A stretch of 64,000 nucleotides of DNA from Streptomyces sp. NBC_01750 (lineage in GTDB: Bacteria; Actinomycetota; Actinomycetes; Streptomycetales; Streptomycetaceae), in the NCBI RefSeq assembly GCF_035918095.1, contig NZ_CP109137.1:4404001-4468000 (forward strand). Direction: 5' to 3'. The notes under the pieces were generated by a model. That model saw only the letters and a program-made list of their open reading frames with translations. It did not search any database and was not told where the DNA came from. Positions 1 to 64,000 of the stretch are shown one piece after another. Numbering within the stretch: position 1 is the stretch's first letter; each line of letters begins with the position of its first letter. A program made the translations under genes and the position numbers.

Positions 1-599
1 TCGGCATCGACCTCGACACCAAGTCCGCCACGTCCTCGGCCGACTCCGTGTCCGCGCTCCAGCACCTGGCCCTGCGGCATCTGTTCACGATCCCGGAGAC
101 GGTCACGGTCCTCACCCCCAGCGGCGGCCGCCACCTCTGGCTGACCGGACCGCCGGACGTCATCGTCCCGAACTCCGCGAGCCGGCTCGCCCCCGGCATC
201 GACGTCCGCGGCGCCGGCGGCTATCTCGTGGGCCCCGGCTCGGTCTCCGCCCACGGCGCGTACCGCCTCGCTCCCGGTACCGCCGAGCTGTCACCCGCGC
301 CCTGCCCCCGCGCACTCCTCCGCCTTGTCACACCCCCCGCACGCTCCGGCCACTTCACCCACGCCGCAGCGTCCCGGCCGCCCCGGGGCCAGGGCCTGGT
401 CCACTTCGTGCTCTCGGCGCACGAGGGCCAGCGCAACACCCGGCTGTTCTGGGCGGCTTGCCGCGCGTACGAGAACGGCTTCGGCGAGGAGCTCGCGGAC
501 GCCCTCACCGATGCGGCGGTCCGCGCGGGCCTCACCGAACGCGAAGCCCGGGCGACGATCGCCTCGGCCGACCGACTGACCTCGGGTCACCGCCACTGA
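1..599 (+). CDS. Bifunctional DNA primase/polymerase N-terminal domain protein (5' truncated)
   Basis: The reading frame is open from the left edge (first codon at base 3) to TGA at 599, so the true start lies outside the window. The visible part begins with GIDLD, which matches the acidic D-x-D motif of prim-pol (AEP superfamily) domains. It continues with TPSGGRHLWL, which carries the conserved His, and RGAGGYLVGPGS, the usual last strand of this domain. Proteins of this family in actinomycetes come from chromosomes, plasmids and prophages; the domain makes primers or short DNA strands, but the cellular role of chromosomal copies is not established. The last 70 residues are an alpha-helical tail. 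The family call is fairly secure; the function is family-based inference. Confidence 0.8.
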   Translation, partial: GIDLDTKSATSSADSVSALQHLALRHLFTIPETVTVLTPSGGRHLWLTGPPDVIVPNSASRLAPGIDVRGAGGYLVGPGSVSAHGAYRLAPGTAELSPAPCPRALLRLVTPPARSGHFTHAAASRPPRGQGLVHFVLSAHEGQRNTRLFWAACRAYENGFGEELADALTDAAVRAGLTEREARATIASADRLTSGHRH

Positions 600-760
600 C
601 GGGGCGCCCCGGCGGGGGCACCCGTACCGGCCCCTGCTCCCGGTTCGGCCGGTTCGTGCCGCGGTCGGCTCCCGCTCCCGCACTGGCTCACCCGCCCGGA
701 CGGGCCCACCCTGGATGCAGGGGCACGATCCCGCCCACGGGGGACTCACGGAGACCCGCC

Positions 761-1570
761 ATGAGCGTTCATAAGGTCGGAAAAGACATCACCGTACTCA
801 GCGACTGCCTGGAAGTGCCCGGGATCGGCTTCCTCCCGGTCAACGCCTTCGTCCTGCACGCCACCCAGCCCGTCGTCGTCGACACCGGCCTCGGGCTCCC
901 CGACCGGAACTTCCTCGAAACGCTCAGCTCGGCCATCGACCCCGCCGACGTGCGGTGGATCTGGCTCACCCACCCCGACCGGGACCACACCGGCGGACTG
1001 TTCGATCTACTCGCCGCCGCGCCCCACGCGCGCGTGGTGACCACGTTCATCGGCGCCGGGCTCATGTCCACCGAGCGGCCGCTGCCGCTCGACCGCATCT
1101 GCCTGGTCAACCCCGGCCAGACCCTGGAGGCCGGCGACCGCGCACTCATGGCCTTCCGGCCTCCGCTGTTCGACAACCCCGCCACCGTCGGCTTCTATGA
1201 CGAGCGATCGGCGGCCTGCTTCAGCTCCGACTGCTTCGGCGCGCCCATGCCCAGCGCCGAACTCGCCCTCACCGACAACGTCGGCTCCTTCCCCGCCGAG
1301 CAGCTGCGCGACGCGCAACTGCTGTGGGCCACGGTCGACAGCCCCTGGGTCCACACCGTCGACATCGGTAAGTACCTCGCCACTCTCCAGCAGCTGCGGA
1401 TCATGGACCCCGAGGTCGTCCTCTGCACCCACCTGCCGCCCGCGGTCGGCCTCGCTCCACAGATGACCGACACGCTCGCCGCGGCGCCCGACGCGGATCC
1501 GTTCGTCGGGCCGGACCAGCGGGCACTCGAGAAGATGCTCGCCGGCTTCGAACCGGGCGGCGGCACCTGA
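761..1570 (+). CDS. MBL-fold metallo-hydrolase, flavodiiron-like metal site
   Basis: A 269-residue metallo-beta-lactamase-fold protein starting MSVHKVGKDITVLSD, with the ATG at 761 preceded by GGAGACC. The metal-binding loop reads THPDRDHTGG near residue 70. The classic hydrolase motif is H-x-H-x-D-H, whereas here the second His is Asp, giving H-x-D-x-D-H. This is closer to the H-x-E-x-D-H of di-iron flavodiiron (ROO/ODP) proteins. Further ligand candidates are the Asp of CFSSDCFG and the His of CTHLPP. No flavodoxin domain follows, so electron transfer would need a partner. Substrate unknown; an oxygen or NO reductase-like or sensor role is inference. A strong hairpin terminator follows. Confidence 0.75.
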   Translation: MSVHKVGKDITVLSDCLEVPGIGFLPVNAFVLHATQPVVVDTGLGLPDRNFLETLSSAIDPADVRWIWLTHPDRDHTGGLFDLLAAAPHARVVTTFIGAGLMSTERPLPLDRICLVNPGQTLEAGDRALMAFRPPLFDNPATVGFYDERSAACFSSDCFGAPMPSAELALTDNVGSFPAEQLRDAQLLWATVDSPWVHTVDIGKYLATLQQLRIMDPEVVLCTHLPPAVGLAPQMTDTLAAAPDADPFVGPDQRALEKMLAGFEPGGGT

Positions 1571-1610
1571 CGGCACGTGCGCACACCGGCACGCCACACG
1601 GTGAACGCCG

Positions 1611-1641
1611 AGGGGGTGTCTCCGACTCGGAGACACCCCCT
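1611..1641 (+). terminator. Intrinsic hairpin terminator after the MBL-fold gene
   Basis: A perfect inverted repeat with 15-base arms around a single central base (AGGGGGTGTCTCCGA / TCGGAGACACCCCCT) lies 41 bases after the MBL stop. Streptomyces terminators often lack a U tract, as here. It also lies just outside the left copy of the tRNA-Ser repeat and could stop transcripts from either side. Confidence 0.75.
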
Positions 1642-1679
1642 CCGACCAACCCCTCTGACCAGCTCTTACGCTGACCTGC

Positions 1680-1739
1680 GCGGTGGGTGTGGGATTTGAA
1701 CCCACGGTGACATCGCTGCCACGACGGTTTTCAAGACCG
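1680..1739 (-). repeat. Left att repeat: 3' part of tRNA-Ser(UGA), duplicated
   Basis: These 60 bases are identical to 4697-4756. On the minus strand they hold the tRNA-Ser anticodon loop and 3' stem, the variable arm, the T arm and the 3' acceptor strand, but not the 5' half of the tRNA. Identity stops exactly at the 5' side of the anticodon stem. This is the pattern left by site-specific integration into a tRNA gene by a tyrosine recombinase. The adjoining bases do not pair with the acceptor, so this copy is not a working tRNA. Confidence 0.88.
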
Positions 1740-2068
1740 CCCCATATACCAATCCTCCGGGCACGTGGCCTGGGCAGACGAGCTTCGAAGGACTGCGCTC
1801 TCATGCCTCCAGGCTGCGACCGGTGGCCGCTCACAGCACTCCCAGGTCCCGGTCGGGGCGGCAGATCGTGCAGGGTTCGACGTGCGCGGCGCGGGCCGCG
1901 GAACGTGTCGAGGCTGAGCTGTTCATGGTCGCGCCAGACTTTGTCCAGTAAGCGATAATTGTGATATTAGCCGGTCCACGGATGACCCAGAGTCGGCGCT
2001 CGGGTTCCCGCCGCTGGCGGCTTATCAGGGGTCATATCCAAACCGGCCATCCATCGGGAGAGGTCGAT

Positions 2069-2557
2069 ATGAGCACCCTGCAAGCGCATCAGGACGGCGC
2101 AACGGACGTCGTCAAGGATCCGACCATCAATATGAGCCTCGAAGTCATCGTCATCCCGGTGGCTGACGTCGACCGTGCCCTGCGCTTCTACAGGAGCCTG
2201 GGGTGGCGGCTCGACGCGGACTACGAAGCCGGCCCGGAGTTCCGGATCGTGCAGGTGACGCCCCCGGGGTCGGTGGGCTCGGTTATCTTCGGCCGCGGGG
2301 TCACCCCCGTGGCACCGGGCTCCGCCCAGGGTCTCTATCTCGTGGTCTTCGACATCGACCGCGCCCGCGCTGACCTGGTCGGCAGGGGCGTTGACGTGAG
2401 CGAGGTCTTCCACAATGTCTACGACAGCGGCGTCCAGGAGTCGGTGGACGGCCCCGATCCAGAGCGTCGCAGCTACGCCTCATACGCCTCGTTCAGTGAC
2501 CCGGACGGCAATGGGTGGTTGCTGCAAGAGGTCCAGGTGCGACTGCCCGGACGGTGA
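2069..2557 (+). CDS. VOC family (glyoxalase/bleomycin-resistance fold) protein
   Basis: A 162-residue protein. The ATG at 2069 is chosen because GGGAGAGG lies at the proper distance upstream; an in-frame start further left has no ribosome site. After about 27 variable residues it shows the VOC pattern LEVIVIPVADVDRALRFYRS, then FVF-type strands and the closing FSDPDGNGWLLQEVQ, which supplies the usual C-terminal metal-ligand Glu. VOC proteins include lyases, dioxygenases and antibiotic-binding proteins, so the substrate cannot be told. It is the first gene of the tRNA-Ser insertion, 27 bases before a small partner gene, and both are probably co-transcribed. Confidence 0.8.
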   Translation: MSTLQAHQDGATDVVKDPTINMSLEVIVIPVADVDRALRFYRSLGWRLDADYEAGPEFRIVQVTPPGSVGSVIFGRGVTPVAPGSAQGLYLVVFDIDRARADLVGRGVDVSEVFHNVYDSGVQESVDGPDPERRSYASYASFSDPDGNGWLLQEVQVRLPGR

Positions 2558-2584
2558 CTCCGGCACGACGGAGGAGGTTTCGCC

Positions 2585-2773
2585 ATGAATGTCACCGCGT
2601 CGGCAGAACTCTTGCGTGAGACCGCGGAGCACCACGGTCCGTACGAGGCGACGGCCCCGGAGCACAACTGGTGGGACTGGTACGCCGCGTACATGGTCGC
2701 CCGTGAGAACGGCCGGACTCCCGACGAGGCGGCCGGCGACGCCGCGCTCCACATGGAACCGGTGCTCCGGTGA
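2585..2773 (+). CDS. Small conserved protein downstream of the VOC gene
   Basis: A 62-residue acidic protein with a strong ribosome site (GGAGGAGG, seven bases before ATG). The pattern AELLRETAEHHG followed by HNWWDWYAAYMVARENG and a helical tail resembles short proteins often encoded beside or fused to VOC proteins in actinobacteria and rhizobia. Its function is unknown. The invariant-looking WWDWY block suggests a binding helix rather than a random ORF. Synteny and the ribosome site make it very likely a real gene. Confidence 0.75.
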   Translation: MNVTASAELLRETAEHHGPYEATAPEHNWWDWYAAYMVARENGRTPDEAAGDAALHMEPVLR

Positions 2774-2815
2774 AGGCCGACTGCGACGTTCAGCCCCGGG
2801 GCGAAGAGCGCCTGT

Positions 2816-3223
2816 TCAGTCGATGACGGCGGTGGCTTCGATCTCGACCAGATGGTCGGGTACGTCCAGTGCCGCAATGCCCAGCAGCGAGGCAGGGGGT
2901 GCCGCGGTGACCCCCAGCTTCACGGCCGCCCGACCGAGCCCCTCCATGAGCAGGGGCATCTTGTCGGGGGTCCAGTCGACGACGTAGACGGTCAGTTTCG
3001 CCACGTCGTCGAAGGAGCCGCCGACCTCGGCCAGGGCGGTGCCGATGTTGAGGTAGCACTGCTCGACCTGAGCGGCGAGGTCGCCTTCGCCGACCGTGAC
3101 ACCGTCGACGTCCCAGGCGACCTGCCCGGCGATGAAGACCAGCTTCGAGCCGGTCGCGATCGACACCTGCCGGTATGCGTCTATTTCCGGCAATCCGTTG
3201 GGGTTTACCAGGGTGATGGCCAT
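2816..3223 (-). CDS. RidA/YjgF/UK114 family protein
   Basis: A 135-residue protein; the ATG at 3223 has GGAGGC upstream at good spacing. It matches the RidA fold: VFIAGQVAWD near residue 30, QVEQCYLNIGTALAE in the central helix, and a C-terminal VEIEATAVID strand. RidA proteins deaminate reactive enamine/imine intermediates from PLP enzymes. However, the arginine used by true RidA in the C-terminal part (R-x-x-VEI) is replaced here by H in PDHLVEIE, so this may be a divergent subgroup (Rid-like) with another substrate. It is divergent from the HxlR regulator at 3333, its probable regulator. Confidence 0.85.
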   Translation of the reverse strand: MAITLVNPNGLPEIDAYRQVSIATGSKLVFIAGQVAWDVDGVTVGEGDLAAQVEQCYLNIGTALAEVGGSFDDVAKLTVYVVDWTPDKMPLLMEGLGRAAVKLGVTAAPPASLLGIAALDVPDHLVEIEATAVID

Positions 3224-3332
3224 GCTGTCCGCCTCCATTGCCATGAGAGCCGCTCTCTTGTGGTTACTCAGAAACCGTAGGAGAGTGGCCGCTGACATGG
3301 AAGAACGCACTTTTCGGTGACTGGGGAACCTG

Positions 3333-3713
3333 ATGGTGACCAAGCAGTTCAGCGGCTCGCCCGAGGATGCGGACCTGAGGCGTGCGGACTCTCTGGCGCG
3401 GGAGATCTTCTCGGACGTCGCCAACAAGTGGGCGCTCCTGATCATCGAGTCTCTCGGTGAACGCACCCTGCGCTTCAGCGAGCTGCGGAACGAGATCGGG
3501 GGCGTCAGCCACAAGATGCTCACCCAGAACCTGCGCATGCTGGAGCGCAACGGTCTGATCGAGCGGACGGTTCACCCCGTCGTGCCGCCGCGGGTCGAGT
3601 ACACCCTCACCGAGCCGGGCCAGGCCCTGCGGGTGACGATCGACGGACTGTGCGACTGGACCCACCGGTACCTCGGTCACATCGAGGCCTCCCGCCATCG
3701 CTTCGAAGCCTGA
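3333..3713 (+). CDS. HxlR/DUF24 family winged-helix regulator
   Basis: A 126-residue protein with the HxlR pattern: KWALLIIESLGERTLRF at the first helix, FSELRNEIGGVSHKMLTQ as the recognition helices, and RTVHPVVPPRVEYTLTEPG as the wing. No N-terminal Cys near the helix is seen, unlike redox-sensing members (HypR, YodB), so a small-molecule signal is more likely. It is transcribed away from the RidA-like gene. The 109-base gap between them has room for a shared operator, although no clear palindrome stands out. Repression of the RidA-like gene is inferred from the arrangement. Confidence 0.87.
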   Translation: MVTKQFSGSPEDADLRRADSLAREIFSDVANKWALLIIESLGERTLRFSELRNEIGGVSHKMLTQNLRMLERNGLIERTVHPVVPPRVEYTLTEPGQALRVTIDGLCDWTHRYLGHIEASRHRFEA

Positions 3714-3716
3714 CGG

Positions 3717-3960
3717 GTCGGTGAGGGCTGCGGGGGTGACGGTGCCGAGGTAGATGTATCCGCGTTTGTCGTAGCGGGGTGGTGACGGCCCGGTGCTGCT
3801 TCACCCGGGCGATGGCCCGTTCGACGGAGAGTCGGCACTGGAGTACTGGATGCACAAGCCTTCCAGCAGCGCCGTCAGATGGCGGCGGGCGGTGTCGGTG
3901 CGGGCAGTGGGGACGCTGCTGTGGACGGTTGCGGCGTAGGCGATTCCGCACGCCGCATGA
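3717..3960 (-). pseudogene. IS5-type transposase C-terminal remnant, frameshifted
   Basis: On the minus strand one frame reads SVERAIARVKQHRAVTT. A one-base shift later another frame reads RYDKRGYIYLGTVTPAALT. Joined, they give the familiar C-terminal pattern of IS5-group DDE transposases of Streptomyces, where VERAI..K supplies the catalytic Glu helix and YDKRGY precedes the last helix. The rest of the transposase and its ends are missing, and the fragment runs directly into the HxlR 3' end. It is dead. The remaining bases to 4111 show no gene. Its presence supports an insertion- and deletion-prone past for this segment. Confidence 0.6.
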
Positions 3961-4111
3961 TTTCAGAACGGCCGGCCGAGCCGTCTGTAGGCCGCGGGAC
4001 GGTGGCCAACGGAGACCAGCAATGACAATCGCCGACGGCTCAACGGCAGGTCAAAGGCGGGGTAGTGGGTGAAGCCGCAGGCCGGATCAACAACCAGGGC
4101 AAGAAGTAGCC

Positions 4112-4507
4112 CTAGGTTGGATCCTGTGGCTGAGCTGACAAGTCGTGCCACTCGTGACCGCACCCGTTGGCGCAGTGCAGCGCCCTCCTGCGGGTATCGG
4201 CGATGCTGAAGAGGGCGACGAGCAGGCGAAATGACTTCGTGAGTTCATAGGCCGGAAGTCGGTCCATCCCGAAGCGCCATTTCGTGAGCATCACCGCAGG
4301 CGTGTGCGTGGGTCGAATGCCAGAGCGCGCGATGCTCTCTGGCACATCGTCCTCGCGCGCCCGGGCCTGCCCGCAGAACAGCACCAGCGTGTGCAAAGCC
4401 TTGCGTTGGTCATCCTCCGAGAGGCCCTCAAACCACTCGACACCCTCAGGCGCAGGTCTGAGCCCTTGTGCGAGTTCGTTCAGGATCACCTCGTGTGCGT
4501 ACAGCAC
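4112..4507 (-). CDS. DUF5958 family protein
   Basis: A 131-residue protein of a family restricted largely to actinomycetes. Recognisable blocks are VILNELAQGLRP near the N terminus, VEWFEGLSEDDQRKALHTL, and SGIRPTHTPAVML, followed by FRLLVALFSIADTRRR. The GTG at 4507 is chosen because family members begin just before the VxLNELAQG block and a GGGTGGGG stretch precedes it; the frame stays open 40 codons further upstream. The tail CANGCGHEWHDL has a Cys/His cluster of the kind that can hold zinc. Function unknown. DUF5958 genes often lie in variable regions, which fits this location inside the tRNA-Ser insertion. Confidence 0.72.
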   Translation of the reverse strand: MLYAHEVILNELAQGLRPAPEGVEWFEGLSEDDQRKALHTLVLFCGQARAREDDVPESIARSGIRPTHTPAVMLTKWRFGMDRLPAYELTKSFRLLVALFSIADTRRRALHCANGCGHEWHDLSAQPQDPT

Positions 4508-4655
4508 AGCCCCCCACCCCCATGTGATCAGGCCGATGGTATGCCCGCAGCCTCCCGCGAGCAGCACAGTTTCGGGTGTTCTGCGTGCCCCTTCCGTGCC
4601 CGATCGAGCAGGAACAACGGGGAGCACCGGGCTATCACGGCGACCCGACAGGCCG

Positions 4656-4690
4656 ACGGCCCCTGACCATCGATACTGGTCAGGGGCCGT
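4656..4690 (-). terminator. Terminator of tRNA-Ser(UGA)
   Basis: A perfect 14-bp inverted repeat (ACGGCCCCTGACCA / TGGTCAGGGGCCGT) with a 7-base loop begins eight bases after the tRNA 3' end on the minus strand. The placement fits a tRNA transcript terminator, and it lies just inside the right att repeat. Confidence 0.8.
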
Positions 4691-4696
4691 TCATCT

Positions 4697-4756
4697 GCGG
4701 TGGGTGTGGGATTTGAACCCACGGTGACATCGCTGCCACGACGGTTTTCAAGACCG
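4697..4756 (-). repeat. Right att repeat within tRNA-Ser(UGA)
   Basis: These 60 bases are identical to 1680-1739. They cover the 3' acceptor, T arm, variable arm and anticodon loop of the intact tRNA. Identity ends after the anticodon-stem strand, which is the usual crossover zone for tyrosine integrases that use tRNA genes. Confidence 0.88.
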
Positions 4757-4784
4757 TTCCCTTAGGCCGCTCGGGCAACCCACC
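4698..4784 (-). tRNA. tRNA-Ser (anticodon UGA)
   Basis: An 87-base class II tRNA. The acceptor strands GGTGGGT and ACCCACC pair fully and G is the discriminator. The D stem is CCC/GGG, the anticodon stem ACGGT/ACCGT carries loop CTTGAAA (anticodon TGA), and a long variable arm and T stem GTGGG/CCCAC follow. CCA is not encoded. It reads the UCA/UCG-type serine box and is the integration target of the neighbouring element. Confidence 0.95.
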
Positions 4785-4910
4785 CACGCCCCGGCCGCCT
4801 GCGGCGGAGCGGGCTACAGACTACCGGGCCCGCGTCACGCGTCGCAGCATCGTTCTTCGGCACGGGCAGAGCGGACAGCAGTACTGGCACCCGGAGCCGG
4901 CGGGCCGGCG

Positions 4911-6455
<1,545 letters not shown>

Positions 6456-6727
6456 AGCTCTTTCTCCTCAGGTTCCACGTCAGTCTTGGGCATGCATTCC
6501 GCTGTGCAGGTGTCTGCAGTCAGCTTTTCCCAGAGCGCGTCAGGCCACTGTAAGCAGGACCTGTGCGTATGCCCGCAATCCTTTACGTCCGACAAAACGG
6601 ACGCATCTTCAGGTTCGCCGGACGCGCTCGTCGAGCGGGGGCCGCGACCGGCCCACCGGACGGCAACTGCCGACCGGACATCGGCTCCCCGCACGCGTCT
6701 ACCCCGCCACGGTGACACCATGACGCG

Positions 6728-7537
6728 GTGACTCAAGCACGACAGCACAACATCCAGGTCGTCGCCCACCGAGGCGCCTCCGAAGACGCCCCCGAGCACA
6801 CGCTGGCCGCGTACAGAAAGGCGATCGAGGACGGCGCCGACGCCCTCGAGTGCGATGTACGCCTCACCGCCGACGGCCACCTCGTCTGCGTCCACGACCG
6901 CCGCGTCAACCGCACCTCGAACGGCCGCGGGGCCGTATCCGCCCTGGAACTCGCGGATCTCGCCGCCCTCGACTTCGGTACATGGAAGGGCCACGAGGAC
7001 GCCGCGGAGAGCCCCGACTGGGGAGACCCCTCACTCACCTCCGTACTCACCCTCGAGCGGCTGCTCGAGCTGGTGGCCGATTCCGGCCGCCGTATCGAAC
7101 TGGCCATCGAGACCAAACACCCGACCCGCTGGGCGGGCCAGGTGGAGGAGCGGCTGCTCCACCTGCTCGGGCGGTTCGGCCTGGCGGAGCCATCGACGGC
7201 GGACGATTCGCCCGTACGGATCATGAGCTTCTCGGCCCGCTCCCTGCACCGGGTCGCCGCGGCCTCGCCGAACATCCCCACCGTCTATCTGATGCAGTTC
7301 GTGTCACCGCGGCTGCGCGACGGACGGCTGCCCGCCGGCGCGCGGATCGCGGGGCCCGGCATCCGGATCGTCCGCAGCCATCCCGGCTACATCGCCCGAC
7401 TGCACCGGGCGGGGCATCGCGTCCACGTCTGGACGGTCAACGAGCCGGAGGACGTAGAGCTATGTGCCCGCCTCGGCGTGGAGGCAATCATCACCAATCG
7501 CCCCAAACAGGTGCTGTCCCAGCTGGGCCGCCTGTAG
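6728..7537 (+). CDS. Glycerophosphodiester phosphodiesterase
   Basis: A 269-residue GDPD-family protein with no signal peptide, so it is probably cytoplasmic (UgpQ-like). The catalytic pattern is complete: VAHRGASEDAPEHTLAAY (His and the substrate-phosphate Arg), ALECDVRLTADG (metal-binding E-x-D) and LVCVHDRRVNRTSNG (second His). The C terminus has the usual VHVWTVNEPEDVELC and VEAIITNRPKQVL. It hydrolyses glycerophosphodiesters from phospholipid turnover to glycerol-3-phosphate and an alcohol. GTG at 6728 is taken as the start because the conserved core begins ten residues later. Confidence 0.92.
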   Translation: MTQARQHNIQVVAHRGASEDAPEHTLAAYRKAIEDGADALECDVRLTADGHLVCVHDRRVNRTSNGRGAVSALELADLAALDFGTWKGHEDAAESPDWGDPSLTSVLTLERLLELVADSGRRIELAIETKHPTRWAGQVEERLLHLLGRFGLAEPSTADDSPVRIMSFSARSLHRVAAASPNIPTVYLMQFVSPRLRDGRLPAGARIAGPGIRIVRSHPGYIARLHRAGHRVHVWTVNEPEDVELCARLGVEAIITNRPKQVLSQLGRL

Positions 7538-7677
7538 CTGCGATTACAGGGAGTGCACCGGCGCGTTCGTTCCGCATTCGATCGTTACGAGTGCGTCACT
7601 GGTCCCGTCCTGGCCGGTTTCCGGTCCAGTCCATTGGGGCATTCACACCGTGGCGTGGGGCAAAGGAGGTCTCGGGG

Positions 7678-8190
7678 GTGGCGTTTGTGGTGGCACAGGA
7701 GGTGCCCACGTCGTCGAGCATGGCCGTACCCCATGGTCCTGCGGGCGTGGGTGAGGCGCGACACCGGATGCGCGAGCAGTTGAGCCGCAGCGGGGTGTCG
7801 GAGACGGTCCTCGACGATGCGGTATTGATCCTTTCCGAATTGCTCAGCAATGCCTGCCGGCACGGCAGGCCGCTGGGGCACGCGGAGGTGGGCGACGGTG
7901 ATGTCCGCGCCGCCTGGCGCATGGACAGAGCAGGCCGGCTGACGGTCGAAGTGACGGACGGAGGCGGTCCGACCCGACCGGTTCCGGCCACGCCCTCGGT
8001 CACCGCCCGCGGCGGCCGTGGGCTCAACATCATCAGTGCGCTGGCCCAGGACTGGGGTGTCCGCGACAGCACGACCGGTGAGGTCACCGTGTGGGTGATT
8101 GTCACTGAAGGGCACCGGCGCGAGGATTTCGCTACGCGCGTCGCAGTCCCGAGCTTCGACTTCGGGGAGTCGTACGACGATCTCGACTGA
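7678..8190 (+). CDS. HATPase_c anti-sigma-factor-like ATP-binding protein
   Basis: A 170-residue protein of the RsbW/SpoIIAB-like group that is greatly expanded in Streptomyces. The GTG at 7678 follows an ideal AAAGGAGGT site by seven bases. The N box is ILSELLSNACRHGRP (Asn and His in place), the G1 box is VEVTDGGG, and the G2 region is TARGGRGLNII. Such proteins bind and often phosphorylate anti-sigma antagonists or sigma factors in partner switching; the partner of this one is not shown. Another HATPase protein (14497) and a SpoIIE-type phosphatase (11368) lie within 8 kb. Confidence 0.85.
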   Translation: MAFVVAQEVPTSSSMAVPHGPAGVGEARHRMREQLSRSGVSETVLDDAVLILSELLSNACRHGRPLGHAEVGDGDVRAAWRMDRAGRLTVEVTDGGGPTRPVPATPSVTARGGRGLNIISALAQDWGVRDSTTGEVTVWVIVTEGHRREDFATRVAVPSFDFGESYDDLD

Positions 8191-8292
8191 AACGGGACCG
8201 ACCGCCATGGGGCCGCTGCACCCCCGGGAAGGCGACGGACGGCTAGGCTCGCGCCCGAGACAGCACCACCGCAGTCGGGAGAGAGCCACACC

Positions 8293-9261
8293 ATGGCCAA
8301 GAAGCGCCCCCAGACCAAGGCCGCCAGGCCCCAGGTGACCAACGGCGAGGTTCCGGTCGTCGGGGCCCGTGAGCCCTGCCCATGCGGATCGGGTCGCCGC
8401 TACAAGGCCTGTCACGGCCGGGCCGCCGCGCACGCCGTGACCGAGCTGGTCCAGCGCCCCTTCGGCGGTCTGGCCGGAGAGTGCGACTGGGTGGCTCTGC
8501 GGGAGCTGGTGCCCGCCGCGACCGCCACACTGACCCTCAAGGGCGGACTGCCCGAGGGCGTGCCCTCGGTGACCCTGGCGACCGTACTGCCGATGGCGTG
8601 GCCGGCACTGCGCCGCGACGACGGCTCCGTACTGCTCGGCCTGCAGAACGACACCTCGTCCGGCGACCTCAGCCGCCATCTCGCCGACACCCTGCAGCGG
8701 GCGCTGACCGCCGAGCCCGGCACGCCGGTCGCCGCGCAGCGCGTGGCCGCCGAAGGACCGCGGCTGCAGGATCTCCTCGACGAGAGCGCCGGCTTCGAAC
8801 CGACCGTCCACTCCGGCTTCGAGTTCTGGGTCCCGGACTCCACGGAGAGCGCGTCCCCGGAGGTGACTGCCTCCCTGGAGCGCGCCAACGCCGCGGCGAT
8901 CCCGACCGTGAAGCTCACCGGTGTGGACGCGGCGTACTGGTGCGAGACCCCGGAGAAGAACCACCTCCGCTGGGTCATGCCGCACCCGGAGGAGCAGCTC
9001 CTCGACGCGCTCGCGCGCCTGCACACCGCCGGTACGTCCTCGCTCGGCGACGACACCCGGCTGGTCGGCTCCTTCCGCGCACACGGGCTGATGGTCCCGG
9101 TCTGGGACCTGCCGAGCGGGATGAGCGCCGAGGAGTGCGAGAAGCCCGCGGCGGAGTTCGCGGAGCGGCTCACAAAGGCTCTCGCGACCGACGCTCCGCT
9201 GACGGCGGAGGAGCGCCGGTCGCGTGGCGGGCTCACCAACCGCCAGGTCACCCTGAGCTGA
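8293..9261 (+). CDS. DUF5926 family protein with SEC-C zinc motif
   Basis: A 322-residue protein beginning [11 protein letters not shown] with a basic N terminus. The SEC-C zinc motif [16 protein letters not shown] spans about residues 27-42; in SecA the same motif binds zinc and SecB or the ribosome. The remaining 280 residues match the actinobacterial DUF5926 domain, with no known activity. No membrane segment or signal is seen. It is conserved next to the HATPase gene and is transcribed in the same direction. Function unknown; a role as adaptor or chaperone-like protein is only suggested by the zinc motif. Confidence 0.83.
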
Positions 9262-10228
9262 GAGTGACGGTTTCTGTCGACCGATAGGTGACTCCAGTCA
9301 CAACTCGCCCTATGGGCAGGTAAATCCCTGTCCGAATACCCGAGATCGAATTTGCTAACTGCCGATCTCTTGTTACGGTTCTAGAAGCCCGGTCGCTGGT
9401 GCATCCCCCGTCGCCAGCGATCGGGCGCTTCCATTTCCGCGGAACGGTTCGTTCCGTCAACGACTCGCGGGAACACCGGAGTTGCTTCCGGACCGCGGCA
9501 GCGAGGGCCCTTCTCCCGTACCGTCCGCAGTTGCGAACTCCGCGACTGCGGAAATAGCCCTCGACAGGGCCGCGAGAGGCCTCACGAGACACCTCGCAAG
9601 CATCGGTCGCGTGATCCGCCCCGACCGCACAGTCCGGTCTGCTGCGTGCGCCCGCCGGGGCCCGTCAGGGTGAGTACGGAACTCAATTCCAGGTCCGGCG
9701 CATTGCGGTAGTGGGTATGTGTGCCCAGGTGTCGCGCCCCTCTGCCGGCACGCAGGTCGGCGCCTCGGCCACGTCCGGGGAGGCGAGTTCCGGCCCATAT
9801 CCCCCGGGCCCTGCCCGGCGGAGTGGCCCCGGTCGCACCGGACACCTCGGCAATGGACAGCAGCGTCGGCCCGGGCGCTGTTTTCGGCCCCGTCCGCGGC
9901 CCGGTCCTGGTCCCGTCTCCGGTCCCCTCTTCGGTCTCGTCCGTCGCTTCGCACCGTCCGCGAGCGAGGTGCCGATTCCCGGCCGGCGGCCGTCGGTCTG
10001 TCCCGCGGACGCGGCCGACGGCGCAACGCAATGAACACCGGGACGGGGCGAGCCCGGTCATGCGGAGATTCCCGCCGATTGCGCGGGAATTCCCGACACC
10101 GGGCCGAAAACATCGACGGAATACGGGCGCGCGGGTAGCCGCGCGCCCAATTCCGGTACAACTCGGTCCGGCTCTTACCCGTGCGCGTGGCAGAGCTGGA
10201 CCGTGAGCACTCGAGCCCTCGCTCGGGC
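9262..10228. other. 967-bp gene-free stretch between converging genes
   Basis: No frame here shows convincing family patterns or a ribosome site, although several frames are open because of high GC. The left part holds a promoter-like TTGTTACGGTTCTAGAA (about 9370-9386) and a hairpin at 9386-9429. The remainder is GC-rich, with short repeats of the type C-G-G-T-C-C-C around 9890-9940. It may be the residue of a lost gene or hold a non-coding transcript. Nothing definite is recognised. Confidence 0.4.
9386..9429 (+). terminator. Hairpin, possible terminator
   Basis: The arms AGCCCGGTCGCTGG and CCAGCGATCGGGCGCT are separated by 14 bases with one bulge or mismatch. The hairpin lies 125 bases after the DUF5926 stop. 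It could terminate that gene or act as a leader hairpin for the promoter-like sequence just before it. Confidence 0.45.
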
Positions 10229-10912
10229 TCAGTAGGCGAGCCGGCTGCCGCCGTCCGGTGCACTGGTGCTCGCCTCGACCAGCGCGTCCACCACCGCCTC
10301 CACATCCGGCAGCCAGGGAGCCGCGGATCCCGGCAGCGGCGCCCGCTCCCAGCGCACCTGCCCCGTCCCCGTCACCGAGGGCGGCAGCACCAGATAGCCG
10401 CCCTCGCCGTGGAAGCGCAGCGAACTGGGCACGCAGTCCTTGACGAAGAGCAGTTCGCCGAGCTGTTCAAGGGTGTACGGGGCGACCAGCAGCGACCAGC
10501 GGGTCGGCGTCGCGACAACTGGTCCCAGCCGCATGCCCATCCGGTCGAGCGCCGAGAGCGCGAGCGCCCCGGCGACTGCCGGCAGACTCACCGCGCACGG
10601 CGCGAGGCCGCCCGTGGCCAGCATGATCGGGGCGGTGGGCCGGTTGGTCCACCACCAGCGCACCATCCGCTCGTCGGTCGTCGCGGCCAGGATTCCTGGG
10701 TCGAAGGGGTGCGCGCCGGGTACGACGCACTCGGGGTCGGGGCAGGCGCAGCCGCGCCCGCGGTCACCGCGGATACCGCCCGCTTTCAGTCCCACACCAG
10801 GGAGTACGGGCCATTGCCAGTCGGCGGCGCAGGTGAGCGCCGCTTCGAGCTGTACAGGCCCCCTCTTGCGCCGGAACCGGAGCCTGCGTCGCCTTCCGAG
10901 GATCTCGCGCAT
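10229..10912 (-). CDS. Prim-pol-like domain protein without catalytic acids
   Basis: A 227-residue protein. The ATG at 10912 is chosen because GGAAAGGAAC precedes it and family members start MREILGRRRR. It aligns along its length with the prim-pol N-terminal domain: WWWTNRPTAPIMLATGG, VVATPTRWSLLVAP and FHGEGGYLVLPPS. The usual VxDxD strand after LATGG is CAVSLPAVAG, with no Asp, and the catalytic-His strand reads TRWSLL. The active site therefore looks lost. Similar proteins are conserved in Streptomyces chromosomes, so it may bind nucleotides or DNA rather than polymerise. It is divergent from the SpoIIE-type phosphatase. Confidence 0.75.
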   Translation of the reverse strand: MREILGRRRRLRFRRKRGPVQLEAALTCAADWQWPVLPGVGLKAGGIRGDRGRGCACPDPECVVPGAHPFDPGILAATTDERMVRWWWTNRPTAPIMLATGGLAPCAVSLPAVAGALALSALDRMGMRLGPVVATPTRWSLLVAPYTLEQLGELLFVKDCVPSSLRFHGEGGYLVLPPSVTGTGQVRWERAPLPGSAAPWLPDVEAVVDALVEASTSAPDGGSRLAY

Positions 10913-11367
10913 GAGCGCTCGTTCCTTTCCGTTGAACGCCGAGGTCCACACCACACCATGTGTGCAGCTCTTCACTGTGCGTATAAGACGGCGCATCACC
11001 GCCCCTTGCCGGTGGCATGGGCGACCCCCCGCTTCGCCTGCGGCAGGATCGCCGCCCGGGGGCCGAACGTGGGCTGTAGTCCATTAAACGCGTGGCGAGG
11101 GGTGGCGCGCGCCTGGCGCTTGTAGTCCCGCTGTAACTTTTCCCCGCCGCTCGGGGATGGGGCGCGGCCTACGGGCGTTAGGACGCCCGGGCCCGCCGCC
11201 AGGTTCCGGGGCGGTCCCAACTGCCCCTGGCCATCACCGTTTACGTACCCATCACGCTTGGAATGACGCTCTGCCGAACGACCTCAGTCGACCCCAATAG
11301 GCCGCCATCGGGTGCATTTTTCAGCCAAGTTAACGGTCTCGTAGACACCACCAATCCCACTGGTGCA
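10913..11367. other. 455-bp divergent intergenic region, no gene seen
   Basis: This region separates the prim-pol-like gene (minus) from the phosphatase (plus). It must hold both promoters, but no clear -35/-10 pair or palindrome could be picked with confidence. It is moderately AT-richer near 11225-11460 than the genes around it. Confidence 0.4.
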
Positions 11368-12918
11368 ATGCTGGACATCCCCTTACTTGTGCGTGTACAT
11401 GTGGATGCATTGATAGCGGCGCAGAATGACATGGGGGTTTGCGATGCTATTGAGCGAAACGCACCAGTCGGAAAGCCGGCTGTCATGAGCGCCCCTCACC
11501 TGCCGAAAGTGGCTGGAATCGATTCAGCGGTTCCCGCACCGGCGCACACTGCCTCGCCGCTGCCCGCCCTCCCGGCGGCACCGGCCCCTCCCGGAGCGGT
11601 GATTCAGGACCGGCTGGCCGGCTGGGTCTCCGATCTGACCACCCTCCACGAACTGACCGAGCGCCTGGCCAGGACCGGTTCGCTCGACGATGCCCTCCAT
11701 GAACTGCTGCGCGCCGGGGCCGCCCTGGTCGGCGCCCGCCGCGGCTTGATCGTCCTGGAACCGTCGCACGCCGCCTCACGGGCCGAATGTTTCGAGTCGG
11801 ACAGCGGCCCCGCCCTCACCAAGGGCCTCGGGTTCACCCATGCCGAGCTCGGCCATCTCGAGACAGTGCCGCGCGGCGTCACCGCATACGGCCGGATCCT
11901 GGACGGCAGACCCCCAGGCGGGCATCCAGGGCCCGCCGGGCCGCCGGAGGCCGTCGCCAACGCCGACCTCCTCGGCGACGAGACGCTCGACCCCCGGCAC
12001 CGTGAGGTCGCCATCCGCCTCGGATATGCCGCCAGCTACACCGTGCCGCTCGCCTCCCGGGCGGCCGGGACGCTCGGCGCGGCCGTCTGGATGTACGACG
12101 AGCCGGCCGCCCCGGTGGAGCGCCAGTGCCATCTCGTCGGCCTCTACATGCGGTACGCCACGGAGCATCTGGACCGTCTCCTCGAGCTGGAGCACGCCCG
12201 CGCCACGGTGGCGACCGTTGCCGAGGAGCTGCTTCCCAGCCGGCTGCCCCGGGTGCCCGGCGTCCAGCTCGCCGCCCGGCACCGCACAGGACCGCACGGC
12301 GGCGGCGACTGGTACGACGCGCTGCCGCTGCCCGAGGGCGCGCTGGGGCTGGCCGTCGGATCGGTCAGCGGCTCGGGGCCGAGCGCGCTGGCGGCGATGG
12401 GGCGGCTGCGCGCCTCCCTGCGGGCGTACGCCGTGATGGAGGGCGAGGATCCCGTCGCCGTGCTCTCCGATCTGGAACTGCTGCTGCGGCTGACCGAACC
12501 TGCGCGAACCGCCACCGCACTCTTCGCCTACGCCGAGCCTGCCCGCGGAAAGATCGTGCTGGCCGGGGCCGGCCACACCCCGCCCCTGGTGGTCGGCGAG
12601 CGGCGCACCGAGTTCGTCGAGACATCCCTGTCGGCGCCACTGGGGATGCTCGCCTGCTGGGAGGCTCCGAGCGTGGAACTCGCGCCCGAGCCCGGAGAAA
12701 CGGTGCTGCTGTACACGGACGGGCTGCTGCGGCATACCGGAGATCCCATGGACCGGGCGTTCGCGCGGCTACACGCGGCCGCCGTGAGCGTGCCGAAGTC
12801 CGCCCGCGACGATCCGGGGGCGATCGCCGATCATGTGCTGCGCACGGTGCTGCCCGACGGGCTCGGCGAGGCCGAGATCGGTGAGGACGTGGTATTGCTC
12901 GCCGCCCGTTTTGACTGA
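11368..12918 (+). CDS. GAF-SpoIIE (PP2C-type) protein phosphatase
   Basis: A 516-residue protein starting MLDIPLLVRV; a shorter form from ATG 11485 is possible, and neither start has a strong ribosome site. About residues 90-270 form a GAF-like sensor domain (LHELTERLARTGSLDDALHE opening it). Residues 290-515 are a SpoIIE phosphatase domain with the metal-binding GGDWYDAL and the late YTDGLL motif. Such proteins dephosphorylate anti-sigma antagonists in response to a ligand or light/redox signal sensed by GAF. The first 80 residues are low-complexity Pro/Ala sequence. It has no membrane helix. Confidence 0.88.
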   Translation: MLDIPLLVRVHVDALIAAQNDMGVCDAIERNAPVGKPAVMSAPHLPKVAGIDSAVPAPAHTASPLPALPAAPAPPGAVIQDRLAGWVSDLTTLHELTERLARTGSLDDALHELLRAGAALVGARRGLIVLEPSHAASRAECFESDSGPALTKGLGFTHAELGHLETVPRGVTAYGRILDGRPPGGHPGPAGPPEAVANADLLGDETLDPRHREVAIRLGYAASYTVPLASRAAGTLGAAVWMYDEPAAPVERQCHLVGLYMRYATEHLDRLLELEHARATVATVAEELLPSRLPRVPGVQLAARHRTGPHGGGDWYDALPLPEGALGLAVGSVSGSGPSALAAMGRLRASLRAYAVMEGEDPVAVLSDLELLLRLTEPARTATALFAYAEPARGKIVLAGAGHTPPLVVGERRTEFVETSLSAPLGMLACWEAPSVELAPEPGETVLLYTDGLLRHTGDPMDRAFARLHAAAVSVPKSARDDPGAIADHVLRTVLPDGLGEAEIGEDVVLLAARFD

Positions 12919-13007
12919 TTTCTCGCACGTTTTCCACAGGGCTCAGGGCCGTCTTCCCGTCGCACATACGATGGAGGGCGGTCCAGTGTCGTATCGAGGA
13001 GGCAGAC

Positions 13008-14465
13008 GTGGCCGAGGAGCTCATCCCGGAGACCCCGGAAGAAGAAGAGCAGCCGATCAAGCAGCGCAAGAACGGCCTGTACCCGGGCGTGTCCGACGAG
13101 CTCGCCGAGAACATGACGACCGGCTGGGCCGACACCGAGCTGCGCGATCTGGAACCCATCGCGCAGGCCTCGCACACCGCCGCCCGCCGTGCCGCGCTAT
13201 CGGCGCGCTTCCCCGGCGAGCGCCTGGTGATCCCCGCGGGCAATCTGAAGACCCGCTCCAATGACACCGAGTACGCCTTCCGCGCCTCCACGGAGTACGC
13301 CTACCTCACCGGCGACCAGTCCGAGGACGGCGTCCTGGTGCTCGAGCCCAAGGCCGGCGGGCACCGGGCGACCATTTATCTACTGCCCCGCTCCAATCGC
13401 GAGAACGGCGAGTTCTGGCTCTCCGGCCAGGGTGAGCTGTGGGTCGGCCGCCGCCACTCCCTCGGCGAGGCCGAGCAGCTGCTGGGCATCCCCGCCAAGG
13501 ATGTGCGCGAGCTCCCCGAGCAGTTGCGCCAGGCCACCGGCCCGGTCCGCGCCGTACGCGGGCACGACGCCGGCATCGAGGAGGCGCTGACCGACAAGGT
13601 CACCGCGGAGCGCGACGAGGAGCTGCGCGTCTGTCTCTCCGAGGCGCGTGCCGTGAAGGACGAGTTCGAGATCGGCGAGCTGCAGAAGGCGTGCGACTCC
13701 ACCGCTCGCGGATTCGAGGACGTCGTCAAGGTCCTGGACAGGGCCGAGGCGACCAGCGAGCGCTATATAGAGGGCACCTTCTTCCTGCGCGCCCGCGTCG
13801 AGGGCAACGACATCGGCTACGGCTCGATCTGCGCGGCGGGCCCGCACGCCACCACCCTGCACTGGGTGCGCAACGACGGCCCGGTCCGCTCCGGCGAGCT
13901 GCTGCTGCTGGACGCCGGCGTGGAGACCCACACCCTCTACACCGCCGACATCACGCGCACCCTGCCGATCAACGGCCGCTTCGACGAACTGCAGCGCAAG
14001 ATCTACGACGCGGTGTACGAGTCGCAGGAGGCCGGCATCGCGGCGGTGAAGCCGGGCGCCAAGTACCGCGACTTCCACGACGCCTCCCAGCGTGTGCTCG
14101 CCGAGAAGCTCGTCGAGTGGGGTCTGGTCGAGGGCCCGGTGGAGCGTGTGCTCGAGCTGGGTCTGCAGCGCCGCTGGACGCTGCACGGCACCGGCCACAT
14201 GCTCGGCATGGACGTCCACGACTGCGCCGCCGCGCGCACCGAGGCGTACGTCGACGGGACACTGGAGCCCGGCATGTGCCTCACGGTGGAGCCCGGTCTC
14301 TACTTCCAGGCGGACGATCTGACGGTGCCGGAGGAGTACCGCGGCATCGGCGTCCGGATCGAGGACGACATCCTGGTCACCGAGGACGGCAACCGGAACC
14401 TGTCGGCGGCGCTCCCGCGGCAGGCCGACGAAGTCGAGGCCTGGATGGCCTCACTCAAGGGCTGA
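13008..14465 (+). CDS. pepP: Aminopeptidase P family Xaa-Pro aminopeptidase
   Basis: A 485-residue cytoplasmic M24B peptidase that removes N-terminal residues preceding proline. The GTG at 13008 follows GAGGAGGC by six bases. The N-terminal AMP_N domain runs to about residue 180 (YLTGDQSEDGVLVLEP). The pita-bread domain carries all five metal ligands: two Asp in LLDAGVETHTLYTADITRT, His in HGTGHMLGMDVHD, Glu in LTVEPGLYF and Glu in VRIEDDILVTEDG. Streptomyces have two aminopeptidase P genes, so the symbol is by family. Confidence 0.93.
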   Translation: MAEELIPETPEEEEQPIKQRKNGLYPGVSDELAENMTTGWADTELRDLEPIAQASHTAARRAALSARFPGERLVIPAGNLKTRSNDTEYAFRASTEYAYLTGDQSEDGVLVLEPKAGGHRATIYLLPRSNRENGEFWLSGQGELWVGRRHSLGEAEQLLGIPAKDVRELPEQLRQATGPVRAVRGHDAGIEEALTDKVTAERDEELRVCLSEARAVKDEFEIGELQKACDSTARGFEDVVKVLDRAEATSERYIEGTFFLRARVEGNDIGYGSICAAGPHATTLHWVRNDGPVRSGELLLLDAGVETHTLYTADITRTLPINGRFDELQRKIYDAVYESQEAGIAAVKPGAKYRDFHDASQRVLAEKLVEWGLVEGPVERVLELGLQRRWTLHGTGHMLGMDVHDCAAARTEAYVDGTLEPGMCLTVEPGLYFQADDLTVPEEYRGIGVRIEDDILVTEDGNRNLSAALPRQADEVEAWMASLKG

Positions 14466-14496
14466 CCGACGGCGGATACGGCGGAGGGCGCGCGGC

Positions 14497-14958
14497 TCAG
14501 GACACCTTGAGCAGCGCGTCCTCCCGCCATTTGAGGATCTTGTCGAAGCTGACCACCGCGCCCCGGCCCGGGCGGTTGCGGAAGTGGACATGGTCGGCGA
14601 GCTGCTCGATCAGACAGAGCCCGCGGCCGCTCTCGGCGGTCGGCGAGGCCGGCGACACGGCGTATGTGCACTGCCCTCCGCGCCGCGTCGGAAAGCCCGG
14701 ACCCGAATCGGCCACTTCGATACGGCACGTCTCGCCGTCCAGATAGGCGGTCACCCGGTACGCAGCCGAGGCCTCGCCGGCCCCCTGCCCACCGCCGTGC
14801 TCGACGGCATTCGCACAGGCTTCGCTCAGCGCAACTGATAGATCGTACGAAATGTCAGGATCAACCCCCGCGGTCTCCATCGTGCCGAGCAGCAGGCGAC
14901 GGGCGAGCGGAACGCTCGCAGCTTCACGCCTCAAGTGGAGAGACCACCAGATGCTCAT
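14497..14958 (-). CDS. HATPase_c anti-sigma-factor-like ATP-binding protein
   Basis: A 153-residue protein. The ATG at 14958 has AGGAGG eight bases upstream and gives the usual start MSIWWSLHLRREAASVPLAR; a longer frame upstream is not needed. The N box is VALSEACANAVEHGGG, the G1 box is IEVADSGPGFP, and the G2 region is AESGRGLCLIEQLAD. It belongs to the RsbW-like kinase group used in partner switching. It converges on pepP with a 31-base gap. The target is unknown. Confidence 0.86.
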   Translation of the reverse strand: MSIWWSLHLRREAASVPLARRLLLGTMETAGVDPDISYDLSVALSEACANAVEHGGGQGAGEASAAYRVTAYLDGETCRIEVADSGPGFPTRRGGQCTYAVSPASPTAESGRGLCLIEQLADHVHFRNRPGRGAVVSFDKILKWREDALLKVS

Positions 14959-15150
14959 GCTCCAGCCTCCTGGCTGTGCCTCGACATACCGATACGTATT
15001 GCCGCGAGAAGCGGTCCGTAAGCACACAGTTGATGTGATTCCGCTCATTCGGCGGATGCGCCCTCCGAGCGCGCCGGTGTATGTCAGCAAAGGGGATCTT
15101 CCGGACCTGCCGTATGGGCCGTCCCACCGCAGTGCGATGATGGCCCGGCC

Positions 15151-15939
15151 ATGTCGCCCATCCCCGTTGCACGCGCCGGAGCCGGTCTACGGCTGCTGAG
15201 GGCCGCGGTGTTCACCGCGGTCTGTGTTGTGCTGTCCGCGACGGGACATGCGCTGGCCTCCTGCACGGCTCTCCCCTGGTGGACACTGGCGCTCGGCTTC
15301 ATGGCGGTGTTCGCGCTGGTCGCGCCGTTCGCCGGACGGACGCGCGCACTGCCGTCCATCGCCGTGGCACTGACCGTCGGACAGCTCGCTCTGCACACCC
15401 TGTTCGGTCTCGGGCAGCAGCATCGGCTGCGGCTGGCACCGACGGCCGACGACTCGCTGATCAGGATGGCCGCGAAGCTGGTGTGCGGGGCGGGCGCATC
15501 GTCCCTGAGCCCCACCGACGCACGCCGGATCGTCACCAATGCGGGCATCGCCCCGGCGGGGCACAGCGCCCACGTCCACATGGCGCAGACCACCGCCGCA
15601 TCGCCCGAGTTGCTGCCGACCCTCCCCATGGTCCTGGGGCATCTGCTGGCCGCGCTCGCGACCGGCTGGCTGCTGCGGCGCGGAGATCTGGCGCTGCTCC
15701 GGCTGATCAAACTCTCTGCCGACTCGGCGCATGAGCTCGCTCAGGCGGCGTGGCTCCGTTCACTGCGTGCCGCGCTCGTTCTCGTACGGGCGCTGCGTGC
15801 CGGCCTCCAGGAGACGCCCGCGGCGGATCCGCGTGCTCCCCGGCCGTCGTCAGGTCCGCCTCCGCGTCCCGCCGATGAGGCGCTCCAGCACACGGTGATC
15901 AGGCGCGGGCCTCCCGCCCGCCTCGCTCTCGCAGCCTGA
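15151..15939 (+). CDS. Integral membrane protein upstream of the copper genes
   Basis: A 262-residue protein with about four hydrophobic helices (near residues 14-35, 45-60, 65-85 and 165-185) and a Pro/Arg-rich cytoplasmic tail. The central loop has an AGHSAHVHMAQTTAA stretch with His and Met residues that could bind copper. Homologues stand in front of ycnI and sco genes in many Streptomyces. Its position 92 bases before ycnI suggests a part in extracytoplasmic copper handling, but no domain is recognised. Confidence 0.75.
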   Translation: MSPIPVARAGAGLRLLRAAVFTAVCVVLSATGHALASCTALPWWTLALGFMAVFALVAPFAGRTRALPSIAVALTVGQLALHTLFGLGQQHRLRLAPTADDSLIRMAAKLVCGAGASSLSPTDARRIVTNAGIAPAGHSAHVHMAQTTAASPELLPTLPMVLGHLLAALATGWLLRRGDLALLRLIKLSADSAHELAQAAWLRSLRAALVLVRALRAGLQETPAADPRAPRPSSGPPPRPADEALQHTVIRRGPPARLALAA

Positions 15940-16031
15940 CGCGCCCCACTCGACGCGAGTGGTGTCGCGGTGCCCGCGCACCCGTTTGCGCCTCACTCAC
16001 TCGCCTCTCCTGATCCGGAGTGTTTTCTGCC

Positions 16032-16769
16032 ATGAACGTTTCCCGTATCGCGCTCGCGACCGGCGTCGCCGCCTCCTCCGTCCTGCTGCTCTCCGGCACG
16101 GCCTTCGCCCACGTCAGCGTGCAGCCGCAGGGCGAGGCCGCCAAGGGCGGCTACGCGACGGTCAACTTCAAGGTCCCCAACGAGCGCGACAACGCCTCGA
16201 CCGTCAAGCTCGAGGTCAACCTCCCCATCGAGCACCCGCTGTCGTCCGTGATGCCGCAGCCCGTGCCCGGCTGGAAGGTCGAGGTCACCAAGTCCAAGCT
16301 GGCCAAGCCGCTCCAGGTGCACGGCAAGCAGATCACCGAGGCTGTCTCCAAGGTCACCTGGACCGCGGACGGCTCCAAGATCGCACCCGGCCAGTTCCAG
16401 CAGTTCCCGCTCTCTCTCGGCAAGCTTCCCGAGGACGCCGACCAGTTGGTGTTCAAGGCCCTCCAGACGTACGACAACAAGGAGGTCGTGCGGTGGATCG
16501 AGGAGACGAAGGAGGGTGCCGCGGAGCCCGAGTCGCCCGCGCCCGTCCTGAAGCTGTCGGCCGCCACCGGGGACGAGCACGGCGGCGGGGCGAAGGACGC
16601 GTCCGCGAAGGACGGCAAGAACGCCGGTCATGACGAGGACGCGAAGTCCGAGGAGGCGTCGGACAGCAGCAGCGACACCACTGCCCGCATCCTGGGCATC
16701 GTCGGCATCCTCGTCGGTGTCGCGGGTGTTGCGTTCGGCGTCCTGGCCGGACGCCGCCGCACTTCCTGA
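16032..16769 (+). CDS. YcnI family copper-binding membrane protein
   Basis: A 245-residue protein with a Sec signal ending AFA-HVSVQPQGEA. The His directly after the cleavage site and the following Glu and Trp are the known mono-His Cu(II) site of YcnI (DUF1775). The domain continues through VPNERDNAST and a LPEDADQLVFKALQTYDN segment. A charged low-complexity linker and one C-terminal helix (ILGIVGILVGVAGVAFGVLAG) anchor it to the membrane. It acts outside the membrane as a copper chaperone or scavenger and is followed 44 bases later by the Sco gene. Confidence 0.92.
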   Translation: MNVSRIALATGVAASSVLLLSGTAFAHVSVQPQGEAAKGGYATVNFKVPNERDNASTVKLEVNLPIEHPLSSVMPQPVPGWKVEVTKSKLAKPLQVHGKQITEAVSKVTWTADGSKIAPGQFQQFPLSLGKLPEDADQLVFKALQTYDNKEVVRWIEETKEGAAEPESPAPVLKLSAATGDEHGGGAKDASAKDGKNAGHDEDAKSEEASDSSSDTTARILGIVGILVGVAGVAFGVLAGRRRTS

Positions 16770-16813
16770 TGCGCCGCCCGACGCTTCGTCCATCACATTT
16801 GGGACACTTCTCC

Positions 16814-17467
16814 ATGCGTAAGAAGACTGTGCTCGCGGCCACGCTCGTCGTGGCCGCCGGGCTCACCCTGTCCGCCTGCGGAGGCGGAGACGGCTCCGCC
16901 AAGAGCCCCGTCGCCGATGTCTCCGCCGAGGCGAACCGGCCCGCGACCCTGCTCGACCAGCCCTACACCAAGCCGAACCTCGTCCTGACGGACACCCACG
17001 GCAGGAAATACGACCTGCGCGAGCAGACCAAGGGCAAGCCGACGCTGATCTACTTCGGCTACACACACTGCCCCGACGTCTGCCCCCTGACGATGAGCAA
17101 TATCGCCATCGCCAGGAAGAAGCTGCCCAAGGCCGACCAGGAAAAGCTCCAGGTCGTCTTTGTCACCACCGATCCGGAGCGCGACACCGCGGCCGAGCTC
17201 GCCAAGTGGCTGCCGAGCGCAGGCGATCCGTCCTTCACCGGTCTCACCGGCGACTTCCCGACCATCCAGGCGGGCGCGCGCCAGATCGGCATCGGCATCG
17301 ACCCGCCGAAGAAGGAGAAGGACGGCACGGTCGTCTCCATGCACGGCGCGCAGGTCATCGCGTTCTCCCCGAAGACCGACGCGGGCTACGTCCTGTACAG
17401 CCAGGACACCACGGCGGACGAATACGCCAAGGATCTGCCGAAGATCATCCGTGGAGAGAACCCGTGA
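16814..17467 (+). CDS. SCO1/SenC/PrrC family copper chaperone lipoprotein
   Basis: A 217-residue lipoprotein with lipobox LTLSACGG near residues 20-27. The thioredoxin-like fold has the copper-binding Cys pair in HCPDVCPLT and the ligand His in VSMHGAQVIAF. Sco proteins load the CuA site of cytochrome c oxidase. In S. lividans a Sco protein of this type is also tied to morphology through copper supply (family knowledge, from memory). The gene overlaps the next by four bases (GTGA), so translation of the two is coupled. Confidence 0.94.
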   Translation: MRKKTVLAATLVVAAGLTLSACGGGDGSAKSPVADVSAEANRPATLLDQPYTKPNLVLTDTHGRKYDLREQTKGKPTLIYFGYTHCPDVCPLTMSNIAIARKKLPKADQEKLQVVFVTTDPERDTAAELAKWLPSAGDPSFTGLTGDFPTIQAGARQIGIGIDPPKKEKDGTVVSMHGAQVIAFSPKTDAGYVLYSQDTTADEYAKDLPKIIRGENP

Positions 17468-17919
17468 GCCGCCGTTCGGCCCTCGCCGCTGCCATAGCCC
17501 TGAGCGCGGGGCTGGCACTCGCGGGCTGCTCGTCCGGCAGCGAGCCCGAGTTGAAGGTCAAGGGCGCCTTCATGCCGCAGCCCGTCGACGACGACATGGC
17601 GGCCGGGTTTCTGACCGTGCGCAACAGCGGGGGCACGGCCGACAAGCTCACCTCCGTCACCAGCGACCTCTCCGACGACATCACGATCCATGAGTCGAAG
17701 AACCAGAGGATGCAGGAGGTGAAGGCCTTCGACATACCGGCGGACGGCGAACTCGATCTCGAACGCGGTGGGAACCACATCATGTTCATGAAGCTCAAGC
17801 AGAAGCCGAAACAAGGCGAGAAGGTCACCGTGGAACTGCGCTTCGAAAAGTCCGGCCCGATCGAGGTCGAACTTCCCGTGAAGGAGCCCACCTACAACCC
17901 GACGAGCACTGAGCACTGA
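17464..17919 (+). CDS. PCu(A)C copper chaperone lipoprotein
   Basis: A 151-residue lipoprotein starting at a GTG that overlaps the Sco stop; lipobox LALAGCSS. The PCuAC metal pattern is present: His in TIHESKNQRMQEV, then His and Met in GNHIMFMKLKQ. These proteins carry Cu(I) in the periplasm or cell-wall space and hand it to Sco or directly to the oxidase. In S. lividans the equivalent pair (ECuC and Sco) exchange copper. Confidence 0.93.
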   Translation: MSRRSALAAAIALSAGLALAGCSSGSEPELKVKGAFMPQPVDDDMAAGFLTVRNSGGTADKLTSVTSDLSDDITIHESKNQRMQEVKAFDIPADGELDLERGGNHIMFMKLKQKPKQGEKVTVELRFEKSGPIEVELPVKEPTYNPTSTEH

Positions 17920-17934
17920 GGGACTGATCACGCC

Positions 17935-19905
17935 ATGACAGCCACCGCCCCGCGCTTCGGCCCTTCACCGGTCCGGCTGCTGCTCGCCGCGACCGTGCTC
18001 ATCGGCACGCTCATCGGCGCGCTCCTGGCCGGCGCGAACCCCGCGTCGGCCCACGCCGCGCTGACCGGGAGCAACCCGAAGGACGGGGCGGTGGTCGCCA
18101 CCGCCCCCAGCAACGTCACGCTCACCTTCTCCGAGCAGATCGCCATGGGGAACGACTCGATCCGGGTCCTCGAACCCAGCGGCAAACGCGCAGACAAGGC
18201 CAAAATCCGCGACCTGGGCACCGGCGGCAAGGTCATGTACGGCGTCGATCTGCTGCCCGGACTGCCCAACGGCACCTACACCGTGGCCTGGCAGGCCGTC
18301 TCCGCCGACAGCCATCCGGTCTCCGGTGCCTTCACCTTCTCCATCGGAGCGCCCTCCGAGACCACCGCCGCCGTGCCCGACCAGGAGGCCGGCGGAGGTG
18401 TCGTCGGAGTCCTCTACGACATCGCGCGCTACGCCTCGTACGCCGGTTTCGTGCTGCTCACCGGCGGCGCGGCCTTCGTCCTCATCTGCTGGCGGCGCGG
18501 TGCTTCCGCAAGGCCGCTGCAGCGCCTGGTCGTCCAGGGATGGGTGACGCTCACCGCGGCCACCCTCGCGCTGCTCCTGCTGCGCAACCCCTACACGAGC
18601 TCCGGCAAACTGGCGGACACCTTCGACCTCGGCGGGCTGCGGGACGTCCTTCAGACCAAGACCGGGGCCGCGCTCAGCTCCCGGCTGATGCTGCTCGGGG
18701 CCGCCGCGCTGTTCATCGCCGTGCTCTTCGGGGCGTACGCGAAGCGGGAGGACGAGACCGAGAAGAAGGATCTGAGCTTCGGTCTCGCCATCGGCGGCAC
18801 GGTCGTGGCGGCCGGGATCGCCGGGACCTGGGCGCTGTCGGAGCATGCGTCGACCGGTATCCAGCCGGGGCTCGCGATGCCCGTGGACGTACTGCATCTG
18901 CTGGCCGTGGCGACCTGGCTCGGCGGGCTCGCGGCGCTGCTGACCGCGCTCTACCGGGCGCCGTCGATCGAGCGCGCGGCGGTACGGAACTTCTCGAAAG
19001 TCGCGTTCGGCAGCGTCATGGTGCTCGCCGCCACCGGGATCTACCAGTCCTGGCGGCAGGTCGGCTCCTGGTCGGCGCTGACCGGGACGGCGTACGGGCA
19101 ACTGCTGCTGGCCAAGGTGGCGCTGGTCGTTGTCATGGTCGCCGTCGCGTGGATCTCACGGCGGTGGACGGCGCAGCTCGGTGAGGCGCCGATGGCCGAA
19201 GCGGAGACCGACGAGGCCGAGCCGGAGCCGGCGACCGTCCCCGAGGGCGCGGACGCCGAGGAGGCAGAGAGAGCCATGGGCTCGGACGTCTCGGTGGTCT
19301 CGGAAACCTCGAAGGTCTCCGCCGACCCTGAGCGGGCGGCTCAACTCGCCCGTCAGAAGGCGGCGGTGGCGACGGCGGAGAAGAAGCGGAACAGGGACGC
19401 CGATCACGAGCGCTCCGGACTGCGCCGTTCCGTGCTGGCCGAGGCAGGCATCGCGGTGATCCTGCTGGCCGTGACGACCGTGCTGACGAGCACCGAACCG
19501 GGCCGTACGGAAGAGGAGGCGGCCAAGGGCGGCAGCGCTCAGGCGGCCGCCACCACGCCCCAGGAGCCGACCGAGATCAAGATGCCATTCGACACCGGTG
19601 GCCAGAACGGCAAGGGCACGGTACGGCTCACCTTCGATCCGGCCACCTCCGGCGCCAACGAGATGCATGTCTGGATCGCCCGGCCGGACGGAAAGCCGCT
19701 GGACGTGCCCGAGGTGAAGGTCGCCTTCAACCTCAAGGCCAAGCGGATCGGTCCACTGCCGATCACCCCCGACCGCATCACTGCCGGACACTGGAGCGCG
19801 GCCGCGGTCCAGATCCCGATGCCCGGCGACTGGCAGGTCCAGGTGACCGTACGGACCTCCGACATCGACCAGACGACCATCGACAAGAACATCAAGATCG
19901 GCTGA
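17935..19905 (+). CDS. CopC/CopD fusion copper transport protein
   Basis: A 656-residue protein. A signal segment (about residues 12-40) ends in SAHAALTGSNPKDG, whose mature N-terminal His and the later SADSHPVSGAF supply the CopC Cu(II) site. CopC covers residues 40-140. A CopD-type membrane domain with about eight helices covers 155-420 and contains a LPVDVLHLLAVATWLGG-like His motif near 320. A charged linker (residues 420-500) precedes one more helix and an extracytoplasmic beta domain (about 530-656) resembling YtkA. The protein probably imports copper for oxidase or secreted enzymes. It sits between PCuAC and the DyP peroxidase. Confidence 0.9.
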   Translation: MTATAPRFGPSPVRLLLAATVLIGTLIGALLAGANPASAHAALTGSNPKDGAVVATAPSNVTLTFSEQIAMGNDSIRVLEPSGKRADKAKIRDLGTGGKVMYGVDLLPGLPNGTYTVAWQAVSADSHPVSGAFTFSIGAPSETTAAVPDQEAGGGVVGVLYDIARYASYAGFVLLTGGAAFVLICWRRGASARPLQRLVVQGWVTLTAATLALLLLRNPYTSSGKLADTFDLGGLRDVLQTKTGAALSSRLMLLGAAALFIAVLFGAYAKREDETEKKDLSFGLAIGGTVVAAGIAGTWALSEHASTGIQPGLAMPVDVLHLLAVATWLGGLAALLTALYRAPSIERAAVRNFSKVAFGSVMVLAATGIYQSWRQVGSWSALTGTAYGQLLLAKVALVVVMVAVAWISRRWTAQLGEAPMAEAETDEAEPEPATVPEGADAEEAERAMGSDVSVVSETSKVSADPERAAQLARQKAAVATAEKKRNRDADHERSGLRRSVLAEAGIAVILLAVTTVLTSTEPGRTEEEAAKGGSAQAAATTPQEPTEIKMPFDTGGQNGKGTVRLTFDPATSGANEMHVWIARPDGKPLDVPEVKVAFNLKAKRIGPLPITPDRITAGHWSAAAVQIPMPGDWQVQVTVRTSDIDQTTIDKNIKIG

Positions 19906-19912
19906 CACACCC

Positions 19913-21166
19913 GTGAGTGACCCAGTGCACGACAACGACATCTCCAGGCGGCGGCTGCTCGGCACCGTTGGCGCGGCCGGTGCCACCGGTCTTGTGCTGG
20001 GCGCTGCGGGTGGCGCCGCCACGTACGCCGGCGCGTCCGGCGAGACCCCGACCGCGCTGACCAGCGTCGGCGCGACCGGTATCGCCTTCCACGGCGAGCA
20101 TCAGGCGGGTATCACCACGCCCCTGCAGGCGTGCGGCCATCTGATCGCCTTCGACCTGGCGCCGGGCGCGGGCCGCAAGGAGGCGGCGGCGCTGATGCGC
20201 CGCTGGTCCGCGCTCGCGAGCGAGCTGATGGCGGGCAGGGCGGCCGGCGACGGCGACACCGGCGTCGCGCTGGACGCGGGGCCCTCTTCGCTGACCGTCA
20301 CGTTCGGCTTCGGCCGCACCTTCTTCGACCGTGCGGCGCTGGTGGCGCAGCGGCCGCCGGAGCTGGATCCGCTGCCCGCCTTCTCCTCCGACCAGTTGGA
20401 CGCCAAGCGGTCCAACGGCGATCTGTGGGTGCAGATCGGCGCGAACGACGCGCTGGTCGCCTTCCACGCACTGCGCGCGATCCAGAAGGCGGCCGGGGAC
20501 GCGGTCCGGGTGCGCTGGCAGATGAACGGCTTCAACCGCTCGCCGGGCGCGACCGGGAAGCCGATGACCGCACGCAATCTGATGGGCCAGCTCGACGGAA
20601 CGCGCAATCCGAAACCCTCCGAGGCCGACTTCGACAAGCGGATCTTCGTGCCGTCCGAGACGTCCGGGACGAAGTTCAACTGGCTGGCAGGGGGCTCGTA
20701 CGCCGTCGTACGACGCATCCGGATGCTTTTGGATGACTGGGAGCAGCTCTCGCTGAAGAAGCAGGAGCTGGTCATCGGACGGCGCAAGTCCGATGGCGCC
20801 CCTCTGACCGGCGGAACCGAGACGACCGAGCTCGCGCTGGAGGAGACGCGGCCCGACGGGAAGCTGGTCATTCCGGACAACGCCCACGCCCGGATCTCGG
20901 CTCCGGAGCAGAACGGCGGTGCGGCGATGCTGCGTCGGCCCTTCTCCTTCCACGACGGCATCGGCGCGGACGGAACGCCGGACGCGGGGCTGCTCTTCAT
21001 CTGCTGGCAGGCCGATCCGCTGCGCGGCTTCGTACCGGTGCAGCGCAAGCTCGACCGGGGCGACGCGCTGTCGGCGTTCATCCGGCACGAGGCGAGCGGG
21101 CTGTTCGCGGTGCCCGGCGGTGCACGGGCCGGCGAGTACGTGGGCCAGCGGCTTCTGGAGTCGTAA
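19913..21166 (+). CDS. Tat-exported DyP-type peroxidase (EfeB/DtpA-like)
   Basis: A 417-residue haem peroxidase. Residues 1-50 are a Tat signal (SRRRLLGTVGAAG with a hydrophobic stretch). The DyP motif is QLDGTRNP, with the catalytic Asp inside GQLDG, and the haem ligand His is in NAHARISAPE. The family oxidises dyes and phenols. In S. lividans the copper-cluster DyP (DtpA) is secreted and needed for maturation of the copper radical oxidase GlxA, which fits this gene lying eight bases after CopC/CopD. EfeB-type iron function is the alternative, but no efeU or efeO is nearby. Confidence 0.93.
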   Translation: MSDPVHDNDISRRRLLGTVGAAGATGLVLGAAGGAATYAGASGETPTALTSVGATGIAFHGEHQAGITTPLQACGHLIAFDLAPGAGRKEAAALMRRWSALASELMAGRAAGDGDTGVALDAGPSSLTVTFGFGRTFFDRAALVAQRPPELDPLPAFSSDQLDAKRSNGDLWVQIGANDALVAFHALRAIQKAAGDAVRVRWQMNGFNRSPGATGKPMTARNLMGQLDGTRNPKPSEADFDKRIFVPSETSGTKFNWLAGGSYAVVRRIRMLLDDWEQLSLKKQELVIGRRKSDGAPLTGGTETTELALEETRPDGKLVIPDNAHARISAPEQNGGAAMLRRPFSFHDGIGADGTPDAGLLFICWQADPLRGFVPVQRKLDRGDALSAFIRHEASGLFAVPGGARAGEYVGQRLLES

Positions 21167-21209
21167 GGATCGCGGGCCCTTCGGATCGCAAGCCCATTAG
21201 GGTGACGGT

Positions 21210-22145
21210 ATGTCGGCCATGCGCTACACGTATCTCGGTCCCGAGGGCACCTTCACCGAAGCCGCCCTGCGCACGCTTCCCGAGGCAGCCACCCGCGAGC
21301 TCGTCCCGATGCTGTCCGTGCCCGCGGCGCTGGATGCCGTACGGAACGGGGATGCCGCGGCCGCCCTCGTACCGATCGAGAACTCCGTGGAGGGCGGCGT
21401 CACCGCGACCCTCGACGAGCTGGCCTCCGGGCAGCCGCTGATGATCTACCGCGAGGTGCTGCTACCGATCGCCTTCGCGCTGCTGGTGCGGCCGGGCACC
21501 AAGCTCTCCGATGTGAAGACGGTGACCGGCCATCCGGTCGCCCAGCCGCAGGTGCGCAACTGGCTGCGGGCGAATCTGCCGGGCGCACTGTGGGAGTCGG
21601 CCGCGTCGAACGCGGACGGGGCACGGCTGGTGCAGGAGGGACGGTACGACGCAGCCTTCGCGGGCGAGTTCGCGGCCGCGACGTACGGGCTCGAGCCGCT
21701 GGTCACAGAGATTCATGACGCGGAGAACGCTGAGACGCGTTTCGTGCTGGTGGGCCGGCCGGCCAGGCCCGCGTCGCCGACCGGCGCGGACAAGACCTCG
21801 GTGGTCATCTGGCTGGGCGACGACCACCCGGGTGCACTGCTGGAACTGCTCCAGGAATTCGCCGTGCGCGGGGTCAACCTGATGCTGATCCAGTCCCGGC
21901 CGACCGGAGCGGGCATCGGGAACTACTGCTTTGCCGTGGACGCCGAGGGCCATATTTCGGACCGCCGGGTGGGCGAAGCGCTGATGGGGCTGAAGCGGAT
22001 CTGCCCGAAGGTGCGGTTCCTCGGTTCGTATCCGCGGGCGGGTGTGGCGGTGGAGGACGTGTCGGCGCTGCGCGCGGGGACGTCGGACGCCGAGTTCACG
22101 GCCGCGTCGGACTGGCTGGCGCGCTGCCAGGACGGCCGGTCCTGA
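21210..22145 (+). CDS. pheA: Prephenate dehydratase
   Basis: A 311-residue monofunctional prephenate dehydratase of phenylalanine synthesis, converting prephenate to phenylpyruvate. The start MSAMRYTYLGPEGTFTEAA is typical; ATG 21219 is an alternative. The catalytic Thr-Arg-Phe is in NAETRFVLVG. The C-terminal ACT domain, from about residue 195, holds QSRPTGAGIGNYCF, the phenylalanine-binding ESRP-like segment that gives feedback inhibition. No chorismate mutase domain is fused. Confidence 0.95.
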   Translation: MSAMRYTYLGPEGTFTEAALRTLPEAATRELVPMLSVPAALDAVRNGDAAAALVPIENSVEGGVTATLDELASGQPLMIYREVLLPIAFALLVRPGTKLSDVKTVTGHPVAQPQVRNWLRANLPGALWESAASNADGARLVQEGRYDAAFAGEFAAATYGLEPLVTEIHDAENAETRFVLVGRPARPASPTGADKTSVVIWLGDDHPGALLELLQEFAVRGVNLMLIQSRPTGAGIGNYCFAVDAEGHISDRRVGEALMGLKRICPKVRFLGSYPRAGVAVEDVSALRAGTSDAEFTAASDWLARCQDGRS

Positions 22146-22282
22146 GCGGTCGGCGCATCGGCGCATCGGCCGGTCGGCGCAATACGGGCGCGGTCGGCGC
22201 TGAAGGATCGGCTGTCGGTGCCGATTGCGGTACCGGGCGGCTGGTGGGCGGCTTCTGGGCCGGTCCTACCTGCAGATTTTCG

Positions 22283-22592
22283 TTATCCACAGAAGTTATC
22301 CACAGGCTCGCTTCTCGACCTGGGGACAAGTCGACAACGGAGGGCGACATGGTCGACATATCGGCTCACTCGCCGCACTTCCCTCCACAGCGCGGCAGGT
22401 TGGCCTGTGTCACTCCAATTCCATTGATCAACCCTTTAGAGCGAGGAATTCCCACCCGAATGAGTGCGTGAGGTGGGTTTGGGCGGGGAATCCTTCGGTC
22501 CGCGCGCGGCTTTCGGAACGATCACTTCCGTAGTCCACAGATCTCCCGCACAGGCTGTGGATAACTTTGCGAAGACCCGCATCCCTGTGGAC
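22283..22592. promoter_or_regulatory. Cluster of five DnaA boxes
   Basis: Nine-base boxes TTATCCACA at 22283-22291 and 22296-22304, TAGTCCACA at 22529-22537, and in the other orientation TGTGGATAA at 22554-22562 and TGTGGACAA at 22584-22592 (the last is the Streptomyces consensus TTGTCCACA). The spacing of the first pair is 13 bases. Such density outside oriC points to a DnaA-binding site that titrates DnaA or controls a neighbouring gene. dnaA and dnaN are not adjacent, so it is not oriC itself. Confidence 0.75.
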
Positions 22593-22715
22593 AAGGGATG
22601 TCCAAAATCCCGGACAGGGCAAGGAAAGCGGGTCAATGCGGGCACTCACCCGGTGCCCCATTTCGGCGAATAGCATCCTGTTTATTGACGCTTGCGCCGG
22701 TAATTTGCCGCCACC

Positions 22716-22740
22716 TGTCCAAATTGTGGCAATTCGGACA
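22716..22740. promoter_or_regulatory. Inverted repeat upstream of serS
   Basis: TGTCCAAATTG and CAATTCGGACA form 11-base arms with one mismatch around TGG, 62 bases before the serS start. This could be a repressor site or an RNA hairpin in the serS leader. No known family motif is recognised. Confidence 0.45.
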
Positions 22741-22801
22741 AAGTGACACGCAAGGCTATATCGAGTGCGGCGGCGAGAGTCCGCACCGGTAGCCTGGTGG
22801 G

Positions 22802-24079
22802 GTGATTGACCTTCGCCTGCTCCGTGAGGACCCCGACCGTGTTCGCGCCTCCCAGCGCGCCCGTGGAGAGGACGTCGCCCTCGTCGACGCCCTGCTCGCC
22901 GCCGATGAGCGGCGCAGGTCGTCCGGCCTCCGCTTCGACGAGCTGCGCTCCGAGCAGAAGTCGCTCGGCAAGCTCATCCCCAAGGCCAGTCCGGAAGAGC
23001 GCGCCGAGCTGCTGAAGAAGGCCGAGCAGCTGAAGGCCGACGTGAAGGCGGCCGACGCCGCACAGAACGAGGCCGACGAAGAGACCAAGCAACTGCTGCT
23101 CCGGCTCGGGAACATCGTCCAGGAGGACGTCCCGGTCGGCGGCGAGGAGGACTTTGTCGTCCTCGAGACGCACGGCACGATCCGCGACTTCGGCGCCGAG
23201 GGCTTCGCGCCCAAGGATCACCTGGAGCTCGGCGAGGCACTGGGCGCCATCGACGTCGAGCGCGGCGCGAAGGTGTCGGGCTCGCGCTTCTACTATCTGA
23301 CGGGTGTCGGCGCGCTGCTCGAGCTCGCGCTGGTCAACGCCGCGATCGCGCAGGCCACCGAGGCCGGGTTCATCCCGATGCTGACCCCGGCGCTGGTCCG
23401 CCCGCGCGCCATGGAGGGCACGGGTTTCCTCGGCCAGGCCTCGGAGAACGTGTACCACCTGGAGAAGGACGACTACTACCTGGTCGGCACCTCCGAGGTC
23501 CCCCTCGCCGCGTACCACATGGACGAGATCATCGAGGCCGACAAGCTGCCGCTGCGGTACGCGGGGTTCTCTCCGTGCTTCCGCCGCGAGGCCGGCACGT
23601 ACGGCAAGGACACCCGGGGCATCTTCCGGGTGCACCAGTTCGACAAGGTCGAGATGTTCTCGTACGTCGCTCCCGAGGAAGCAGAGGCCGAGCACAAGCG
23701 TCTGCTGGACTGGGAGAAGCAGTGGCTGACCGGCCTCGAGCTGCCCTTCCAGGTGATCGATGTGGCCACCGGCGACCTCGGCGCCTCGGCCTCGCGCAAG
23801 TACGACTGCGAGGCGTGGATCCCGACCCAGGGCAAGTACCGCGAGCTCACCTCCGCGTCGAACTGCGACAGTTTCCAGGCCCGGCGGCTCTCGGTCCGGA
23901 TGCGTGACGGCAAGAAGGTGCAGCCGCTGGCGACGCTGAACGGCACGCTCTGCGCCGTACCGCGCACGATCGTGGCGATCCTGGAGAACCACCAGCTGGC
24001 CGACGGTTCGGTGCGGGTGCCCGAGGTGCTCCGTCCGTACCTGGGAGGACGAGAGATCCTGGAGCCGATCTCCAGGTGA
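22802..24079 (+). CDS. serS: Seryl-tRNA synthetase
   Basis: A 425-residue class II synthetase that charges tRNA-Ser (and tRNA-Sec if present). The N-terminal coiled-coil arm spans about residues 28-105. Motif 2 is [21 protein letters not shown] and motif 3 lies around [20 protein letters not shown]. The start is GTG at 22802, without a clear Shine-Dalgarno sequence. The stop overlaps the start of the HAD gene by four bases. Two tRNA-Ser genes lie within 1.1 kb downstream on the other strand. Confidence 0.97.
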
Positions 24080-24885
24080 GCCCCGCCCACTTTCCGTACA
24101 GGCTTGTCGCGACCGATCTCGACGGCACGCTGCTGCGTGGCGACGACACGGTTTCGGAGCGCACACGCGACGCGCTCGCCGCGGCCACCGCGGCGGGCGC
24201 CGCGCACATCATCGTCACCGGGCGTGCTGTGCCCTGGACCCGGCACATCCTGGACGACCTGGGGTACGACGGCCTCGCGGTCTGCGGCCAGGGCGGGCAG
24301 GTCTACCACGCGGGTGAGCACCGGCTGCTGACCTCGGTGACGCTCGACCGGCAGCTGGCCGGCCTCGCGCTCTCCAAGATCGAGGCGGAGGTCGGGCCGC
24401 TTGCGGTGGCCGCGAGCCGCGACGGCCTCGACGGCGAGGTGCTGGTCGGCCCCGGATACCGGGTGCAGGAAGGCCCGCTGCCGGTGGTGGCGTTCGAGGA
24501 CCCGTCGGAGCTGTGGTACGCGCCGCTGAGCAAGTTGTTCATCCAGCATCCGGAGCTCGATGACGACGCGCTGGCACAGGCTGCCAGGGGGACGGTCGGC
24601 AGTCTGGTGGATGTGGTGATGGCTGGGCCCGGCGTCGTCGAGATCCTGCCGCTGGGGCTGAGCAAGGCGACAGGGCTCTCGCTGGCGGCCCGGCGGCTGG
24701 GGCTGCGGGCCGCGGACACGATCGCCTTCGGTGATATGCCCAATGACATCCCGATGTTCGGCTGGGCCGCGCACGGCGTGGCGATGGCCAACGCGCACGA
24801 TGAACTGAAGGCCGTGGCGCACGAGATCACTGCGTCGAACGAGCACGACGGCATCGCGGTGGTGCTGGAGCGCTTGCTCGGCTGA
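24076..24885 (+). CDS. HAD superfamily (Cof-type) phosphatase
   Basis: A 269-residue HAD-IIB protein. The motifs are [17 protein letters not shown] (nucleophile Asp), [10 protein letters not shown] (motif II), [13 protein letters not shown] (motif III Lys) and [11 protein letters not shown] (motif IV). It probably hydrolyses sugar phosphates or nucleotides such as FMN; the substrate is not predictable. Its GTG start overlaps the serS stop, so it is translated from the same message. Confidence 0.9.
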
Positions 24886-24887
24886 GG

Positions 24888-24980
24888 CGGAAGAGGTGGG
24901 GGTCGAACCCACACGGGCATTCACATGCCCCAACACTTTTCGAGAGTGCGGCCGGCGCCTGCTGTCGGCTGGCTCTTCCC
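24888..24980 (-). tRNA. tRNA-Ser (anticodon CGA)
   Basis: A 93-base class II tRNA on the minus strand. The acceptor GGAAGAG/CTCTTCC pairs fully with discriminator G. The anticodon loop CTCGAAA is closed by CACT/AGTG, and a long variable arm (TTGGGGCATGTGAATGCCCG) is followed by T loop TTCGAAC. CCA is not encoded. It reads UCG. It begins three bases after the HAD stop on the opposite strand. Confidence 0.93.
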
Positions 24981-25045
24981 TGAGGGCGTAACTGCCGGAC
25001 CGGGCGGCTCTGCGTGCCGCGCGGCTGTATGACTGTGTGACTGTG

Positions 25046-25133
<88 letters not shown>

Positions 25134-25137
25134 GGGA

Positions 25138-25179
25138 GGGGGCGGCCCGCGCGGATGCGCGCTCGAAGCGGCCGCCCCC
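25138..25179. terminator. GC-rich hairpin between tRNA-Ser(GCU) and the rhomboid-like gene
   Basis: Perfect 10-base arms GGGGGCGGCC/GGCCGCCCCC with a 22-base loop. It lies upstream of the tRNA genes on their strand and 200 bases after the rhomboid-like gene end, so it could stop read-through from that gene into the tRNAs. Bases 25180-25379 hold nothing recognised. Confidence 0.5.
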
Positions 25180-25379
25180 GGGCAGAGCCCCTGGGCGGCC
25201 CAGCGGAGTGGTCGGTGGCTACTCCGCTGCCTGCCCGGCTCTGCCCTGACGGGAGCTCGACGGACTCGCACTCGTACTCTCGGTCATCGCCGCGCTCCTC
25301 TCCCGGTCGGTGGCGCCGGCCGCACTGGCGTGCCCCGGCTCAACTACTGTGCCTCGGACAGCGGTTCGATGCCACCGAA

Positions 25380-26042
25380 TTACGGTCCGGGCGTACGCCT
25401 CGGTCCGTCGTCACCGACGCGCGTCAGCGGCCAGCAGGCCAGGCCGATGGCGAGGGCGATCGCATGGCCGAGGTCGGTGTAACTGCCGACTGTGGCGAGC
25501 GGCAGACCGAAGAAGGCGAGCGCGCCGGCGAGATAGAGCCAGCGCCACGGCCGCGGAATGCGGTAGGTGAGGATGCCGACCGAGGCAGCGAGCCCGTAAC
25601 TCACCCCGATGTCCACGACATGCGCCATGCGGCGCGGCACCTCGTGGTTCTCGATGCTCACCAGAACGACCTTCTGGCTGATGAGGGTGGCGCAGATATG
25701 CGCCGTGGCCACGGTGAACAGCCAGCGCGGAGTGCCGAGCCAGCGCTCGACCGGCGCGTGAAATACCTCGAAAAGGACCGCGTAGAGGAGGAAGGACGAG
25801 GGGTTCTCGATCCAGAACGAGCTGGTCACGAGGGACTGGAGAGGATGAGCGGCCAGTTCGTGGATATTGCTGCTGGTGCGGTGAAGCAGGAAACGCTCAA
25901 GACCTTCGGTGGAGAAGGCGATGACGACGCTGGTGATGGCGGTGATCAGTAACCAGATGTGGGTGCCGGGCGCGGATCGGACCCAGCTCCGTAGTGGCCG
26001 GGAAGCTTCTCCCCGGCCGGTGCGTTCTGTCGCTGCGGTCAC
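25380..26042 (-). CDS. Rhomboid-like integral membrane protein
   Basis: A 220-residue protein with about six hydrophobic segments. GTG at 26042 is preferred because the conserved part begins soon after; a start at 26087 is possible. The arrangement fits the rhomboid fold: a conserved FLLYAVLFEVFHAPVERWLG loop, VVDIGVSYGLAASVGILTYR where the catalytic GxSG helix should be, and DLGHAIALAIGL, which carries the membrane His. The serine motif is not canonical (AASVG instead of GxSG). Activity as an intramembrane protease is therefore uncertain, and it may be a rhomboid-derived pseudo-protease. Confidence 0.72.
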   Translation of the reverse strand: MTAATERTGRGEASRPLRSWVRSAPGTHIWLLITAITSVVIAFSTEGLERFLLHRTSSNIHELAAHPLQSLVTSSFWIENPSSFLLYAVLFEVFHAPVERWLGTPRWLFTVATAHICATLISQKVVLVSIENHEVPRRMAHVVDIGVSYGLAASVGILTYRIPRPWRWLYLAGALAFFGLPLATVGSYTDLGHAIALAIGLACWPLTRVGDDGPRRTPGP

Positions 26043-26185
26043 CCCTCGATCATCGCGCGTGCGACTCGTCGGCACGCCGCACGACATTGGCTCCCGTAGG
26101 ACAAAGTGCCCTACGGGTACGAACTCCAGATGCCTCCACGCGCAGTGGACAGCGAACCGATATACGCACAGTTACGCGGATATGC

Positions 26186-26216
26186 GTCAACCCCCGTCCA
26201 CCGGACGGGGGTTGAC
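26186..26216 (-). terminator. Terminator of the double ABC transporter operon
   Basis: Perfect 14-base arms GTCAACCCCCGTCC/GGACGGGGGTTGAC with a 3-base loop, 23 bases after the stop of the last permease gene on the minus strand. Confidence 0.85.
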
Positions 26217-26238
26217 CTACAAGCGCGTTGCTCTACGG

Positions 26239-26958
26239 TCACTCCTCGCCGGCGAGCTTCAGCACCCGCAGCTTCTGCCCCGCGTACCAGGTCGCCACCA
26301 CCGTGACCCCCGCCAGCAGAGCCACCGCCAGCGGCAGGCCCACGTCCGAACCGATCAGGCCCTCGCCACCGATCTTCTCGGCGAGCGAGAGAGACCACTG
26401 CTGCACACTCAGCGTGCGCGCGCCCGGGACCAGGCTGCCGAACAGCGTCTCCCAGACCAGGGCGTAGACGAGCCCGATGACCACCGCGTGCCGGCTGACG
26501 GTCCCGAGCAGCAGGAACAGCGCGCTGTAGGCGATCGAGGCGACCAGCGCCGCCACTGTGTACGCCACGGCGACCTGCTGGCCGTTGCCGTTGAGGATGA
26601 ATCCCGCGATGAAGGTGGGAACCGCCGAGAAGGCCATCGTGATCGCGATCGCGACGATCAGCTTGGTGAAGACGATCGTCGACCGCTTCACCGGCTTGGC
26701 CAGCAGATAGACGATCGAGCCGTCGTCGATCTCGGGCCCGATCGCCCCGGTGCCCGCGATCACCCCGATCAGCGGCACCATCGTCGCGATGGCGAAACCG
26801 CCCAGGACGTCGGCGGCGACCTGGTCGTCCACGCCGTTGAAGCTGCGTACCGCCGCGGCGATGAGCAGCAGCAGACCGGGCAGTACGAACAGAATCGCTG
26901 CCCGCCGCTTGCCGAGCACGGCCCGATAGGTGAGCCGGGCGACTGTGGGGTTGTACAT
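26239..26958 (-). CDS. ABC transporter permease
   Basis: A 239-residue ABC-2-like membrane protein with about six helices. The ATG at 26958 is used because AAAGGAG lies 11 bases upstream, whereas GTG at 26967 is only two bases from it. After MYNPTVARLTYRAVLGKRRA come helices around residues 20-40, 50-70, 98-120, 132-152 and 158-175, with the last near the C terminus. It pairs with the ATPase gene immediately upstream; substrate and direction are unknown, though exporters are usual for this group. It is the last gene of a four-gene operon. Confidence 0.85.
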   Translation of the reverse strand: MYNPTVARLTYRAVLGKRRAAILFVLPGLLLLIAAAVRSFNGVDDQVAADVLGGFAIATMVPLIGVIAGTGAIGPEIDDGSIVYLLAKPVKRSTIVFTKLIVAIAITMAFSAVPTFIAGFILNGNGQQVAVAYTVAALVASIAYSALFLLLGTVSRHAVVIGLVYALVWETLFGSLVPGARTLSVQQWSLSLAEKIGGEGLIGSDVGLPLAVALLAGVTVVATWYAGQKLRVLKLAGEE

Positions 26959-26975
26959 GGACGTCACAGCTCCTT

Positions 26976-27883
<908 letters not shown>

Positions 27884-27887
<4 letters not shown>

Positions 27888-28789
27888 AGCCCGACCTTTC
27901 GGTAGCGGCGCATCAGGACGGCGTACGAGCCGAAGACGAGCGCGAGGACGACGAGCAGATAGACCATGCCCACGCCGGTTCCCGGTCCCGCTTCACCGGG
28001 GAAGGCGGAGGTGGCGCCGAGGAAGGCGGTCTGTACGCCGTCGATGAGCGTGACCGGCGAGAAGAGGCCGAGCCACTTGATCACATCGGGCGAGCCGGTC
28101 TCCCAGGCGATGGCCTGGACGGTGGAGACGGCGCCGTACGTGATGGTCAGCGTGGCGATCACGGCGGCGACACCGAAGCCGCGGCGCGGCGTGAGCGCGG
28201 CCATCACCAGGCCGAGGCCGCCGAAGAGGACGGAGAGAAGCGCGACGGAAAGCATGCCCTGCGCGAATCCCTTCGTCTGGTCCGCGAAGTCCATCTTGGC
28301 GAGCAGCGAGCCGATGTAGAGGATGACCAGCGGTGCCGCGGTGAGTACGAAGAGGGCCGAGGCCATTGCCCCGTACTTGGCGAGGACGTAGTCGATGCGC
28401 TCGACCGGGCGCGAGAAGTACAGCGGCACCGTCTTGAAGCGCAGATCACGGGAGACCGACTGCGGGGCCTGGGCGGCCAGGAAGAGGCCGATGACCGCCT
28501 GGGTGACGATCGCGTAGCGCGTGTAGTCGAGAGGGAGATCCTTGAGTTTGGTGGCGACGGCGACCGCGACGATGATCGCCGCGGGCAGGCACATCACCGC
28601 GAGGAGGATCATCGGCAGCACCTTGGACTTGGCCGAGCGGCCGAGTCCGTAAGCCCCGCGCAGGGACTGCGAGTAGAGGGAGAGGCGGGCGTAGGCGCGG
28701 CCGAGCCGCGGCCCGTCGTAGTTCCGGTAGCCGATGTTGTGGATCCGGGTCGTCTCGGCCCCGGTCGCCATGTTGGTCTCGGCGCTCAT
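27884..28789 (-). CDS. ABC transporter permease
   Basis: A 301-residue ABC-2 membrane protein starting MSAETNMATGAETTRIHNIG and then RNYDGPRLGRAYAR, an N-terminal amphipathic segment seen in Streptomyces ABC permeases of this type. About six helices follow (near residues 58-80, 95-110, 140-160, 180-205, 215-235 and 270-292). It overlaps both neighbouring ATPase genes by four bases, so translation along the operon is coupled. Substrate unknown. Confidence 0.88.
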
Positions 28790-29769
28790 CGAACCTGCAC
28801 CTCCTGCTCCTGTGCGCCCTGTGCGCCCTGTGCCTCGGGGCGGAAGACCTCCGCGATGTGGTGGCGGCGCTGTTCCATCCGTACGAGACCGAGGCCGAGC
28901 CCGGCGACGGTGTCGCGCACCACGTCGTACGTCTCCTCTCCCGTCGCCTCGAGGAGCAGGATGTGGCCCGCGCCCGGCAGACCGTCCTCCACGCGCGCGT
29001 GGAGCGTGATTCCGGCGGCGGAGAGCGCCTCACGGAGCACCGCGGTGCCGTCGGGATGTGTGTCCGTGTCGGTGACCTCGACCGCGAGGGTCGTGGTGAT
29101 CTGGGTGAAGTCGCTGGTGGAACTGGAGCGCAGCAGCGAGCCGCCGTCGATGACGACAACATGATCACAGGTGCGCTCGAGCTCACCGAGGAGATGAGAG
29201 GTGACCAGGACCGAGATGCCGAAGTCGGTGTGGACGCGGCGGATCAGGCCCAGCATCTCGTCGCGGCCGACCGGGTCGAGACCGTTGGTCGGCTCGTCCA
29301 GGAGGACCAGCTTCGGGTCGTGGACCAGGGCCTGCGCAAGCTTGACGCGCTGTTTCATACCGGTCGAGTAGCCACCGATGGGGCGGTACCGCTCCTCGTA
29401 CAGGCCGACATGGCGCAGGGTGTCTGCGGTGCGCTCGCGGGCGGCCGTGGGTGGCAGCCCGGACATGCGCGCCATGTGGACGACGAACTCGGTGGCCGAG
29501 ACATCGGGCGGCAGGCAGTCGTGCTCGGGCATGTACCCCACCTGCTCGCGGATGGCGCCGCCGCTGGTGGCGACGTCGAGTCCGAGCACCGCGGCCCGGC
29601 CTTCCGTGGCGGGGGACAGACCCAGCAGGATCTTGATCAACGTGGACTTGCCGGCTCCGTTGGCGCCCACCAGGCCGGTCACACCGGGTCCGATGTCCAA
29701 GGAGAGCCGGTCAAGAGCGGTCACCCTGGGGAACCGCTTGCTCAGGCTTTCGGTCGCGATCACAGTCAC
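28786..29769 (-). CDS. ABC transporter ATP-binding protein (first gene of operon)
   Basis: A 327-residue ATPase. GTG 29769 gives VTVIATESLSKRFPRVTALD, and GTG 29763 is also possible; no good ribosome site precedes either, so the message may be nearly leaderless. Walker A is GANGAGKST, the signature is YSTGMKQRVKLAQALVHDP, Walker B is LVLLDEPTNGLDP, and the switch is VTSHLLGELE. The first gene of the operon ATPase-permease-ATPase-permease that runs left to 26239. It is divergent from the M24 gene. Confidence 0.9.
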   Translation of the reverse strand: MTVIATESLSKRFPRVTALDRLSLDIGPGVTGLVGANGAGKSTLIKILLGLSPATEGRAAVLGLDVATSGGAIREQVGYMPEHDCLPPDVSATEFVVHMARMSGLPPTAARERTADTLRHVGLYEERYRPIGGYSTGMKQRVKLAQALVHDPKLVLLDEPTNGLDPVGRDEMLGLIRRVHTDFGISVLVTSHLLGELERTCDHVVVIDGGSLLRSSSTSDFTQITTTLAVEVTDTDTHPDGTAVLREALSAAGITLHARVEDGLPGAGHILLLEATGEETYDVVRDTVAGLGLGLVRMEQRRHHIAEVFRPEAQGAQGAQEQEVQVR

Positions 29770-30014
29770 ATTTCGAAGGTAGTGGCGCACGACACATCGG
29801 ACGTCAGCCCTGGCGGCTGGATCGACGTCCGACTCGAGAGGTACGGACCCGTAGGGGGCTACGACAAAAGTGGACGGCCGGTCTCCGGGGGCCCATGGCC
29901 TTCGGAAGGGTTTTCCACAGGCTGACGCACGACCCTTGACGCAGCCGCCGAGCATTGTCACATTCATCAGTGTCAAGTTACGGACGCGTACCGCACACGG
30001 GACGGACGGGTGGC

Positions 30015-30863
30015 ATGGCCTTAGCAGTGGCAGGCGAACTGACCGCGGAACTGCGGGGGTTCAAGGAAGTGCAGCGCCTCGCGTACGCATGCGCGGAGGC
30101 GGTCGCGGCGCAGCTCAAGCCCGGTGTGACAGAGCGCGGGGCGGCGCGGATGCAGCGTGAGTGGCTGCGTGAGCGGGGCGTGCGCGACTGGTTCCACCTG
30201 CCCTTCGCCTGGTTCGGGGACCGTACGGCCTTCACCGACTTCCGGATACCGCTCCAGTTCTTCCCGACCAACCGCGTGCTCGAGGCGGGCATGCCCTTCA
30301 TCCTCGACATGGCCCCGGTCCACAAGGGCTACACCGCGGACATCGGTTACTCCGGCTGCCTCGGCCCCAGCCCCGTGCACAACAGACTCCTCGCCGATCT
30401 GGAGGCGCACCGCGAGCTGATCCTGCGCGAGGTGCGGGAGCGGCGTTCGCTGCGCGAGATCTACGAGGACGTGGACCGGCTGATGGTCCGGCAGGGGTAC
30501 GCCAACCGGCACCGCGCGTATCCCTTCGGGGTCATCGCCCACAAGATCGGCCGGGTGAAGGAGCGCCGCTTCTCGCCGCACCTCTTCGGGTTCGGCACAC
30601 AGTCGCTGAAGGGGCTTGTCAGCGATGCGGTGCACGGTCACCGGGACGGCTGGTCGCCGCTGTGGAGCCCGTACACGTTCTCCGACCACCCGCCCCGGCC
30701 GGGGCTGTGGGCGGTCGAGCCCCATCTCGGATTCAGGGGTACGGGCGCGAAGTTCGAGGAGATCCTGGTGGTCACCGACTCCAGGGACCCTCAAGCGAGC
30801 GCGTTCTGGCTGGACGACGATCTGCCGCATGTGCGGCGCTGGGCGGAGGAGAGAGTCGCGTGA
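30015..30863 (+). CDS. M24 family metallopeptidase
   Basis: A 282-residue protein of the pita-bread fold. All five metal ligands are seen: two Asp in ILDMAPVHKGYTADIG, His in AYPFGVIAHKIG, Glu in GLWAVEPHLGF and Glu in AKFEEILVVT. It lacks the long N-terminal domain of aminopeptidase P and is nearer to creatinase or stand-alone M24 proteins, so the substrate is uncertain. The ATG at 30015 is chosen because the family core begins there; a longer frame upstream has no support. Its stop overlaps the next small ORF. Confidence 0.85.
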   Translation: MALAVAGELTAELRGFKEVQRLAYACAEAVAAQLKPGVTERGAARMQREWLRERGVRDWFHLPFAWFGDRTAFTDFRIPLQFFPTNRVLEAGMPFILDMAPVHKGYTADIGYSGCLGPSPVHNRLLADLEAHRELILREVRERRSLREIYEDVDRLMVRQGYANRHRAYPFGVIAHKIGRVKERRFSPHLFGFGTQSLKGLVSDAVHGHRDGWSPLWSPYTFSDHPPRPGLWAVEPHLGFRGTGAKFEEILVVTDSRDPQASAFWLDDDLPHVRRWAEERVA

Positions 30864-30985
30864 ACGGCACAGGGGGAGCAGCCCGGCCGCGGCAGACCGC
30901 GACGGCCACGCCGGCGGCGGTCGCCGCGACGGCCGTGCCTCTGCGCCGAGCGGGAGCAGAGGCGAACGTCAAGGAGGAAGCGTGA
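30860..30985 (+). CDS. 41-codon ORF, coupled on both sides
   Basis: An open frame whose GTG overlaps the M24 stop (GTGA) and whose stop overlaps the GTG of the hydrolase-SDR fusion (GTGA). The product VNGTGGAARPRQT... is Ala/Thr/Arg-rich with no recognised domain. Both overlaps are the usual mark of a translated operon gene, but the composition is also what chance would give. It may serve only to carry ribosomes to the AAGGAGG site at its end. Confidence 0.4.
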   Translation: MNGTGGAARPRQTATATPAAVAATAVPLRRAGAEANVKEEA

Positions 30986-32763
30986 GTCTCAGGGGCGCGC
31001 GGGAGCGCTGGGTCCGTACGGGCGGAATCGAGCTGTGCGTCGCCGAGCTGGGGGACGCCTCGCAGCCGACCGTGGTGCTGGTGCACGGCTATCCGGACAG
31101 CAAGGAGGTCTGGTCCCAGGTCGCGGAGCGGCTGGCGGACCACTACCGGTTGCATGTAGTGCTGTACGACGTCCGGGGGCACGGCCGCTCGACAGCGCCG
31201 GCCCCGCTGCGCGGCGGCTTCACGCTGGAGAAGCTGACCGACGACTTCCTGGCGGTCGCCGACGCGGTGAGCCCGGACAAGCCGGTGCATCTGGTCGGAC
31301 ACGACTGGGGTTCTGTGCAGTCCTGGGAGTTCGTCACGGTCAAGCGCACCGAAGGCCGGATCGCCTCCTTCACCTCGATGTCAGGACCGTCCCTGGACCA
31401 CTTCGGTCACTGGATCAAGAAGCGGATGAGCCGGCCCACACCCCGCAGGATCGGCCAGCTGCTCGGACAGGGGGCCAAGTCCTGGTACGTGTACATGCTG
31501 CATACGCCGGTACTGCCGGAGCTCGCCTGGCGCGGCCCGCTGGGCAGGCTGTGGCCGAAGATCCTGCAGCGGGTGGAGAAGGTGCCCGGCGGCGACTACC
31601 CGACGGCCTCGCTGCCACAGGACGCTGCGCACGGCGCCTGGCTCTACCGCGACAACGTCCGTGCCCGGCTGCGCCGCCCGCGCTCCGACGCGTACGCGCA
31701 CACACCTGTCCAGCTGATCACGCCGACCGGCGACATGTTCCTCTCCGAGCGCCTCTACGACGAACTGGGCAGCTGGGCGACGCAGTTGACACGGCGCTCA
31801 CTGCCGGCCAAGCACTGGGTCCCCCGTACCCGGCCGGACCAGCTCTCGGCCTGGATCAGTGAGTTCGTCACGGCCAACGAGGACACGGCCGGAGTGGCCG
31901 GAGTGGCCGCGCTGGACACCGTGGCCCGGGGTCCGTACGCCGAGCGGTTCGCCGGGCAGCTCGTCCTGGTGACGGGTGCGGCCAGCGGCATCGGGCGGGC
32001 CACGGCCTTCGCGTTCGCCGAGGCGGGGGCGCGGATCGTGGCCGTGGACCGGGACGCGGAGGGGGCGGCCAGGACCGCCGAGATGTCGCGGCTGATCGGC
32101 TCCCCGGAAGCCTGGGGCGAGACGGTGGACGTCAGCGACGAGCAGGCGATGGAGAAGCTCGCCGAGAGGGTCGCCACCGAGTACGGCGTGGTGGACGTCC
32201 TGGTCAACAACGCCGGCATAGGTCTCGCGGGCTCCTTCCTCCAGACCAGCGCCGAGGACTGGAGGAAGGTCCTCGACGTCAATCTGTGGGGCGTCATACA
32301 CGGCTGCCGGCTCTTCGGCAGGCAGATGGCCGAGCGCGGCCAGGGCGGCCATATCGTCAACACCGCGTCCGCTGCCGCCTATCAGCCTTCGAAGGCACTG
32401 CCTGCGTACAGCACCTCCAAGGCCGCGGTGCTCATGCTCAGCGAGTGTCTGCGGGCGGAACTGGCCGGCCAGGGGATCGGGGTCTCGGCGATCTGTCCCG
32501 GCATCGTCAACACCAACATCACGTCCACGGCGCGCTTCGCGGGCGTCGACACGGCGGAGGAGAAGCGGCGCCAGAAGAAAACCGCCCGGCTGTACGGGCT
32601 GCGCAACTACCCGCCGGAGAAGGTCGCCGACGCGATCCTTCGCGCCGTCGTGAAGAACCAGGCGGTGGTGCCGGTGACGCCCGAGGCCCGTGGCGCCCTG
32701 TTCATATCCCGCTTCGCGCCCAGGGCGCTGCGTGCGATCGCCCGGTTGGAACCGCCGCTGTGA
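30982..32763 (+). CDS. Alpha/beta-hydrolase fused to short-chain dehydrogenase
   Basis: A 593-residue fusion. GTG 30982 follows AAGGAGG. Residues 1-300 are an alpha/beta hydrolase with oxyanion segment LVHGYPDSKEVW and nucleophile elbow GHDWGSVQ. The Asp nucleophile is as in epoxide hydrolases and haloalkane dehalogenases. Residues 320-593 are a classical SDR with cofactor motif VTGAASGIGRAT, NNAGIGLAG and catalytic YSTSKAAV. The same fusion order occurs in other actinomycetes and Pseudomonas. A pathway in which an ester or epoxide is opened and the alcohol oxidised is inferred. The gene overlaps its neighbours on both sides. Confidence 0.9.
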   Translation: MSLRGARERWVRTGGIELCVAELGDASQPTVVLVHGYPDSKEVWSQVAERLADHYRLHVVLYDVRGHGRSTAPAPLRGGFTLEKLTDDFLAVADAVSPDKPVHLVGHDWGSVQSWEFVTVKRTEGRIASFTSMSGPSLDHFGHWIKKRMSRPTPRRIGQLLGQGAKSWYVYMLHTPVLPELAWRGPLGRLWPKILQRVEKVPGGDYPTASLPQDAAHGAWLYRDNVRARLRRPRSDAYAHTPVQLITPTGDMFLSERLYDELGSWATQLTRRSLPAKHWVPRTRPDQLSAWISEFVTANEDTAGVAGVAALDTVARGPYAERFAGQLVLVTGAASGIGRATAFAFAEAGARIVAVDRDAEGAARTAEMSRLIGSPEAWGETVDVSDEQAMEKLAERVATEYGVVDVLVNNAGIGLAGSFLQTSAEDWRKVLDVNLWGVIHGCRLFGRQMAERGQGGHIVNTASAAAYQPSKALPAYSTSKAAVLMLSECLRAELAGQGIGVSAICPGIVNTNITSTARFAGVDTAEEKRRQKKTARLYGLRNYPPEKVADAILRAVVKNQAVVPVTPEARGALFISRFAPRALRAIARLEPPL

Positions 32764-33677
32764 GCGCCGAGGAGCACACCGGCCACTACGCCATCGCGCC
32801 GCGCCGGGTCTCGTTCGACTGGGACGGGACGCCACTGCACTGGATACCGGACGAGCCCACCGCCACACATGTCATCAATGTGCTGCATCTCCTGCTGCCG
32901 GCCGGCGAGCGTTGGTTCGTCAAGGTCTTCAAGGAAGCGCTGCCACTGGTCGACGACCCGCAGCTGCTGAAGGACGTCAAGGGCTTCATGGGCCAGGAAG
33001 CCACGCACAGCGTGCAGCACGCATATGTGCTGAACCACCTGGCCAGGCAGCGGCTCGACACCGAGGCGTTCACCAAGTACGTCGACTTCCTGTTCGAGAA
33101 ACTCCTCGGCGAGCAGCCGCCGTTCGGTGTGCCGATACCGTCCGAGGAGTGGCTGCGCTTCCGCCTTTCGGTCATCGCAGCGATCGAACAGTTCACGGCG
33201 GTTCTGGGCGACTGGGTACTGCACGCCGAAGGACTCGACCGGGCGGACGCCGACAAGATCATGCTCGATCTGCTGCGCTGGCACGGGGCGGAGGAGGTGG
33301 AGCACCGGGCCGTTGCCTTCGACATGTACCAGCACTGCTGTGGCGAGGGACCGGCGCGCTATGCCCGCCGCATCGGAGGCATGGCCGTCACCGCTCCCGT
33401 GCTGGCCTGGCTCTGGGTGTGGGGCACCGCCTACCTGATCCGGCATGACCCCCGGCTCGCGGGCCGGCTGCGCTACTCCCTGCGCGAGCACAACCGCGCC
33501 GTCGGCAAAGGGCTGCTGCCCACATGGCGTGAGCTGGGCGCGGCGATACCTCGTTACCTCCGGCGGTCGTACCATCCCTCGCAGGAGGGCTCGCTGCGCA
33601 AGGCCGTCGACTATCTCGCGACCTCGCCCGCGGCCCGGGCCGCGGCGGGGGCGGTGGGCCGCGCCGCCTTGTCGTAG
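32760..33677 (+). CDS. PF10118-type metal-dependent hydrolase
   Basis: A 305-residue protein of the Metal_hydrol family (PF10118). Acid and histidine clusters GQEATHSVQHAYVLNHL (about residue 80) and WHGAEEVEHRAVAFDMYQH (about residue 180) form an E-x-x-H pair pattern like ferritin-fold di-iron proteins. A hydrophobic segment (AVTAPVLAWLWVWGTAYLI) lies near 205-225. Reaction unknown. It starts at a GTG overlapping the stop of the fusion gene, and such genes commonly accompany the hydrolase-SDR fusion, so they probably act on one substrate. Confidence 0.85.
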   Translation: MSAEEHTGHYAIAPRRVSFDWDGTPLHWIPDEPTATHVINVLHLLLPAGERWFVKVFKEALPLVDDPQLLKDVKGFMGQEATHSVQHAYVLNHLARQRLDTEAFTKYVDFLFEKLLGEQPPFGVPIPSEEWLRFRLSVIAAIEQFTAVLGDWVLHAEGLDRADADKIMLDLLRWHGAEEVEHRAVAFDMYQHCCGEGPARYARRIGGMAVTAPVLAWLWVWGTAYLIRHDPRLAGRLRYSLREHNRAVGKGLLPTWRELGAAIPRYLRRSYHPSQEGSLRKAVDYLATSPAARAAAGAVGRAALS

Positions 33678-33702
33678 GCGGCTTGTCATCGAGGGAGCGG
33701 GC

Positions 33703-34656
33703 TTGTCCGAGCAGTCAGTCGCCCAGTCAGTCGCCAAGTACCGGATCGAGGATCTGGCGCACCACAGTGGCGCCACCGTCCGTACGATCCGCGCCTACCA
33801 GGACCGCGGACTGCTGCCGAAACCGGAACGGCGCGGGCGGGCCAATGTGTACGGGTCCGCCCACCTCGCCCGGCTGCGGCAGATCGCAGATCTGCTCGAC
33901 CGCGGCTACACCCTGGCCTCGATCAAGGAGTTGCTCGAGGCCTGGGACGCCGGGCGCGGGCTCGGCGGAGTGCTGGGGCTGGTCGCCGAGGTGCAGGGGC
34001 CGTGGACGGACGAGGAGGTGGCCCGCATCTCCCGCGCGGAGCTGGACGGAAAGTTCGGCGGGAGGCCGGACGAGGCTGCTGTCGCGGAGGCGGTGGACCT
34101 TGGGGTGCTGGAGCGCATCCCCGGCCGTGACGACGAATTCCTGGTGCCCAGCCCCCAGGAGCTGGCGGTGGCCGCGGAGTTGTACGCCGCCGGAGTGCCA
34201 CTCCCGGCAATCTCCTGTCATCTTCGGGAACTTCGCGGGCAGGTGGAGCACATCGCCTCCCGCTTCCTGGAGTTCACCACCGAGCATGTCTTCGCCCGCT
34301 ATCTGGGGCACCGACCGCCTACCGACGCCGATGTGGCCGAGGCGGCGGCCCTGGTGCGACGGTTGCGCCCACTTGCGCAACAGACGATCGACGCCGAACT
34401 GGCGCGGGCCATGCGGACGTTCGCCACCCGTCATCTTCAGCAGCACCTGAGTGCGGAAGGACCGCCGTCGGTGGAGAGCGAGCTTCCCGCGGTGTCTTTG
34501 CCGCCGGAGACAATTCGCTCGGTGCAGGCCCTCGTTGGCCAGGAGAATGCGGCTGCCTTCATCGCGGCAGCAACCGAACGCGAGCTGCACGCCAGGACAT
34601 TGGACGCCCTTGTGCCAATCAATGGCGATTCCGGGCAACTTGACCAAAGCCCCTAG
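33703..34656 (+). CDS. MerR family transcriptional regulator
   Basis: A 317-residue regulator starting at TTG 33703 (GAGGGAG site upstream). The N-terminal winged helix covers about residues 10-80: YRIEDLAHHSGATVRTIRAY, then the usual KPERRGRANVYGSAHLARL and GYTLASIKELLEAW. The remaining 230 residues are a large effector domain without the Cys ligands of metal-sensing MerR proteins, so an organic ligand is likely. It lies 25 bases after the PF10118 gene and probably controls the M24-fusion-PF10118 run. Confidence 0.88.
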   Translation: MSEQSVAQSVAKYRIEDLAHHSGATVRTIRAYQDRGLLPKPERRGRANVYGSAHLARLRQIADLLDRGYTLASIKELLEAWDAGRGLGGVLGLVAEVQGPWTDEEVARISRAELDGKFGGRPDEAAVAEAVDLGVLERIPGRDDEFLVPSPQELAVAAELYAAGVPLPAISCHLRELRGQVEHIASRFLEFTTEHVFARYLGHRPPTDADVAEAAALVRRLRPLAQQTIDAELARAMRTFATRHLQQHLSAEGPPSVESELPAVSLPPETIRSVQALVGQENAAAFIAAATERELHARTLDALVPINGDSGQLDQSP

Positions 34657-34668
34657 ATGACGCAGGAG

Positions 34669-34722
34669 TTGTCCACAGAATCGTCAATTCCCCTGTGGAT
34701 AACTACAGTTGGCTGTGGATCA
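34669..34722. promoter_or_regulatory. Group of three DnaA-box-like 9-mers
   Basis: TTGTCCACA (the Streptomyces consensus) at 34669-34677, TGTGGATAA at 34694-34702 and TGTGGATCA at 34714-34722, the last two in inverted orientation; a weaker TGTGGAGTG follows at 34727. They sit in the 145-base gap before the kptA gene, so DnaA could affect that promoter or be titrated here. Confidence 0.65.
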
Positions 34723-34801
34723 AACCTGTGGAGTGAGATTTTCGACAGAGGAGCGAAATTTTCGGTGGCGCCGTCGGCGAGCGGACGGGCACCCTGACGG
34801 G

Positions 34802-35377
34802 ATGAACGCAAGACCCGCAGGAAACGATGCGCCCGATGAGCGCCGCACCGTGAAGGTGTCGAAGTACCTCTCGAAACATCTGCGCCACCAGCCGGAGCGG
34901 ATCGGCATCGTCCTCGACGAGAACGGCTGGGTGCCCGTCGACGAACTGATGCGGGCGGCGGCCGAGCACGGCTTCCGGATCACCCGCGCCGAGCTCGACC
35001 ATGTCGTCGCCGTCAACGACAAACAGCGCTTCACGATCGACGGCACCCGCATCCGCGCCAACCAGGGCCACTCCGTCGAGGTCGACCTGGACCTGCCTCC
35101 GGCCGAGCCGCCCGCGTATCTCTACCACGGCACCGTCGCCCGCAGCCTGGACGCGATCCGCGACGAGGGACTGCGCGCCATGAACCGCCACCATGTCCAT
35201 CTCTCGCCCGACCGCGAGACCGCGACCCGCGTCGGCGCCCGCCGCGGCCGCCCCGTCGTCCTCACCGTGCATGCCGGAGCGATGCATGAAGCGGGCCACC
35301 TTTTCCACGTCAGCGCCAACGGCGTCTGGCTCACCGACGCCGTACCGCCGGAGTTTCTGCGCTTCCCCGGCCGCTAG
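34802..35377 (+). CDS. kptA: RNA 2'-phosphotransferase (Tpt1/KptA family)
   Basis: A 191-residue protein. Residues 17-70 are the winged-helix part (VSKYLSKHLRHQPERIGIVLDENGW), and the ADP-ribosyltransferase-like half carries LYHGTVARSLDAIRDEGL, HHVHLSPDRETATRVGARRG and a final ANGVWLTDAVPPEFL. The conserved Arg-His-Arg-Arg residues are present in the matching blocks. The enzyme moves an internal 2'-phosphate from RNA to NAD+, giving ADP-ribose 1'',2''-cyclic phosphate. Bacteria lack the yeast tRNA splicing that makes such phosphates, so the bacterial substrate is not settled. Confidence 0.93.
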   Translation: MNARPAGNDAPDERRTVKVSKYLSKHLRHQPERIGIVLDENGWVPVDELMRAAAEHGFRITRAELDHVVAVNDKQRFTIDGTRIRANQGHSVEVDLDLPPAEPPAYLYHGTVARSLDAIRDEGLRAMNRHHVHLSPDRETATRVGARRGRPVVLTVHAGAMHEAGHLFHVSANGVWLTDAVPPEFLRFPGR

Positions 35378-35413
35378 GTCCTCCTGTGCCTCCTGTGCGG
35401 GACCTCCTGCGGG

Positions 35414-36313
35414 TCAGCGGCTCAGCTGGGCAAGCCCCTCGGTCGCGATCTGCTCGAAGACGGCCTGGTCCGCTGCGAAGTCCGAGTCCGGGATCGGGGC
35501 ATGGATCACGAGCTCGGTGAAGCCGAGCTCGAAGTGCTTGCCGGCGAAGTCCACAAAGGCGTCGAGGGACTCCATCGGCCGGCCGGGCTCCGGTGTGAAG
35601 CCGGTGAGCAGGATCTTGTCCAGCTCGGCCACGTCACGGCCGATGTCCGCGCATGCCTTGCCGAGCTTGTCCATCTGCCCGCGGATGGCCTCGACGGACT
35701 GCTCGGGCGTGCCCGTCTCGAAGAGCTTCGGGTCGCCTGTCGTCACCCATGCCTGCCCGTGCTTCGCCGCGAGCTTCAGCCCGCGCGGCCCGGTGGCGGC
35801 AACCGCGAAGGGCAGCCGGGGCCGCTGGACGCAGCCGGGGATGTTGCGGGCCTCGACCGCCGAGTAGAAGCTCCCGTCGTACGTCACCGAGTCCTCGCTG
35901 AGCAGCCGGTCGAGCAGCGGCACGAACTCCCCGAACCGGTCGGCACGCTCACGTGGCGTCCAGGCCTGCTGGCCCAGCGCCGTCGCGTCGAAGCCATTGC
36001 CTCCCGCGCCGATGCCGAGAGTGAACCGCCCGCCGGAGATGTCGTCCAGCGAGATCAGGTCCTTGGCGAGGGTCACAGGGTGGCGGAAGTTCGGTGAGGT
36101 GACCAGCGTGCCGAGGCGCAGCCGCTCGGTGGCGGCGGCCGCGGCGGTCAGCGTCGGGACCGCGCCGTACCAGGGACCGTCGCGGAAGGTACGCCACGAC
36201 AGGTGGTCGTATGTGTACGCGGTGTGGAAACCGAGCTGCTCGGCTCGGAGCCACTCGTCGCGGCCACCTTCGTGCCAGCGGCGGACAGGGAGGATCACGG
36301 TACTCAAACGCAT
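35414..36313 (-). CDS. LLM class F420-dependent oxidoreductase
   Basis: A 299-residue luciferase-like monooxygenase-fold protein. The blocks are FHTAYTYDHLSWRT near residue 30, LRLGTLVTSPNFRHPVTLAKD, and the GGRFTLGIGAGG loop. This pattern is the Streptomyces F420-using TIGR03620/LLM type rather than FMN luciferase. Substrate unknown. The ATG at 36313 fits the start of the fold (MRLSTVILPVRRW). It is divergent from the HAD gene at 36408. Confidence 0.85.
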   Translation of the reverse strand: MRLSTVILPVRRWHEGGRDEWLRAEQLGFHTAYTYDHLSWRTFRDGPWYGAVPTLTAAAAATERLRLGTLVTSPNFRHPVTLAKDLISLDDISGGRFTLGIGAGGNGFDATALGQQAWTPRERADRFGEFVPLLDRLLSEDSVTYDGSFYSAVEARNIPGCVQRPRLPFAVAATGPRGLKLAAKHGQAWVTTGDPKLFETGTPEQSVEAIRGQMDKLGKACADIGRDVAELDKILLTGFTPEPGRPMESLDAFVDFAGKHFELGFTELVIHAPIPDSDFAADQAVFEQIATEGLAQLSR

Positions 36314-36407
36314 GCCTTCGAGAGTACGTGGCCCCGCTGCGGCCCGAGCACACTCAAATGTGCGCCCTGTCGCACGCACGTGCGCCCGCGTACGGGAGAA
36401 TGGATCT

Positions 36408-37277
36408 GTGACCTCAGCTACCGATCCCAGCCCGCTGCCCGCCACCCCCAGGCTGATCGCCACCGATCTGGACGGCACCCTGCTGCGCGACGACAAGTCC
36501 GTCTCCGACCGTACGATCGCCGCTCTGGCCGCTGCCGAGGAGGCCGGAGTCGAGGTCTTCTTCGTCACAGGACGCCCGGCTCGCTGGATGGACGTCGTCA
36601 GACACCACGTCCACGGCCATGGGCTCGCGATCTGCGCCAACGGCGCGGCGGTCGTGGATCTGCACGCCGGCGGGAAGCTGCTGGAGGTCCGCGCCCTGGA
36701 GCGGGACACCGCTCTCGATGTCGTGAGGATCCTGCGCGACGCCGCCCCCGGCACCTCTTTCGCGGTCGAGACGACCACCGGGATCCACTACGAGCCGGAC
36801 TATCCGCCGTTCCACGTCGACCCCGGCGCGACCGTCGCCACCGCGGAGAAGCTGCTTCATGAGGAGCGGCTGGGCGAAGGCGCCCCGGTGATCAAGCTGC
36901 TCGCCCACCACCCCGAGCTGACACCCGACGGCTTTCTCACCCTGGCCCGTACGGCCGCCGGGGACCTGGCGTCCTTCACCCGCTCCAGCCCGACCGCGCT
37001 CCTCGAGGTCAGCGGCCTCGGCGTGAGCAAGGCCAGCACCCTGGCGCTGTGCTGCGCCCAGCGCGGGATCTCCTCCGACGAGGTCGTCGCCTTCGGCGAC
37101 ATGCCCAACGACGTGGAGATGCTGAGCTGGGCAGGCACCTCGTACGCGATGGGCAACGCCCATCCGGACGTGATCGCCGCGGCCTCCGGCCGGACTGTGG
37201 CCAACAACGAGGACGGGGTAGCGGTCGTCATCGAGCAGATCCTCGCCCGGCGCGCGGAGAGCAGCGAAGCGCTCTGA
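36408..37277 (+). CDS. HAD superfamily (Cof-type) phosphatase
   Basis: A 289-residue HAD-IIB protein: [20 protein letters not shown] (motif I), FFVTGRPARW (motif II), SKASTLALCC (motif III) and FGDMPNDVEML (motif IV). GTG 36408 lies behind GGGAGA. It is a paralogue of the protein at 24076, with the same motif spacing. Substrate unknown. A short run of near-repeats (GCGCTCTGAAG) follows the stop. Confidence 0.9.
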   Translation: MTSATDPSPLPATPRLIATDLDGTLLRDDKSVSDRTIAALAAAEEAGVEVFFVTGRPARWMDVVRHHVHGHGLAICANGAAVVDLHAGGKLLEVRALERDTALDVVRILRDAAPGTSFAVETTTGIHYEPDYPPFHVDPGATVATAEKLLHEERLGEGAPVIKLLAHHPELTPDGFLTLARTAAGDLASFTRSSPTALLEVSGLGVSKASTLALCCAQRGISSDEVVAFGDMPNDVEMLSWAGTSYAMGNAHPDVIAAASGRTVANNEDGVAVVIEQILARRAESSEAL

Positions 37278-37330
37278 AGGAAGGAGCGCTCTGAAGAAAG
37301 AACGAGAAGAGCTCCGAGGAGCGAGAGCCG

Positions 37331-38377
37331 CTAGACCCGGACCCCGTGTTCGCGGAGCCAGGGCAACGGATCCACCCCGGAGCCCAGATACGGCGTGAGC
37401 CGCACCTCGAAGTGCAGGTGCGGCCCTGTCGAGTTTCCCGTGGTGCCGGACTGCCCGATCCACTGCCCGGTGCGCACCTGCTCCCCCTGGTCGACGGTGA
37501 CCGCCGCCATATGCGCGTACTGCGAGTAGTAGCCACCCGGGTGCTGGATGACGATCTCAATGCCGAAGGCACCGCCGCACGAGACCGACACCACCCGGCC
37601 CGCCCCGACCGACCGCACCGGAGTGCCGATCTCCACCGCGAAGTCCTGCCCGGTGTGCCGGTGCGCCCAGTGCTCACCCGCGCTGTCGAATCCGGCGGAC
37701 AGCTCGTAATTCTCCACCGGCGTCACCCATTTCGTGCCCGGCGGCGCGCCTCCGCGCTTCTGTAGCCGGACGACTCCCGCACACTTGCCCGCCGCCACGC
37801 TGCGGTCCGCCTCCCCCTGCAGCTCCCACTGCGCGGATTCCAGCTGCGCCCTGATGCCCTGCTTGATGGTTGCCAGCTGTTCCTGGCGTACCTCGAGCTC
37901 GTGCCGGGCCGCCCGGGCATTCCCCTCGGTCACGGAGAGCCGCCGCTCGGCCTGCCTGGCCCGGTCGAGCAGCTGGTTCACTGCCGTCTCCGCCTGCCAG
38001 GTGAGCCGCTGCGCGCGCATCAGCTCCTCGGGGTTGTCGGCGAACAGCAGCCCGGCGGTGAGGGCGAGCGGGCCGCCGGTGCGGTACTGGGCGCGGGCGA
38101 CACTGCCGATGGCCTCGTGGACCGTGGCGAGTTCGTCCCGCTGCAGCGTCAGCTGCTCCTGGAGCCGGGCCGCCGAGGTGCGCTGCGCGTCAGCGGCGCG
38201 CCTGCCTTGTTCGTACTTCGCGGTGGCCTTCGCCGCGTCGTCGAACAATCGCACCACCTCGGCGCCGGTGCCGATGATGGGCCCGTCGGACGCCGTGGCG
38301 GCGGGTACCGCCGTACCCAGGAGCGCGCACAGCACCGCCAGGACGAGCAACAGCCGGTCGCGGTGTCTCAAGCACAT
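37331..38377 (-). CDS. Secreted M23 peptidase with coiled-coil domain
   Basis: A 348-residue exported protein with a Sec signal peptide at residues 1-29 (LLLVLAVLCALLGTAVPAATA). Residues 40-190 are heptad-rich coiled coil (EQLTLQRDELATVHEAIG), as in EnvC- or RipA-type proteins. The C-terminal M23 domain has HTGQDFAVEIGTPV (His and Asp zinc ligands) and HLHFEVRL (last His). It probably cuts cell-wall peptide cross-links during growth or septation, or activates an amidase. Zinc ligands are complete, so an active enzyme is likely. Confidence 0.9.
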   Translation of the reverse strand: MCLRHRDRLLLVLAVLCALLGTAVPAATASDGPIIGTGAEVVRLFDDAAKATAKYEQGRRAADAQRTSAARLQEQLTLQRDELATVHEAIGSVARAQYRTGGPLALTAGLLFADNPEELMRAQRLTWQAETAVNQLLDRARQAERRLSVTEGNARAARHELEVRQEQLATIKQGIRAQLESAQWELQGEADRSVAAGKCAGVVRLQKRGGAPPGTKWVTPVENYELSAGFDSAGEHWAHRHTGQDFAVEIGTPVRSVGAGRVVSVSCGGAFGIEIVIQHPGGYYSQYAHMAAVTVDQGEQVRTGQWIGQSGTTGNSTGPHLHFEVRLTPYLGSGVDPLPWLREHGVRV

Positions 38378-38569
38378 CCACGGATCGTCGCCCGGTATCG
38401 CCTCGATTTCGGGTACCGGCGAGGTGTCGTGCCTCCACCTGGCCTACAGGGACGCCTCCCAGTACACCGTCGTGCCCCTCGTCGTCCTCTCGCGGCTTCC
38501 GGCGGGCTCCTCGATTCAGGCACTGTCACACCCTGCTGAGCAGTCAGTCCTGTTCGGCGAGGAGGGCGG

Positions 38570-41500
38570 TCACCAGGCCGGGTACTCGGCTGTGGAGAGC
38601 GGGACACCGAGCAGATCCGCGGCCCGCTCGCGCTCGACCATCCGGCGCAACGGCCCCTCGATGGTGGCGAGTTCGGCGTACGAGCCGCGCTGCACGGTCC
38701 GCCCGGCCTCCAGGACGACGATCTCGTCGACAGCCTCAAGCCCTTGCAGCCGGTGCGTGATCAGCACTGTCGTCCGGCCTTCCGTCGCCACCAGCAGATC
38801 TGCCGTCAGCGCATCGGCTGTCGCCAGGTCGAGGTGCTCGGCCGGTTCGTCGAGTACGAGTACGGAGAAGTCGGCGAGGAGCGCGCGGGCCAGCGCGAGC
38901 CGCTGCCGCTGACCGCCCGACAGCTGCGCGCCGTGCTCACCGACGAGAGTGTCGAGACCGTCGGGGAGCGTGTCGACCCACTCCAGCAGCCGGGCCTTGG
39001 CGAGCGCCTGCCGAAGCTCGTCCTCCGTCGCCTCCGTACGCGCGAGCCGGAGGTTCTCCCGTACGGAACTGTCGAAGAGGTGGGCGTCCTGCGCGCACAG
39101 CCCGACGAACCGCCGGACCGCGTCCCCGTCGAGCGCGGACGCGTCCACGCCGCCGATGGTGTACTTCCCTTCCCGCACGTCCAGGAAGCGGAGCAGCACC
39201 TGCGCGAGGGTGGTCTTTCCCGAACCCGAGGTGCCGACGACGGCGATGCGCTTCCCCGCCGTGAGCGTCAGATCGAATCCGCCGAGCGCGTCCCGCTCCT
39301 GTCCGGCGTACCGGGCACCAAGCCCTCGCACGGCGAGCGGGAACGCCGTCGCCGGCGGAGCCGCCGCCCGGTCCGGCTCGTGTACGGGGACGGGCGCGTC
39401 CAGCACCTCGTACACCCGCTCGGCGCTCCGCCTGACCCGCTGCCGGTACTGCACGGCCGACGGAAGTCCGGTGACCGCCTCGAAAGCGGCGAGCGGAGTG
39501 AGCACCACGACCGCCAAAGACACACCGTCCAGCCGCCCGTCACGCACTGCCTGCACTCCGGCGAAGGCGGCGCACACGACGGTCAGCCCGCAGACCAGCG
39601 CGGAGAGGCCACCGCCGAGTGCGGTGGCGGCGGCGCCCCGGGAGGCGATGCTTGTCAGCTGCCGGTCGGCTTCCCGTGTCCTGGCCCCCCGTCCCTTCAG
39701 GGCCCCGGCGACGGTCAGTTCGGCGGTCCCGCAGAGCAGATCGACGACGTGGGTGGCCAGCGCCCCGCGTGCGGGCGCGAGTTGACGCTCGGCCCGCCGT
39801 GCGACGGCACCGCTGATCAGCGGTACGGCCACCCCGGCGAGGAGCAGACCGACGGCGAGCACGGCCCCGGCCTCGGGCAGCAGCCACGTCGTGAAGCCCA
39901 CGGCCCCCGCGCCGGCGACGACGGCCACTCCGGCAGGCAGCAGCCAGCGCAGCCAGTAGTCCTGCAAGGCGTCCACGTCGGCGACGAGCCGCGACAGCAG
40001 ATCTCCGCGCCGGGTCTGCCGCAGCCCGGCGGGCGCGATCCGCTCCAGCCCGCGGTAGACCGCGACCCGCATCTCGGCGAGCATGCGCAGCACGGCATCG
40101 TGCGACACCAGCCGCTCGGCGTACCGGAAGACGGGCCGCCCGAGACCGAAGGCGCGGGTCGCCGTCACAGCCACCATCAGATAGAGCACGGGCGGCTGCT
40201 CGGACGCACGTGAAATGAGCCATCCGGAGACGGCCATGAGCCCTACGGCGGAGCCCACAGCAAGGCTGCCCAGCAGCAACGACAGCCCCAGCCGGCCCCG
40301 AAGCTCCCCGGCGGCGCTCCGCACTCGTGCCAGCGGCGACCGTGCGCGCGTCGACTGCGCCGGCCCGGCGGCGTCAACCGTCTTGGCGCGCATACCTGCG
40401 TCCATCTCCGAGCGCACTGCTTCCGGAGCCGCGGCCGAAGCCGACGGCTGAGCACGTGCGTACGCTCCGACTCCCGGCCTCGCAGGCCCAGGAACCAGCG
40501 ATGCGCGACGGGAGAGCGTGACCACGCGGTCCGCCACCGCCAGCAGTGCCGGCCGATGGACGACGAGCAGTACCGTCCGCCCCTCTGCCAGCCGTCGCAC
40601 CGCGTCGACGATGCCCGCTTCCGTCTCGCCGTCCAGCGCGGCCGTCGGCTCGTCGAGCAGCAGTAGCGGCCGGTCCGCGAGGAACGCCCGGGCCAGCGCG
40701 AGGCGTTGCCGCTGGCCGGCCGAGAGCCCGGCGCCGTCCTCGCCGAGCAGGGTGTCGGCACCCTGGGGGAGCCCGGCCACAAAGTCGAACGCGTTGGCAT
40801 CCCGCAGCGCTGCCCGCACTGCCGCGTCGTCGGCGCCCGGCCGCGCCAGCCGTACATTCTCCGCGACCGTCCCCGCGAAAAGGTACGGCCGCTGCGGCAC
40901 CCAAGCGATCTGCTCACGCCACCGGTCCATGTCGAGCGACGCCAGATCCGTACCGCTTACGAGCACCTGCCCCTCGGCCGGCTCCACGAAGCCGAGCAGT
41001 ACACCCAGCAGCGTCGACTTCCCGACCCCGCTCGGTCCGACCAGCGCGACCGTCTCGCCGGGCTCCACCACCAGTGAGACCGCATCCAATGACGCCTCGC
41101 TGCGCCCCGCGTGACGAACGGTCACCCCGTCAAGCTCCACCAGGAGGGTGTCGGGCACCTTCCCCTTGCCGCCCGACCGCGGCTCGGTCTCCAGTACCTG
41201 GAAGATTCCCTCCGCGGCCGAAAGCCCCTCCGCCGCCGCGTGGTACTGCGCCCCCACCTGCCGGATCGGCAGGTACGCCTCGGGCGCGAGGATCAGAATC
41301 ACCAGGCCCGTATACAGATCCAGCTCCCCGTGCACCAGCCGCATACCGATACCGACGGCTACGAGCGCCACCGAGAGGGTCGACAGAAGCTCCAGCGCGA
41401 ACGACGAGAGAAACGCGATCCGCAGCGTCCGCAGCGTCGCCTTCCGGTACTCCGAGGTGATCGACCGGATCGACTCGGCCTGGGCCTTCGCCCGCCCGAA

Positions 41501-42145
41501 GACCTTCAGGGTCGGCAGACCGGCGACCACATCCAGGAAGTGCCCCGACAGCCGGGACAGTAGTCGCCACTGGCGGTCCATGCGGGCCTGTGTGGCCCAG
41601 CCGATGAGCACCATGAACAGCGGAATCAGCGGCAGAGTCACAACAATGACCGCCGCCGAGACCCAGTCCTCGGTCACGATCCGCGCCAGCACCGCCACGG
41701 GCACCACGACGGCGAGCCCCAACTGCGGCAGATAGCGTGAGAAGTAGTCGTCCAGGGCGTCGACACCGCGGGTGGCCTGCGCAAGCAGCGAACCGGTCCG
41801 CTGCCCACTCAGCCACTCGGGCCCCAGCTGGGTGGCCCTCTCCAGCAGCCGCCCGCGCAGCTCCGACTTGACCGCCGCACTCGCCCGGTGCGCGGCCAGT
41901 TCGGTCAGCCAGGAGACGACCGCCCGTCCGACCGCGACCGCCGCCAGGAGTGCCAGCGGCGTCGCCAGACCGGGCGCGGAGAGCCCCCGCTCGAATGCCC
42001 CCACCACCACGTCGGCGATAAGCATCGCCTGGGCGATGACCAGCGCCGCCCCGACAAGTCCGAGGAGCACCACCACGATCAGGAAGTGGCGGGTGGCCCG
42101 GGCATACCGGAGCAGACGCGGGTCGATCGGTTTCACGTGAAACAT
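38570..42145 (-). CDS. cydCD: CydD/CydC fused thiol-reductant ABC exporter
   Basis: A 1191-residue fusion of the CydD half (1-570) and CydC half (600-1191), each with six membrane helices and an ATPase. Walker A is GPSGVGKST near 370 and GTSGSGKTT near 970; signatures are LSAGQRQRLALARA and LSGGQRQRLALARA. The exporter moves cysteine or glutathione-type thiols out of the cytoplasm and is needed to assemble cytochrome bd. The join (570-600) is a Pro/Ala/Arg-rich linker. The start reads MFHVKP, coded by a perfect parS site. It lies six bases after cydB, with TGGGGG directly against the ATG, so initiation is probably coupled. Confidence 0.96.
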   Translation of the reverse strand: MFHVKPIDPRLLRYARATRHFLIVVVLLGLVGAALVIAQAMLIADVVVGAFERGLSAPGLATPLALLAAVAVGRAVVSWLTELAAHRASAAVKSELRGRLLERATQLGPEWLSGQRTGSLLAQATRGVDALDDYFSRYLPQLGLAVVVPVAVLARIVTEDWVSAAVIVVTLPLIPLFMVLIGWATQARMDRQWRLLSRLSGHFLDVVAGLPTLKVFGRAKAQAESIRSITSEYRKATLRTLRIAFLSSFALELLSTLSVALVAVGIGMRLVHGELDLYTGLVILILAPEAYLPIRQVGAQYHAAAEGLSAAEGIFQVLETEPRSGGKGKVPDTLLVELDGVTVRHAGRSEASLDAVSLVVEPGETVALVGPSGVGKSTLLGVLLGFVEPAEGQVLVSGTDLASLDMDRWREQIAWVPQRPYLFAGTVAENVRLARPGADDAAVRAALRDANAFDFVAGLPQGADTLLGEDGAGLSAGQRQRLALARAFLADRPLLLLDEPTAALDGETEAGIVDAVRRLAEGRTVLLVVHRPALLAVADRVVTLSRRASLVPGPARPGVGAYARAQPSASAAAPEAVRSEMDAGMRAKTVDAAGPAQSTRARSPLARVRSAAGELRGRLGLSLLLGSLAVGSAVGLMAVSGWLISRASEQPPVLYLMVAVTATRAFGLGRPVFRYAERLVSHDAVLRMLAEMRVAVYRGLERIAPAGLRQTRRGDLLSRLVADVDALQDYWLRWLLPAGVAVVAGAGAVGFTTWLLPEAGAVLAVGLLLAGVAVPLISGAVARRAERQLAPARGALATHVVDLLCGTAELTVAGALKGRGARTREADRQLTSIASRGAAATALGGGLSALVCGLTVVCAAFAGVQAVRDGRLDGVSLAVVVLTPLAAFEAVTGLPSAVQYRQRVRRSAERVYEVLDAPVPVHEPDRAAAPPATAFPLAVRGLGARYAGQERDALGGFDLTLTAGKRIAVVGTSGSGKTTLAQVLLRFLDVREGKYTIGGVDASALDGDAVRRFVGLCAQDAHLFDSSVRENLRLARTEATEDELRQALAKARLLEWVDTLPDGLDTLVGEHGAQLSGGQRQRLALARALLADFSVLVLDEPAEHLDLATADALTADLLVATEGRTTVLITHRLQGLEAVDEIVVLEAGRTVQRGSYAELATIEGPLRRMVERERAADLLGVPLSTAEYPAW
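42130..42143. promoter_or_regulatory. parS centromere site (ParB binding) at the cydCD start
   Basis: GTTTCACGTGAAAC, the perfect 14-bp palindrome known as parS in Streptomyces. It begins at the third base of the second codon on the minus strand and so also spells codons 2-5 of cydCD. Streptomyces chromosomes have about 20 such sites around oriC, bound by ParB for segregation of the chromosome. Confidence 0.92.
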
Positions 42146-42151
42146 CCCCCA

Positions 42152-43153
42152 CTAATGAGCATCGGCGATGTGCTGGGTGCCGATCCGCTTGCGGAATACC
42201 CAGTACGTCCACCCCTGGTAGAGCATCACCAGCGGCGCCGCGATGCCCGCGCACCAGGTCATGATCTTCAGGGTGTACGGACTCGACGAGGCGTTGGTAA
42301 CCGTAAGGTTCCACTCCTCATTGAGCGAGGACGGCATGACGTTCGGGAAGAGCGTCAGGAACAGCATCGCGACCGCGGCAGCGATCGTCAGGCCCGACAG
42401 CGCGAACGACCAGCCCTCGCGTCCCACCTTGATGGCCCCGACCGCTCCGGCCAGTGCCACCACCGCGACAATCATCGCAACCAGGCTCTTGCCGTCACCG
42501 CGCGAGACCTGGGTCCAGAGCAGGAAGCCGAGCGCCAGTACGGTCGTGAGAAGCCCCAGCTTCAGCGCCAGCCCCCGGGCCCGGACCCTGATGTCCCCGA
42601 CCGTCTTCAGCGCGGCGAAGACCGCGCCGTGGAAGGTGAACAGGGTCAGCGTCACCAGGCCGCCCAGGATCGCGTACGGGTTGAGCAGATCGAGGAAGGT
42701 GCCGACGTACTCCTTCTGCCCGTCGATCTTCACGCCGCGCACAATGTTGCCGAACGCGACGCCCCACAGCAGGGCGGGCAGCAGTGAGGTCCAGAAGATC
42801 GCGTGTTCCCAGTTGGTCTGCCACCTTTCCTCATCCCGCTTGTGCCGGTACTCGAAGGCGACCCCGCGCACGATCAGGCAGACCAGGATCAGCAGCAGCG
42901 GCAGATAGAAGCCGGAGAAGAGGGTGGCGTACCAGTCGGGGAAGGCGGCGAAGGTCGCTCCGCCGGCCGTCAGCAGCCAGACCTCGTTGCCGTCCCAGAC
43001 GGGCCCGATGGTGTTGATCAGGACCCGCCGCTCGGCCCGGTCCCGGGCCAGCAGCTTGGTCAGGACGCCGACCCCGAAGTCGAAGCCCTCGAGGAAGAAG
43101 TAGCCGATCCACAGGACGGCGATGAGTACGAACCAGACGTCGTGAAGTTCCAT
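42152..43153 (-). CDS. cydB: Cytochrome bd oxidase subunit II
   Basis: A 333-residue membrane protein with eight to nine helices. The N-terminal block WIGYFFLEGFDFGVGVLTK, DGNEVWLLTAGGATFAAFPDWYA and the middle TLFTFHGAVFAALKT are characteristic. With CydA it forms the quinol oxidase that reduces oxygen to water with high affinity. It lies 22 bases downstream of cydA and directly before cydCD. Confidence 0.96.
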   Translation of the reverse strand: MELHDVWFVLIAVLWIGYFFLEGFDFGVGVLTKLLARDRAERRVLINTIGPVWDGNEVWLLTAGGATFAAFPDWYATLFSGFYLPLLLILVCLIVRGVAFEYRHKRDEERWQTNWEHAIFWTSLLPALLWGVAFGNIVRGVKIDGQKEYVGTFLDLLNPYAILGGLVTLTLFTFHGAVFAALKTVGDIRVRARGLALKLGLLTTVLALGFLLWTQVSRGDGKSLVAMIVAVVALAGAVGAIKVGREGWSFALSGLTIAAAVAMLFLTLFPNVMPSSLNEEWNLTVTNASSSPYTLKIMTWCAGIAAPLVMLYQGWTYWVFRKRIGTQHIADAH

Positions 43154-43175
43154 GCCTCAGCAGCTCCTCAGGGCC

Positions 43176-44684
43176 TCAGTACGAGAAGGCCATCGGCCGG
43201 TCGGCGTCACGGTCGTCGCCGCCGATCTTGGTGGGCGGGTTGAGGTCGGCCTCCGTGAGCTCGGGCGGTCCGGCCTTGACGTACTTCAGAAGCAGCTTGA
43301 CCTCGATGACGGCGAGGACCGCGTAGAGCAGCGTGAAGACGATCATCGAGGTGAGCACCTCGCCCTGCGAGACACCGGGGGAGACGGCGTCGCGGGTACG
43401 CAGCACGCCGTACACAACCCACGGCTGACGCCCCATCTCTGTGAAGATCCAGCCCCAGGAGTTGGCGATCAGCGGGAAGAGCATCGTCCAGAGGGCGACG
43501 ACCCAGTACCACTTGGTCAGCCTGGGGTTCAGTGCCTTCTCCTTGAAGAGGACCAGATGCGGCACTTCGTCCTCACCTGTCCGCAGGCCCAGCGGAAGCA
43601 TGAACTTCTTGCGGGTCATCCAGAGCCCGAGCAGGCCGATGGCGAGGGACGTCATGCCAAAGCCGATCATCCAGCGGAAGCCCCAGTAGGCGACGGGGAT
43701 ATTGGGCCGGTAGTCGCCGGGCCCGAACTTCTCCTGTTCGGACTTGTTGACGTCGTTGATGCCGGGGACGTACGAGGAGAAGTCGTCGTTGGCCAGGAAG
43801 GACAGCAGTCCAGGGACCTCTATCGCGACCTTGTTGTGGCCTTTTTCGACGTCGCCGTACGCGAACACCGAGAAGGGCGCGGGCGCCTCGCCGTCCCACA
43901 GCGCCTCGGCTGCGGCCATCTTCATCGGCTGCTGCTTGAACATGACCTTGCCGAGCAGGTCACCGCTGACAGCGGTGAGCAGTCCGGCGATCGCCACGGT
44001 GACCAGCCCGAGTCGCAGCGAGGTGCGCATCACCGGAATGTGCTTCTTGCGCGCCAGGTGGAAGGCAGCGATGCCGACCATGAAGGCGCCGCCGACGAGG
44101 AAGGCGGCAGTGATGGTGTGGAAGAACTGGGTGAGCGCGGTGTTCTGTGTGAGTACGTGCCAGAAGTCAGTGAGCTCCGCTCGGCCTCGCTCCTTGTTGA
44201 TCCGGTAGCCGACCGGGTGCTGCATCCAGGAGTTGGCCGCCAGGATGAAGTACGCGGAGAGGACGGTGCCCATCGAGACCATCCAGATGCAGGCGAGATG
44301 GATCTTCTTCGGCAGCTTGTCCCAGCCGAAGATCCACAGCCCGATGAAGGTGGACTCGAAGAAGAACGCGATCAACGCCTCGAAGGCGAGCGGGGCACCG
44401 AAGATGTCACCGACGAAGCGCGAGTAGTCGGACCAGTTCATGCCGAACTGGAACTCCTGGACGATGCCGGTGACGACACCCATGGCGATGTTGATCAGGA
44501 AGAGCTTGCCCCAGAACTTGGTGGCCTTGAGGTACTTCTCCTTCTCGGTGCGCACCCAGGCGGTCTGCAGGCCGGCGGTGAGCGCGGCGAGCGAGATCGT
44601 CAGAGGGACGAAAAGGAAGTGGTAGACAGTGGTGATGCCGAACTGCCATCGCGCCAAGGTCTCCGGCGCCAGAGCTACGTCCAC
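43176..44684 (-). CDS. cydA: Cytochrome bd oxidase subunit I
   Basis: A 502-residue membrane subunit that carries haems b558, b595 and d. The first ligand His is near residue 22 (FGITTVYHFLFVPLT). The quinol-site marker GRQPW is present in EMGRQPWVVYG. The Q-loop is of the short type, as in other actinobacteria and Bacillus. It transfers electrons from menaquinol to oxygen and supports growth at low oxygen. The promoter region carries a Rex operator at 44768-44783, so NADH/NAD+ ratio control is expected. Confidence 0.97.
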   Translation of the reverse strand: MDVALAPETLARWQFGITTVYHFLFVPLTISLAALTAGLQTAWVRTEKEKYLKATKFWGKLFLINIAMGVVTGIVQEFQFGMNWSDYSRFVGDIFGAPLAFEALIAFFFESTFIGLWIFGWDKLPKKIHLACIWMVSMGTVLSAYFILAANSWMQHPVGYRINKERGRAELTDFWHVLTQNTALTQFFHTITAAFLVGGAFMVGIAAFHLARKKHIPVMRTSLRLGLVTVAIAGLLTAVSGDLLGKVMFKQQPMKMAAAEALWDGEAPAPFSVFAYGDVEKGHNKVAIEVPGLLSFLANDDFSSYVPGINDVNKSEQEKFGPGDYRPNIPVAYWGFRWMIGFGMTSLAIGLLGLWMTRKKFMLPLGLRTGEDEVPHLVLFKEKALNPRLTKWYWVVALWTMLFPLIANSWGWIFTEMGRQPWVVYGVLRTRDAVSPGVSQGEVLTSMIVFTLLYAVLAVIEVKLLLKYVKAGPPELTEADLNPPTKIGGDDRDADRPMAFSY

Positions 44685-44767
44685 GTCGTCTTCTCCTTAC
44701 ATCGCCGTGGTCACTGCCGCAGTCTGCCCCCTTAATCCCGCCGATCACGGGAGAAACGAGACAAGCT

Positions 44768-44783
44768 TGTGAACGCGTTCACA
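44768..44783. promoter_or_regulatory. Rex operator (ROP) upstream of cydA
   Basis: TGTGAACGCGTTCACA is a perfect 16-bp palindrome and matches the Rex consensus TGTGAAC...TTCACA. It lies 84 bases before the cydA ATG. Rex releases this site when NADH rises, turning on cydABCD under low oxygen. This mode is established for S. coelicolor cyd. Confidence 0.92.
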
Positions 44784-45117
44784 TTCACAAGCATTATTGC
44801 TCATACGAAATCCGCGCCTTCGGCCGGGGGGGTAGCTCTTCCCAGAGCTTCAACATCTCGTTGAATCCGGCGGGTGAAGCCACCGATCCCCCGGCCCGCC
44901 CGACAGCCGACTTCGACCTACCAAGAAGCCCCCACGAGCACGGCACTCGTGAGGGCTCTGCCGCTCGCCTCCGCCGCCCACACGTGGGGCGAGGAGGTCG
45001 ACTCCGACACGGACGTCTCCCCCGCCGGTGGAGGCAGCCGCCCGGCAGGCGGGCACGGTCTCTTCCGGTTCGAGGGTGACGCGCTCGCGCCGCCGACCCG
45101 ATGCGCGTGGAGACTAT
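44784..45117. other. Region between the cyd promoter and the hisC 3' end
   Basis: A gene-free stretch of 334 bases. It includes an AT-rich promoter segment (44784-44815) and a hairpin at 44927-44957, and then GC-rich sequence that shows no family pattern in any frame. Confidence 0.5.
44927..44957 (-). terminator. Hairpin between hisC and cydA, possible terminator
   Basis: Arms AGCCCCCACGAG and CTCGTGAGGGCT pair with one mismatch and a 7-base loop. It is 161 bases past the hisC stop on the minus strand, so assignment to hisC is tentative. It may instead protect the cyd promoter from hisC read-through. Confidence 0.5.
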
Positions 45118-46203
45118 CTAGGCCTGGAGCCCCTTGTGGAACGCGTCGGTGACATGCAGGAACAGGTCGTTGGCCTCGGTCTCCCCGATGGTGACCCGTA
45201 CACCCTCACCCGCAAAGGGCCTGACCACGACACCGGCCTCCTCGCACGCCGCCGCAAAGTCGAGCGTGCGGTCGCCGAGCCGCACCCAGACGAAGTTCGC
45301 CTGGGTCTCGGGCACCGTCCAGCCCTGCTTGATCAGGCTCTGGTGCACCCGCACCCGCTCGGCGACCAGCGAGCCGACCCGGCCGATCAGTTCATCCTCG
45401 GCCCGCAGCGAGGCGACCGCCGCGTCCTGCGCGAGCTGCGAGACACCGAAGGGGACCGCGGTCTTGCGCAGCGCGGCAGCCACCGGCTCATGGGCGATGG
45501 CAAAACCGACCCGCAGCCCGGCAAGTCCGTAGGCCTTCGAGAACGTACGCAGCACCGCCACATTGGGGCGGTCGCGGTAGATCCCGATGCCGTTCGGGAC
45601 GTCGACGTCGCGGACGAACTCGATGTACGCCTCGTCCAGCACCACCAGGATGTCGGTGGGCACCCGGTCCAGGAAGCGCTCCAGCTCGGCCCGGCGCACC
45701 ACCGTGCCGGTCGGGTTGTTGGGGTTGCAGATGAAGATCAGCCGGGTCCGGTCGGTGATCGCATCGGCCATCGCGTCCAGATCGTGCACATCACCCGGGG
45801 TCAGCGGCACCTGCACCGGCGTCGCCCCACTGATCCGCGTGATGATCGGGTACGCCTCGAAGGACCGCCAGGCAAACATGACCTCGTCGCCAGGGCCCGA
45901 GGTGGACTGCAGCAACGACTGGGCGACGCCGACCGAGCCAGTGCCGGTGGCCAGATGCGTCACGGGCACGCCGAAACGGTCCGCGAGCTCGTTCATCAGG
46001 CCGGTGCAGGCCATGTCCGGGTAACGGTTGAAGTTGTGGGCAGCGGCGATCGCGCTCTCCACGACACCGGGCAGCGGCGGATACGGGTTCTCGTTGGACG
46101 ACAGCTTGTACGCGACCTGGCCGCCCGAAGCAGCCGGCTTGCCGGGCTTGTATGTGGGGATGCCGTCCAGCTCGGCGCGCAGCTTGGGGCTCGTCTCGCT
46201 CAC
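45118..46203 (-). CDS. hisC: Histidinol-phosphate/aromatic aminotransferase
   Basis: A 361-residue fold-type I PLP aminotransferase. GTG 46203 follows GAGGAGG. The PLP Lys is in [15 protein letters not shown], with ICNPNNPTG and LDEAYIEF as the cofactor-binding segments. The family moves amino groups for histidinol phosphate and aromatic amino acids. Streptomyces also have a hisC in the his operon; this one stands alone and may act on aromatic amino acids (Pat-like), so the symbol is by family. Confidence 0.88.
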
Positions 46204-46583
46204 CGCAGGTCCTCCTCGACCATCCGTACACAGCAGTACTCCAATACTGCTCACCTTATGAGGATTCGCGTCCGCTGCGAATGGGTGGCCCCGGGGAATG
46301 CGAATGGGTGGGCCCGGAGAGGGGGGAGCGCCCCTCCTTGTCACGCGCGCCGGTAGCTCACTCCGTGGCGCGCATCCCCCGTAGTGGTGAGTTGAGACCT
46401 CTTCGAAACATCGACCATTCGACAGGCCCATGCGGCTGGACGCCCGAGACGCCGTGGGCATACCACCCAACTCCCTTGATTTCCAAGGCGATTGACGAGG
46501 AACGGCCATGCAGAAACGTGCCTGTCAACGAGTGAATATGCGACCGGCCCAACCGCCCGCGCGAGCCCTACTATCGGCTCGCC
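46204..46583. other. 380-bp divergent intergenic region
   Basis: This region separates hisC (minus) from the LacI-type gene (plus) and must hold both promoters. It is less GC-rich near 46210-46270 and 46400-46540. No operator palindrome could be assigned. A short open frame from ATG 46508 runs into the LacI gene in another frame, and nothing else supports it. Confidence 0.4.
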
Positions 46584-47696
46584 ATGACAGCAGCAGGGAA
46601 GCACCAGGTGAGCCGGGCGGAGACATCACGCCGGGGCGGCCGGCAGAGTCGGGCGGGCATCAGAGACGTGGCCGCCGCAGCCGGCGTCTCCATCACGACA
46701 GTCTCCGACGCGCTCAACGGCAAGGGCCGGCTCCCGGACGCCACCCGCCGACATGTCCGCGAGGTCGCCGACCGACTGGGCTACCGCCCGTCCGCCGCGG
46801 CCCGCACGCTCCGTACCGGAAAGTCCGGCCTCATCGGCCTGACGGTGACGACGTACGGGGATGAACCTTTCACCTTCACCGAGTTCGCGTACTTCGCCGA
46901 AATGGCGAGAGCCGCGACCTCCGCCGCGCTCGCCCGCGGCTACGCCCTCGTCATCCTGCCCGCCACCTCACGCCATGACGTCTGGTCGAACGTCGCCCTC
47001 GACGGCACTGTCGTCATCGATCCGTCCGACCAGGACCCGGTCGTCACCGAACTCGTCCGCCAGGGCCTGCCCGTCGTCTCCGACGGCCGTCCGGCCGGCA
47101 CACTCCCGGTCACAGCCTGGGTCGACAACGACCACGAAGCCGCCGTACTCAACCTGCTCGACCATCTCGCCGCCGCCGGCGCCCGCCGTATCGGCCTGCT
47201 CACCGGCACCACCACCGACACCTACACACGCCTGTCCACCACCGCGTATCTCGAATGGTGCGAGCGCGTCGGCCAGGACCCGGTCTACGAGTCCTATCCG
47301 GCCCACGACCCGTGCGCCGGAGCCGTCGCAGCCGACCGGCTGCTCGCCCGCCCCGACCGGCCCGACGCCGTCTACGGGCTCTTCGACCCCAACGGCACCG
47401 ATCTCCTCGCCGCCGCCCGGCGGTACGGCCTGCGCGTCCCCGACGATCTGCTGCTCGTCTGCTGCAGCGAGTCGACCGTGTACGCCACCACCGAACCGCC
47501 CATCACCACGCTCTCGCTCAAACCGCGCCGGATCGGCACGGCGGTCGTCCAGCTCCTCATCGACGCCATCGAAGGAGTCGACGAGGACCGGCCGGTCGAG
47601 CAGGTGATACCGACCGAACTGATCATCCGGACGTCATCACAGCGCCGCCCTCAGCGAACGACTGTGAGCGCCCCGCGATCCCCTTCTCCGGACTAG
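46584..47696 (+). CDS. LacI family transcriptional regulator
   Basis: A 370-residue regulator. The N-terminal 25 residues are basic, and the HTH spans about 27-75 (IRDVAAAAGVSITTVSDALNG, then LGYRPSAAARTLRTGKSG with the hinge helix). The effector domain resembles periplasmic sugar-binding proteins (INxPIxTLSLKP-like TTEPPITTLSLKPRRIG near the C terminus). The target operon is not adjacent. In other Streptomyces a LacI-type gene is also next to this hisC. Confidence 0.9.
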   Translation: MTAAGKHQVSRAETSRRGGRQSRAGIRDVAAAAGVSITTVSDALNGKGRLPDATRRHVREVADRLGYRPSAAARTLRTGKSGLIGLTVTTYGDEPFTFTEFAYFAEMARAATSAALARGYALVILPATSRHDVWSNVALDGTVVIDPSDQDPVVTELVRQGLPVVSDGRPAGTLPVTAWVDNDHEAAVLNLLDHLAAAGARRIGLLTGTTTDTYTRLSTTAYLEWCERVGQDPVYESYPAHDPCAGAVAADRLLARPDRPDAVYGLFDPNGTDLLAAARRYGLRVPDDLLLVCCSESTVYATTEPPITTLSLKPRRIGTAVVQLLIDAIEGVDEDRPVEQVIPTELIIRTSSQRRPQRTTVSAPRSPSPD

Positions 47697-47870
47697 ACCT
47701 CCCTAATCGGCACGAAACAGTCGGCGAACCAGGGGTGCGAACGGATTCACCACCCCTGGTGCGTCACACAGCGCGGAGCTCATTCCTATGATGGGCGCAC
47801 GACACCGCGGACCACCCCGACCAGGCTGGGCCGAGAGGTGAACGGCGGCGCGACGGTGGTGGAGGGGTCG

Positions 47871-49142
47871 ATGACTCAGGGGGCCGGTCAAGGACCCGTG
47901 GTGCGGACGGCGACGTTGCGCGATTTCCGTGTGCCGCCCTATGCGCAGGTTCCCGTGCAGTCGGAGGAACCGCAGCCCGCGGCGCCACAGCAGCACGCAC
48001 CGCAGCCGCAACCTCAGGCGCAAGCGCAACAGCGGCAGGCACCGCAGCCCGCGGCGCCACAGCAGCACGCACCGCAGCACCAGGCACCGCAACCTCAGGC
48101 ACGGGCACAGCAAACCCAGCCGGAGGCTCAGCAACCACAGCCACAGCAGCCTCAAGTGCAGCAGTCCACGGAGTCCGGGCATCCCGGCAACGCCGTCCCG
48201 GAGGGCGAGGCCCCTGACGGCTACACCCCCACCGCGCGCGACCTCCCGGTAATCGGCCGCGGCGGCCCCGGCGACACCGTCCAGGTGCAGATCAACCCGT
48301 CGGAGACGCCCGCCGCCGACGGGCCCGGCCCGCTCTTCGTCGTCGGCGATGTCCACGGCTACCTCGACGAACTCCTCGCGGCCCTCACCGAACAGGGCCT
48401 CATCGACGCCGAAGGCCAGTGGGCCGCGGGCAACGCCCGGCTCTGGTTCCTCGGCGACTTCACCGACCGGGGCCCCGACGGCATCGGCGTCATCGACCTC
48501 GTCATGCGGCTCTCCGCCGAGGCCGCCGCCGCCGGCGGCTACTGCAAGGCCTTGATGGGCAATCACGAACTGCTGCTGCTCGGCGCCAAGCGGTTCGGCG
48601 ACACCCCCGTCAACTCCGGGGCCGGCACCGCCACCTTCCAGGCCGCATGGTTGCTCAACGGCGGCCAGAAGTCCGATATGGACCGTCTGCAGGAAGTCCA
48701 TCTGCAGTGGATGGCGCGTCTCGACGCCATCGAGCTGGAGGACGAGCATCTGCTGATGCACTCCGACACCACGGCCTATCTCGACTACGGCGACTCGATC
48801 GAAGCGGTCAATGACACCGTCCGCGAGACCCTGACCCGCAATGACGCCGACGAGTGCTGGGACCTGTTCCGCAAGTTCACCAAGCGGTTCGCCTTCCGCG
48901 ACGACGGCGGCCCGCAGGCCGTACGCAAACTGCTCTCGGCCTACGGCGGCCGACGTGTTGTGCACGGCCACAGCCCCATTCCGTATCTGCTCGGAGAGGT
49001 GGGTACCGAGGACGGTGAGGACGGCGCGCGTCCGGTTGTAGAAGGCCCGCATGTGTATGCGGACGAGCTCGCAATCGCCATGGACGGCGGCGTGACCATG
49101 GCCGGAAAACTGCTTGTGGTCGAACTCCCGCTGCATAACTGA
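47871..49142 (+). CDS. Metallophosphoesterase with Gln/Pro-rich N-terminal region
   Basis: A 423-residue protein. ATG 47871 is preferred because GGAGGGG lies just upstream; GTG 47838 is an alternative. Residues 1-150 are low complexity, with Gln/Pro/Ala tandem repeats of 24 residues. The calcineurin-like domain follows: FVVGDVHGYLDELLAAL, WFLGDFTDRGPDGIGV, LMGNHELLLLG and later GHSPIPYL. These motifs fit a two-metal Ser/Thr phosphatase or nucleotidase of the PPP/ApaH type. Substrate unknown. The Gln-rich leader could be an unstructured binding arm. Confidence 0.88.
   Translation: MTQGAGQGPVVRTATLRDFRVPPYAQVPVQSEEPQPAAPQQHAPQPQPQAQAQQRQAPQPAAPQQHAPQHQAPQPQARAQQTQPEAQQPQPQQPQVQQSTESGHPGNAVPEGEAPDGYTPTARDLPVIGRGGPGDTVQVQINPSETPAADGPGPLFVVGDVHGYLDELLAALTEQGLIDAEGQWAAGNARLWFLGDFTDRGPDGIGVIDLVMRLSAEAAAAGGYCKALMGNHELLLLGAKRFGDTPVNSGAGTATFQAAWLLNGGQKSDMDRLQEVHLQWMARLDAIELEDEHLLMHSDTTAYLDYGDSIEAVNDTVRETLTRNDADECWDLFRKFTKRFAFRDDGGPQAVRKLLSAYGGRRVVHGHSPIPYLLGEVGTEDGEDGARPVVEGPHVYADELAIAMDGGVTMAGKLLVVELPLHN
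47969..48077 (+). repeat. 37-bp direct repeat in the Gln/Pro-coding region
   Basis: Bases 47969-48005 and 48041-48077 are identical, 72 bases apart (24 codons), and code for PQPAAPQQHAPQ-type peptide units. The in-frame period suggests expansion by slippage or unequal exchange. Numbers of units probably vary between strains. Confidence 0.85.
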
Positions 49143-49290
49143 GCCGACTCAGAACTGGCGATTTAGCGAAACCCCCTGTCACCCCGTGCCGTAACCGCAA
49201 TACCATCGGCTTATCCGTAGCAGGCTCTCCTCCGTTTCTGCCCAACCGCCCGGTCGATGCGGGCAATCCGGCCCTACGGAGCATCGGGGG

Positions 49291-50115
49291 ATGCACATGA
49301 ACAGCGCTCCGCACCTGCTGACCGAGGATCGCGCCGAGTACGAGCGAATCCTCGACGACGCGCTGCGCAACGCCCATGACCGTCCGGATCTCGCTGCCGT
49401 GGGGCAGCGCCTGAACACCGAACAACTCCGCACCATGGCCCTGAACGCGACAGCGCTCATCACCACCGCCGCCGCGGCCGAGTACGAGCACTATGTGAAG
49501 GTCCGCGAGGATCTGCGCGCGCCCGCGGCCGCCGCGTCGGTACGTAATTCCGTGCTGGCCCCGGCCGAGGGCGAGGCAGCCGAGAGCGGCGCCGGATTCG
49601 CCGCCGTCATCGCCGTACTGGCGCCGGTGCTCGCGGGGACGGCCGCGGCGATCTTCCTGCTGGTCGGCTACATCCTGAAAATGCTCAGTCCCACGCCGTC
49701 CTTCGCGGACACCCTGCTCACCGCCGGGTGGTTCTTCGGCGCGGTCACGGCGGCCGGAATCCTCGCCGCCGCGGTCGCGCTGCTGCTCACCGCTCTGCGC
49801 AACGGCGCGACCCAGGTCCCGGCCGAGGAGTCGGCGGGCGAGCCGGACGAGGTGGCCCGGGCCAAGGAGGCCTGGCGTCATGCGGTGCTGGAACGCGGTC
49901 TGCTGCCGTTTCTGCGGGCAGCGCTGGCCGATCCCAGCGCCGACCCGTCGTCGGCCGACCCGCCGCGCAATGTGAGCCGTATCCCCAAGATCGGCTACAG
50001 CGGCCCGGACTACTCCAGCCCGAGCGAGGGCTCGACGACGGGCCAGAGACCCACCTTCACCAGCCCGGACTTCACCAGCCCGGACTTCGGCGGCCCCGAG
50101 CACCAGCCGGAGTGA
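49291..50115 (+). CDS. Actinobacterial membrane protein, unknown function
   Basis: A 274-residue protein with two membrane helices (about residues 110-132 and 145-170) between an N-terminal 100-residue region and a cytoplasmic tail. The tail has a short tandem pattern, FTSPDFTSPDFGGPE. The N-terminal part contains a repeated EYE pattern but no known domain. ATG 49291 or 49297 may be used. It converges on thiC with 27 bases between stops. No function can be assigned. Confidence 0.75.
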   Translation: MHMNSAPHLLTEDRAEYERILDDALRNAHDRPDLAAVGQRLNTEQLRTMALNATALITTAAAAEYEHYVKVREDLRAPAAAASVRNSVLAPAEGEAAESGAGFAAVIAVLAPVLAGTAAAIFLLVGYILKMLSPTPSFADTLLTAGWFFGAVTAAGILAAAVALLLTALRNGATQVPAEESAGEPDEVARAKEAWRHAVLERGLLPFLRAALADPSADPSSADPPRNVSRIPKIGYSGPDYSSPSEGSTTGQRPTFTSPDFTSPDFGGPEHQPE

Positions 50116-50142
50116 CCCCTCCGGCGCCCGGTGGCCGGGGGT

Positions 50143-52040
<1,898 letters not shown>

Positions 52041-52117
52041 GCAAAGGTGCCACCACGCTAGCGTCATTTCTGGCGTGCTGAACAGTGGGCCCCTTCCGTT
52101 CTTGCGATGATCGGTCG

Positions 52118-53461
52118 GTGACCTCCTCGCAGCAGACGCCCGAAGCACACAGCCATTCGCACAACCATGGGCCCGCCGCACCCGTCTCCAAGCACCTCCG
52201 CAAGGTCATCGCCGCGGTGCTGATTCCTTTCTCCACCGCGGTCGTGGTCGGTCTGTTCGTGCTCTGGCCCGGCGGCGCTCCCGACCATCAGCGCAGCGGT
52301 GTCGGCTTCGACCGGCAGACCGAGCAGGGCAGCGTGGTGGCGGTCGAGAAGGTCAACTGCAAGGACGTGAACGCGGCGCAGGTACCGCCGACCGGCGACA
52401 CCTCCACTCCCGAGGGGCGCGAGGCGGTCAACTCCCAGAAGGGCAGCTGCTCGAAGGCGACGATCAAGGTCACCAGCGGCAAGGACAAGGGCCGTACCTT
52501 CACCGAGATCGTCCAGCCGGACTCTCCACGGCAGTTGAGCAAAGGCCAGGGGGTGGTGGTGGCGTACGCGCCCGACGCGCCCCGCGATCTTCAGTACTCC
52601 GTGACCGATGTGGACCGAAAGCTCCCGATGGCGCTGCTGGCCTTGATCTTCGCGCTCGCTGTGGTGGTGGTGGGACGGATGCGCGGTGTGATGGCGCTGA
52701 TCGCGCTCGCCGCCTCGTTCGCCGTACTGACCCTGTTCATCCTGCCCGCGATCCTGCAGGGCTCGAATCCGCTGGTCGTCGCGGTCATCGGGGCGAGCGC
52801 CATCATGCTGATCGCGCTCTATCTGTGCCACGGCCTCACCGCACGTACGTCGGTCGCGGTCCTCGGCACACTGATCTCGCTGCTGCTGATCGGACTGCTC
52901 GGTTCGCTCTTCATCGGCTGGGCGAGCCTGACCGGCAACACAGACGACAGCACCGGCCTGATCCACGGCCTGTTTCCGAACATCGACCTGAGCGGCCTGC
53001 TGCTGGCCGGCGTCATCATCGGTTCGCTCGGTGTGCTCGACGATGTGACAGTGACCCAGACCTCGGCAGTCTGGGAGCTGCACCAGGCGGATCCGGACAT
53101 GGGGCCGCGCGGGCTCTACCGGGCCGCCATCCGGATCGGCCGGGACCATATCGCGTCGGTCGTGAACACGCTGGTACTCGCCTACGCGGGCGCGGCGTTG
53201 CCGCTGCTGCTGCTCTTCTCGATCGCGCAGAGCAGTGTGGGGACGGTGGCCAACAGCGAGCTGGTGGCGGTGGAGATCGTACGCACCCTGGTCGGGTCGA
53301 TCGGTCTGGTCGCTTCGGTTCCGGTGACCACCGCGCTCGCTGCGATGGTGGTTTCCGCGGACCGGCCGAGATCGCCGGGAGCATCAGAAGCGGTGAGCGC
53401 TCCGCCGGGACCGCCGGTGTCGCCGGTACGGAGCGGGAAGGGCCGCCGCCGCAAGAGGTAG
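52118..53461 (+). CDS. YibE/F family membrane protein
   Basis: A 447-residue protein with about eight helices. A His-rich N terminus (HSHSHNHG near residues 11-18) precedes the first helix, and an extracellular domain (residues 60-160) follows. The YibE/F core is at 170-410, with LLIGLLGSLFIGWASLTG and IIGSLGVLDDVTVTQTSAVWE, the latter typical of the family. The family is linked by homology to transport of a small ion or metal, but without direct proof. The start is GTG 52118. Divergent from thiC. Confidence 0.85.
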   Translation: MTSSQQTPEAHSHSHNHGPAAPVSKHLRKVIAAVLIPFSTAVVVGLFVLWPGGAPDHQRSGVGFDRQTEQGSVVAVEKVNCKDVNAAQVPPTGDTSTPEGREAVNSQKGSCSKATIKVTSGKDKGRTFTEIVQPDSPRQLSKGQGVVVAYAPDAPRDLQYSVTDVDRKLPMALLALIFALAVVVVGRMRGVMALIALAASFAVLTLFILPAILQGSNPLVVAVIGASAIMLIALYLCHGLTARTSVAVLGTLISLLLIGLLGSLFIGWASLTGNTDDSTGLIHGLFPNIDLSGLLLAGVIIGSLGVLDDVTVTQTSAVWELHQADPDMGPRGLYRAAIRIGRDHIASVVNTLVLAYAGAALPLLLLFSIAQSSVGTVANSELVAVEIVRTLVGSIGLVASVPVTTALAAMVVSADRPRSPGASEAVSAPPGPPVSPVRSGKGRRRKR

Positions 53462-53485
53462 CTCAGTGGGCGCTCCGGCCACCGC

Positions 53486-53920
53486 TCAACCGGCGTTCTC
53501 CTCGGCGAGGATGCGCCCGAGGGCCTCTTCCAGGCTGCCCTCGAATTCACCCAGTGTGCGCTCCTGCCCCAGCGGCACCAGTTTGTCGGTGCGGTCGAGG
53601 AAGCCCACGAGCGGCGCCGCGCTCGACCGGAACAGGGCCCGGTCGCAGCCGACCTGGAGCCTGATGCCGACGTCGGCCGGCCCTTCTTGCCCGATCGGCG
53701 CGATGTGTACATCACCGTCGCCACTCGGCCCGTTGATGCCGTCGAGCAGCAGTTCACGGCCGAAGGCCCAGGTCACGGGGGCGTCTCCAGGCAGATGGAA
53801 GGTCATCCGTACCGCGTAGGGGTCCCCTGTCTCGTATCGCAGCTCCACCTGGATCCGGAACGAGAGCTCCTCCGAGACAAGGAAACTCATGAGGACCTCG
53901 GCATGGACCGACTGACGCAT
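53486..53920 (-). CDS. ssgA: SsgA, sporulation-specific cell division activator
   Basis: A 144-residue SsgA-like protein, with the pattern MSFLVSEELSFRIQVELRYE, DPYAVRMTFHLPGD, TWAFGRELLLDG and FLDRTDKLVPLG. The closeness to SsgA itself (RILAEENAG end) is greater than to other SALPs. SsgA activates SsgB and FtsZ ring placement for sporulation septa. The remnants of an IclR-type regulator, probably ssgR, lie just upstream; SsgR activates ssgA in S. coelicolor (established). Expression may therefore differ in this strain. Confidence 0.93.
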   Translation of the reverse strand: MRQSVHAEVLMSFLVSEELSFRIQVELRYETGDPYAVRMTFHLPGDAPVTWAFGRELLLDGINGPSGDGDVHIAPIGQEGPADVGIRLQVGCDRALFRSSAAPLVGFLDRTDKLVPLGQERTLGEFEGSLEEALGRILAEENAG

Positions 53921-54025
53921 CGTGTACCCCGCAGTGGCTGAAGCAGTGAAGGAAACCTGCTGAAAACGGCCAGGATTGGTACCCCATGGCCCTCTTGACG
54001 TAATGGTGCTGTAAGCGCGGGAAGA

Positions 54026-54376
54026 TCACAAGGAGTGATTTTTCAGATACTGATAGAGAAGGTTAGCGAACCGGCAAGCCGCTGCCATTCCGCTGCGTAT
54101 CCGTACGACCGCAGGCAGTAATCGCTCGTTCTGGCGAAGGGGGAGGGAAATAGCCATCGCGACGGCACTGGATCCGGCCGTGATCGGGATGGCGGCACTG
54201 ACCGTGCCGACCGCATATTCCCGTCGCTCCACGACAGGCTGCATTCGCTCCATCGAGGCGAGCGGCTCCGTCAACCGATTCGGCGGACAGGACGGGCGTC
54301 AGAGTGCGCAGCGGGCGGTACGTGGTGGGGAGAGGAAACCCCGCCTCGCGCGCGAGCGGATTCGCGGGGGCCCAGG
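54026..54376 (-). pseudogene. ssgR: IclR-family regulator remnant (probably ssgR) with internal deletion
   Basis: On the minus strand, one frame (54376 down) reads ANPLAREAGFPLPTTYRPLRTLT, the helix-turn-helix pattern of IclR proteins. From 54274 another frame reads MERMQPVVERREYAVGTV, SAAIPITAGSSAVAMAISLPL and IRSGMAAACRFANLL, the end of an IclR effector domain. The middle 130 or so residues of an ordinary 240-residue protein are missing and the two parts are in different frames. In S. coelicolor ssgR precedes ssgA in this place and orientation. The gene is therefore broken here. Confidence 0.72.
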
Positions 54377-54426
54377 CGTTTCCCCGGCCGGGCCGGCCCC
54401 TGTACAGCCGGGGGCTGCCAGTCGCT

Positions 54427-54645
54427 CTACCAGTCGCTCTTCGAACTCGAAGACGCCATGAACTTCCGTACGACAAAGATGAGCCCGCCGACGAGGGCGA
54501 CGAAGACCAGAACCTTGAAGAGCAGCGCGATCACAAAGCCGACGAGGCTGGCGATCAGCCCACCGAACACGACAAGGGCGATGACAGGCACCGCAACCCA
54601 CTTCACCCACCACGGCATCCCCGCGAACATCTCTCGCACAGCCAT
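54427..54645 (-). CDS. DUF5326 family membrane protein
   Basis: A 72-residue protein: MAVREMFAGMPWWVKWVAVP, then two hydrophobic segments (about 15-36 and 38-60) and a basic end. The family is found in Streptomyces and relatives, with no known function. ATG 54645 has GAGGTAAGG upstream. It is co-oriented with a cupin gene upstream. Confidence 0.85.
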   Translation of the reverse strand: MAVREMFAGMPWWVKWVAVPVIALVVFGGLIASLVGFVIALLFKVLVFVALVGGLIFVVRKFMASSSSKSDW

Positions 54646-54766
54646 CGTCCTTACCTCGTTTCTCTGAGTTCCTGGCTTCGATGCTAGGCGGGAGAAGGGG
54701 TCAACGGGGGCCCGCGAGCCCTTGGACTCCCCTGACCGAACCCTTAGGGAGCGGGCAGGGTCGGGC

Positions 54767-55084
54767 TCAGCTCTCAGGCGGAGAGAAAACCACCATGACC
54801 CGCAGATCCTCGGTGATGTGGTGGAACTTGTGGGCCGCTCCGGCCGGGACGTAGACCACGCTGCCTCGTCCGACCTGCGTGGTTTCCGTCCCGACAGTGA
54901 TGGCGGCCCGGCCGCTGACGACGAAGTAGACCTCGTCCTGGCGGTGAGGCAACTGCGGGTCGAGCTCGCCTGCGTCCAGTGCGTACAGGCCGACCGACAT
55001 GTTCCGTTCGCGCAGGAACTGCAGATACGCACCGTCATTGGCGGCGCGCTCCGCCTCCAGCTCGTCCAGTCGGAATGCCTTCAT
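54767..55084 (-). CDS. Cupin domain protein
   Basis: A 105-residue single-domain cupin. Motif 1 is around HRQDEVYFVVSGRAAITV and motif 2 is PAGAAHKFHHITEDLRV, giving several His and Glu residues for one metal. Substrate unknown. Conserved next to DUF5326 in Streptomyces. It is divergent from the holin-like gene. Confidence 0.87.
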   Translation of the reverse strand: MKAFRLDELEAERAANDGAYLQFLRERNMSVGLYALDAGELDPQLPHRQDEVYFVVSGRAAITVGTETTQVGRGSVVYVPAGAAHKFHHITEDLRVMVVFSPPES

Positions 55085-55134
55085 CGTCCGCCCGCCCCTG
55101 CCTTGGTCCGATCACGTCTGCCACGATCAGACAC

Positions 55135-55512
55135 ATGAAGAATTTCGTAGTCAAGACGATCGCCAACGCGGCAGCCCTGCTGGTCGCCATCTGGCTGCTG
55201 CAGGACATCACGCTGACCGGTGACAGCACCGGCAGGAAGGCATGGACGCTGGTTCTGGTGGCCCTGCTCTTCGGGCTGGTCAATTTCCTCGTCAAGCCGG
55301 TGGTGAAGCTGCTCACACTGCCACTGTTCATAGTCACCCTGGGACTGATCACGCTGGTGATCAATGCCCTGATGCTGCTGCTGACCTCTTGGCTGGCCGA
55401 CCAGTTCGATCTGAACTTCCATGTCGAGGGCTTCTGGACGGCCGTTCTCGGCGGCCTGATCATCTCCGTCGTTTCATGGGCGATGAACGTCGCCCTGCCC
55501 GACAAGGACTGA
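55135..55512 (+). CDS. Phage holin family IV-like membrane protein
   Basis: A 125-residue protein with four hydrophobic segments (about 5-25, 35-58, 62-85 and 95-118). It resembles the holin-4 family found in many bacteria without phage genes, and no phage genes lie beside it, so a lysis role is doubtful. Chromosomal function unknown. ATG 55135. Confidence 0.82.
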   Translation: MKNFVVKTIANAAALLVAIWLLQDITLTGDSTGRKAWTLVLVALLFGLVNFLVKPVVKLLTLPLFIVTLGLITLVINALMLLLTSWLADQFDLNFHVEGFWTAVLGGLIISVVSWAMNVALPDKD

Positions 55513-55519
55513 GTACCGC

Positions 55520-56017
55520 GTGAATTCCGCGTATCGCATCTGCTTTGTCTGCACCGGCAACATCTGCCGCTCACCCATGGCCGAGTCCGTCTTCCGCGCG
55601 CGAGTGGCGGACGCCGGACTCGACGGGGTGGTGGAGGTGGACAGTGCGGGCACGGCCGGCTGGCACGAGGGCGACGGCGCCGACCGGCGCACGGCAGCAG
55701 TACTGGAGGCGAACGGCTACGAGTTCGGCCACAGCGCGCGCCGGTTCCGCGCCGCCTGGTTCCCGCTCATCGATCTGGTGATCGCGCTGGACGAGGGGCA
55801 CCTGCGGGAGCTGCGGCGGCTGGCGCCGACGGCCGCTGACGCCGCGAAGGTGCGACTGCTGCGGACGTACGATCCGTCGGCCGTCGCGGATCTGGATGTT
55901 CCGGATCCGTACTACGGCGGCATGGACGGTTTCGAGGAGTGCCTGGAAATGGTGGAGGCGGCGAGCGAGGGCCTGCTCGACGCGGTACGGACGGCTGTCG
56001 AGGAGCGAGCTGCATGA
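55520..56017 (+). CDS. ptpA: Low-molecular-weight protein-tyrosine phosphatase
   Basis: A 165-residue enzyme. The P-loop CTGNICRSPMAES (Cys and Arg of C-x5-R-S) is near residues 10-22, and the general acid is in DVPDPYYGG. It matches PtpA of Streptomyces, which affects secondary metabolism when overexpressed. It starts at GTG 55520, eight bases after the holin-like gene, and its stop overlaps the next gene. Confidence 0.92.
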   Translation: MNSAYRICFVCTGNICRSPMAESVFRARVADAGLDGVVEVDSAGTAGWHEGDGADRRTAAVLEANGYEFGHSARRFRAAWFPLIDLVIALDEGHLRELRRLAPTAADAAKVRLLRTYDPSAVADLDVPDPYYGGMDGFEECLEMVEAASEGLLDAVRTAVEERAA

Positions 56018-57171
56018 GCGCGGGACACGGGACCTTTCCCCTGACGACCGGGGATGGCACCAGGGCGGTACGGGCGGGGCTGCCCGAGCCGGTGAAGTAC
56101 GAACCGACCCTGCCGGGTCCGGTCTTCGCGGCCCACTTCCATCTGCCGGGCGAGGCCACCGGGCCGTACACCTACGGCCGTGACTCAAACCCGACCTGGA
56201 CACATCTCGAGCGGGCGATCGGCGAGCTGGAGGCGCCGGGGGAGTCCGTCGAGACCGTGGCCTTCGCCTCGGGCATGGCGGCAGTCTCGGCCGTGCTCTT
56301 CTCGCAGCTGAAGGCCGGTGACGCGGTGGTGCTTCCGGTCGACGGCTATCAGGCGCTGCCGCTGGTGCGCGAGCGGCTCGAGGCGTACGGCGTCGAGGTG
56401 CGCACCGCGCCGACCGGCGACGACGCGCAGCTCTCCGTCCTGGACGGGGCCCGGCTGCTGTGGATCGAGACACCGTCCAATCCGGGGCTCGATGTCTGCG
56501 ATGTACGGCGGCTCGCGGAGGCGGCGCACGCGGCCGGCGCTCTGGTCGCGGTCGACAACACCCTGGCGACACCGCTCGGCCAGCGCCCGCTGGAGCTGGG
56601 CGCCGACTTCTCGGTGGCGAGCGACACCAAGGGAATGACAGGCCACGGCGACATCTTGCTCGGACATGTGACCTGCCGCGATACGGATTTGGCCGCCGGT
56701 GTGCGGAAGTGGCGCAAGGTCGTAGGAGCGATCCCCGGCCCGATGGAAGCGTGGCTCGCGCACCGCTCACTGGCCACGCTGCAGCTGCGGATCGAGCGGC
56801 AGTGCGCGAACGCGCTGGCGCTCGCGGAGGCGCTGAGCGCGCGCGGCGAGGTGACAGGTCTGCGCTATCCGGGCCTGGCGACAGACCCTTCGCACAAGAC
56901 AGCCTCGCTGCAGATGCGGCGCTTCGGCTGTGTGGTCTCGTTCGTCCTGCCGGACCGCGGCCAGGCGGAACGCTTCATGGACAGTCTGCGGCTGGTGGAC
57001 GACGCGACGAGCTTCGGTGGAGTGCGGTCCACCGCGGAACGGCGCGGACGCTGGGGCGGCGACGCCGTGCCGGATGGCTTCATCCGGTTCTCGGCGGGCG
57101 CAGAGGACGCCGAGGACCTCGTGGCAGATGTGCTGCGGGCGCTGGACGAGGCGGCGGACTCAACTTCGTAG
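56014..57171 (+). CDS. Cystathionine gamma-lyase/synthase family PLP enzyme
   Basis: A 385-residue Cys/Met metabolism PLP enzyme. The PLP Lys is in SDTKGMTGHGDILLGH, and other blocks are AFASGMAAVSA near residue 90, IETPSNPGLDVCD and AVDNTLATPLGQ. The family includes cystathionine gamma-lyase, gamma-synthase and methionine gamma-lyase, and these cannot be told apart here. It overlaps the ptpA stop (ATGA), so it is translated from the same message. Confidence 0.88.
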   Translation: MSAGHGTFPLTTGDGTRAVRAGLPEPVKYEPTLPGPVFAAHFHLPGEATGPYTYGRDSNPTWTHLERAIGELEAPGESVETVAFASGMAAVSAVLFSQLKAGDAVVLPVDGYQALPLVRERLEAYGVEVRTAPTGDDAQLSVLDGARLLWIETPSNPGLDVCDVRRLAEAAHAAGALVAVDNTLATPLGQRPLELGADFSVASDTKGMTGHGDILLGHVTCRDTDLAAGVRKWRKVVGAIPGPMEAWLAHRSLATLQLRIERQCANALALAEALSARGEVTGLRYPGLATDPSHKTASLQMRRFGCVVSFVLPDRGQAERFMDSLRLVDDATSFGGVRSTAERRGRWGGDAVPDGFIRFSAGAEDAEDLVADVLRALDEAADSTS

Positions 57172-57230
57172 CCCGGGCCGGGGGGCGTACGCCGGTGTAC
57201 GTCGGCGCGCTGAGCGGCTGTACGTACAAC

Positions 57231-57269
57231 GGGCGGTCCGAGCCTCCCCCCTCATGGCTCGGACCGCCC
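57231..57269 (+). terminator. Terminator after the cystathionine enzyme gene
   Basis: Arms GGGCGGTCCGAGCC and GGCTCGGACCGCCC are perfect over 14 bases with an 11-base loop. It lies 60 bases after the stop. Confidence 0.85.
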
Positions 57270-57449
57270 CCGGTTCCAGGTGCGAAGAACCGCGTGACCA
57301 AGGCTAGTTGACTCTGTGTCAGTGTCCAATCACAGTAGCGACAGCGACCTATCGACTTATTTATAGTTGGCCGGGTCCGCCGGAATTGCCCGGTGGACGC
57401 CGACAGGCTGCATCGTCGGGCACGTATCGTCGGGTCGGGAGGGCATGGC

Positions 57450-58340
57450 ATGGATCTGGCCCTGTTACGCACATTCGTCACGGTGCACCGGGCCGGCTCA
57501 TTCACCCGTGCCGCCGCGCTGCTCGGCCTCTCCCAGCCCGCGGTGACCGGCCAGATCCGCACGTTGGAGCGGCAGCTGGGCCGCCCCCTGTTCCTGCGCC
57601 AGGCGCGCGGAGTGACCCCCACGACGATCGGCGACGAGCTCGCGCACCGCGCCGCGCCGCATCTGGACGCCCTGGTGGAGATCGCCGAGACCGGGCTCGA
57701 CGAAGAGGCGGGTGTACGGACCCTGCATCTCGCCGGCCTCCCGGAGTTCACCTCCCTGCGCGCCCTGCCCGCCCTCACCCCGCTGATCTCCCAGGGGCTG
57801 GCGCTGCGGGCCTCGTTCGGGAATTCCGAGGAAGCACTGGAGGGACTGGCCGCCGGACATCACGATCTGGCCATCACCACGGCCCGTCCGCGCGGCGGGC
57901 TGCTCACCGCGACTCCGCTCTGCGACGAGGAGCACGTACTGATCGCCTCGCCGCGCTGGGCGGCGCGGCTGGGGCCCGGCGTCCTGCGCAAGGGGCATGT
58001 GGTGCTCGAGCAGCTGCCGGTCGTGGAGGTGCACGAGTCCCTGCCGCTGGTCTCGCGCTACTGGTCCGCCGTCTTCGACTCCCGGCCGGCCGCCGCCGGC
58101 GCCGTCATCGCGCCCGATCTGCGGGCGGTCCTGGAGGCCGCGGCCTCGGGTGCCGGGCTCGCTGTGCTGCCGCGCTATCTGTGCGAGGACGCCTTGCAGC
58201 GCGGCCGGGTGGTGGCGCTGCTCGATCCTCCGGTGCCCCCGCTGCGTACATACTTTCTGGTCGTGCGCACCGGCACACTCGCCCTTCCGCACATCGCGCG
58301 GGCGCACGAGTGGCTGCTGCGCGCTGCCGTCGACTGGTGA
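57450..58340 (+). CDS. LysR family transcriptional regulator
   Basis: A 296-residue regulator: MDLALLRTFVTVHRAGSFTR with the HTH through AALLGLSQPAVTGQIRTLE and the wing GRPLFLRQARGVTPT. The effector domain follows (residues 90-290). LysR proteins usually control a neighbouring divergent gene, which here would be none, as the cystathionine gene is upstream in the same orientation. Target unknown. Confidence 0.9.
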   Translation: MDLALLRTFVTVHRAGSFTRAAALLGLSQPAVTGQIRTLERQLGRPLFLRQARGVTPTTIGDELAHRAAPHLDALVEIAETGLDEEAGVRTLHLAGLPEFTSLRALPALTPLISQGLALRASFGNSEEALEGLAAGHHDLAITTARPRGGLLTATPLCDEEHVLIASPRWAARLGPGVLRKGHVVLEQLPVVEVHESLPLVSRYWSAVFDSRPAAAGAVIAPDLRAVLEAAASGAGLAVLPRYLCEDALQRGRVVALLDPPVPPLRTYFLVVRTGTLALPHIARAHEWLLRAAVDW

Positions 58341-58392
58341 CCGCCGGGCGGGCAGGAGTTTCAGAACGCTCGGCGCGGGCCACTCTCTTGCC

Positions 58393-58872
58393 ATGACCGA
58401 ACGACCGGTGGTCAAGCGCACCGCACGCGCCATTCTGCTGGACGGCAACGACCTCGTCCTGATCAAGCGCACCAAGCCCGGAGTGGATCCGTACTGGGTC
58501 ACCCCCGGTGGCGGGGTCGAGCCGGAGGACGCCACCGTCGTCGACGCGCTCCACCGGGAGGTGGACGAAGAGCTCGGCGCCAAGATCATCGATGTGGTGC
58601 CCTGCTTCGTCGACACCGTCGAACACATCGCGGACGGCGGTGTGACGGGGGTGAAGGTCCAGCACTTCTTCGTCTGCCGACTCGAATCCATGGACCCGTC
58701 GCGCCGGCACGGCCCGGAGATCGAGGAGCCCTGTGGGGAATACGAGATCGTACGGGTGCCGTTCAGCCGCGTCGGGATCGCGGCCGTCCATCTCGTACCG
58801 CTGTCACTGCGGCACTACCTGGACGGCAATATCGAGGGCGTACGCGCGATGCACGCACCCGACCTGGGCTAG
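58393..58872 (+). CDS. NUDIX hydrolase
   Basis: A 159-residue Nudix-fold protein. The Nudix box lies about residues 40-62 with GGGVEPEDAT and ALHREVDEELGA (the R-E-x-x-E-E core is present). It cleaves nucleoside diphosphate-linked compounds; the substrate cannot be told. ATG 58393. It lies 52 bases after the LysR gene. Confidence 0.9.
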   Translation: MTERPVVKRTARAILLDGNDLVLIKRTKPGVDPYWVTPGGGVEPEDATVVDALHREVDEELGAKIIDVVPCFVDTVEHIADGGVTGVKVQHFFVCRLESMDPSRRHGPEIEEPCGEYEIVRVPFSRVGIAAVHLVPLSLRHYLDGNIEGVRAMHAPDLG

Positions 58873-58904
58873 TACGCCACCACTGCTCCGCCGGCCCTGC
58901 CCCG

Positions 58905-60491
58905 CTAGTCGCCGGCCGCCACGAGTTCTTCGAGGGAGTCGTGGCGGATCCGGTCGAACGGGATGCCAATTCCGCGCAGTGCGTCGACACCGCTGCGGAT
59001 CATGCCGGGCGGTCCGGAGAGATAGGCGTCGTACTCGTACCACGGGCCGTACTCCCGTACAGCGTCCGGGAACTGCGACCGGCCATCGACCACCGGGCGG
59101 ACCGAGAGCCAGGGGTGCGTCTGCTGGAGCCGCAGCATCGTGTCGATGTCGTAGAGGTCGAAATCGGTGCGCGCTCCGTAGAAGACCTTTACCGGGCGCC
59201 GTTCTCCGTGCTCGGCGACATCCTCGACCAGCGCCTTGATGGGGGCTATACCGGTGCCGCCGCCCAGACAGAGCAGACCGTTGTCGGTGGTGTGGTCGAC
59301 GGTCATCGAACCGGCGGGAGCCCCGAGGCGCACGACGTCGCCGGGGCGGGCGTGGTGGACCAGGGCGTTGGAGACCCAGCCGGCCGGGACCGCCTTGACA
59401 TGGAACGAGAGCAGACCGTCGGCGCGGGGCGCTCCCGCGAAGGAGTAGTGCCGCCAGATCCGCGGCCACCAGGGCGTCTCCAAGCTTGTGTACTGGCCGG
59501 CCAGGAACGCGTACGGCTGGTCGGGGCGGACGGTGATGATCGCGATGTCAGGAGTTCTGAGGTCGTGCGACACCACCTCGCCATGCCACCAGGCGGGCGC
59601 GTGCCGCTCATTCTCGGAGGCCGCGTCGATCATGATCTGGGAGATCTTGGTGTACGTACGGACCCAGGCGGCCTCGGTCTCCTCGTCCCAGGTGGCCGTG
59701 GCGTACCGGGTCAGCGCGCCGATCAGCGCCTCGCCGACGGCGGGGTAGTGCGCGGCCTGCGTGCCGTACTTGCGGTGTCCATGGCCCAGGTGCTTGAGGT
59801 AGTCGGTCAGCACGGACGGGTTGTCCATGTGCTCGGCGGCGGTGAGCAGGGCCTTGAGGAGCCGGTCGCGCTGGGCGTCCATGGCCGCGGGGAAGAGGCC
59901 GCGCAGGTCGGGATGGCGGACGAAGAGCAGGGCGTAGAAGTACGAGGTCACCTTGTCGGCGACGGGCTCGATCTCCGCCATCGTGCGCCGGATGAGGATG
60001 GCGTCGGGAGAGCCGGGGGCCGCGGGCGCGGCGGGTGGTGGCTCATAAGGGGTGGGGGCCTCGTGGACCGCGCGGGCCCCGTGGGCGTTGTCGAGCGGCG
60101 GGCGCTCGTCCGGGGCGCGACCGATCGGGGAGTGTCTCAGGGGGTCGTGCTCGATCGGGAGGTCGTCGACAAGGACCTCGTCGAAGGCAGCCTCATCGAG
60201 CGGGGAGTCGGCCACGGGGGCGGCGGCAGCGGCCACATGGGCTGCCTGAGCTTCAGCCGCGGGCGCCGGGGCGGTACGCGGGCCGGAGCCCACCGGGCGT
60301 ATGGAGGCGACGGGGCGCCGCGGCGTGGCTATTCGCTGCTGCCCGGCATCACCCGTGGACGCCCCCTCATCGGGGGCGGGAGGGGGGGCGGCCCGGCCCT
60401 GGGCCGACTGCTTACGAGGGGTGAACCATCCGCCTCCGCCGCTGTCGCCTGCAGTGCCGTTGTCGGCCGACGTGGTGGTCGGAGCGTCCAT
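58905..60491 (-). CDS. Globin-FAD/NAD(P) reductase fusion (flavohaemoglobin-like)
   Basis: A 528-residue protein. Residues 1-150 are a low-complexity region rich in Pro/Ala/Asp. The globin domain spans 155-295 (FYALLFVRHPDLRGLFPAAM, then the proximal-His region HLGHGHRKYGTQAAHY). The reductase part has RIWRHYSFAGAP (FAD), LCLGGGTGIAPIKAL (NAD) and a final VYLSGPPGM-like YLSGPPGM. It probably detoxifies nitric oxide by oxidation to nitrate. The long N-terminal arm is not seen in E. coli Hmp. ATG 60491 is preferred over 60512, as neither has a strong ribosome site. Confidence 0.88.
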   Translation of the reverse strand: MDAPTTTSADNGTAGDSGGGGWFTPRKQSAQGRAAPPPAPDEGASTGDAGQQRIATPRRPVASIRPVGSGPRTAPAPAAEAQAAHVAAAAAPVADSPLDEAAFDEVLVDDLPIEHDPLRHSPIGRAPDERPPLDNAHGARAVHEAPTPYEPPPAAPAAPGSPDAILIRRTMAEIEPVADKVTSYFYALLFVRHPDLRGLFPAAMDAQRDRLLKALLTAAEHMDNPSVLTDYLKHLGHGHRKYGTQAAHYPAVGEALIGALTRYATATWDEETEAAWVRTYTKISQIMIDAASENERHAPAWWHGEVVSHDLRTPDIAIITVRPDQPYAFLAGQYTSLETPWWPRIWRHYSFAGAPRADGLLSFHVKAVPAGWVSNALVHHARPGDVVRLGAPAGSMTVDHTTDNGLLCLGGGTGIAPIKALVEDVAEHGERRPVKVFYGARTDFDLYDIDTMLRLQQTHPWLSVRPVVDGRSQFPDAVREYGPWYEYDAYLSGPPGMIRSGVDALRGIGIPFDRIRHDSLEELVAAGD

Positions 60492-60796
60492 TGTCTGCCT
60501 CGCCTCGAACATCTTTCGGTCGGTCCATGCACATCCGCTGATCCGGAATGTGCCTCAATTCCCCGTTCTGCCTCAGGACTGCTGCCGGCCCACACTAACC
60601 TCGGCCACGCGCCGATCAGGGAGAAGTAAGCCCGGAATGTGACATTGCCCGCAGCACCCGTCGTCGCAGCATGCCAGGTGGCGAGACCGCATGGACAAAG
60701 AGCAGAAAGTCCGGGCGTCCGAACCCGCTTTCCCGTTAGGCTCCATTGCCCCCATGCCCATGTGCCGGGTTCCCCCCGACTCCCGGAGCTGCTGAA
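60492..60796. other. 305-bp stretch upstream of the flavohaemoglobin-like gene
   Basis: It holds the promoter of the globin gene and the 3' end of the HAD gene transcript. No palindrome of the NsrR type could be recognised with confidence, and no gene is present. Confidence 0.4.
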
Positions 60797-61438
60797 CTAT
60801 CCGCGGAATCGCACCAGTTCATAGGCTTCGCGCAGATCGCCCCCCATATAGGTGTGTGTGGCCAGACCCGACAGATGGTGATCGGCATTCACCGCCACCG
60901 TTGTGGGCACCGACGCGAAGATCTCCGCGTCGGACATGGAATCACCGTATGCAACACATGCGTCCAGACCAACCCCGAAGTCTGCACAAAGCCGGTCAGC
61001 GATCTTCACTTTCGCAGCCGCGTTGAGAATGCCCGCGGGGTCCACGGGCCGGGTGAAGGGCAGCTCGGGAAAGAGTGAGCCGTGCGCCGCATGAGCTCCC
61101 CAGCCCAGCAGCCGCTCCACGAAGAAGGAGGGCGAGAGCGAAATGACGGCGCAATAGTCGCCGCCTTCACGGATCTCCCGCCACACCTCCTGGATGCCGT
61201 CGAGCCAGGGCGCCGTCTCGAAAGCGGCCGCCACATGCGCATCGGTGAGATCGGTCCACAGGGCGTGCACACGCACCGCATACTCCGGCGGGCCGATCCT
61301 GCGGGCGATGATGTCCCGTTCCAGCTCGCCGATCTCTTCCAGCAGCCCCAGCTGCCGGGATATCTCCACGGGGGCCGCCGATCCGCGGATCAGTGTGCCG
61401 TCGAGATCGAAGATGTGCAGCCTGCGAGTTCTCTCCAT
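60797..61438 (-). CDS. HAD-IB phosphatase (SerB-like fold)
   Basis: A 213-residue protein: HIFDLDGTLIRGSAAPVEIS (motif I), AVISLSPSFFVERLL (motif II), KVKIADRLCADFG (motif III Lys) and VAYGDSMSDAEIFA (motif IV). This order fits the phosphoserine-phosphatase-like group, though substrate specificity is open. Note that the second helix is typical of HAD-IB acyl-phosphatase-type proteins of actinomycetes. Confidence 0.85.
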   Translation of the reverse strand: MERTRRLHIFDLDGTLIRGSAAPVEISRQLGLLEEIGELERDIIARRIGPPEYAVRVHALWTDLTDAHVAAAFETAPWLDGIQEVWREIREGGDYCAVISLSPSFFVERLLGWGAHAAHGSLFPELPFTRPVDPAGILNAAAKVKIADRLCADFGVGLDACVAYGDSMSDAEIFASVPTTVAVNADHHLSGLATHTYMGGDLREAYELVRFRG

Positions 61439-61505
61439 GTACGCCGAGGCTAGTAGCCGCGATTACTCCCGCTGTCAGACGCGGCGATCTGGCCGACCCG
61501 GCACC

Positions 61506-62060
61506 GTGTTTCACGTGAAACCACTCAGGCGCCCCGCTCGCCGGGCCCTCCTCGTCGTCCATGTCGCCGCATCCGCCGGCTGGCTCGGGCTCACGCTCGG
61601 CCTGCTCGCGCTTGCCGTCACCGCCGCCACCACCGAGTCGGGGCCGATGATCGAGGCCACGTGCCGCTCGATGAAGGTCTTCACGGACTGGCTGGTGATT
61701 CCGGTCGCGCTGCTGACCCTGATCAGCGGTCTGTTGTTGTCGCTCCGCACCAAATGGGGCCTTGCCAGGCACCGCTGGGTCTATACGAAGTTCTGGCTGA
61801 CCCTCATCACCATCACCGCGTCACTCTTCGCTCTGCGCCCGGCGGTCAACAACGCGGTCGACACCATCTCGTCAGGTACGCCATTGACCGAGCCGCGCGA
61901 CCTGGTGATGGGCCCGGCCGTCTCCCTGACCACGTACATCTTCATGACCGTCATCTCCGTCCTCAAGCCGTGGGGCCTCACGCGGCGCGGCCGGCGGTCG
62001 CGCGTCTCGGCCACTTCACCGAAAGCGCTGGACGAACGATCACTCCGTCGGACAGCCTGA
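61506..62060 (+). CDS. Membrane protein, unknown function, with parS at its start
   Basis: A 184-residue protein beginning VFHVKPLRRPARRALLVV. The start GTG at 61506 lies in a perfect parS site, and no ribosome site is visible, so a leaderless message is possible. About four hydrophobic segments (near 17-40, 60-80, 88-108 and 125-150) form a small membrane protein. It resembles DUF2269-type proteins in the pattern AASAGWLGLTLGLLAL, but the assignment is weak. Function unknown. Confidence 0.72.
   Translation: MFHVKPLRRPARRALLVVHVAASAGWLGLTLGLLALAVTAATTESGPMIEATCRSMKVFTDWLVIPVALLTLISGLLLSLRTKWGLARHRWVYTKFWLTLITITASLFALRPAVNNAVDTISSGTPLTEPRDLVMGPAVSLTTYIFMTVISVLKPWGLTRRGRRSRVSATSPKALDERSLRRTA
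61508..61521. promoter_or_regulatory. parS centromere site (ParB binding) at a start codon
   Basis: GTTTCACGTGAAAC, the perfect palindrome, begins at the third base of the GTG start codon of the membrane protein gene. It codes for codons 2-5 (FHVK), the same as at cydCD. It lies 19.4 kb from the first site. Confidence 0.92.
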
Positions 62061-62065
62061 CCCGT

Positions 62066-62920
62066 ATGCCAACACCGCTCTCCGAGCTGCCCATTCGCCG
62101 TCTGACCATGGACGACCTCATTTCCTGCGCCGATCTGTCCGAGGACCGCGGCTGGCCTCGTGAGGAGCACAAGTGGGGCCTGCTGCTGACGGCAGGGACG
62201 GGGTACGGCATCGACGACCCCGCGGGCAAGGGGCTGATGACCGCGTGCGTACTGACCTCGTACGGCTCCGGACTCACCACGATCGGGATGGTGCTCGTCG
62301 CCGAGCGGTTCGCCCGGCAGGGCGTCGGACGGCGCCTGATGAAGCATGTGCTCGAGGTGGCCGGGGAGGCCCCGGTCGCTCTGCACGCCACCCCGAACGG
62401 GCAGCCGCTCTACGAGGAGCTGGGCTTCATGAACACTGGCCGCGCCGAAATGGTCCGCGGTCACTTCCATGCCTCGGGCCCGGCCGCTGAGGTATCCACG
62501 CGCCCGGCGACCGCGGAGGACCTCCAAGCCGTCCTGCGGCTCGATACCGAGGTCTTCGGCCTGGACCGCACCCATATGATCACGCGCCTGCCCGCCTTCG
62601 CGGACCAGCTCCGCGTGGCGGAGGAGGACGGCATCCTGACGGGCTACGCGGCGGCCTGGCCGAACATGGAGACCCAGGTCGTCGGCCCGCTGATCGCGCG
62701 GGACACGGAGACGGCGCAGGCGCTGATCGCCTCGCTGGCGGCGGGTACGGACCGGCCGCTCCGCACGGACATCGACGTACGCCATGAGGAGCTGCTCACC
62801 TGGGTGAAGGAGCACGGCCTTGAGCCGGTCGCCTTCAACGCGGTGATGACCTACGGCATCCCCGTCCTCCCGGGCGACTGGACCCGCCGCTTCGCGCCTT
62901 TGACGGTCGCGGCCGGCTAG
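62066..62920 (+). CDS. GNAT family N-acetyltransferase (two-domain)
   Basis: A 284-residue protein. The first GNAT domain (about residues 8-145) has the acetyl-CoA loop ERFARQGVGRRLMKHVL and PLYEELGF. A second GNAT-like domain (150-284) has VGPLIARDTETAQALIAS in the corresponding place. Acetylation target unknown. ATG 62066 lies five bases after the preceding gene. Confidence 0.87.
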   Translation: MPTPLSELPIRRLTMDDLISCADLSEDRGWPREEHKWGLLLTAGTGYGIDDPAGKGLMTACVLTSYGSGLTTIGMVLVAERFARQGVGRRLMKHVLEVAGEAPVALHATPNGQPLYEELGFMNTGRAEMVRGHFHASGPAAEVSTRPATAEDLQAVLRLDTEVFGLDRTHMITRLPAFADQLRVAEEDGILTGYAAAWPNMETQVVGPLIARDTETAQALIASLAAGTDRPLRTDIDVRHEELLTWVKEHGLEPVAFNAVMTYGIPVLPGDWTRRFAPLTVAAG

Positions 62921-62940
62921 CCGGTCGGGCAGATCCACCC

Positions 62941-64000
62941 TCAGTGGTGGGCTGCGGTGGCCTGAACAGTGTCGGGGCTCGAGGTGGCGATGACGCGGCT
63001 GGTGTCGGTGCGATTCCCGGTGCGGCTCTCGGTGCGGCTCTCGAGGCGGCGTGAGAGGACGGCGAGGGCGAGGGCCGAGGTGGCGAGGGCCGCGCCGACC
63101 CAGTTGGGGGCGGTGTAGCCGAGGCCGGCCGCGATGACGATGCCGCCCAGCCAGGCCGAGAGCGCGTTGCCGAGGTTGAAGGCACCTATGTTGACGGCAG
63201 ATGCCAGCGTGGGGGCGCCTGCAGCCTGGTCCAGGACCCGCTTCTGCAGCGGCGGGACAGTCGCGAAGCCCAGCGCGCCGATCAGCACGATGGTCACGGC
63301 CGCCGCGATCTTGTTGTGGGCAGTCAACGTGAACAGGGCGAGCACGACCGCAAGGGCACCCAGCGACACATACAGGATGGGCATCAGGGCGCGGTCCGCG
63401 AACTTGCCGCCGACGAGGTTGCCGCCGACCATGCCGAGGCCGAAGAGGACGAGCAGCCAGGTGACGGAGCCGTCGGCGAAGCCGGTGACCTCGGTCATCA
63501 TCGGCGTGATGTAGGTGATGGCGGCGAAGACTCCGCCGAAGCCGAGGACCGTGATCGCCATGGCGAGCAGCACCTGAGCATTACGGAAGGCGGCCAGCTC
63601 GTGCCGCAGCCGTACGCCCTCGACCTTCGGCATGTCGGGTACGAGCTTCGCGACGCCGGCGAGGCCGATGACACCGAGCCCGGCGACGATGGCGAAGGTC
63701 ACCCGCCAACCGATGCTCTGCCCGACGAAGGTGCCCAGCGGGACGCCCACGACATTGGCCACGGTCAGACCCGTGAACATCATCGCGATGGCTCCGGCCT
63801 TCTTTTCGGGAGCGACGAGATCCGCCGCGACGACCGAACCGATGCCGAAGAACGCGCCGTGTGCCAGCGAGGCGACCACCCGTCCTGCGAGCATCACGCC
63901 GAACACCGGGGCGGCCGCAGAGAGCAGGTTGCCGGCGATGAAGAGGCCCATCAGCAGCAGCAGCATGCGCTTGCGGGAGATCCGGGTGCCGAGGACGGTC
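62941..64000 (-). CDS. MFS transporter (5' truncated by the window edge)
   Basis: The frame is open to the right edge, so the start lies outside; 353 codons are visible. About ten to eleven of the 12 helices are seen. Motifs ISRKRMLLLLMGLFIAGNLL and GNLVGGKFADRALMPI match the arabinose-efflux (AraJ/CmlR) type of the DHA1 family. The last 30 residues are an Arg/Thr-rich tail. It is likely a drug or sugar exporter, with substrate unknown. Confidence 0.88.
   Translation of the reverse strand, partial: TVLGTRISRKRMLLLLMGLFIAGNLLSAAAPVFGVMLAGRVVASLAHGAFFGIGSVVAADLVAPEKKAGAIAMMFTGLTVANVVGVPLGTFVGQSIGWRVTFAIVAGLGVIGLAGVAKLVPDMPKVEGVRLRHELAAFRNAQVLLAMAITVLGFGGVFAAITYITPMMTEVTGFADGSVTWLLVLFGLGMVGGNLVGGKFADRALMPILYVSLGALAVVLALFTLTAHNKIAAAVTIVLIGALGFATVPPLQKRVLDQAAGAPTLASAVNIGAFNLGNALSAWLGGIVIAAGLGYTAPNWVGAALATSALALAVLSRRLESRTESRTGNRTDTSRVIATSSPDTVQATAAHH

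Follow-up and report, generated by a model that had tools for sequence, protein, structure and literature searches.

SsgA positions sporulation division. The closest described counterparts of the locus analysed here are the ssgRA pair of S. coelicolor (SCO3925-3926) and the ssfR-ssgA pair of S. griseus, in which we take ssfR to be the counterpart of ssgR; both are gene pairs of the same kind, with the same motif upstream of ssgA. For S. coelicolor it is stated that SsgR activates ssgA (PMC4457907; PMC4125116), just as the original prediction for this locus had assumed, and SsgR is placed in models between AtrA or BldM and ssgA, with AtrA (PMC4457907) and BldM (PMC4125116) acting through ssgR. 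The SsgR motif of S. coelicolor, TGAAAACTCACTCCT, is given in PMC8222616 after Traag 2004 and the authors' own analysis. Inputs to ssgA which are independent of SsgR do exist: in S. venezuelae, BldC is reported to bind this gene and to switch it on (PMC6428758), and in S. griseus it is reportedly under the control of AdpA (Yamazaki 2003, cited in PMC4457907). According to Girard et al. 2013 (PMC3814722), some Kitasatospora are without ssgA and/or ssgR, and S. cattleya is without ssgA. Wang et al. 2023 (PMC10090380) followed development genes, including that of SsgR, over 388 genomes and described varying loss for nearly a third of them.

An intact ssgA beside a decayed ssgR

The locus lies in a stretch of 64,000 nt, here called the window, to which all positions refer; coordinates preceded by C1 are those of the whole genome. 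Its features are the following.

52085..53461, plus strand: convergent membrane protein gene (ORF), presumably YibE/F-like, used as second tree marker
53486..53920, minus strand: ssgA, intact, 144 aa (ORF; PF04686 at 105 bits; codon-position pattern of purifying selection)
53963..53972, minus strand: TGGCCGTTTT, candidate AdpA-like site, 9/10 to the consensus TGGCSNGWWY (consensus match)
54023..54049, minus strand: conserved 27-nt element TATCTGAAAAATCACTCCTTGTGATCT, overlapping the site of the ssgR stop codon (conservation over the inspected loci)
54031..54045, minus strand: SsgR motif as published, TGAAAACTCACTCCT in S. coelicolor, 14/15 in the window (PMC8222616, Table 1)
54086..54274, minus strand: C-terminal remnant of ssgR, SsgR residues 179-241 (68% identity)
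54294..54374, minus strand: helix-turn-helix (HTH) remnant of ssgR, residues 30-56, in another frame (70% identity)
54427..54645, minus strand: small membrane protein gene, presumably DUF5326-like, located ahead of ssgR in relatives and used as marker of the syntenic position (synteny)

The ssgA gene is a full ORF of 144 codons whose product contains the SsgA domain PF04686 (105.2 bits against a Pfam cut-off of 25), so that the predicted integrity of this gene was borne out; of the NCBIfam models only the one for SsgD matched, with 73.6 bits and thus under its cut-off of 185. It is 81-88% identical to the 80 best named loci among the matches listed, other SALPs of the same genome reach at most 43% identity to it, and it occupies the same locus as ssgA of relatives. 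Compared with the relative L044, ssgA differs at 8 first, 11 second and 61 third codon positions (144 sites each). The corresponding differences to L133 (50, 53, 62) were left out, as L133 is one codon shorter and the comparison therefore out of register. ssgA is thus under purifying selection, and ssgR, as set out below, is drifting.

For ssgR, the whole genome was searched with the intact SsgR of a relative (P0001 from genome G004). SsgR residues 179-241 match positions 54086-54274 (E 3.9e-20) and residues 30-56 match positions 54294-54374 (E 3.7e-4; both whole-genome E-values), in two different frames of the same strand upstream of ssgA. In comparison to the intact relative L003, approximately 280 nt are missing between the small membrane protein gene and the HTH piece and approximately 350 nt between the HTH and C-terminal pieces. 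The collapse that had been predicted, with HTH and C-terminal parts left in different frames and the middle gone, was therefore found, and no single frame at the ssgR position contains an intact HTH_IclR together with IclR_C, the combination taken to mark a functional SsgR. In Pfam, all matches of the pieces were below cut-off (DUF4244, E 0.0043, followed by IclR_C, E 0.015, for the C-terminal piece; HTH_IclR, E 0.052, for the HTH piece), and the assignment of both pieces to ssgR is by homology and synteny. The C-terminal piece shares up to 77% identity over 52 residues with SsgR, 52% over 40 with the IclR-type protein P1 and 28% over 58 with P2; for the HTH piece the values are 74% over 23 residues for SsgR and 68% over 22 for P2. 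Being nearer to SsgR than to P1 or P2 and located at the ssgR position, the fragments are, judged by these similarities, an ssgR pseudogene and not what is left of a different IclR gene. An SsgR orthologue elsewhere in the 3-contig genome was looked for and not found; the best matches are two paralogues with 41% and 42% identity. A search of solved structures yielded five matches, all of them other IclR-family regulators, and Rfam gave no match in 53400-54700.

The remnant differs from L044 at 78 of 248 nt (31%), with 22, 18 and 38 differences at codon positions 1, 2 and 3 (83, 83 and 82 sites compared). As six intact pairs with 41-48 changes at the third position have only 9-13 changes at position 2, against 18 in the remnant, the latter is no longer under constraint. 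In sum, ssgR lost its promoter and N-terminus as well as its middle and drifted, and the element that holds the motif was kept.

Recurrence of ssgR loss in Streptomyces

The original prediction had presented this situation as a peculiarity of one strain, which did not hold: 43 of 392 sampled genomes, the one of the window included, contain ssgA and no full-length ssgR adjacent to it. The sample was evenly drawn from Streptomyces. P0001 finds matches in all 392 genomes, and the best E-values form two groups, with 72 genomes (window included) exhibiting no match better than 1e-70. In the 71 others of these and in four borderline genomes ssgA was searched at E ≤1e-30; it was present in 44 of the 75 and absent at this threshold in 31. 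As these lack a close SsgR as well, their sporulation division may take place without SsgA. The DNA upstream of the 44 ssgA genes was without a full-length ssgR frame in 42 cases and contained an intact one in two (G047 and G170). The roughly 321 genomes with strong SsgR scores were counted as intact by score, so that a lesion in frame, such as the one of L133, could escape, and about 17 of these score-classed genomes have E-values between 1e-89 and 1e-98.

The comparisons below use 141 inspected loci, 97 with intact ssgR, most of which come from near relatives of the window, plus 44 without full-length ssgR (43 genomes and the named locus L114), which are more diverse. Duplicates of other loci (L132, L134, L007, L022, L024, L002 and L003) were removed before counting, as was L025, whose ssgA-like gene is not a genuine ssgA (40% identity); L163 and L164, having two domains in one open frame, were manually assigned to the intact group. 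Some of the 44 assignments are doubtful: L114 and L139 exhibit a frameshift only, L136 several frameshifts in a genome that is 55% complete, L141 has its five-prime part cut by a contig edge with the C-terminal part also missing, and in L167 the C-terminus alone is unmatched.

Of the best 80 named loci among the matches listed, 77 contain an intact ssgR, the three exceptions being S. pacificus CWH03 (L069), Streptomyces sp. MnatMP-M17 (L095) and Streptomyces sp. PKU-EA00015 (L114, one frameshift). Over the loci without full-length ssgR the damage extends from frameshifts to complete lack of the gene. In L133 (G301) and L173 (G023) the HTH was deleted in frame and the effector part is open, which makes HTH-less SsgR proteins possible there; in L137 (G356) and L138 (G403) an in-frame deletion lies within the effector domain and spares the HTH and the last codons. 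On a tree of SsgA and the convergent YibE/F-like protein (all 141 loci, 44 of them without full-length ssgR) at least 14 changes between the intact and the lost state are needed, 11 of which are forced by starred branches. This tree was made by a quick method under a simple model, has several long branches and eight loci without the second protein, and is not a species tree; furthermore, parsimony on it is blind to the direction of change, gain or loss. As an SsgR orthologue is reported from Kitasatospora setae (PMC3814722), presence of ssgR is probably ancestral. The sister of the window is G301 (L133; SH-aLRT 95), whose ssgR was damaged by a different lesion, the in-frame deletion through the HTH. 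The two lesions could either be two losses or go back to a single early inactivation, after which each lineage underwent its own deletion.

In 42 of the 44 loci, among them loci from which ssgR vanished, ssgA is 138-151 codons long. In L166 (G336) the ssgA match reaches only to residue 117, with an open frame beyond and no stop codon at the usual place, so that damage may there have affected ssgA in addition to ssgR. In L136 (G391) ssgA is open to codon 162. With about one in ten sampled Streptomyces keeping ssgA without a full-length SsgR gene, the SsgR step would be dispensable in nature.

The conserved element at the ssgR stop codon

The SsgR motif is located inside the 27-nt element; the window deviates from the motif at one position, with a variant that is common in intact relatives, and matches the element at 27/27 positions. 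At ≥22/27 the element was found in all 97 intact loci and in 31 of the 44 others (27 of 40 without the doubtful L114, L136, L139 and L141); in a shuffled control the best of 149 upstream regions reached 17/27. Together with the 9 nt upstream of it (36 nt), the element does not differ at all between window and L044, against 10 differences in the following 60 nt, and over seven relatives in all the same 36 nt differ at 0-2 sites. The 30-nt flank upstream of the element is 56% identical to the intact consensus in the 31 loci that kept the element, compared to 74% in intact loci. L135, likewise without full-length ssgR, has the element at 27/27, and it is present at 22-25/27 even in loci without an ssgR frame by the SsgR profile (L144, L148, L150, L152, L154, L160, L162 and L175, the last with a faint tblastn trace of ssgR). 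As the core 21-mer occurs only once in the 8.98 Mb genome at up to three mismatches, the element is no general promoter word. A consensus scan of 53850-54450 for a sigma-70-type promoter found none.

The element is gone in the remaining 13 of the 44 loci, namely L146, L170, L172, L174 and nine loci of one large-genome clade; as all 13 kept ssgA, it is not indispensable for the retention of this gene. In the clade (9-12 Mb; L147, L149, L151, L155-L159 and L161) ssgA and P2 were kept and full-length ssgR and the element are gone, and control of ssgA must be different again there.

The two halves of the element vary differently. Variation per site in the five-prime half, where a large part of the SsgR motif is located, is 12.1% in the 31 loci versus 2.8% in intact ones, so that the site may be in partial decay; in the three-prime half, towards ssgA, it is 3.2% versus 1.4%. 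Such a contrast would fit a promoter or the site of a second factor overlapping the SsgR site. This is only a hint, as the loci without ssgR are more diverse and the contrast nearly vanishes among distinct sequences (five-prime 12.9% versus 10.7%, three-prime 4.3% versus 6.1%).

An element serving SsgR alone would be expected to decay after the loss of SsgR, and it is gone in 13 loci but kept in 31. The original prediction had either ssgA necessarily controlled otherwise in this strain or the strain sporulating differently; survival of the motif and of the element around it after the loss supports the former, in the form of a probable other control. We consider it somewhat better than even (probability roughly 0.6) that a decayed ssgR stands here beside a working ssgA which is transcribed without SsgR through the kept element. 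The SsgR site is, from its pattern of conservation, probably read by something else now. In mechanistic terms, the element would also serve a promoter or another DNA-binding protein, SsgR would be a dispensable booster on top, and its loss would remove one input, that of AtrA and BldM in the models, with ssgA transcription staying. That this transcription would need the element is suggested by its being kept in 31 loci, even in those without any ssgR frame. A more far-reaching version, slightly less likely true than false in our estimate, is that the SsgR motif is mainly a specialised promoter or the site of some other factor present throughout the genus, with the last ssgR codons selected as control DNA of ssgA and SsgR itself being optional and repeatedly dropped.

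Candidate readers and alternative explanations

Candidates for the reader, in no order, are RNA polymerase itself, AdpA, BldC and a related IclR protein. A word similar to the AdpA consensus TGGCSNGWWY (PMC4021200) is located 50 nt past the element towards ssgA; it is a candidate site by consensus only. A best match of ≥9/10 to this consensus was found in 99 of 141 loci (71/97 intact, 28/44 other) versus 17 of 141 shuffled ones. A block (A/T)TCC(T/C)GGCC in the interval between element and ssgA, overlapping the AdpA-like word, is similar over the loci. In the C1:3284426 region the genome encodes a protein judged by eye to be AdpA-like, its gene containing one TTA codon. Gbn (SCO1839), whose reported site is ahead of ssgR at -483 (PMC9239103), was rejected as reader, as was P1 (C1:3325064): its recognition helix differs from that of SsgR, and no protein like P1 was listed for G235 at E ≤1e-40 (query P2), yet the element of G235 is 25/27.

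A takeover of the kept site by the IclR paralogue P2 (C1:4684453-4685199), which would then have replaced SsgR, would be in line with the likeness of the two proteins. P2 shares 40 of 63 residues of the HTH region with SsgR without gaps and its recognition helix (LPLATAYHLLRTLVHDGYL) is nearly that of SsgR (LPLPTTYHLLRTLTHEGYL), although the effector part is less alike; both the genome of the window and, at 90%, that of the sister G301 encode it. P2 is patchily distributed: at E ≤1e-75 it was found in 65 of 153 genomes that either contain ssgA or match SsgR strongly, and in none of seven others. As a general replacement it was rejected, because it is not enriched where ssgR was lost (found at E ≤1e-75 in 16 of 43 genomes without full-length ssgR, versus 49 of 110 genomes matching SsgR strongly); moreover, the element is kept in genomes without P2, for example G018, G235, G306 and G375, the nine large-genome loci combine P2 with absence of the element, and in none of 22 regions upstream of P2 does a box match exceed the best of the region's own 50 shuffles. 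Taken together, we regard the takeover as unlikely. The region upstream of P2 exhibits a different conserved block, CCTTGCC...GGGCGCA. A similarly low probability is given to the idea that ssgA is itself on its way out, silenced by the loss of ssgR too recently for the gene and its promoter to have decayed. Loss of ssgA does happen, as the 31 of 75 searched genomes without it illustrate, the gene is possibly damaged in L166 and runs on in L136, and Girard et al. 2013 (PMC3814722) suggest that it is perhaps becoming obsolete in Kitasatospora. Nevertheless, the differences of ssgA from L044 are concentrated at third positions in a way that those of the remnant, counted against the same relative at 82-83 sites per position, are not, and frames of normal length persist in nearly all loci without ssgR, even where nothing of it is left.

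Much less probable still is a change instead of a loss of function, with the kept C-terminal ORF (54026-54274), or HTH-less SsgR in relatives, still acting. The effector parts left open after deletion of the HTH in G301 and G023 would be in line with such proteins, but the C-terminal piece of the window is changed at all codon positions, leaves the SsgR frame before the element and is without any DNA-binding part. An assembly artefact hiding an intact ssgR is, judged from the assembly, the least credible explanation. Errors of this type could explain a few of the relatives, those whose ssgR is frameshifted or cut at a contig edge (L114, L136, L139, L141); for the window an error is unlikely, as two large deletions and the strong divergence of the remnant occur in a genome of three contigs and 100% completeness, and as ssgR of the sister is damaged differently. 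This leaves transcription of ssgA without SsgR, through the kept element, as the preferred reading, with the element as a short, single-copy bait for other activators of ssgA. If the more far-reaching version is true, the damaged lineages are natural ssgR mutants for finding the other factor.

Comparison with described ssgA systems

Unlike in S. coelicolor ssgRA, ssgR of the window is a remnant and the motif was kept without its protein; by analogy with the models for that species, the inputs of AtrA and BldM would be cut off in this strain. Control by AdpA as in S. griseus is likewise an input that is independent of SsgR, and the candidate site and the AdpA-like protein present here would be compatible with it, although this site is distinct from the conserved element. 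In the open-licence literature, searched by titles and abstract openings, no account of ssgR loss with ssgA kept in Streptomyces was found. Kitasatospora and S. cattleya resemble the present case in showing that members of the family may be without ssgR. Beyond what the accessible part of Girard et al. 2013 describes for them, the present analysis adds the remnants, the recurrence within Streptomyces with ssgA kept and the survival of the motif, the new point being a control site that outlives the gene of its activator.
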